From IMG/VR virus record IMGVR_UViG_3300020469_000184, positions 1 through 29,233 of that record: a DNA stretch of 29,233 bases; one strand, 5' to 3'. The stretch comes from a virus. Made by a program: the position numbers and the translations under genes. Positions 1 to 29,233 of the stretch are shown piece by piece. The stretch's first letter is position 1. Each line of letters opens with the position of its first letter. The notes beneath the pieces were generated by a model. The model did no database searches. It saw only the letters and a program-made list of their open reading frames with translations, and was not told the DNA's origin.

Positions 1-1143
1 GGAGCAAATCCAGCAGGTGGTCTTTACGGAGCAGGCAGATTTGCAACTTCAATCAATTCAGTATCTGCAAGTGCAGCAGCATCAGATGGAGCTTGGGAAT
101 GGTCTCACGTAAATTATCAATCAGAATTATCAGGTTCAACTACATTAAGCTCAATCCTTGTTGATATGCCAGCAGATGCTGACGAAGCAGGTGTTAGAGC
201 TTTTGAATTATCAGGTGTAACTGTATTACCAGAATTTACAACTGTAGTTACAGATAGTAATGGAGATAAATCAATTAGATTTGTAACTAGTGCAGGTGAT
301 CATACTGTTGCTGGTGATTTAACTTACCAAGTACAACCAGAAGCTAACTCAAGAGGTGATTTTGAAGATGCGCCAGCAGGTTCAATCTCAATTCCATCTA
401 TTGATGTTAAAATGAAATCAGAAGCAATTGTTGCTAAAACTAGAAAGTTAAAAGCACAATGGACTCCTGAATTTGCTCAAGATTTAAACGCTTACCAAGC
501 ACTAGATGCTGAAGCAGAATTAACTTCAATCATGAGTGAATATGTTTCTTTAGAAATTGATTTAGAGATTTTAGATATGTTAATCCAAGATGCATCAGCT
601 GCTGATGAGTACTGGAGTGCAGTATCTAATAGAGGTTTAAAATCAGATAAATCAGGATATGAAGATTTAAATTTCTTCAACACACAAGGACAATGGTTCC
701 AAACATTAGGAACTAAATTACAAAAAGTATCTAACAAGATTCACCAGAAAACTCTTAGAGGTGGTGCTAACTTTATGGTAATTTCTCCTTCAGTAGCTAC
801 AGTAATTGAATCAATCCCAGGATTTGCTTCAAACGCTGATGGTGATGCTGCAAAAGCAAAATACGCTTTTGGTATCCAGAAAATGGGACAAATGAACAGC
901 AGATATGATGTATACAAAAACCCTTATATGACCGAAGGTACAATCCTTATGGGATATAGAGGTGCTCAGTTCTTAGAAACTGGTGCTGTATTTGCTCCAT
1001 ACATTCCATTGATTATGACTCCATTAGTATACGATCCAGACACTTTCACACCAAGAAAAGGTCTATTAACGAGATATGCTAAGAAAATGATCAGACCAGA
1101 ATTTTACGGAAGAGTATTTGTATCAGACTTAGCGTCAGTATAA
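1..1143 (+). CDS. 23: Major capsid protein, T4 gp23-like (3' part)
   Basis: This is the 3' part of the major capsid gene; the reading frame is open from base 1 and the start lies upstream of the window. The product forms the hexameric head lattice. The visible 380 residues include GLYGAGRFATSINS near the window start and the conserved block EFAQDLNAYQALDAEAELTS (about 159-178 of the visible part), which matches the gp23 core motif (E.AQDL.A...LDAEAEL). The C-terminus has the usual YDPDTFTPRKGLLTRYAKKM-type ending. A double stop (TAATAA) and a strong terminator follow, so the capsid unit ends here and the neck genes are transcribed separately. Family identity is secure; the N-terminus and any prohead cleavage site cannot be seen. 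Confidence 0.97.
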   Translation, partial: GANPAGGLYGAGRFATSINSVSASAAASDGAWEWSHVNYQSELSGSTTLSSILVDMPADADEAGVRAFELSGVTVLPEFTTVVTDSNGDKSIRFVTSAGDHTVAGDLTYQVQPEANSRGDFEDAPAGSISIPSIDVKMKSEAIVAKTRKLKAQWTPEFAQDLNAYQALDAEAELTSIMSEYVSLEIDLEILDMLIQDASAADEYWSAVSNRGLKSDKSGYEDLNFFNTQGQWFQTLGTKLQKVSNKIHQKTLRGGANFMVISPSVATVIESIPGFASNADGDAAKAKYAFGIQKMGQMNSRYDVYKNPYMTEGTILMGYRGAQFLETGAVFAPYIPLIMTPLVYDPDTFTPRKGLLTRYAKKMIRPEFYGRVFVSDLASV

Positions 1144-1170
1144 TAAACACTCACCACAAATTCATAATTA

Positions 1171-1200
1171 GACCTGGCTTTTTAGTCAGGTCTTTTTTTT
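1171..1200 (+). terminator. Intrinsic terminator after gene 23
   Basis: An 8-bp stem (1171-1178 with 1185-1192, one G-T wobble) has a 6-nt loop and is followed by eight T (1193-1200). It lies 27 bases after the capsid stop codon. Confidence 0.9.
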
Positions 1201-1226
1201 ACTTCGATATTTATTTACCCCTTTAA

Positions 1227-1235
1227 TATTTATAA
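1227..1235 (+). promoter_or_regulatory. Putative late promoter element TATTTATAA (gene 13)
   Basis: TATTTATAA lies 11 nt before the ATG at 1247, just after the gene 23 terminator. A near copy, TATTTATT, is at 1208-1215. The same element recurs before many other structural genes in the window. Confidence 0.6.
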
Positions 1236-1246
1236 GAAAATACACT

Positions 1247-2413
1247 ATGAATATTCCCATTTGGACAGGCACTTCATCTTTTGCAGCAGGATCAACCCCT
1301 TTTGGATTCTACGATGATCAAACTGATTTTATAACAGATGCAGACAAAGTAGCAGATTTTTGTGCTCGAAGACTAGGTTTTCCTTTAGCGGATGTTGAAT
1401 TACAATCAGGCTCATTTTATACCGCATTTGAAGAAGCAGTTACAACATACGGAAATGAATTATATGCTTACAAAGTAAGAGAAAACTATTTATCTTTAGA
1501 AGGATCTAATTCATCAACTGAATCTAACAATAAACTTATTACACCTAATTTAGGAAGTATCACTAGAATATCTGACCAATATGGTGCAGAAGCAGGTGTA
1601 GGTGGTAATGTAACATGGTATTCGGGTTCCTTAAAATTATCATCTGGAGTACAAGACTATGATTTAAGTGCTTGGGCCTCAGCTAGTGCAAGTTTAGATG
1701 CAGGAGATTCAATAGAAATTAAAAGAATATTTTATGAAACACCCCCTGCAATATCAAGATACTTTGATCCATACGCTGGTACAGGTACGGGTATGATGAA
1801 TTTATTAGATTCATTTGGTTGGGGAAATTACTCACCTGCTATTAATTTCTTATTAATGCCTTTAAATTATGATTTACAAACAATACAGGCAATAGAATTA
1901 AATGATCAAATAAGAAAATCACAATACACATTTGAGCTTATAAACAATCAATTAAGAATATTCCCAATACCATTCTATAATAATATGGGAGGAGATATTG
2001 AGCACTTTTTAAATTTTCAGTACATTAAAAAATCGGATAGAAATAATCCTTATGTAGATGGTACTAATAAAGTAACAAATGTAGCAGAAGTACCATTTGA
2101 AAACCCAAATTACAATAATATAAATTCAATAGGTAGACAATGGGTATTTGAATATACATTAGCAATAGCTAAAGAAATGTTAGGGTATATTAGGGGAAAA
2201 TACGGTACTATTCCCATCCCAGATGCAAATGTAACACTAAACCAATCAGATTTAATATCAGCTGCAACTGCTGAAAAAACATCATTAATAGAAAGATTAA
2301 GAGGATATTTTGATGAAACTTCTAGAGATAAATTACTAGAAAGAAGAGCAAACGAGAATGATTTTTTACAAAAGGAATTAAATAAAGTTCCTTACACAAT
2401 ATACATAGCATAA
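1247..2413 (+). CDS. 13: Neck protein, T4 gp13-like
   Basis: This is a head-completion/neck protein of the gp13 family, which joins the portal to the tail. The N-terminal part (about 30-75) shows the typical pattern RRLGFPLADVEL followed by FYTAFEEAVTTYGNELYAYK (a 'rLGaP..dvEL...f..A...y' helical region). The C-terminal 100 residues carry RQWVFEYTLAIAKEMLGYIR then KYGTIPIPDANVTLN and a helical tail, a hallmark of gp13. At 388 aa it is longer than T4 gp13 (309 aa); the extra length is mainly a Gly/Ser/Ala-rich middle (about 85-160). It starts a cluster 13-14-15 with 1-nt spacing to the next gene. Its mRNA probably begins at the TATTTATAA element. Confidence 0.85.
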   Translation: MNIPIWTGTSSFAAGSTPFGFYDDQTDFITDADKVADFCARRLGFPLADVELQSGSFYTAFEEAVTTYGNELYAYKVRENYLSLEGSNSSTESNNKLITPNLGSITRISDQYGAEAGVGGNVTWYSGSLKLSSGVQDYDLSAWASASASLDAGDSIEIKRIFYETPPAISRYFDPYAGTGTGMMNLLDSFGWGNYSPAINFLLMPLNYDLQTIQAIELNDQIRKSQYTFELINNQLRIFPIPFYNNMGGDIEHFLNFQYIKKSDRNNPYVDGTNKVTNVAEVPFENPNYNNINSIGRQWVFEYTLAIAKEMLGYIRGKYGTIPIPDANVTLNQSDLISAATAEKTSLIERLRGYFDETSRDKLLERRANENDFLQKELNKVPYTIYIA

Positions 2414-2414
2414 T

Positions 2415-2984
2415 ATGGCTTTATATGGTAGTCAACGTGATGTCAGTCTAATTAGACACATAAACAGAGAATTAATAGGTGATATTATTTCTCAGGAATG
2501 TGCTTACTATAAATTTAGATTAGAAGAAACTACAACCAACTTATATGGTGAAGCTGCAGGTGGTAAATTTTATTACCCACCAGTTTTATTAAGTTGTTTA
2601 ATAGATCACCAAGATCAAACATACCCAGATGATGAATTTGGTGTAAGATATTACAGAAATGTTGATTTTAAATTTTTCAGAGATGATTTATTACAACGAA
2701 ATTTAGATTTTAATAAGGATTATGATCAAGGAGATTATTTTGGAGCAGATTTAGAACCAGAAGTAGGCGATATAATATTTTACTATGGAGGTTATTATGA
2801 AGTAGATGATGTAATAGATAATCAACTGTTTGTAGGTAAGGATCCTAGATACACATATGAAGGAGATAACAACCCAATAAACCCAGGATTAGAAAATTTT
2901 GGTAGGGATTTATCTATAATATGTAAAACTCACTATACTCCTGCGGATAAAGTACAAATAGAAAAAGGAAGAATAAATGGCTAA
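2415..2984 (+). CDS. 14: Neck protein, T4 gp14-like
   Basis: This is the second neck protein, which acts with gp13 at the head-tail junction. The N-terminus RELIGDIISQECAYYKFRLE matches the gp14 opening (L..DVL.AE...RGVECYY.PRE in T4). A middle block, PEVGDIIFYYGGYYEVDDV, corresponds to the gp14 segment 'P.EGDLIYFP...LFEI.WVE'. At 189 aa it is shorter than T4 gp14 (256 aa) and lacks the T4 C-terminal extension. It starts one base after the gene 13 stop and overlaps the next gene by 8 nt (ATGGCTAA), so translational coupling is likely. No Shine-Dalgarno is present. Confidence 0.85.
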   Translation: MALYGSQRDVSLIRHINRELIGDIISQECAYYKFRLEETTTNLYGEAAGGKFYYPPVLLSCLIDHQDQTYPDDEFGVRYYRNVDFKFFRDDLLQRNLDFNKDYDQGDYFGADLEPEVGDIIFYYGGYYEVDDVIDNQLFVGKDPRYTYEGDNNPINPGLENFGRDLSIICKTHYTPADKVQIEKGRING

Positions 2985-4080
2985 AAATACTAAAAAACCA
3001 ACTCCAAAAACTCAAAAGGAAATTTCAAGGGGCCAACAAATTTCATCTGATTCTACAAGAGGTAATCCTAATGATGCTAATTCTAACTCTCAAACATCAC
3101 CAGTTAACCAAGCAAATATTCCATTTAATAGATCTACAAAAATGTCTTTTAAGGGAGATACTACTAAACCCTTTTACGTTGGTATAAAAGATATTGATGA
3201 AACTATTATGTATTATTTTAATGAAATAATTAAACCTTCAGTAATACAAAATGGAGAACGCATAGCAGTGCCCATAATATACGGTTCACCTGAAAGGTGG
3301 AAATCTATACAAAAAGATACTTATTTAAGAGATAAAAAAGGTGCTATTATGATGCCTATAATAGTATTCAAAAGAGATACATTAGATAAAAATAGATCTC
3401 TAACTAATAAATTAGATGCTAATCAACCTAATTTTTATACTTCATTTCAAAAATCATATAATGATAAAAATTTCTATAGCAATTTTAATTTACTTAATAA
3501 TAGGGTTCCAACAGAACAATTTATAACAAATGTAGTACCAGATTACGTAAACTTAACTTACAGTTGTATTATACAAACATATTACGTAGAACAGCTAAAT
3601 AAAATAATAGAGGCAATAAATTATGCTTCTGATTCTTATTGGGGTAATCCCGAAAGGTTTAAATTTAGAGCTAGAATAGATAATTTTACAACAGTAACAG
3701 AATTACAACAAAGTCAAGAGAGATTAGTAAAAGGCACATTTCAAATAAAAATGTATGGATATTTAGTTCCTGATATTATACAAAAGGATCTTAACTCAGT
3801 TAAAAAATATAACAGTAAATCAAAAATTACTATAGGTTTAGAAGTAGATTCAACAGCTCAAAGATATGAAGCTAATCCCACAGTAACCCCTGATGGTAGA
3901 AGTAGAGAAACTCAAGGAGGTATTCGTTTAAAACCAACTAGCAAAACACCAATAACTCCACCAACTCCAATTTCATCACCTTCTACTATTAGTTTAAATG
4001 ATTTACCTTTAGAAGATCCTTTAATTGTAGGTGCCTTATGGAATAATAATGGAGTCCCAACTTTATCATCTGCTACATAA
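2977..4080 (+). CDS. 15: Tail completion / sheath stabiliser, T4 gp15-like
   Basis: This is the tail terminator that caps the tube and sheath and docks the tail to the neck. Segments align with T4 gp15 in order: NGERIAVPIIYGSPERWKSI (T4: GDKFIRVPITYASKEHFMKL), a MPIIVFKRDTLDKNRSLTN strand region, the VNLTYSCIIQTYYVEQLNKI segment (T4: IKMIYELSIFTRYEDDMFQI), and a C-terminal QERLVKGTFQIKMYGYLVPD (T4: RIEWSLTFEVNGWMYP). At 367 aa it is longer than T4 gp15 (272 aa), with polar disordered extensions at both ends: a Lys/Asn/Ser-rich first 50 residues and a Pro/Ser/Thr-rich tail. The alignment was made by eye from memory of the T4 sequence. Confidence 0.85.
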   Translation: MAKNTKKPTPKTQKEISRGQQISSDSTRGNPNDANSNSQTSPVNQANIPFNRSTKMSFKGDTTKPFYVGIKDIDETIMYYFNEIIKPSVIQNGERIAVPIIYGSPERWKSIQKDTYLRDKKGAIMMPIIVFKRDTLDKNRSLTNKLDANQPNFYTSFQKSYNDKNFYSNFNLLNNRVPTEQFITNVVPDYVNLTYSCIIQTYYVEQLNKIIEAINYASDSYWGNPERFKFRARIDNFTTVTELQQSQERLVKGTFQIKMYGYLVPDIIQKDLNSVKKYNSKSKITIGLEVDSTAQRYEANPTVTPDGRSRETQGGIRLKPTSKTPITPPTPISSPSTISLNDLPLEDPLIVGALWNNNGVPTLSSAT

Positions 4081-4092
4081 ATAAAAAGTTAA

Positions 4093-4101
4093 TATTTATA
4101 A
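4093..4101 (+). promoter_or_regulatory. Putative late promoter element TATTTATAA
   Basis: The element sits in the 33-nt gap after gene 15, 12 nt before the ATG at 4114. The spacer is A/T only. Confidence 0.6.
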
Positions 4102-4113
4102 TTATATAAAAAA

Positions 4114-5496
4114 ATGGCTAATAAGAAAATAAGATTTATAGATCCTGGGGTAACAGTTAAAATAAATAAACCCTCAAACACCTCATCATTTGCTATATCA
4201 GCATCGCATGCGGATACAGCTTCATTTGCTTTAACAGCTTCATTTGCTCTTAATTCAATTCAAGAAAACATAATTACTACTACAGTATCTTCAAGCCATG
4301 CTGATACTTCAGATACTGCATCATATGCTCATAATGCAGGAACTGCATCTTATGTTGAAAATGCCCAAACAGCATCATATGTTGAAAATGCTCAAACTGC
4401 TTCATTTACAATAAATGCAGCAACCGCATCTTATGTTGAAAATGCTCAAACCGCTTCATTTGCAGTAAATGCAGCAACGGCATCACATGCCGAAAGAGCA
4501 GATTTAGCTACATTTGCATTTAACGCCACAACAGCTTCTTTTGCAACAGATATTCCATTAGAATCGGGTTTTCCATTTTCTGGATCCGCAGTCATTACAG
4601 GCTCATTATTAGTATCGGGTTCATCTGTGGATTTTTCAAATGCCCCTTTAACAGCTTCCATTATAACAGGTTCTAATTTAATATTAAAAGGAACAGCAGA
4701 TACCGCTTCATATGTTGAAAATGCTCAAACAGCATCTTATGCAATAAATGCCCAAACGGCTTCTTTTGCAACCAATATTCCTTTAGAATCTGGTTTTCCA
4801 TTTTCTGGATCAGCTATAATAACAGGCTCATTATTAGTATCAGGCTCATCTGTGGATTTTTTAGATGCTCCCTTAACGGCTTCATCAATAGATGCTAATA
4901 ATATAAATGTAAGTAATGGTATTACAGGCTCTTTATTAGGAACAGCTTCAACAGCTTCATATGTTGAAAATGCTCAAACAGCATCATACGTTGAAAACGC
5001 GCAAACAGCATCATACGTTGAAAACGCGCAAACAGCATCATACGTTGAAAATGCCCAAACTGCTTCATATGCTATTAATTCATTAACAGCTTCTTTTGCA
5101 CAAAATATTCCCTTAGAATCGGGTTTTCCATTCTCTGGATCAGCTGAAATAACAGGTTCATTAATTATAACCCAAGGATCTATCCTAAATAAAGGAGTAG
5201 TAACAATTAATTCTGGAAATTCTCCATACAATATTGAAAACTCAGAATATTTAATAAAATTAGATCCAAGCAATGGAACATTAAATATTAGTTTACCCGA
5301 TTCATCCAATAATAAAGGAAGGCATCTTCATTTTAAAGTCACCACTATACCTTATAACCCACAAGATATTATATTTAACTCTATAGGGTCAGATTTAATT
5401 GATGGTGAATCTCAATATTCGGGTAGTTTAATAGATTCTCAATATGAAGCTATATCAATGATATCCGATGGTGAAGGTAATTGGTGGATTTTCTAA
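4114..5496 (+). CDS. Fibre-like structural protein with nine-residue repeats
   Basis: A 460-aa virion protein of fibre type. The short head (1-30) is followed by three arrays of a nine-residue unit, consensus TASYVENAQ (about 9, 3 and 6 units). Arrays are separated by a near-identical spacer beginning PLESGFPFSGSA and continuing with ITGSLLVSGSSVDF. The last 110 residues form a non-repetitive tip with NNKGRHLHFKV and end in DGEGNWWIF, resembling the tips of phage fibres and whiskers. The repeated, Ala/Ser/Thr-rich architecture suggests an elongated oligomeric shaft. It follows the neck genes, so a whisker, collar or tail-fibre role are all possible; T4 wac also lies near 13-15. Function is inferred from architecture; receptor binding is not shown. 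Confidence 0.6.
   Translation: MANKKIRFIDPGVTVKINKPSNTSSFAISASHADTASFALTASFALNSIQENIITTTVSSSHADTSDTASYAHNAGTASYVENAQTASYVENAQTASFTINAATASYVENAQTASFAVNAATASHAERADLATFAFNATTASFATDIPLESGFPFSGSAVITGSLLVSGSSVDFSNAPLTASIITGSNLILKGTADTASYVENAQTASYAINAQTASFATNIPLESGFPFSGSAIITGSLLVSGSSVDFLDAPLTASSIDANNINVSNGITGSLLGTASTASYVENAQTASYVENAQTASYVENAQTASYVENAQTASYAINSLTASFAQNIPLESGFPFSGSAEITGSLIITQGSILNKGVVTINSGNSPYNIENSEYLIKLDPSNGTLNISLPDSSNNKGRHLHFKVTTIPYNPQDIIFNSIGSDLIDGESQYSGSLIDSQYEAISMISDGEGNWWIF
4315..4554 (+). repeat. Coding 27-bp repeat array 1 (TASYVENAQ type)
   Basis: About nine 27-bp units encode TAS(Y/F/H)xxNAx variants. The units differ at many synonymous positions, so this is an older, diverged array. 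Confidence 0.9.
4702..4779 (+). repeat. Coding 27-bp repeat array 2
   Basis: Three units encode TASYVENAQ, TASYAINAQ and TASFATNI. They are followed by the second copy of the PLESGFPFSGSA spacer. Confidence 0.9.
4951..5109 (+). repeat. Coding 27-bp repeat array 3 with identical tandem units
   Basis: Six units. The copies at 4981-5007 and 5008-5034 are identical over all 27 bases, and the flanking units differ by only a few, which points to recent expansion by slippage or recombination. Confidence 0.92.
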
Positions 5497-5505
5497 TATT
5501 TATAA
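5497..5505 (+). promoter_or_regulatory. Putative late promoter element TATTTATAA
   Basis: The element starts one base after the preceding stop codon and lies only 7 nt before the ATG at 5513. If it acts as a -10 box, the message would be nearly leaderless. Confidence 0.55.
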
Positions 5506-5512
5506 CTAAAAA

Positions 5513-6148
5513 ATGTATAGTCCAAATCTTAAAAGAGAAGAAACAATAGTAATTTACCAAAATTCTGCTATAAATTTTAGAATTTACAATTCTTCCCAAG
5601 AAGATAAAACTGAATATAGTTCAGATTTACACACTAAAGGAATATTAAATTTAGTTCCTAATAAAATAATACACGTTCGTTTATTTTCAACTAATGCTGA
5701 TATTAATATTGATGGGTTTACTTTAGATGAGTTAAATTCTAAATTCCTTAATGGCGATACAGATTTCATAATACTAGAAAACTCGGGAAAGTTTACTTCA
5801 GGAGTTGTTAACTATTTACAATTTGAATGTGTTGAAATTGAAAGTACAACAGGAGTTAAAAGACTAGAGGTAAAAGTTAAAATGAATGTTTTACAAGAAC
5901 AAGCCTTAGGACATACAGCAGCAGTAGCAGATTGGACACCTAACACATACTATGTAGTTGGAAACGATATTATTGGCCCAGATAACAGAATTTATAATTG
6001 TATAGAATCTCATACATCAACAACACAGTTTGATACTGATAAATTTGAAAGACAAGGAAGCTTAGATATGGCTGACGCAAACTTATTTGAACAAATACTA
6101 AATGACTCAGGGAGTGATACAAGCTATACTCCACAATCTATGGATTAA
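5513..6148 (+). CDS. Structural protein with possible carbohydrate-binding module
   Basis: A 211-aa protein. Residues 1-130 form a beta-rich domain I do not recognise (it opens with MYSPNLKREETIVIYQNSAI). Residues 139-182 read ADWTPNTYYVVGNDII, then an Asp/Asn turn, IYNCIESHTS and FER. This resembles the small chitin-binding-type CBM5/12 fold (W...tY..Gd.V...g..Y.c...H.s), with W141, Y146, Y147 and Y161 as possible aromatic contacts. The last 25 residues are acidic and polar. It lies directly after the repeat fibre and before a terminator, so it may be an accessory adhesin or fibre cap. The CBM match rests on a motif only. Confidence 0.55.
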   Translation: MYSPNLKREETIVIYQNSAINFRIYNSSQEDKTEYSSDLHTKGILNLVPNKIIHVRLFSTNADINIDGFTLDELNSKFLNGDTDFIILENSGKFTSGVVNYLQFECVEIESTTGVKRLEVKVKMNVLQEQALGHTAAVADWTPNTYYVVGNDIIGPDNRIYNCIESHTSTTQFDTDKFERQGSLDMADANLFEQILNDSGSDTSYTPQSMD

Positions 6149-6218
6149 AAACTTTTTTTATCCTTTAGTATTTTTTCTAAAAATGTATGTATGTATACTC
6201 GTATAAAAACATACTAAA

Positions 6219-6250
6219 AAACCATACTAATTCTAGTGTGGTTTAGTTTT
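6219..6250 (+). terminator. Hairpin terminator
   Basis: An 11-bp stem (6219-6229 with 6234-6244, one wobble pair) has a 4-nt loop and is followed by TAGTTTT. The T-run is short and interrupted, so it is a weaker candidate than the others. Confidence 0.65.
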
Positions 6251-6270
6251 CCCAAAACGTTTCAACTTTT

Positions 6271-6283
6271 TATTTATTAACCA
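6271..6283 (+). promoter_or_regulatory. TATTTATT variant fused to leader motif ATTAACCA
   Basis: TATTTATT (6271-6278) differs from the late element at one position. It overlaps ATTAACCA (6276-6283), which lies 19 nt before the ATG at 6303. The same ATTAACCA precedes the next two genes at almost the same distance. Confidence 0.45.
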
Positions 6284-6302
6284 TTTAAAAAACATAAAAA
6301 TT

Positions 6303-6785
6303 ATGTCACAATCAATTGTAGAAAATTTAGCTGGTAGTGTAAAAGATACATTCGAAGCTGTAGAAAATGCAGTTTCTAATAACTTTGCTGCTCAATCTGC
6401 ATTAACTCAAAATGAGTTTAATGATTTAGCGGCAAATCACGATGCTGCCCACGCTCAATTTAATCAAAATAGACAAGATACTCACGTTTCTAGAGTAGCC
6501 GAAATTGAGGCATTAGAAGCTTCAGCTTCTGGTCAATTATCACTTATTATAGGGGATGAAACTGACCAAGGAGGTTTAAATACTATCTTTGGTGCTTATC
6601 AAGCATTCGTTGATAATGATAACAACGCAGATACAACAATAGCAGCAGATTTCGCAGCATTATCTTCAAGTTTAGATGCTTATAGAGGTGAATTAGGTAT
6701 TGATGAAGCAGATGCAATCCTTGCAGGATTAGCTTCAGATTTAAGCGGATCATATGACTCTGCTACTGGTGATTTCTCAATGTAA
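6303..6785 (+). CDS. Ala/Ser-rich helical protein, first of array
   Basis: A 160-aa acidic protein, rich in Ala, Ser, Asn and Asp, without cysteine, signal peptide or membrane segment. Long stretches such as EAVENAVSNNFAAQSALTQ and VAEIEALEASASGQL suggest amphipathic helices or coiled coils. I do not recognise the family. It is the first of four consecutive genes with similar composition between fibre-like genes and the sheath gene, so a virion role (fibre, whisker or internal protein) is likely but unproven. The start is the only suitable ATG after the terminator; the leader is A-rich with no Shine-Dalgarno. Confidence 0.6.
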   Translation: MSQSIVENLAGSVKDTFEAVENAVSNNFAAQSALTQNEFNDLAANHDAAHAQFNQNRQDTHVSRVAEIEALEASASGQLSLIIGDETDQGGLNTIFGAYQAFVDNDNNADTTIAADFAALSSSLDAYRGELGIDEADAILAGLASDLSGSYDSATGDFSM

Positions 6786-6816
6786 GCCAATTTGAAATTA
6801 ATAAAAAAATTTAATT

Positions 6817-6824
6817 ATTAACCA
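6817..6824 (+). promoter_or_regulatory. Leader motif ATTAACCA
   Basis: This exact copy of ATTAACCA lies 18 nt before the ATG at 6843 and is followed by an A/T-rich tract (ATTTAAAATATAAAAAAC), as at 6276 and 7368. Confidence 0.4.
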
Positions 6825-6842
6825 ATTTAAAATATAAAAAAC

Positions 6843-7346
6843 ATGTCAACAAGTGTAGCAAAAATTAGTTCAGCCGTAGCAGCTGTACAAGCAGACCTAG
6901 TAGCTTTAAAACAAGCTGAATTAGCAGCGGGTGTTACAGCTTCTCAAGAAGCATACCAAGCAGCATCAGATGCTCATAGCACATCATCAGCATTAGTTGC
7001 TGAATTAGTAGCATCTTCTTCAGCAAATTATACCACTGGATATAATGCAACTGAATCTGCAATGCAAACTATTATTAATGAATTAGCAGATGACTCAGCA
7101 GATTTAACTGATTTTGATTCGTTAAAAGAATTAGTAGATGCAGTAGTTAGTACTTCTTCTATGTCAGAAACAAGCTCAATCAGCTTAATGAAAGATATAT
7201 TAATTGACTTTGATAGTACTCAATCAGCTGAAGAAGCATCTCTAAAAGCAGAGATAGGTACTCAATCACAAGCTCAAGATATATTTGATGGAGCATATAG
7301 TGCTTCTTGGGATAGTATGAGTATTGGAGCCCTTTCTAATTCCTAA
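6843..7346 (+). CDS. Ala/Ser-rich helical protein, second of array
   Basis: A 167-aa protein with no cysteine, high in Ala and Ser and acidic. Predicted helices include AVAAVQADLVALKQAELAAG (about 11-30). The segment DILIDFDSTQSAEEASLKAE loosely parallels the 'LLEFEAQISSSYEGF' region of the third protein, so the array may be distantly paralogous. The family is not recognised. It sits 57 nt after the previous gene with a shared ATTAACCA leader and no terminator between, so the three small genes are probably one transcription unit. A structural or assembly role is inferred from location only. Confidence 0.6.
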   Translation: MSTSVAKISSAVAAVQADLVALKQAELAAGVTASQEAYQAASDAHSTSSALVAELVASSSANYTTGYNATESAMQTIINELADDSADLTDFDSLKELVDAVVSTSSMSETSSISLMKDILIDFDSTQSAEEASLKAEIGTQSQAQDIFDGAYSASWDSMSIGALSNS

Positions 7347-7367
7347 ACCTAGAAATAAAATAAATTA

Positions 7368-7375
7368 ATTAACCA
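7368..7375 (+). promoter_or_regulatory. Leader motif ATTAACCA
   Basis: The third exact copy, 18 nt before the ATG at 7394. The constant spacing suggests a site with a function in expression of these genes. Confidence 0.4.
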
Positions 7376-7393
7376 TAAAAACTTTAAAAAATC

Positions 7394-7855
7394 ATGGCAA
7401 CTACAAATAACGTTGTTGGCGTAATAGCCAAAGCAATAAAAAAGAAACACGCCGATATTTCGGGGTCCATAGATACTTTAAGTGCAGCCTATGAAAATGC
7501 AGCAACAGAATTTCAAACAGAAGAAATAACAGACGAAGGTGCATTTCAAACAGCTTATACAGCTCTAGATGCAGATAAAGAAACATCGGAATCTGTTGAT
7601 TTAGCAGAATCAATGACAAGAATTCAAGATCAAAGAGATTTGATAGTAAGTAACTCGACTGACGCAGTAGATTCATTATTAGAATTTGAAGCACAAATTT
7701 CTTCATCTTATGAGGGATTTGTATCTGAAAGAGAAGCTCATTCTTCAAGTTTAGCATCTATAAGAGAAGATATAAGAGCAGATTGGGGAGTAGATACAGT
7801 GTATTCTACACCTTCAGTTGCGGCTTATACCCCAGTATCAGCATCAGGTGCCTAA
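7394..7855 (+). CDS. Helical protein sharing domain with the lectin-type adhesin
   Basis: A 153-aa protein that begins MATTNNVVGVIAKAIKKKHA. It is clearly paralogous to the first 150 residues of the gene at 7959: same start, shared TALDADKE and SREAHSSSLASIR-type blocks, and a 38-bp identical stretch at DNA level. It looks like a stand-alone copy of the attachment or assembly domain of the larger protein. It ends in a Ser/Ala/Pro/Tyr-rich tail (about 136-153) with no lectin domain. It has no cysteine or membrane segment. The family is unknown. A strong terminator follows it, so the array message ends here while the longer paralogue has its own unit. Confidence 0.65.
   Translation: MATTNNVVGVIAKAIKKKHADISGSIDTLSAAYENAATEFQTEEITDEGAFQTAYTALDADKETSESVDLAESMTRIQDQRDLIVSNSTDAVDSLLEFEAQISSSYEGFVSEREAHSSSLASIREDIRADWGVDTVYSTPSVAAYTPVSASGA
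7729..7766 (+). repeat. 38-bp direct repeat, copy 1
   Basis: An exact match to 8297-8334, encoding the shared REAHSSSLASIR segment of two adjacent paralogues. It could mediate homologous recombination that deletes or fuses them. Confidence 0.92.
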
Positions 7856-7897
7856 ATCCTGTTTTATTTAATACGCAATTTAAATAATAATAATCTT

Positions 7898-7933
7898 AAA
7901 AGGGGGATAAATATTATTATCTCCCTTTTTTTT
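7898..7933 (+). terminator. Intrinsic terminator
   Basis: A 13-bp stem (7898-7910 with 7917-7929, one G-T wobble) has a 6-nt loop. It overlaps a run of eight T (7926-7933). This is one of the strongest terminators in the window. Confidence 0.9.
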
Positions 7934-7958
7934 AAAAATATGTATAAAATAAAAAATC

Positions 7959-9389
7959 ATGGCAAATACAAATAACGTAATTGGCATAATAGCCAAAGCA
8001 ATAAAAAAGAACCATGGAGACATTTCAGGAAGTATCTCCAGTTTAAGTACTGATTATCAGTTAGTTTGTGAAACTTTTAAACTTGATGAACAAGAAGCTG
8101 AAGGTCTATTTACAGCATCTTATATAGCTCTAGATGCAGATAAAGAAGCATCAGAATCTGCTAATTTAGCAGCAGCAATGGTCGTTGTTCAATCTATAAG
8201 AGATGGGGCTGTAGGAGAGATAGTTTCGGGCACAATTGATACTTTACTTGAAATGGAGTCACAAATTTCTGCATCTTATGATGAATTTGTAACTGTAAGA
8301 GAAGCTCATTCTTCAAGTTTAGCATCTATAAGAGCAGATATAAGAACAGATTGGGGATTAATGTCTGAGTATAGTTCAAGCTATGTAAGTGAATATAATT
8401 CTACAACAATAATATCTAATAAATATTATTTTGAATTTGATGGACAGAGCAATAGTGCTGCAGTTTCTTCAGATGGAACTTATTCAGAGTTAAGAGATTA
8501 TATCACTTTATCAGCATGGGTAAGATTAGATGATGATTTTCTCAGTCAGGAAACTGGTAGACCATTATCCGGTACCATAAGAAGAGAATATGGCATTGTA
8601 GATAAAGCTGAAAAAAGTTTTAGGAGAGGATACAGCTTATATATGAGAAAAGCAGCAACTCCTAATTACAACATTGTTTATTTAGGATTTGGAGCTGGAA
8701 GATTATGGGCAAGTGATGATGCACAAGAAAATAAAACACTTATTAATAATATGCTTATGAGTGAACTAAACGCTGGAATTGCAGATAGAAGAGTAGAATT
8801 TAGAGTTAATACTCCATCCAACCCAATATTCATTGCAGGCCAACTTCATCACGTTGTAGCTACTTTTGATAAACACGAAGCAGACGGCAACCATGCAAAA
8901 CTATATGTAGATGGAGTAGCAATAGCAAGTGGTAGTATATCTGGATCTGGAAATATAGTAAGAGCAAATGAAAAATTTTGTATAGGTAATACCACGGCAC
9001 AACCAGGAAAATATGAATTTGATGGAGTAATTGATGAAGTATCATTATGGGATGTAGCTTTAGATTCGAGTTCAATAGCTGAACTTTCCAATTGGACACT
9101 TAACGGTAATTTAAATGTATATTCATCTGATAATGCTTTAACATCTAATTTATTAGGATGGTACCGTATGGGCGATCCTTCTGATTCATTTGATCCGGAT
9201 TTTGTTCATTTAGATGAAAATGGTGATCCACTAGTAACTTCATTTAATACAGATGGTAGTCCTGCTAGTCCAGGAATAGCTATTCCTAATGGACAATGGA
9301 CTCTAAAAAGTTCAACAGATTTATTGGATGAAACCAAATATTTAAAAACAGTAGGTGTTTCATATGCCGATAGAAAAGAACAAAGCTAA
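7959..9389 (+). CDS. Putative tail adhesin: shared N-domain plus laminin-G-like lectin domain
   Basis: A 476-aa two-domain protein. Residues 1-150 are paralogous to the preceding gene. From about 151 a concanavalin-A/LamG-like jelly roll begins: YYFEFDGQSNSAAVS, then LSAWVRLDDD, LHHVVATFDK, KLYVDGVAIASGS, and IDEVSLWDVALDSSSIAEL near 358-376. This is the usual strand order of the Laminin_G_3 family. The last 100 residues (LLGWYRMGD onward) continue as a less familiar tail. LamG domains on phage proteins bind glycans or surface polymers, so a receptor-binding role is likely; the ligand cannot be read. The conserved N-domain probably fixes it to the virion. It has its own unit between two terminators. 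Confidence 0.75.
   Translation: MANTNNVIGIIAKAIKKNHGDISGSISSLSTDYQLVCETFKLDEQEAEGLFTASYIALDADKEASESANLAAAMVVVQSIRDGAVGEIVSGTIDTLLEMESQISASYDEFVTVREAHSSSLASIRADIRTDWGLMSEYSSSYVSEYNSTTIISNKYYFEFDGQSNSAAVSSDGTYSELRDYITLSAWVRLDDDFLSQETGRPLSGTIRREYGIVDKAEKSFRRGYSLYMRKAATPNYNIVYLGFGAGRLWASDDAQENKTLINNMLMSELNAGIADRRVEFRVNTPSNPIFIAGQLHHVVATFDKHEADGNHAKLYVDGVAIASGSISGSGNIVRANEKFCIGNTTAQPGKYEFDGVIDEVSLWDVALDSSSIAELSNWTLNGNLNVYSSDNALTSNLLGWYRMGDPSDSFDPDFVHLDENGDPLVTSFNTDGSPASPGIAIPNGQWTLKSSTDLLDETKYLKTVGVSYADRKEQS
8297..8334 (+). repeat. 38-bp direct repeat, copy 2
   Basis: An exact copy of 7729-7766 within the paralogous N-domain. Confidence 0.92.
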
Positions 9390-9399
9390 ATATTTAACA

Positions 9400-9419
9400 A
9401 TTAAAGGATTTCCTTTAAT
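9400..9419 (+). other. Perfect hairpin after the adhesin gene
   Basis: An 8-bp perfect stem, ATTAAAGG and CCTTTAAT, has a 4-nt loop and lacks a following T-run. It may protect the mRNA 3' end. It is the first of three consecutive hairpins. Confidence 0.55.
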
Positions 9420-9453
9420 AGTCTTATAGAATAGATAACATAAAATAAGAATT

Positions 9454-9476
9454 ATTGCATATTTCATGCAATTTTT
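9454..9476 (+). terminator. Hairpin with short T-run
   Basis: A 7-bp perfect stem (9454-9460 with 9466-9472) has a 5-nt loop, and the following TTTT makes it a weak terminator directly before a stronger one. Confidence 0.55.
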
Positions 9477-9478
9477 AC

Positions 9479-9505
9479 AAGGGAAGCGCAAGTTTCCCTT
9501 TTTTT
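9479..9505 (+). terminator. Intrinsic terminator
   Basis: A 7-bp stem, AAGGGAA with TTCCCTT (9479-9485 and 9494-9500), has an 8-nt loop and runs into seven T (9499-9505). Confidence 0.85.
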
Positions 9506-9518
9506 ATATCTTTTTATA

Positions 9519-9526
9519 TATTTATA
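9519..9526 (+). promoter_or_regulatory. Putative late promoter element TATTTATA
   Basis: TATTTATA followed by C lies just after a terminator and 35 nt before the ATG at 9562, a longer leader than most. Confidence 0.5.
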
Positions 9527-9561
9527 CTAAATAAAATTAATGTTTTTGACAAACCAGTCAT

Positions 9562-9774
9562 ATGAGTATATTATCGGAATGGGGAACATTCATGGGTCAA
9601 AAAATGGGCGAATTACGAAACCTTATAGACACTAAAATAAGTTCCCAAACAAACCAAGACATAGAAATAACAGATTCCAGTAAGGGTATTATACTAAGAT
9701 CCCCCTCAGGAAAAAGATATAGAGTCACTATAAATGATGCTGGTGAAATTACCAAAGAAGAATTAACAGAATAG
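9562..9774 (+). CDS. Small virion-type protein
   Basis: A 70-aa protein. The N-terminal half (SILSEWGTFMGQKMGELRNL) looks helical. The C-terminal half, SSKGIILRSPSGKRYRVTIN followed by DAGEI, resembles the short beta-hairpin 'kgiilrSPdG.rYrvtv.d.G' found at the ends of many phage fibre and baseplate proteins. It is an independent cistron between terminators. The position between adhesin and sheath suggests a small tail or fibre component; the function is not established. The ATG at 9562 gives the only long frame; an ATG at 9540 closer to the promoter opens just 31 codons out of frame. Confidence 0.55.
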   Translation: MSILSEWGTFMGQKMGELRNLIDTKISSQTNQDIEITDSSKGIILRSPSGKRYRVTINDAGEITKEELTE

Positions 9775-9778
9775 CTTT

Positions 9779-9826
9779 AAGGGAGGATTGTTTTTCCAAA
9801 AACGATAATATACTCACCTCCCTTTT
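9779..9826 (+). terminator. Long hairpin terminator with inner stem
   Basis: The outer stem AAGGGAGG pairs with CCTCCCTT (9779-9786 with 9817-9824). An inner stem pairs 9787-9795 with 9798-9806 (one wobble, very tight loop). Only four T follow, so an RNA-stability role is also possible. Confidence 0.7.
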
Positions 9827-9882
9827 AGTTGTTCTAAAATTAAGTTACAAAAAATACATTTTATAAAAAAAACCAAATATTT

Positions 9883-10137
9883 ATGAGTGCAAATAAAATA
9901 GTTTTAACCCAAGAAGAAATCCAAAGTTTGGTTTCGTTGCAACAAAAACAAAATGAGTTTATAATTCAATTAGGACAAATTGAATACCAAGTAAATTCAC
10001 TAGACAAACAAAAAAAAGAAATTAAAAATAACATTAATCAATTTGAACAAGATCAATTAATGTTAAGTAAAAATTTAAAAGAAAAATACGGTGAAGGCAC
10101 TATAAATTTAGAAAATGGCGAATTCGTCAAAGCCTAA
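9883..10137 (+). CDS. Small coiled-coil protein
   Basis: An 84-aa protein. Residues 8-70 are a nearly continuous predicted helix with Gln/Lys/Glu-rich heptads (EEIQSLVSLQQKQNEFIIQL, then SLDKQKKEIKNNINQFEQDQ), followed by EKYGEGTINLENGEFVKA, a short beta-type end. The coil suggests an oligomeric assembly factor, scaffold-like or chaperone protein. It lies just upstream of the sheath gene, 54 nt before it, with a TATTTATAA element between, so it is probably in a separate unit. The family is not recognised. The start ATG lies inside a TATTTATG sequence. Confidence 0.55.
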   Translation: MSANKIVLTQEEIQSLVSLQQKQNEFIIQLGQIEYQVNSLDKQKKEIKNNINQFEQDQLMLSKNLKEKYGEGTINLENGEFVKA

Positions 10138-10161
10138 CCGCATTTTTAATAAAACATATTG

Positions 10162-10170
10162 TATTTATAA
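10162..10170 (+). promoter_or_regulatory. Putative late promoter element TATTTATAA (gene 18)
   Basis: The element is 21 nt before the sheath ATG and directly abuts a 16-bp palindrome at 10171-10186. Confidence 0.6.
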
Positions 10171-10186
10171 ACAAAATTAATTTTGT
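10171..10186 (+). other. 16-bp perfect palindrome in the gene 18 leader
   Basis: ACAAAATTAATTTTGT is fully self-complementary. It lies between the putative promoter and the start codon, where an operator or a leader hairpin (6-bp stem, TTAA loop) would act. Confidence 0.6.
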
Positions 10187-10191
10187 AAAAA

Positions 10192-11892
10192 ATGGCAGAA
10201 GTACTTTTATCCCCAGGCGTATCAGCAATAGAAAATGATAATTCTTTTATCTCAGCACAGCCTGTACAAGCTGGAGCAGCAATATTAGGTCCCACAGTTA
10301 AAGGCCCAGTTGGTATACCAACAGTTGTTACTTCCTACTCAGAATATAAAAACAAATTTGGATGCATAGTAGAAAGTGGAAGTGTAGAATACACTTATTT
10401 TACTTCAATAGCAGCATATAACCATTTCCAACAAGGAGGAGGTTCATTATTAGTAACTAGAGTAGTATCTGGTTCCTATTCAGCAGCATCATCTTCAATC
10501 TCAGGAGCAAATGACACAGCTTCATTTGTTTTAGAAACTTTATCAGAAGGTGAAATAATGAACAGTTCAGGTTCAGAAGATTCAAGCAGTGGTGCTTTAT
10601 CTTCAGGATCTAAAGAAAACGTTAGATGGGAAATTCAATCCCCAAACACGGCTGCTGGAACATTTAATTTATTAATTAGAAGAGGTGATGATATTACTAC
10701 TTCTAAAAACATATTAGAAACTTGGGCGAATTTATCATTAGATCCAAATTCTCCAAATTATATAGAAAAAGCAATAGGTAATTCAAAACAAACAGTTAAA
10801 GAAGATGATGGTGATCATTATGTTGAGAATACAGGAACATACAATACTTTAAGTAAGTATGTAAGAGTAAAATCAGTAGGACAGCCAACATTAAATTATT
10901 TAGATAATTCGGGAGATGCTAAAGAAGCTTTAACAGGTTCAATTCCACAAGCAGGCTCAGGTTCATTTGCAGGAGCTTCTGGTTCAATTGCATCTGGAGC
11001 TAATTTTTATGAAAATATAGATTCAACAAGTTCACAGGGATTAACTGGAAATGATTATACTGAATCAATTTCACTTTTATCAAACCAAGACCAATATAGA
11101 TATAACTTAATAATAGCACCTGGTTTAACAAAAGAAAACAATTCAAGTACAGTATCTCAAATGATAGACAGTTCTCAACAAAGAGGAGATAGTTTAGCCA
11201 TTGTAGATTTAAGAGACTGGGGTTCTACCATATCACAAGCAACTAACGGAGCAGCAGGAATTGATTCTTCATATGCAGCAACATATTGGCCATGGGTTCA
11301 AACGATTGATCCTGATTTAGGATCTCAAGTTTGGGTACCAGCTTCAACAATGATGGCAGGAGTATATGCTTTCAATGATAAAGCAGGAGAAGCATGGTTT
11401 GCACCAGCTGGATTAAATAGAGGTGGAATGTCAACTGTATTAAGAGCTGAAAGAGCCTTAACAAATGGAAACAGAGATACTTTATATCAAGCAAATATTA
11501 ACCCAATAGCTACATTCCCTAACACAGGAGTAGTAGTATTTGGACAGAAAACAATGCAGAAAAAACCAAGTTCTTTAGATAGAGTAAATGTAAGGAGATT
11601 ATTAATTGCTCTTAAGAATTTCATTTCTCAAATAGGAGACCAATTAGTATTTGAACAAAACTCAACAGCTACAAGAAATAATTTCTTAGCACAAGTTAAC
11701 CCATATTTAGCAAGTGTACAACAAAGACAAGGATTATATGCCTTTAAAGTAGTAATGGATGAAAGTAACAACACACCAGATGTTATAGATAGAAACCAAT
11801 TAATTGGGCAAATATACATTCAACCAACTAGAACAGCTGAATTCATATACTTAAACTTCAATGTACAACCAACAGGAGCTTCATTTGAATAA
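10192..11892 (+). CDS. 18: Tail sheath protein, T4 gp18-like
   Basis: This is the contractile sheath subunit. The N-terminus EVLLSPGVSAIENDNSF, followed by AAILGPTVKGP and GIPTVVTSYSEYKNKFG, is the standard phage_sheath_1 opening. The C-terminal domain contains RVNVRRLLIALKNFISQIG and a final FIYLNFNVQPTGASFE strand, which carry the handshake interactions of sheath subunits in the family. A variable, Ser/Gly-rich insertion lies in the middle (about 95-150 and 240-290). At 566 aa it is shorter than T4 gp18 (659 aa). It is followed by the tube gene, as in T4. Confidence 0.97.
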   Translation: MAEVLLSPGVSAIENDNSFISAQPVQAGAAILGPTVKGPVGIPTVVTSYSEYKNKFGCIVESGSVEYTYFTSIAAYNHFQQGGGSLLVTRVVSGSYSAASSSISGANDTASFVLETLSEGEIMNSSGSEDSSSGALSSGSKENVRWEIQSPNTAAGTFNLLIRRGDDITTSKNILETWANLSLDPNSPNYIEKAIGNSKQTVKEDDGDHYVENTGTYNTLSKYVRVKSVGQPTLNYLDNSGDAKEALTGSIPQAGSGSFAGASGSIASGANFYENIDSTSSQGLTGNDYTESISLLSNQDQYRYNLIIAPGLTKENNSSTVSQMIDSSQQRGDSLAIVDLRDWGSTISQATNGAAGIDSSYAATYWPWVQTIDPDLGSQVWVPASTMMAGVYAFNDKAGEAWFAPAGLNRGGMSTVLRAERALTNGNRDTLYQANINPIATFPNTGVVVFGQKTMQKKPSSLDRVNVRRLLIALKNFISQIGDQLVFEQNSTATRNNFLAQVNPYLASVQQRQGLYAFKVVMDESNNTPDVIDRNQLIGQIYIQPTRTAEFIYLNFNVQPTGASFE

Positions 11893-11914
11893 TACAAAAA
11901 ATTAAAGAATTAGA

Positions 11915-11923
11915 TATTTATAA
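11915..11923 (+). promoter_or_regulatory. Putative late promoter element TATTTATAA (gene 19)
   Basis: The element is 22 nt before the tube ATG. No terminator lies between genes 18 and 19, so the tube gene may be transcribed both by read-through and from its own promoter, fitting its high copy need. Confidence 0.6.
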
Positions 11924-11945
11924 CAAAGAAATAAATTAGAATAAA

Positions 11946-12434
11946 ATGCCAGTATTAGATCCAAACGAAATATTTTTCACCGCCTTTGAACCAAAGCAAG
12001 CTAACAGATTTATCCTTTACATGGATGGTATACCAAGCTTTATCATTAAGGGAGTAGCAGCAGTAAACGTATCTCAAGGTACGGTAGCTTTAAACCATAT
12101 CAATGTTCAAAGATATGTAAAAGGTAAAACTACTTGGGGAGCAATTTCAATGACATTATTTGATCCAATCACACCATCAGGTGCTCAAGCAGTAATGGAG
12201 TGGGTAAGATTACATCACGAATCAGTAACTGGTAGAGATGGTTATTCTGATTTTTATAAAAAAGACTTAACGGTTAATATATTAGGTCCTGTAGGGGACA
12301 TAGTTTCGGAATGGGTAATAAAAGGAGCTTTGATTACAGAAGCTACATTTGGAGATTATAGCTGGGATTCTGAAAATGAAGCAAAAGAAATTGCTTTAAC
12401 AGTTCAACCAGATTATTGCGTATTAAATTTCTAA
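11946..12434 (+). CDS. 19: Tail tube protein, T4 gp19-like
   Basis: This is the tail tube subunit, which stacks as hexamers within the sheath. The length of 162 aa is close to T4 gp19 (163 aa). The pattern KQANRFILYMDGIPSFIIKG at the N-terminus and a central ITPSGAQAVMEWVRLHHESV helix are typical, as is the ending DSENEAKEIALTVQPDYCVL. The helix EWVRLHHE is followed by GYSDFYKKDLTVNILGPVGD, as in T4-type tubes. It is bounded downstream by a strong terminator. Confidence 0.97.
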   Translation: MPVLDPNEIFFTAFEPKQANRFILYMDGIPSFIIKGVAAVNVSQGTVALNHINVQRYVKGKTTWGAISMTLFDPITPSGAQAVMEWVRLHHESVTGRDGYSDFYKKDLTVNILGPVGDIVSEWVIKGALITEATFGDYSWDSENEAKEIALTVQPDYCVLNF

Positions 12435-12454
12435 AAGAATTATATATTCTTATT

Positions 12455-12487
12455 AAAGGGAGTTTGGCTTAGCTAGACTCCCTTTTT
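12455..12487 (+). terminator. Intrinsic terminator after gene 19
   Basis: A 9-bp stem (12455-12463 with 12477-12485) with a small inner pairing is followed by five T (12483-12487). Confidence 0.88.
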
Positions 12488-12494
12488 ATATTGG

Positions 12495-12503
12495 TATTTA
12501 TAA
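12495..12503 (+). promoter_or_regulatory. Putative late promoter element TATTTATAA
   Basis: The element is 29 nt before the ATG at 12533, immediately after the gene 19 terminator. Confidence 0.6.
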
Positions 12504-12532
12504 CAAAATTAAGTTATTTTAAATAAAAGATT

Positions 12533-13270
12533 ATGAACGACTTCCAGTTTCCAACAGAAACAGTAGAATTACCTTCAAAAGGTTTAGTATACCCCCAAGA
12601 CAACCCTTTATCAAGTGGAAAAGTAGAAATAAAATACATGACTGCTAAAGAAGAGGATATTTTAACAAACCAATCCTATATTCAAAAAGGTATAGTTTTA
12701 GATAAACTATTAGAATCAGTAGTGGTATCTAAAGTGAATATAAAAGATTTAATAGTAGGAGATAAAAATGCCGTTTTAGTAGCAACTCGTATTTTAGGAT
12801 ATGGTAAAGATTATGTCTTTAATTATTTAGGAGAAGAACATACTATAGATTTAACTACTTTAGAAAATAAAGAATTTGATACTTCATTGGTTAAAGAGGG
12901 TAAAAATGAATTTACATACAAATTACCCCACACGGGAACTGAAATTACATTTAAAATTTTAAATGGTAACGATGAAAAAAAGATTGAAAAAGAAATATTA
13001 GGTCTTAAAAAAATGAATAAAAATTCTTCACCCGAATTATCTACCAGATTAAAATATATTATAACATCTGTAGGTGGAGAAACAGAATCAAAAACAGTAA
13101 GAGAATTTGTAGATAATTATTTATTAGCAAGAGATTCTCGAGCATTAAGAGAACACCTTAATGTTATCCAACCAGACATAGATCTAACACATACGTTGGA
13201 TGATGGAGAGGAGGTGAAAGTCCCTATTGGACTTACCTTTTTTTGGCCTGACTACGGAGATAATATCTGA
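12533..13270 (+). CDS. 26: Tail assembly chaperone / baseplate protein, T4 gp26-like
   Basis: A 245-aa protein of the T4_baseplate (gp26) type. Diagnostic blocks are VELPSKGLVYPQDNPL, VEIKYMTAKEEDILTNQSYI and KGIVLDKLLESVVV at the N-terminus, a cluster of charged helices in the middle, and VPIGLTFFWPD at the end. In contractile tails, proteins at this position chaperone the tape measure, and the gene order (tube, this gene, a short overlapping ORF, tape measure) is that of lambda G/GT-like chaperones. The last 44 nt overlap the next ORF in another frame. The segment coding for E-E-V contains a perfect Shine-Dalgarno, and a T7 run encodes the final F-F, so two products from this locus are possible. 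Confidence 0.85.
   Translation: MNDFQFPTETVELPSKGLVYPQDNPLSSGKVEIKYMTAKEEDILTNQSYIQKGIVLDKLLESVVVSKVNIKDLIVGDKNAVLVATRILGYGKDYVFNYLGEEHTIDLTTLENKEFDTSLVKEGKNEFTYKLPHTGTEITFKILNGNDEKKIEKEILGLKKMNKNSSPELSTRLKYIITSVGGETESKTVREFVDNYLLARDSRALREHLNVIQPDIDLTHTLDDGEEVKVPIGLTFFWPDYGDNI
13209..13217 (+). promoter_or_regulatory. Internal Shine-Dalgarno AGGAGGTGA
   Basis: This is a nine-base perfect match to the anti-SD, inside gene 26, 9 nt before the TTG at 13227. It is written with GAG GAG GTG codons, whereas Glu is mostly GAA elsewhere in the window. No other start in the window has a comparable site. Confidence 0.75.
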
Positions 13271-13541
13271 AGCCAGGGTTAATTTATTTTCCCTAATACA
13301 CCAAATAGTTTTTCACGGTAAAGGAGGATATGATTATCCTACTATTTACAATATGCCAATATGGTTAAGAAGATTTACTTTTTCTGAAATTCAAAAACAT
13401 TACGATAATGAAAAGAAAGAGTATCAAAAAGCAAACCAAAAAGAAGGTTCTACCAACCTATTAAATTCAGATGGCACTGTGAACACACCTGCATTTATGC
13501 AAGCTTCTAAACCCTACCAGAAAAAAAGTACGTATAAATAA
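13227..13541 (+). CDS. Overlapping tail-assembly ORF (T-domain-like, gp51 position)
   Basis: A 104-aa ORF, in the +1 (or -2) frame relative to gene 26, immediately upstream of the tape measure. It has no ATG start. It can begin at TTG 13227 behind the internal Shine-Dalgarno or be reached from gene 26 by a shift at the T7 run (13238-13244). The core, NMPIWLRRFTFSEIQKHYDN, and the preceding LIHQIVFHGKGGYDYPTIY are distinctive and look like a tail-assembly 'T' domain; the rest is Lys/Glu/Gln-rich. The position corresponds to T4 gp51 or to the lambda T extension. A single-base sequencing error would fuse both frames, but the SD and codon choice argue for real biology. Confidence 0.7.
   Translation: MDLPFFGLTTEIISEARVNLFSLIHQIVFHGKGGYDYPTIYNMPIWLRRFTFSEIQKHYDNEKKEYQKANQKEGSTNLLNSDGTVNTPAFMQASKPYQKKSTYK
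13238..13244 (+). promoter_or_regulatory. Candidate slippery T7 run
   Basis: ACC TTT TTT TGG in the gene 26 frame. A +1 or -2 slip here moves ribosomes into the downstream frame, giving ...TFF(F)GLTTE. A modest inverted repeat follows (13247-13250 with 13274-13277, and 13258-13261 with 13265-13268). Confidence 0.5.
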
Positions 13542-13554
13542 TTCATTTTTTGAG

Positions 13555-13562
13555 TATTTATA
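13555..13562 (+). promoter_or_regulatory. Putative late promoter element TATTTATA (tape measure)
   Basis: TATTTATA followed by G is 17 nt before the ATG at 13580. A forward TATAAATA (13533-13540) overlaps the stop codon just upstream, giving an inverted pair of T4-late-like boxes. Confidence 0.5.
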
Positions 13563-13579
13563 GAAAACACGTCTTTTAA

Positions 13580-16363
13580 ATGGCCACTAGCGATAAATTA
13601 AATGAAATAAATGATCTTTTAAGAAAGATATCTCAGGCTTATGACACCTTGGGGGATGAAAACCCATTCAGAAATTTTAATAAAAAACCAATTGAAGATG
13701 CTGATGCAGCTATTAAACAACTTCAAATTGGGCTAGATGGAGTTAAATCTCGAATTCAAGGAACTACTGATTCTTTTAGTAGCTTGTATGGTGTATTAAG
13801 AGAAATTTCTAAAGAAATAAATCCCAAAATATTTAGTTCTACTAAACTTTTAGAGGGAGGAATGAAGGGAATGGTTAAAGAGGCCCAAAAATTAAAATTT
13901 GAAGAAGAAGGAATTAATAGGCTAAACGAGGATCAATTAAAAAAATTAAAAACAAAGTTCAAAGAACAACAATCCATTGCTAAAACCGCAGCTGAAGAAA
14001 TAAAAAGTCAATTTGAATTAGTAAAATTTAAAAATAAAAGTGGGAAAGAAGAAACTAGGTATAGAGATGTAAATACTAAAAAGTTTGTAAAATTAACTAA
14101 TGCTCAGAGATCCGCATTGGGAATATTAGATGATGAAAACGATATTTTAGGCGATATTCTGCTTAAAGTATCACAAAGAATACGTCAAGAACAAGAAGTT
14201 ACAAAAGCTATGGGGGCAGCCCCTGCAATTTTAGAGGGTATAGGAAAAGCTCTACAAAAAATAGGCCTCCCAGACTTTGGGATTAAAGGAGCTATTGAAG
14301 AATCTAAAGCTATTTTAGTTGCAAAACAAAAAGAGTATGATGAAAATGCTAAATTAGGTAAAGAAGATAGAAAAAGAGTATCTGCCTTTCAAGCACTTTC
14401 AACCACATCAAAACAAATTGGAAAAAATATTGCAAAACAGTTAACATTTGCAAACGCTTTGCAAGGTGGCTTTACAATGTTAGTTTCTGCTATGGTAAGT
14501 ACAGATAAAGCCACAGGAGCATTAGCTAAAAATATAGGGGTAAGTTACAAAGAAAGTTTAGGTTTACAAAAAGAATTTAACCAAATAGCCATGTCTTCGG
14601 ATAATATAATGGTTAGTAGCGCAGCTTTAAATAAATCATTTGCATCATTAAACCAACAATTCCAAGGAACAACTAACTTTAGTAAAGAAACTTTAGAATC
14701 CTTTACAGCTTTAACAGCACAAGCTGGATTTTCAGAAGAAACAATTGGAAATATTACTAAATTAACAGGGGCCCAAGGGAATGAGATTAATGATAATGTA
14801 GCTCTTTTACAGGGAGAATTATCAGCTATGAATGCTGTGAATGGGACTACCTTTAGTACTAAACAAATGTTAGAGGATATTGGTAAAATAAATAAATCAA
14901 CATTACTAATATTAAATCAACAACCCCAAGCACTAGCTAAAACTTTATATACTTCTAAAAAATTAGGTCTCTCTTTTGCAGAAATGGAAAGTATATCTTC
15001 TAGTATGCTAGATTTTGAATCGTCTATTCAAAATGAATTAGAAGCAGAATTACTAACAGGTAAAAATTTAAATTTAGAGCAAGCCAGATTATTAGCTTTA
15101 AAGGGCGATGTAGCTGGGGCATCAGCGGAAATAGCTAAACAAGTAGGATCCGCCGAAAAATTTGGTAAAATGAATGTTATCCAACAAGAATCACTAGCTA
15201 AAGCTGTTGGATTAACAAAAGATCAATTAGCAAATAGTTTAATAGAACAAGAAGCTATTGCTGCACTTTCGGAATTTGAAGGAAAAACTGCTAGAGAAAA
15301 ATATGAGAATGCAGTAGCTTTATATGGAGAAGAAGAAGCTAGGCGAAGATTAGGAAACGATATTTTAGCACAACAAATGGATTCTCAATCAAATGCCGAA
15401 AGATTTGGAGCTGCCGTTGAAAGAATTAAAGAATTATTTATAAATGTAGGAGAAGCTATTATGCCTGCTGTTTCACTAATTTCTAATTTTGCTGGGGGTG
15501 TAGCTAAATTAGTAACTAAATTTCCCTTATTAACTCAATCTATAGTTGCAGCTGGTTTAGGTTTTAAAATTATCAATGCTTTTTCTGGGGGGGTTCTTAG
15601 CAATCAATTAAAAATTAATGCAGCTTCTAAGCTTGGGTTAATAACAAAACAACAAGAAGGTTTAATTTTAAAAGGAAATCTTGCCACTGATGTTGCAGCA
15701 GCCGAAAATTTAAATGGAATAAATATCGCTAAAAAATTAGGACTAATATCAGAAGAACAACAAGCCTTACTTAAAAAAGGAAGTCTTGCTACTGATATAG
15801 CATCTAATACAGCTGAAAAAGTAAATAATACTTTAAGTGCCACGGGTAATAAAATTGAAAAAAGAGGATTATTAGCCAAAATAGGTGGAGCTGTAACATC
15901 TGCAATGGAAACAGTATTTTCAGGACCAGGTAAACTTTTAGGCCCATTTGCAATTCCTTTAGCTTTAGCAGCGGGAGCGGCTATAGGAGCTATAGGTTAT
16001 TCTTTTATGAAAGATGGTAAAATTGATCCTAAAAAAGGACCAACAATGACAGGAGATTTTGGAACAGTTCAAATGGATCCTGCAGATAAAGCTATGTATG
16101 GTGCTGATGGAAAAATTAAAGTAGGAACAAATTTAATGGGAGAAGATGGAAATATTAGTGGGGAGGCAAGTTCATCTAGTGCAGGAAGCGGCCCAAGTTC
16201 TCAATTATTAACAAGTTTAAACACAAAACTAGATCAACTTTTAGTAGTTAATAAAAGAATAGCAGAAGTATCAGGAAACAGAAAACAAGACAACATTACA
16301 CTTGAAATGTTTGGAGATAAAGTAGGAAAGGGAGTGCAGAAAGCTGAACGAATAATGAATTAA
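13580..16363 (+). CDS. 29: Tail tape measure protein
   Basis: A 927-aa protein that sets tail length and occupies the tube lumen. The evidence is its place after the chaperone pair, its length, its long Ala/Lys/Glu/Gln-rich helices (about 40-330), and hydrophobic segments near 632-673 and 784-810 (PFAIPLALAAGAAIGAIGYS) that may enter the host membrane at DNA ejection. A duplicated unit lies near 684-741: KLGLITKQQEGLILKGNLAT and KLGLISEEQQALLKKGSLAT. It is longer than T4 gp29 (590 aa). By the usual rule of about 0.15 nm per residue, the tail would be roughly 140 nm. The C-terminus (FGDKVGKGVQKAERIMN) is polar. Confidence 0.9.
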   Translation: MATSDKLNEINDLLRKISQAYDTLGDENPFRNFNKKPIEDADAAIKQLQIGLDGVKSRIQGTTDSFSSLYGVLREISKEINPKIFSSTKLLEGGMKGMVKEAQKLKFEEEGINRLNEDQLKKLKTKFKEQQSIAKTAAEEIKSQFELVKFKNKSGKEETRYRDVNTKKFVKLTNAQRSALGILDDENDILGDILLKVSQRIRQEQEVTKAMGAAPAILEGIGKALQKIGLPDFGIKGAIEESKAILVAKQKEYDENAKLGKEDRKRVSAFQALSTTSKQIGKNIAKQLTFANALQGGFTMLVSAMVSTDKATGALAKNIGVSYKESLGLQKEFNQIAMSSDNIMVSSAALNKSFASLNQQFQGTTNFSKETLESFTALTAQAGFSEETIGNITKLTGAQGNEINDNVALLQGELSAMNAVNGTTFSTKQMLEDIGKINKSTLLILNQQPQALAKTLYTSKKLGLSFAEMESISSSMLDFESSIQNELEAELLTGKNLNLEQARLLALKGDVAGASAEIAKQVGSAEKFGKMNVIQQESLAKAVGLTKDQLANSLIEQEAIAALSEFEGKTAREKYENAVALYGEEEARRRLGNDILAQQMDSQSNAERFGAAVERIKELFINVGEAIMPAVSLISNFAGGVAKLVTKFPLLTQSIVAAGLGFKIINAFSGGVLSNQLKINAASKLGLITKQQEGLILKGNLATDVAAAENLNGINIAKKLGLISEEQQALLKKGSLATDIASNTAEKVNNTLSATGNKIEKRGLLAKIGGAVTSAMETVFSGPGKLLGPFAIPLALAAGAAIGAIGYSFMKDGKIDPKKGPTMTGDFGTVQMDPADKAMYGADGKIKVGTNLMGEDGNISGEASSSSAGSGPSSQLLTSLNTKLDQLLVVNKRIAEVSGNRKQDNITLEMFGDKVGKGVQKAERIMN

Positions 16364-16369
16364 AATTAA

Positions 16370-16378
16370 TATTTATAA
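16370..16378 (+). promoter_or_regulatory. Putative late promoter element TATTTATAA (baseplate unit)
   Basis: The element is 18 nt before the ATG at 16397 and the last clear copy in the window. The following 8 kb of baseplate genes could be one transcript from here. Confidence 0.6.
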
Positions 16379-16396
16379 TAAAAAATAACAATAATT

Positions 16397-16726
16397 ATGG
16401 GACTAAAAAATAAATTAAACCAAACAGGTTCACCGTTATCTAAAAATAATGGAGAACAAAATGTTACTCCTATAGGAGCAACTAAAGAATCACAATTACA
16501 TGGATTTGGAAAAGAAGCAGGATATTCAGTTGATGGAACACCTAGTGTACCTTTTAAAGGACATTTTACTAATTATGTAAATAAACCAAACCCATCAGAA
16601 CTTGATATGAGTGGAATAACTCCAACTTCTGCATTAAACGCACCAGGTAAACCTCATTTAGGAAAAGGATATGCAAAAGGCACTTACAAAAATAGTGCAC
16701 CTGTTGAAGGATTAGGAAATATATAA
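16397..16726 (+). CDS. Small hypothetical tail protein
   Basis: A 109-aa protein rich in Gly, Pro, Asn, Lys and Ser, with little predicted secondary structure (LNQTGSPLSKNNGEQN, then GKPHLGKGYAKGTYKNSAP). No cysteine, signal peptide or membrane segment is seen. I do not recognise it. It lies between the tape measure and the tube-cap gene and is separated from the latter by 4 nt, so it is most likely a small baseplate or tail-plug component that folds on assembly. This is inferred from position only. Confidence 0.5.
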   Translation: MGLKNKLNQTGSPLSKNNGEQNVTPIGATKESQLHGFGKEAGYSVDGTPSVPFKGHFTNYVNKPNPSELDMSGITPTSALNAPGKPHLGKGYAKGTYKNSAPVEGLGNI

Positions 16727-16730
16727 TAAC

Positions 16731-18893
16731 TTGTCAGGGTTATTAACATATACAACCAACTTAAAATCATATAAATTTGGTGTAGCCCCTGCGTCTGATA
16801 GACCTGGTGGAGGAAATAGTAAGCAACCTTACATAAAATCCCCAATACCATCTCAGGATCAACAAATACCAGATAATGATTTAGCATCTTCTGATTTTTT
16901 TATCAGAGGAGGAATAAATTCTGCTAGAAATACAGCAGATGATTTAATTAGATTAGGTAAATATTTTACAGATTTTAGATCTATAAATGGACCTTTATTT
17001 GTAGCTAAACAAAATTCTTTATCTGCAATAGCAGTAAAAACACAATCCACAGGTAATGGTACTGGTTTTGGATTAAACGAAGGTGTTTATACTCCATTAT
17101 CTACATTAGCTCAAGCAGGTATAAATTTTATAGGTGGTCATACTGATAAACAAGGTGTTAACCCTATTAAGGGTGTAACTACATATTCTGATGTAAACCA
17201 AATTGTAATAGGAGCACTTAATGGTGAAGGTAATAGATTAGTAGATTTAACAAGTGAACATGAAGGTAAAAATTCTGGAGTAAATGTTTTATCTTACTCA
17301 GGAGGACCTAATTCTATTTTAGGAGTAGGTAACACCGATATAAAGTTTGCTACTAATAATGCAGGGTCTCCCTTAAAAGCATTAGGCAATGAAGAATTAA
17401 CGGAATCATATATTAAAAACCAAACAGGATTAGGTGGATCTGATACTAGTAGAGAAGGAATTGTTGAAGATAAATTCAAATCTCCATTAGGAGTTACTAC
17501 TAAATATGTTGAAATAAATGGAGGAGGAGAGCTAATAACTGAAGGTCAAATTGGGTATGACACAGTAGATGGAAATATTTTAGCTGAAATTTCTAAAGAA
17601 GATGGTATTACATGGACAAATGTAAATGGTACACCTCCAACACCAAAACTTAACAATCCAACAGAATTATTTATATACCCTGAACCCGAAGATTTAAAAA
17701 CGGCAGCTGGAGTTTATATGTTTACCACGGGAGAATATGTTATAGATGATGGTATGACAGAAGATGACGGTATATCTTGGAGATCAAATCTAATAAACCC
17801 ATACGCTACAGGAACTAAAGGCACTTTAGCTACAAAAACATATAAACTTAGAGAAAATTTAAAACCAAGCACAATAGATTTATTTTCGTACCCTGAACCT
17901 GAAGATTTAAAAACTGCGGCAGGTAAATATATGCACGCAACAGGACATTACGTTATAGATGACGACATATCTGATAGTGATGGTGTATCTTGGGGAATAC
18001 AAAATTACGAAACTTCAGTTTACAAATCAGGATCTTTAAATTCAAGTGAAAGAATAAAAGATCAAAATACTAAAGTTCTAAACCAAGAACAAATTAACAC
18101 TATTAGTGAAGAAACTAAAGATAATAAAAACTCCCCAGGATCTAAAATTGTAAATTTCCAAAACGTAAATGATCCTAATACTACAGATTACAGCTCAGTA
18201 AAAACAATAGATGGAGATTCCTCTACAGGGGGTAGTTATTACTTATCACCAGGACTCAATACTAGTAGAAATAAAACTATAGATGGAATTAATGCTCAAC
18301 CCATATACAATTCATCAAATGGCCCTAAAAAAGAATTATTAGAGGGTGATTTAATACCCTTTGTAATAGGAGCCATAGATCAAAGCAACCCGTCAGAAAA
18401 AGAATTTATGCATTTTAGAGCTTATATAGATAGCTTTAATGATTCTTATAGTTCAAACTGGGACCAACAAAAATATATGGGTAGAGGAGAATCATTTTAC
18501 AAATATGGAGGATTTGAAAGAAAAATTAATTTAGGGTTTACAGTAGCAGCTCAATCTAAAGACGAGTTAATAGAACAATATAAAAAATTAAACTTTTTAG
18601 CTTCTAACGTAGCACCTGTATATAGCTCAGGGGGGTATATGGGAGGTCCTTTATTAACATTAACTTTAGGGGGATGGTGTGTTAATTTACCTGGGTTTAT
18701 AGAAGGCTTAACATTAGATATTCCTGAAGAATCACCATGGGAAATAGGAACCCCAGGTGATACTACTCGACCACAATTACCTCACATAGTAAAAGTTACA
18801 GGGTTTACCTTTACTCCAATTCATACTTTTAGACCTGAAAAAGAAAGTGGAGTTGGTAAAAATAATAATTATATTACAAGACATACATTATAA
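16731..18893 (+). CDS. Baseplate tube-cap protein, T4 gp48/gp54-like C-terminal domain
   Basis: A 720-aa protein. The last 170 residues match the tube-initiator type of T4 gp48/gp54: FRAYIDSFNDSYSSNWDQQK, YMGRGESFYKYGGFERKINL, then LNFLASNVAPVYSSGGYMGG and a GGW strand. This domain caps the baseplate hub and starts tube polymerisation. The first 540 residues are long and unusual, with a 39-residue unit duplicated at 312-350 and 383-421 (each with YPEPEDLKTAAG and YVIDD). The start is TTG at 16731; an in-frame stop at 16713 rules out an upstream start, and no ATG lies close. KFGVAPASD near residue 15 echoes KFGVVPSLD in the amidase. The gp48/54 assignment applies to the C-terminus only. Confidence 0.75.
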   Translation: MSGLLTYTTNLKSYKFGVAPASDRPGGGNSKQPYIKSPIPSQDQQIPDNDLASSDFFIRGGINSARNTADDLIRLGKYFTDFRSINGPLFVAKQNSLSAIAVKTQSTGNGTGFGLNEGVYTPLSTLAQAGINFIGGHTDKQGVNPIKGVTTYSDVNQIVIGALNGEGNRLVDLTSEHEGKNSGVNVLSYSGGPNSILGVGNTDIKFATNNAGSPLKALGNEELTESYIKNQTGLGGSDTSREGIVEDKFKSPLGVTTKYVEINGGGELITEGQIGYDTVDGNILAEISKEDGITWTNVNGTPPTPKLNNPTELFIYPEPEDLKTAAGVYMFTTGEYVIDDGMTEDDGISWRSNLINPYATGTKGTLATKTYKLRENLKPSTIDLFSYPEPEDLKTAAGKYMHATGHYVIDDDISDSDGVSWGIQNYETSVYKSGSLNSSERIKDQNTKVLNQEQINTISEETKDNKNSPGSKIVNFQNVNDPNTTDYSSVKTIDGDSSTGGSYYLSPGLNTSRNKTIDGINAQPIYNSSNGPKKELLEGDLIPFVIGAIDQSNPSEKEFMHFRAYIDSFNDSYSSNWDQQKYMGRGESFYKYGGFERKINLGFTVAAQSKDELIEQYKKLNFLASNVAPVYSSGGYMGGPLLTLTLGGWCVNLPGFIEGLTLDIPEESPWEIGTPGDTTRPQLPHIVKVTGFTFTPIHTFRPEKESGVGKNNNYITRHTL
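17664..17780 (+). repeat. Intragenic repeat unit 1 (PEPEDLKTAAG module)
   Basis: This encodes residues 312-350 of the tube-cap protein; about two thirds of residues match unit 2. Confidence 0.85.
17877..17993 (+). repeat. Intragenic repeat unit 2 (PEPEDLKTAAG module)
   Basis: This encodes residues 383-421, separated from unit 1 by a 32-residue linker. Confidence 0.85.
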
Positions 18894-18896
18894 AAA

Positions 18897-19241
18897 ATGG
18901 CTAGATACTCTACTATATCAACTATATCATCTCCTGAGAATAAAAGGATGTACCAAACTGTACGTTACCCAGAAATCCCAAGATCAATAGATGATACTTA
19001 TGTGTACTTTACTGCGGGTGATAGATTTGATACTTTAGCTCAACAATATTATGGAGATTCTGATTTATGGTGGGTTATTTCAATTGCTAATAGCGATTTA
19101 AGTCAAGGTTCGTTAACACCCCCAGTGGGATCTCAAATTAGAATTCCATCTAATCCAACACCTATTATAGCAGAGTATAAAACAATTAACCAACAATCAA
19201 CTACTTCTACTTCCACAAGCGGAGGAAGTAGTGGATATTAA
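18897..19241 (+). CDS. 53: Baseplate wedge protein with LysM-like domain, T4 gp53-like
   Basis: A 114-aa protein. Residues 33-85 form a LysM-like unit: YFTAGDRFDTLAQQYYGDSD, LWWVISIANSDL, PPVGSQIRIP. The 'RFD.LA..YYGD..LWWVI...N' signature is typical of gp53 and related baseplate LysM proteins, which hold the wedge or inner ring together rather than binding peptidoglycan. It is shorter than T4 gp53 (196 aa), with an N-terminal arm of 32 residues and a Ser/Thr/Gly tail ending SGGSSGY. It starts 3 nt after the tube-cap gene. Confidence 0.8.
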   Translation: MARYSTISTISSPENKRMYQTVRYPEIPRSIDDTYVYFTAGDRFDTLAQQYYGDSDLWWVISIANSDLSQGSLTPPVGSQIRIPSNPTPIIAEYKTINQQSTTSTSTSGGSSGY

Positions 19242-19251
19242 AAAATAAGTT

Positions 19252-22200
19252 ATGGGGAATCTTTTAGGTGAACCTTTTAGATCATATGTAAATGATCAAG
19301 TTAAAACAAGGCAAAAAGTTCATGGCAAAACTGCTAATAGATCCTTAAATGAAATTACCTACTTAAATTCTCGTAATGCTTGGATTAAATTTGCTTCCGG
19401 AGTTTCTTTAGAAAAGAATAGATTAAAATTATTAACTGACACAGGAAATCCAATGGTTAAAAACATTTCTCCTGGGTATGATTTAGCAATACAAAATGTT
19501 TTATTTAGTGGATTATCTTCACTCAAGGAGTGGGACATGAAAAAAATAAATGATTATAAAGAAAAAGGAGGAAGGATATCTGTGGGGTTGTTAGAGGATC
19601 CATCAACAGGGGGAGGAATTAAATCCACCTACAGAAAATTTCCTCCAACACCAAAATCAGGGATTGAAGGTTCTAATAGGGCTTATGGTGTAGGAGGAAC
19701 TGAATTTGGTTATTCACCTATGCCGGGTATTACAGGAGCAAATATAAAAGATTTAAATAGAGGTTCCATTAAAAAAGCTACTATTAATGTAGTAGCACAT
19801 AATAAAAATCAATTTGATATTATAGATGTTTTATATCTAAGGTTAGGATACACTGTATGTTTAGAATGGGGAAACAACATCTATTTATCTGAAGAAAAAT
19901 ATAATAGTACCCTTAATGAATACACAGAAATACATAAAGTAGAAGATACTTTACTTAATAATTATTTTTGGGATATGAAAAAAGGTAAAGATCCCTCTTT
20001 ATTTTCAAGGGAAATAAATAAAAAAAGAAAAGAATATAAGGGCAACTATGATGGAATAATAGGGATGGTTTCTAATTTTAACTGGAGTTTTGAAAGCAAT
20101 GGAACTTATAATATCACTATAGAAATAACTAGTATAGGAGATGTAATAGAATCTTTAAAAGTAAATTTACCACCTTTAATAGATACCCCTCCCATAGGTA
20201 ATGCCCAAAATAAACTTAATGCTATAAAAGATAAACTAAATAAGGAAAAGGCAAAATTTGATGTATTTTATAACACCTTATACCCAGGACTTGATAATGA
20301 ATTACAGAGAATTTATAAGTTGTTAACCAATGACCAAAAGTCAGCTAATTTTTACTATGCGGGAGGAGAGGGATCTGAAAAATATACCTTAAGTATAAAA
20401 GGAGCTAGTGATGAATATAAAGTAAACCCTTCTGCAATTGCAGACGTAGAAGGAGCACAAAAATTAATAGCAGAAAATGAAATTTCAACAAATAAAAATT
20501 GGGTAGCCGATTTGTTTTCTAAGAATGAAGGATCAGTTAATAGTAATATATTAAAATATACTACAAACTGGGTATCTAGTGGGACAGGCCATAGCCCTTA
20601 TATCTTAATTTTTAAAAAAGATAAGACTATAAAAGTAGAATCAAAATTTGAAGGAATAGAAGAGCAAAGTGCAAAAAAACCCGATTGGTTGGATAATGGG
20701 GGGAATGATATAGGATTTTACCAAAAGAAATTTGGAGAGAATTTTGAATTTTATGTTGTTATAGGAGCACAAAGAGATACATATGAATACTTTCGTAAGT
20801 CTGAAACAAGACTTAGCTACCTTTCTATTAAAAATGGTAGTACTATAAATGTGGCTGGAAATGAAAGTAAAGAAGGACTTACTAAATATTATAAAGACCT
20901 TACGAATGAACAAAAAAACTTAGCATTTCCTAAATTAGTTTCCTTTGATGCTTTTAAACAAAAATTCTTTGAAGATACAAATTTACCAAAAGGAGGAAAA
21001 GATGATGATAGGTTTAATGATTCTTCTGACGATATAGAAGAAAAGAGCCCATTAGAAACATTTACAGAAAGACTAGAAACGGGCAAATACAAAAACAAAA
21101 TAAATAATTGGTTTTACAATATAAGAAAATACTACAATTCATCATTCTTAGTAGATACAAAAGACAATTCAGATGAAGCTAAAGCAGCTAGGGAAAAGGG
21201 TGCAGCAAAAAAGTCAACCTTAAAGAAAATATATTTAAAGGGCACAAAATACCAACTAGAAAATAGTGATGAGGGGTTTGAAATAGGTTATCAACTAAAC
21301 CCATCTCAAGAAGAAAAAGAATGGGATGCAAAAGTTAATTCACCACTTTCAACAAATAAGACTTGTGATCTAATTAAGTTAAAAATAACACCGATTGAAT
21401 CTAGTTATTTTGTTAGATTAGGTACCCTTTTAGAATACATCCAAAATAAGGTTATAATGAAAATAGATGGTAAATATCCTTTTTTAAAAATAGATACTAA
21501 AGTTGAATCTAATATATGTTATGTTATAGATAATATGATATCAACAGATGTAAGGAAAGGTATAATTAAAAATAGTAAATTCTTTACAGGTGTTGTTTCA
21601 GATCAAAACGAGTTTTCAAATATTTTTGAAGGATTAGAGGATTTTTTAGTAGAGAAAGACGGTTATCGTTGGGGTAGATTAATGAATTTATATTTAAATT
21701 TTAATAGAATTGAAGAAATATTTAGTAGTGTTGATAAAAATAATCAAATAACTTTATTTGAAGTATTAAAATCGATATGTGAAGATATAAATGAATTTTT
21801 AGGTGGAGTAAATAATATTGAACCTATCATAGACAGAGAATCTAGTACCATAAAATTTATCGACCAAACACCAATCCCAGGTTTAGATAATATTGCTTCT
21901 CAATTAGGAGATAATGTGTATGAAGAAAGAAAAGTAAGAAAAAAAGAACAAGAGGAACTAATAGTATTTGGTTATAATGGTAAAAATGATAAATCAAATT
22001 TTATTAGAAGTGTAGGGATGAATACTGAAATAAATAAAAATTATGCCACAGCCATAACAATTGGGGCTACATCTCAAGGTTCAGTTCCAGGAATGGAAGC
22101 AACTGCATTCTCTAGATGGAATATAGGAGTAAAAGATAGATTTAAAAATAAATTAACCGACCCAGAATCTCCAGAAACATCTAATACTAGTTCTTTAGAC

Positions 22201-22638
22201 GAAGAAAATGAATCAGTACTTAATAATTATAAAGTTTTTATGGGGGATAAGTATGTTACTTTGGGATTAAATTACGCAAATGAAAATGATATATCCATTA
22301 ATAGTGATTATATATCAGAAAATAAAAGTACTGTAAAAAATTATTATACGTATGCTCAAGCTAAAACTACACAAGAAAATTATAATGAAGAAAGTAATGA
22401 AGGAGATATAGAAAGTTCAATAGGATTTTTACCAATAAATTTAAAATTAGAGATGGATGGTATAGGAGGTATTAGAATATATGATTTTATAAAAATTAAT
22501 ACTGCGTTTTTACCTTCTAATTACCCTGATACTTTAGAATTTATATGTACTGGAGTAAACCATAAATTAGAAAATAATGAATGGATTACTTCTTTAGATA
22601 CTTTAGCTACTAGTATAGGTAAAAATAAAACTAAATAA
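19252..22638 (+). CDS. Large baseplate hub-like protein
   Basis: A 1128-aa protein. Residues 1-60 carry a conserved-looking head (LLGEPFRSYVNDQVKTRQKV). Residues 157-210 read GANIKDLNRGSIKKATINVV, then FDIIDVLYLRLGYTVCLEWG, a beta-barrel hub motif. The C-terminal 200 residues, ending in GIGGIRIYDFIKINTAFLPS, FICTGVNHKLENNEWITSLD, have the layout of gp27/gpD-type hub ends ('G.gG.r.gD.f......P..Y.....F.vtgv.H.......W.T.l.T'). The middle (about 330-700) is Lys/Asn/Glu-rich and not recognisable. It is far longer than T4 gp27 (391 aa), so it may combine hub with wedge or spike parts. It lies between the gp53-like gene and the tail lysin, where a hub is expected. Confidence 0.65.
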   Translation: MGNLLGEPFRSYVNDQVKTRQKVHGKTANRSLNEITYLNSRNAWIKFASGVSLEKNRLKLLTDTGNPMVKNISPGYDLAIQNVLFSGLSSLKEWDMKKINDYKEKGGRISVGLLEDPSTGGGIKSTYRKFPPTPKSGIEGSNRAYGVGGTEFGYSPMPGITGANIKDLNRGSIKKATINVVAHNKNQFDIIDVLYLRLGYTVCLEWGNNIYLSEEKYNSTLNEYTEIHKVEDTLLNNYFWDMKKGKDPSLFSREINKKRKEYKGNYDGIIGMVSNFNWSFESNGTYNITIEITSIGDVIESLKVNLPPLIDTPPIGNAQNKLNAIKDKLNKEKAKFDVFYNTLYPGLDNELQRIYKLLTNDQKSANFYYAGGEGSEKYTLSIKGASDEYKVNPSAIADVEGAQKLIAENEISTNKNWVADLFSKNEGSVNSNILKYTTNWVSSGTGHSPYILIFKKDKTIKVESKFEGIEEQSAKKPDWLDNGGNDIGFYQKKFGENFEFYVVIGAQRDTYEYFRKSETRLSYLSIKNGSTINVAGNESKEGLTKYYKDLTNEQKNLAFPKLVSFDAFKQKFFEDTNLPKGGKDDDRFNDSSDDIEEKSPLETFTERLETGKYKNKINNWFYNIRKYYNSSFLVDTKDNSDEAKAAREKGAAKKSTLKKIYLKGTKYQLENSDEGFEIGYQLNPSQEEKEWDAKVNSPLSTNKTCDLIKLKITPIESSYFVRLGTLLEYIQNKVIMKIDGKYPFLKIDTKVESNICYVIDNMISTDVRKGIIKNSKFFTGVVSDQNEFSNIFEGLEDFLVEKDGYRWGRLMNLYLNFNRIEEIFSSVDKNNQITLFEVLKSICEDINEFLGGVNNIEPIIDRESSTIKFIDQTPIPGLDNIASQLGDNVYEERKVRKKEQEELIVFGYNGKNDKSNFIRSVGMNTEINKNYATAITIGATSQGSVPGMEATAFSRWNIGVKDRFKNKLTDPESPETSNTSSLDEENESVLNNYKVFMGDKYVTLGLNYANENDISINSDYISENKSTVKNYYTYAQAKTTQENYNEESNEGDIESSIGFLPINLKLEMDGIGGIRIYDFIKINTAFLPSNYPDTLEFICTGVNHKLENNEWITSLDTLATSIGKNKTK

Positions 22639-22639
22639 G

Positions 22640-23725
22640 ATGTCAAATAAAATAATTAATACCCCTAATTTATTAGCTTCAAAATTTGGGGTAGTGCCTT
22701 CTTTAGATCCAACCCCTCCTTCAACATCTAAAGTTAAGTATGAAAGTGTTACTGATGAAGGAATAAAAACACAAAAATTATCAGAAACTACCCCTCAACC
22801 TGCTAAAAATCAACCTTTACCTTCTTCTCCAACACCAACTCCATTAACCCCAACACCAGAAAGTGATTATAGTGGGGATTATGTATACGAAACAAGACCT
22901 AATAAATATAAATTTACTAATGGGAATTATAATCGTAAAAGTAGAAAAGATAAAAAAAGGTCTTTATCAAGTGTGCAAGCTATAGTATTACACCACACAG
23001 CTATGCCTTCATTTAAAGATAAATGTAAAAAAATATTTGATACATCATTTAAGGGAAGTTATAAATCTTCTCATGCTGTTATGGATGGAAATGGGCATAT
23101 AGAATATATGATTCCTATTGAATATGTAGCTAATACCCAAGGTATTATTTATACAGATAAATATCCTAATGCAAATCCTAAGGGAATTTCAATAGAAATT
23201 CAAAATTTAGGTTGGGTAACAAAACAGGATAAAAAACAGGGAATCCAATATTATGGAAGAGGCACTGGTATAAGAAAAAATGCACTTTCTGAAGATGAAG
23301 TTTCTCGAGTTTACGACTATGATTTAAATGTAATAAAAGGTAAAAAATATAAAGGACAAAGATATTTTGAAGAATATAGTTTAGCTCAAACTGAAGCTTT
23401 AGCCCAATGGATAAAAGAAATGTTAAAGTCAACAGGTATAAATTGGAAATTTACTAAAGAAACGTATAAACAAATGTTTCCAAATAAGCAAAAATCAGAA
23501 TTACCATTAAAACATTTAGTTGAAAAAAACATCCTTTTTGTAGCTTTTAAAAAATCAAGTAAGGGCTCTATTTTAGGAAGAGGCAAATATGGAGGATGGG
23601 GAATTAGTGAAGATTTTTATAAAGGAGTAAGGGGAGTTTACACTCATTGTTCCATAACTCAAGATAAAATAGATATAGGACCTACGTATAATATAATAAA
23701 AATGTTAAAAACCCACTTTTCATAA
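22640..23725 (+). CDS. Virion-associated N-acetylmuramoyl-L-alanine amidase
   Basis: A 361-aa protein with a C-terminal amidase_2 (PGRP/T7-lysozyme) domain that would cut the amide between MurNAc and L-Ala during entry. Seen are AIVLHHTAMP (H118, H119), SSHAVMDGNGHIEYMIP (142-159), GISIEIQNLG (182-191) and THCSITQDKIDIGP, with H336 and D345 as likely zinc ligands with one of the N-terminal histidines, and K343 near the site. The first 110 residues are a Pro/Thr/Ser-rich linker with KFGVVPSLD near residue 15. No signal peptide or holin neighbour is present; with baseplate genes on both sides it is more likely a tail lysin replacing T4 gp5 lysozyme than a release endolysin. It overlaps the next gene by one base (TAATG). 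Confidence 0.88.
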   Translation: MSNKIINTPNLLASKFGVVPSLDPTPPSTSKVKYESVTDEGIKTQKLSETTPQPAKNQPLPSSPTPTPLTPTPESDYSGDYVYETRPNKYKFTNGNYNRKSRKDKKRSLSSVQAIVLHHTAMPSFKDKCKKIFDTSFKGSYKSSHAVMDGNGHIEYMIPIEYVANTQGIIYTDKYPNANPKGISIEIQNLGWVTKQDKKQGIQYYGRGTGIRKNALSEDEVSRVYDYDLNVIKGKKYKGQRYFEEYSLAQTEALAQWIKEMLKSTGINWKFTKETYKQMFPNKQKSELPLKHLVEKNILFVAFKKSSKGSILGRGKYGGWGISEDFYKGVRGVYTHCSITQDKIDIGPTYNIIKMLKTHFS

Positions 23726-24642
23726 TGTATTATCCTAAATCCCAAATAAAAACAGATTTATATACCAATGGGAATGAGTATTCTATTAAGGGGTCACAAA
23801 CTTCTTATGTTGGGTATTATTGGAAAACTTCTCAAAATAAATTTTATTCTGGAAAAACACCCAACAGTGGAGATAATCTACAGCTAATACCTTTATATGA
23901 TATGGTTAACGCTGATGAAAATGATTTCTCAATTCCATTAGAAGGTTTTTCTAACAAAATAGAAAGTATCATAACCATAGATGAAAATGGAATGGGAGAC
24001 ACGGACCCAACATATAATTTTAAAGGAGAATTAAGAAATGAATTTATTTCAATGCAGTATGAAAATGTAAAATCTTTTAATACTAAAAATGGAAGATCAA
24101 CACCAGAGTATTATAGAACTTTACCTACCCAACCTTCAGAAAAATATACAAGGTATTTTGCTAAACAAAATAATGCTCCTATTTTTATAGAAACTTCGAA
24201 AGAAACTTTTAGTAAATTTTCATCCAAAGATCCTAATGTTGCTTTAGATTTGTATTCTTGTTTATCTTTATCTTGGTCACGTCAAGAAAATGCAATATCA
24301 ATTAACAAAACCACAGTATCAAAAATTGAAAAGCAAAATAATTGGTATGGTTTTTACAATTACTTTAAAGGAAAATTTGATGATAGCGAACCTACATTTG
24401 ATAGTTTATACACAAATGGTGGAGAATTTTTACTTCCTAACAGAACTAATTATATAGGATATTATCATTTTATGCCTAACGGAACGGCTATGACAGGAAA
24501 AAATCATAGCGATGGGGATGAAATAACCCTAATTTCTATAAATAACCAACCTTCATCAACACAGCCTACAACTTCATCACCGTCAACACAAATACCTTCT
24601 TTAAACATTAGTAGAGGATCTTCAGGTGGAGGTGGATATTAA
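23725..24642 (+). CDS. Tail-associated protein with duplicated YTNG..YxGYY module
   Basis: A 305-aa protein. The same unit occurs at both ends: DLYTNGNEYSIKGSQTSYVGYY (residues 11-32; key residues Y13, N15, G16, Y28, G30, Y31) and SLYTNGGEF...NYIGYYHF (from about 227), each followed by a G.x.SGD or SDGDE turn and a short hydrophobic strand. The middle is unfamiliar and polar. The Ser/Thr/Pro-rich C-terminus ends in RGSSGGGGY, like the SGGSSGY end of the gp53-like protein. It is translationally coupled to the amidase. It is probably a baseplate or lysin partner; enzymatic motifs are not seen. The family name is not known to me. Confidence 0.6.
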   Translation: MYYPKSQIKTDLYTNGNEYSIKGSQTSYVGYYWKTSQNKFYSGKTPNSGDNLQLIPLYDMVNADENDFSIPLEGFSNKIESIITIDENGMGDTDPTYNFKGELRNEFISMQYENVKSFNTKNGRSTPEYYRTLPTQPSEKYTRYFAKQNNAPIFIETSKETFSKFSSKDPNVALDLYSCLSLSWSRQENAISINKTTVSKIEKQNNWYGFYNYFKGKFDDSEPTFDSLYTNGGEFLLPNRTNYIGYYHFMPNGTAMTGKNHSDGDEITLISINNQPSSTQPTTSSPSTQIPSLNISRGSSGGGGY

Positions 24643-24666
24643 AAATACTATTCGTATATTTAGTCA

Positions 24667-25929
24667 TTGTTTTGGCTAATTGAAAATACAGACCAATTAA
24701 AGGATTTTTACAATAAAGGTTATAAAGAAGCTTATATAGAAGTTATACCATATTCTTATAAAACACATCCTGTAACTAATAAAGTATCCTTAATATATGT
24801 ACATCCTGTAGATGCACATAAGGGTTATATTATATCCATAAATCATAGTGAATCTATGCCTTTAAATGTTGGGTATATTAACGAATTAATTAATAGTTAT
24901 AATAAATTATATGTTTGGGGTAAAAAAGAATTTTTACACTATTTTATACATAAAAATATAATAGATATTTCTTTAATATCCCCAGAATATGAAATGGAAA
25001 CTACTAAAGCTCACCAAATTTTACAACAAAGAGCTAAAAATAAATTAGATATTAATAGGATAGTTCCTATAGTTAAACATTATGAGGCGTGTGAAAAAAA
25101 TTACAATAATTTAAAACAATTTTTTAATGAACCAGTCAACAAATTTTACAACAACAGAGTACCATTGGTATTCAACTCCATCGAAAGGAGTGGAATACGA
25201 GTTAATAGAGAACTCTTCAAACAATACTTCGATAAAGATTGGGGAGATAAAGTTTACACACAATATAATTATAGAACAACCACAACAAGGCCCTCAAATA
25301 GGTTCGGGGGGGTCAATTTTGCGGCACTAAATAAAGAAAATGGAACAAGAAAAACATTCATTCCTGAAAATGATAGATTGGTTGAAATTGACATTTCAGC
25401 TTATCACCCTACTCTCGCTAGCTCCCTTATTCATTATAACTTTGGTGATGACGATATTCATAGATCATTTGCGCGATTATATAACGTTGACTATAAAAAA
25501 GCGAAAGAGTTAACATTTAAACAGCTTTATGGGGGTGTTTTTAAACAATACCAGCATTTAGAATTCTTTCAAAAAATCCAAGCTTATGTAGACAAAATAT
25601 GGAACCAATTCCAAAATGAAGGTTTTATAGAATGTCCTATATCAAACTATAGGTTTGAACGAGACAAATTAGATAATATGAATCCACAAAAATTATTTAA
25701 TTATCTATTACAGAATTTGGAAACTTCAACAAATGTTTGTATATTATGGGAAATGATTAAGTTACTAAGGGATAAAAAAACAAAACTAATCCTTTATACT
25801 TATGATGCGTTTTTGTTAGATGTACATAAGGGAGAGAAAGAAGTTATAAAAACAATATTTAAAATATTTGAAAAATTTAAATTAAAGATAAAGATTAAAC
25901 ATGGAGACAGTTATGATTTTACAGAATAA
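24667..25929 (+). CDS. Compact DNA polymerase, family A
   Basis: A 420-aa protein with a complete family A palm. SGIRVN (175-180) opens the polymerase region. TTTTRPSNRFGGVNFAALN (204-222) and RKTFIPE match the 'T.TGRlss..pNlQniP' segment. Motif A is VEIDISAYHP (D242). Motif B (O-helix) is KELTFKQLYGG (K280, F284, Y288, G289). The NYLLQNLETSTN stretch holds the usual Gln. Motif C is LYTYDAFLLD (D380). The first 170 residues resemble a reduced 3'-5' exonuclease fold (SLIYVHPVDAHKGYIISINH) but lack the catalytic DxE acids. It is smaller than Klenow (605 aa), with short fingers and thumb. The start is TTG at 24667 after an in-frame stop at 24661; T4 itself uses a family B polymerase. It probably acts in genome replication. 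Confidence 0.85.
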   Translation: MFWLIENTDQLKDFYNKGYKEAYIEVIPYSYKTHPVTNKVSLIYVHPVDAHKGYIISINHSESMPLNVGYINELINSYNKLYVWGKKEFLHYFIHKNIIDISLISPEYEMETTKAHQILQQRAKNKLDINRIVPIVKHYEACEKNYNNLKQFFNEPVNKFYNNRVPLVFNSIERSGIRVNRELFKQYFDKDWGDKVYTQYNYRTTTTRPSNRFGGVNFAALNKENGTRKTFIPENDRLVEIDISAYHPTLASSLIHYNFGDDDIHRSFARLYNVDYKKAKELTFKQLYGGVFKQYQHLEFFQKIQAYVDKIWNQFQNEGFIECPISNYRFERDKLDNMNPQKLFNYLLQNLETSTNVCILWEMIKLLRDKKTKLILYTYDAFLLDVHKGEKEVIKTIFKIFEKFKLKIKIKHGDSYDFTE

Positions 25930-26371
25930 ATTCAGTATGTATGAAATGAATTACGACTTTGAAAGTCCATATAATACTGAAGATTTGAATAATAAACTTT
26001 TTTGCACCTTTACTAATTTAAGTGAACTAGATGGGTTAGTAGAAACCCTTTCTTCTAAGTACTCTATAATGTATAACAAAATATTTGCGTTGTACATTAA
26101 AAGCAGTGATGAATATGTTCTGACTTATAATGTGGACCAAGGTAACGTAAGTGAAATTCCCGATAATACAATATTAGTACATAGAAAAAAAGAAACAAAT
26201 ACTCTATATACTATAAACGCCTTAAACGAGCTAATCAAAAGCCTAAACGGAGGGGTAGTAGATACTAAATTTCCTATAAATTGGAAACACTACAGAAACT
26301 GTATACTATTAACCCAACACAATGAGTTAAAACAACTCAACACCAAAATTCACAAAATAATCGAACTATAA
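25901..26371 (+). CDS. Hypothetical protein coupled to the polymerase
   Basis: A 156-aa reading frame that overlaps the polymerase end by 29 nt. Other ATGs at 25913 and 25937 would give shorter forms; MYEMNYDFESPYNTEDL from 25937 is a plausible true start, just after the polymerase stop. Residues from about 35 look like an alpha/beta domain (LFCTFTNLSELDGLVETLSS, FALYIKSSDEYVLTYNVDQG), followed by a basic, Asn-rich C-terminal helix. No catalytic or metal-binding motif is visible. It lies between polymerase and gp32, so a replication accessory role is possible, but nothing in the sequence proves it. Confidence 0.6.
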   Translation: METVMILQNKFSMYEMNYDFESPYNTEDLNNKLFCTFTNLSELDGLVETLSSKYSIMYNKIFALYIKSSDEYVLTYNVDQGNVSEIPDNTILVHRKKETNTLYTINALNELIKSLNGGVVDTKFPINWKHYRNCILLTQHNELKQLNTKIHKIIEL

Positions 26372-26388
26372 TTTGGATCCCAAATTTT
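26370..26388 (+). other. Short hairpin before gene 32
   Basis: AATTTGG pairs with CCAAATT around a 3-nt loop, followed by TT. It is a weak terminator or processing signal between the hypothetical gene and gp32. Confidence 0.4.
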
Positions 26389-26433
26389 AAGTTTGTATAT
26401 TCATGTCGAAATTTTTAAAAAACAGTTATAATT

Positions 26434-27264
26434 ATGGATTTAAACAAAATCAAAAGTCGTTTGGACAACCTAAATCAGGCTGCCAAACCAAAAAACACAG
26501 AAAAGAAAGATTACACACTAATCTACTGGAAACCAAAAGCAGAAGGAAAATACCAAATCAGGTTTGTACCTTCACAAATCAACAAAGACACCCCATTTCA
26601 GGAAGTTTTCATGCATTATGGAGTTGGAAAATTCCCAATAGTAGCATTAACAAACTGGGGAGAAGATGATCCAATAGTTGAATTTTCTAAAAAACTAAGA
26701 AAATCATCTGAATCAGAAAATTGGAGACTAGCAAAACAACTAGATCCCAAAATGAGAGTATTTGCTCCTGTTATTGTTAGAGGTGAAGAAGATAAAGGTG
26801 TTAGATTATTCGAATTTAGTAAAACCATTTACATGGAATTATTATCAATTGCAGATGATGAGGATTATGGTGATTTTACAGACATTAATCAGGGATTTGA
26901 CTTTGTAGTTAACGCTTCTAAAGTACAAGATAGACCTGGATTTGCTCTTAGCTTAAGACCAAAACCAAAACAAACACCACTTAGTTCAGATGCTTCTCAA
27001 ATCACAACTTGGTTGGAAAATCAACCAATTTTATTAGAGGAAAGATATAAGTATACTTACGACAAACTAAAAGAAGAATTACAAACATTTATATCTGGAG
27101 GTGAAGAAAAAGAAGATACTATAGTATCAGAACCGGCTGTAGCATTCGAATCAGAAACACCAGCTAAAGAAGAAAAAAAATTCACACTATCAACTCAAGG
27201 TACGCCTAAGAAAGTAAAATCAGAGGAATTTGATTCACTTTTTGAGGATGATTTACCATTTTAA
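26434..27264 (+). CDS. 32: Single-stranded DNA-binding protein, T4 gp32-like
   Basis: A 276-aa ssDNA-binding protein for replication and recombination. The N-terminus, MDLNKIKSRLDNLNQAA, is basic, as in gp32. The core contains YTLIYWKPKAEGKYQIRFVP (28-47) and PFQEVFMHYGVGKFPIVAL, the gp32 'W.P..G.y.iRflP....P..e...H' pattern. Unlike T4 gp32 (301 aa) it contains no cysteine, so the T4 zinc site is absent. The C-terminus is acidic and ends FDSLFEDDLPF, which resembles the DDIPF tip of bacterial SSB that docks partner proteins. It sits 10 nt before uvsX, its functional partner in T4. No Shine-Dalgarno or TATTTATAA lies upstream. Confidence 0.93.
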   Translation: MDLNKIKSRLDNLNQAAKPKNTEKKDYTLIYWKPKAEGKYQIRFVPSQINKDTPFQEVFMHYGVGKFPIVALTNWGEDDPIVEFSKKLRKSSESENWRLAKQLDPKMRVFAPVIVRGEEDKGVRLFEFSKTIYMELLSIADDEDYGDFTDINQGFDFVVNASKVQDRPGFALSLRPKPKQTPLSSDASQITTWLENQPILLEERYKYTYDKLKEELQTFISGGEEKEDTIVSEPAVAFESETPAKEEKKFTLSTQGTPKKVKSEEFDSLFEDDLPF

Positions 27265-27274
27265 TTAGATTTAT

Positions 27275-28351
27275 ATGCCTAGAGTAAAAAAATCACTATC
27301 GGAGGCAGTCTCCAAAGAAATAAGATCTAAGTTTGATTTAAGTTCCTTCAAAGAAAAGAAGGGACTTAAACAAAATGTTAAATTTAAAGACCAAGAATGG
27401 ATTCCATTATCATCGGCATTTCAAGATGTTACATCAATACCAGGTATTCCTACAGGACATATTGTTTTACTTAGAGGTCACTCTGACACAGGTAAAACAA
27501 CTGCATTATTAGAAGCAGCAGTATCAGCTCAAAAGAGAAGTATACTACCTGTTTTCATTATTACAGAGATGAAATGGAACTGGGAACATGCTAAACAAAT
27601 GGGATTACAAGTTGATGAAGTAGTAGATGAAGAAACCGGAGAAATTACAAATTATGAAGGTGAATTTATTTATGCTGATAGAGAAACTATCCATAGTATA
27701 GAAGATGTTGCTAAATTTATTTTAGATTTAATGGATGAGCAAAAGAGAGGTAACTTACCATATGATTTATTATTTTTATGGGATTCAATTGGTTCAGTAC
27801 CTTGTGAAATGTCTATTAAATCAAATAAAAACAACAATGAATGGAATGCGGGTGCAATGTCTACTCAATTTGGAAATAGTGTTAATCAAAGAATTACATT
27901 ATCAAGAAAAGAATCATCTGAATATACCAATACATTAGTTTGTATTAATAAAGTATGGACAGCAAAAGCAGAATCACCAATGGGTAAACCTAAATTAATG
28001 AATAAAGGCGGGTTTGCTATGTGGTTTGATTCTACATTTGTAGTTACATTTGGTAATATTTCAAATGCTGGTACATCTAAGATTAAAGCAATTAAAGATG
28101 GTAAGCAAGTAGAGTTTGCTAAAAGAGTTAATCTACAAATTGATAAAAATCATATTAATGGAGTTACTACAAGAGGTAAAATTGTAATGACACCTCATGG
28201 ATTTATTAATGACGACGATAAAGAATTAAAAGCCTATAAAAATGAAAATGCTAAAGCATGGCAAGACATTTTAGGTGGAACTGATTTTACAATTGTAGAA
28301 GAAGAGCAAGCATACAACGATATTACTACTTACACAGAAGAACCACAATAA
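27275..28351 (+). CDS. uvsX: Recombinase, UvsX/RecA family
   Basis: A 358-aa strand-exchange ATPase (T4 UvsX is 391 aa). Walker A is GHSDTGKTT (68-76); the catalytic Glu is likely E98 in FIITEMKW; Walker B is LLFLWDSIGS (165-174). MNKGGFAMWF (about 244-253) follows the usual UvsX layout near the DNA-binding loops, and the C-terminus is acidic (IVEEEQAYNDITTYTEEPQ). It would form filaments on gp32-coated ssDNA for recombination-dependent replication and repair. It follows gp32 by 10 nt and precedes the exonuclease by 4 nt, one operon. No insertion or intein is seen. Confidence 0.97.
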   Translation: MPRVKKSLSEAVSKEIRSKFDLSSFKEKKGLKQNVKFKDQEWIPLSSAFQDVTSIPGIPTGHIVLLRGHSDTGKTTALLEAAVSAQKRSILPVFIITEMKWNWEHAKQMGLQVDEVVDEETGEITNYEGEFIYADRETIHSIEDVAKFILDLMDEQKRGNLPYDLLFLWDSIGSVPCEMSIKSNKNNNEWNAGAMSTQFGNSVNQRITLSRKESSEYTNTLVCINKVWTAKAESPMGKPKLMNKGGFAMWFDSTFVVTFGNISNAGTSKIKAIKDGKQVEFAKRVNLQIDKNHINGVTTRGKIVMTPHGFINDDDKELKAYKNENAKAWQDILGGTDFTIVEEEQAYNDITTYTEEPQ

Positions 28352-28355
28352 AATT

Positions 28356-29233
28356 ATGGACAAGAAAAACTTACTTAAACTTCTCAATGATACTGAGGAG
28401 AATGATACCGGCTCATCTGAAGGTACAAGAACACTACTTATAGATGGTTTAAATTTATTTTTTAGAAATTTCGCTATGATGAATATGGTTAATCCAAGTG
28501 GTATTCACATAGGAGGTTTAGGTGGGTTTTTTCGTTCATTAGGTGCTGAAATTCGTAGAACACAACCTGATCAAGTTTACGTTGTATTTGATGGAGCAGG
28601 ATCCACTACTAATAGAAAAAATATATTATCAGAATATAAATCAGGTAGAGAAGATCAACGAGTTACCAATTGGGAAGTATTTGATTCTTTAGATGATGAG
28701 CATGATTCTAAAGTAGATCAAATTGTAAGAGTAATACATTATTTAAAAACACTACCCGTTAAAACTGTTATATTAGATAAGGTAGAAGCAGATGATATCA
28801 TAGCATATCTGTGTGATAAGTTACCAAACCACCCAAATGATAAATTATTCATAGTATCCAGCGATAAAGATTTTTTGCAGTTAGTAAACAAAAATGTTAT
28901 TGTTTATAGACCAATGGAGAAAAAATATTATACTGAGGAAGTATTTAAAGCTAAATATAAAATGTCTCCTCAAAATTTTATACTACATAAAACATTATTA
29001 GGAGATGCTTCGGATAAAATTAAAGGTGTTAAAGGTTTAGGTGAAAAAGGATTACTAAAAAAATTCCCTGAATTATCAGAACGTGACCTTACATTTGATG
29101 ATATATTTGAAATATGTGAGAAAAAATTTAAAGACCATGTTGTATATGCTCGTATAATACAAGGTGTAGATGATTTAGAAAAAAATTATAAAGTAATGGA
29201 TTTATCAAATCCTATGATGGATGAAAATGAAAA
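28356..29233 (+). CDS. rnh: 5'-3' exonuclease / RNase H, FEN family (3' end beyond window)
   Basis: The start ATG at 28356 is 4 nt after uvsX and the frame is open to the window end (292 complete codons plus two bases). The product removes RNA primers and 5' flaps, working with the polymerase. The metal-binding acids are visible: D30 in LLIDGLNL, D79 in VYVVFDGAG, E144/D146/D147 in VEADDIIAYL, D170 and D172 in SSDKDFLQL, and D217/D220 in LLGDASDKIKGVKGLGEKG, the last part of a helix-hairpin-helix. The N-terminal 24 residues are an extra polar extension. The layout fits T4 RNase H (305 aa), although it may equally be called a FEN-type exonuclease. About the last tens of residues are missing. 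Confidence 0.95.
   Translation, partial: MDKKNLLKLLNDTEENDTGSSEGTRTLLIDGLNLFFRNFAMMNMVNPSGIHIGGLGGFFRSLGAEIRRTQPDQVYVVFDGAGSTTNRKNILSEYKSGREDQRVTNWEVFDSLDDEHDSKVDQIVRVIHYLKTLPVKTVILDKVEADDIIAYLCDKLPNHPNDKLFIVSSDKDFLQLVNKNVIVYRPMEKKYYTEEVFKAKYKMSPQNFILHKTLLGDASDKIKGVKGLGEKGLLKKFPELSERDLTFDDIFEICEKKFKDHVVYARIIQGVDDLEKNYKVMDLSNPMMDENE

Follow-up and report, generated by a model that had tools for sequence, protein, structure and literature searches.

Comparison of a gp26-type gene (ORF1) and the reading frame that follows it (ORF2) with their relatives points to a programmed +1 ribosomal frameshift at positions 13238-13244 of the window, a reading to which we assign a probability of roughly 0.88. 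The window is the whole stretch of DNA analysed, 29,233 nucleotides of the IMG/VR virus record IMGVR_UViG_3300020469_000184. One mRNA would give rise to two tail assembly chaperones via the +1 shift: most ribosomes would read ORF1 to its stop at 13268, giving a short gp26-like form, while a fraction would slip on TTT TTT TGG, with peptidyl-tRNA-Phe re-pairing from UUU to the overlapping UUU. Reading would then go on as TTT GGC CTG ACT, yielding a long form with a gp51-type C-terminal domain. We infer both the ribosomal nature and the efficiency of this slippage. The functions of the two products are likewise drawn from lambda G/GT: by analogy, the short form would be expected to cover the tape measure protein, and the long form, made in minor amounts, to bring in subunits of the tail tube.

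All features discussed below lie on the plus strand. ORF1 (12533..13270, 245 amino acids) is identified as a short tail assembly chaperone (TAC-N) from its match to phrog_150, its relatives and an AF2 model, and its zero-frame stop is the TGA at 13268..13270; in relatives, this stop falls 15-39 nt 3' of the first T in the slip site. ORF2, shifted by +1 with respect to ORF1, is open from 13218 and ends with the TAA at 13539-13541. Counted from a TTG at 13227..13229, which the preliminary description of this DNA proposed as its start codon, it spans 104 amino acids (13227-13541). The out-of-frame overlap reported in that description is confirmed by coordinates and frames. The Shine-Dalgarno (SD)-like element AGGAGGTGA (13209..13217), the TTG exactly 9 nt 3' of it and the run of seven T (13238-13244) are likewise all where they had been placed, and 23 nt separate the AGGAGG of the element from the first T. 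The slip site itself, recognised by its conservation, occupies 13238..13246 and reads TTT TTT TGG in the zero-frame phase and TTT TTT GGC in the +1 frame. Directly after it, a TGA in the -1 frame (13249..13251) would end a -1 shift. Read in the +1 frame, ORF2 (13239..13541) would encode the C-terminal domain of the long chaperone, beginning FFGLT and ending YNMPIWLRRF, as indicated by protein alignment and hmm, and the predicted frameshift product (TAC-NC) would span 12533..13541 and comprise 335 amino acids.

How unusual is this arrangement within the window? GAG makes up 427 of 2165 Glu codons in gp26, in keeping with the claim that the GAG codons of the SD-like element are unusual. The further claim, that SDs are lacking elsewhere in the window, is correct for start codons, an SD-like core being present at only two of the 26 others (2977 and 16731), but not for the motif itself, as AGGAGG hexamers occur 14 times on the plus strand. 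There are also six runs of seven or eight T. Neither the SD motif nor the T run is therefore remarkable from the window alone; the weight of the observation comes from the near-invariance of the slip site across 238 loci and from the enrichment of the SD-like motif over a null expectation.

The genomic setting is that of a tail assembly chaperone locus. Upstream lie genes for a tail sheath protein (10192..11892; PF04984, PF17482, phrog_23) and a tail tube protein (11946..12434; phrog_4542, E 2e-21), the latter 61% identical to its counterpart in Flavobacterium phage immuto. Downstream is a gene (13580..16363) for a tape measure protein, assigned by similarity to the annotated tape measure protein of immuto (25.5% identity over 745 amino acids, E 7e-55). 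The order is thus sheath, tube, ORF1, ORF2, tape measure, and the pair sits between the major tail tube and tape measure genes, which is the place of lambda G/GT-type tail assembly chaperones.

ORF1 has a match in phrog_150 (baseplate hub, E 1.4e-7), a family that T4 gp26 and T4 gp51 also match, and through this shared family is homologous to recognised tail assembly chaperones. AF2 models were made for the two halves separately. That of ORF1 has a pLDDT of 90.8, and its best named fold matches are T4-type baseplate hub proteins (Foldseek against predicted hub proteins, TM about 0.6-0.8); its top PDB match is the HK97 tail assembly chaperone 2ob9, at a non-significant E of 0.98. The ORF2 model is a short helical domain of three helices, and a fold search with this model alone gave no significant match. 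At the level of the protein sequence, ORF2 is recognisable by the conserved stretches FFGLT, GGY and YNMPIWLR and by the invariant residues F1, F2, L4, P40 and R44, and its hmm matches in 239 loci. The ORF1 model also matches Foldseek BFVD entry A0A343LED6, and the ORF2 model matches A0A343LED7 without significance (E 1.3); these are consecutive accessions of Leptospira phage LE4 and perhaps represent another split or frameshifted pair. Separately, one gp26-like reading frame (L072:2861-3583) carries an early stop, likely an assembly indel.

The relationship with T4 can be taken further. T4 gp26 aligns with residues 5-203 of T4 gp51 (hhalign E 2.3e-20), and gp51 has 46 extra residues at its C-terminus; since gp51 is a gp26-like protein plus a C-terminal extension, gp26 resembles the short form and gp51 the long form. 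A profile of the window family alone gave no significant match to gp26 or gp51. A fusion profile of frameshifting members, in contrast, aligns end to end with gp51, including the C-terminal extension (E 5.6e-6), though the match is moderate (hhalign probability 86%) and emerged only after distant frameshifted members had been added to the profile. At the sequence level only, then, the long form is the short form plus a C-terminal domain.

We assembled 80 close IMG/VR relatives, 160 more distant ones and isolates, from which 238 loci with overlapping ORFs were obtained. Every one of these loci, which come from many metagenomes, has ORF2 in the +1 frame, and the same arrangement is found in the cultured phages Immuto, Mel-JY01, RM378, SP-15, LIS04 and GXN1. 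The alignment of relatives proposed as a check in the preliminary description thus bears out the frame relation and a near-invariant slip site; the SD-like element is missing in about a third of representatives. No locus was found among the relatives in which the two ORFs are fused in one frame, and in close relatives the run is seven T, neither six nor eight; either outcome had been named beforehand as one that would speak against the proposal. The sequences themselves show the conserved overlap, its frame, the slip site, the missing start codons, the gene order and the homology.

Across the 238 loci the slip site reads TTTTTTTGG in 192, TTTCTTTGG in 35, TTTCTATGG in four and CTTTTTTGG in three, with the rarer variants TTTTTTTAC in two and TTTCTATTC and TTTCTTTAC in one each. 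In immuto the site is TTT CTT TGG. Ranked by variability among 108 representatives, the lowest four of 245 synonymous codon columns all fall in the stretch TTT TTT TGG CCT GAC: F238, P241, F239 and D242, with variabilities of 0-0.018, against 0.099 for the next column and a median of 0.48. Dual coding can account for the constancy of P241 and D242, as the +1 frame reads GGC CTG AC here, but, provided that the slip takes place within the T run, not for that of the third base of the first slip codon. That base is T in 108 of 108 representatives, though TTC makes up 22% of Phe codons. Common descent limits the independence of the loci in this statistic, and the chance of finding all TTT is 1.4e-4 when loci are thinned at 70% identity (36 loci) and 0.013 at 60% (17 loci). 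Moreover, T is absent from the position just 5' of the run (75 C, 25 G and 8 A), from which it follows that T8, a canonical -1 site, is avoided. A fixed T in the third position together with the lack of a T before the run is expected if the slip occurs on these codons and T8 must be avoided. In 91 of the 108 representatives the -1 frame ends three codons past the slip site. A fixed frame relation across divergent relatives is accordingly found together with a conserved slippery sequence that allows tRNA re-pairing.

That the locus is an artefact or that the shift occurs before translation can be judged from the same comparison. Homopolymers are prone to indel errors in sequencing, so a sequencing or assembly indel might have split one gene, or the arrangement might be due to chance; yet it is common to the 238 loci and to separately sequenced genomes of cultured phages, leaving this explanation a negligible probability. 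RNA polymerase slippage on the T run would give mixed mRNAs, some placing ORF2 in frame, and a 7-base homopolymer is indeed conserved in most loci. But the clades reading TTTCTTT or TTTCTAT keep the frame relation although none of their runs exceeds three bases. In addition, the run stays in one codon phase and T8 is avoided, whereas slippage would benefit from greater length. We regard polymerase slippage as extremely improbable; the existence of a clade that reads TTTCTTT effectively rules out both it and sequencing error. A few distant relatives have CTTTTTT, again with the same frame relation.

A different possibility is that ORF2 is a separate protein, with internal initiation at the TTG at 13227 driven by the perfect SD. 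In the window, this SD is 9 nt from the TTG and its predicted duplex with the anti-SD has an energy of -13.0 kcal/mol, whereas most other starts come out near 0, and in two lineages ORF2 is indeed an independent gene that begins with an ATG. However, only 86 of 238 loci have the TTG, which derives from ATT GGN codons, and many have a stop in its place. No conserved start codon is found at SD distance in the ORF2 frame, and about a fifth of representatives have no ATG, GTG or TTG for ORF2 at all: near its start, none occurs before +60 in 25 of 106 representatives, and none before position +100 in 23 of 108. In 32 of 108, no more than 2-8 nt of open +1 frame precede the T run. Given the missing start codons and a +1 frame closed so near to the run, initiation cannot be general, and the 21 changes in start-lessness on the gp26 tree indicate that no start codon is being kept. 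Initiation would also not account for the frozen T7 and the avoidance of T8, and the window's own genes do without SDs. We therefore consider it very improbable. Of the two explanations put forward in the preliminary description, SD-led initiation thus finds no support, while frameshifting (+1 or -2) to a G/GT-like chaperone pair is upheld.

If the ribosome does shift frame, does it move forward by one or back by two? Phage Mu uses a -2 frameshift. In a -2 shift, the P-site tRNA at the second codon would slip back onto UUU or UUC, so that the product gains a Phe. The T7 run allows cognate re-pairing two bases back, UUC pairs too where the site reads TTT CTT, and either shift, -2 or +1, needs a T at position 3. 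Three observations weigh on the other side. First, where CTA is the second codon (2 of 108 representatives), re-pairing at -2 is poor whereas the +1 option is good. Second, the isolate GXN1, with TTC TTT CGT, also pairs poorly at -2, while its second codon offers a +1 slip from UUU to UUC. Third, +1 re-pairing at codon 1 is possible in all 108 representatives, in which this codon with the next base is YTT-Y (TTT-T, TTT-C or CTT-T). The slip-site variants therefore favour a +1 shift, and a -2 shift appears improbable.

What might stimulate a +1 shift at this site? AGGAG or GGAGG is found between -40 and -15 in 70 of 108 representatives, against 19.3 +- 4.0 under a synonymous-codon null, and the enrichment recurs in each of three clades (21 of 29 against 4.0, 21 of 29 against 6.7 and 28 of 50 against 8.8). 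The 3' end of the element clusters 24-27 nt before the first T. In some loci of the window clade, the first Glu codon is replaced by AAG, AGG or GTG with GGAGG or GGGAGG retained. The distance between the element and the T run is too great for the known prfB-type arrangement, with its 3-nt spacing of SD and slip codon. In relatives the element lies at -32 to -24; hosts probably ignore SDs, and the spacing fits no known mechanism. Other candidate stimulators gave no clear signal: RNAalifold predicts no pairs for 26 sequences around the site, single-sequence folds around it are not clearly better than shuffles, an Rfam search of the same region gave no match, and pairing between the purine tract and the T run shows no clear excess over the synonymous null (4.35 against 3.93). 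The A-site codon is a sense codon; it is neither a stop nor demonstrably rare.

No general motif is known for forward frameshifts (PRFect, PMC10885494). As a tentative and rather doubtful proposal, UUU UUU U (YUU YUU U) in the zero-frame phase might serve as a heptamer for forward slippage, with the tRNAs in the P and A sites each moving +1, helped by the SD-like element about 23 nt 5'. Equally tentatively, such a site could be seen as a mirror image of the -1 heptamer, operating in hosts whose ribosomes normally hide the anti-SD; the hosts are probably Bacteroidota.

Two loci offer a natural control. L069, which shares its contig with L267, and L303 encode the ORF2 domain independently, in a gene that begins at an ATG (MEVSEKLRKQLEFFGIS... 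and MMEINEKLRNQLAFFGIS..., respectively), and the end of ORF1 reads TTC TTC TGG CC(G/A) GA(C/T), the T-run signal having been lost. In L303, the segment between the halves (2191-2900), at the site of the relatives' overlap, is a putative GIY-YIG-like homing endonuclease gene, judged by its sequence. Although only two loci are involved, it is suggestive that the slip signal disappears where the shift is not needed. Since ORF2 is a separate gene in these lineages, fusion may not be strictly needed either.

In a small divergent clade (L248, L261-L265), ORF2 lies in the -1 frame and lacks a start codon. The slip site there is GAT TTT TTC, a canonical T TTT TTC site, and an GGGGAGGT element lies closer to it, at about 15 nt. 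In several isolate genomes the ORF2 coding region is unannotated or a tiny ORF, namely in Flavobacterium phage immuto (L082, MW353175.1 150539-150800), Bacillus phage SP-15 (L249) and Listeria phage LIS04 (L250). A +1 join would restore ORF2 in these three annotations.

Frameshifting at G-T is widely conserved among long-tailed phages 'except T4', according to a 2016 review (PMC5009743). The locus is like lambda G/GT, to which we liken it by gene arrangement, in that two chaperones are encoded by overlapping genes just 5' of the tape measure gene and the long form would arise by a frameshift near the end of the short gene. It is unlike lambda in the direction of the shift (+1 rather than -1) and in a slip site with zero-frame phase YTT YTT T. 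The T4 (Straboviridae) proteins gp26 and gp51 belong to the same family, phrog_150, but are divergently oriented paralogues at two loci, with gp51 uninterrupted and no frameshift, whereas the window phage has a single locus that would be read with a +1 shift. A short gene accompanied by a longer, fused one is present in some T4-like phages, as the PRFect paper (PMC10885494) relates in citing Vladimirov et al. 2022, and the alignment of gp26 with gp51 agrees with this scheme. PolyT -1 signals in T4-like phages are mentioned in the Adele paper (PMC12846349), again by way of Vladimirov et al. 2022. In the stretches of cyanophage Syn9 examined, no gp26 or gp51 annotation was present.

Release factor 2 (prfB) provides a further parallel: its +1 shift takes place at a YUU-U codon (CUU U) and is accompanied by AGGAGGU. 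It differs in that only 3 nt lie between SD and slip codon and that the A site holds a stop, as opposed to 23 nt and a sense codon in the window. The prfB +1 site is present in Bacteroidia whose ribosomes otherwise ignore SDs, and Flavobacterium johnsoniae prfB has such a site with AGGAGGU though its ribosomes hide the anti-SD (PMC8710568). Among tail chaperones, that of the haloarchaeal myovirus HSTV-2 very likely uses a +1 frameshift (PMC5009743), and that of Vandenendeviridae a -1 frameshift at GTTTTT (PMC12846349). The former shares the direction of the shift and the latter a T-rich slip site, but both belong to different phage groups and are likened here by description. In the papers compared here, we found no prior description of a +1 site with this sequence across the T4-type group. 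Tail chaperone frameshifting as such is known; +1 tail chaperone frameshifting in T4-type phages appears to be new, with some uncertainty as to priority.

Taken across the family, the +1 relation characterises a very large T4-type group whose isolates infect Flavobacterium, Microcystis, Rhodothermus, Bacillus, Listeria and Streptococcus. A single protein family would thus have arrived at several expression solutions: the +1 group, the duplicated genes of T4, a small group with a canonical -1 site, and two loci that lost the shift after the halves separated. It would also mean that annotations need correcting, ORF2 being missing, truncated or listed as a separate gene in the isolate genomes examined. 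Finally, the requirements of a +1 site on sense codons could be learned from this signal.
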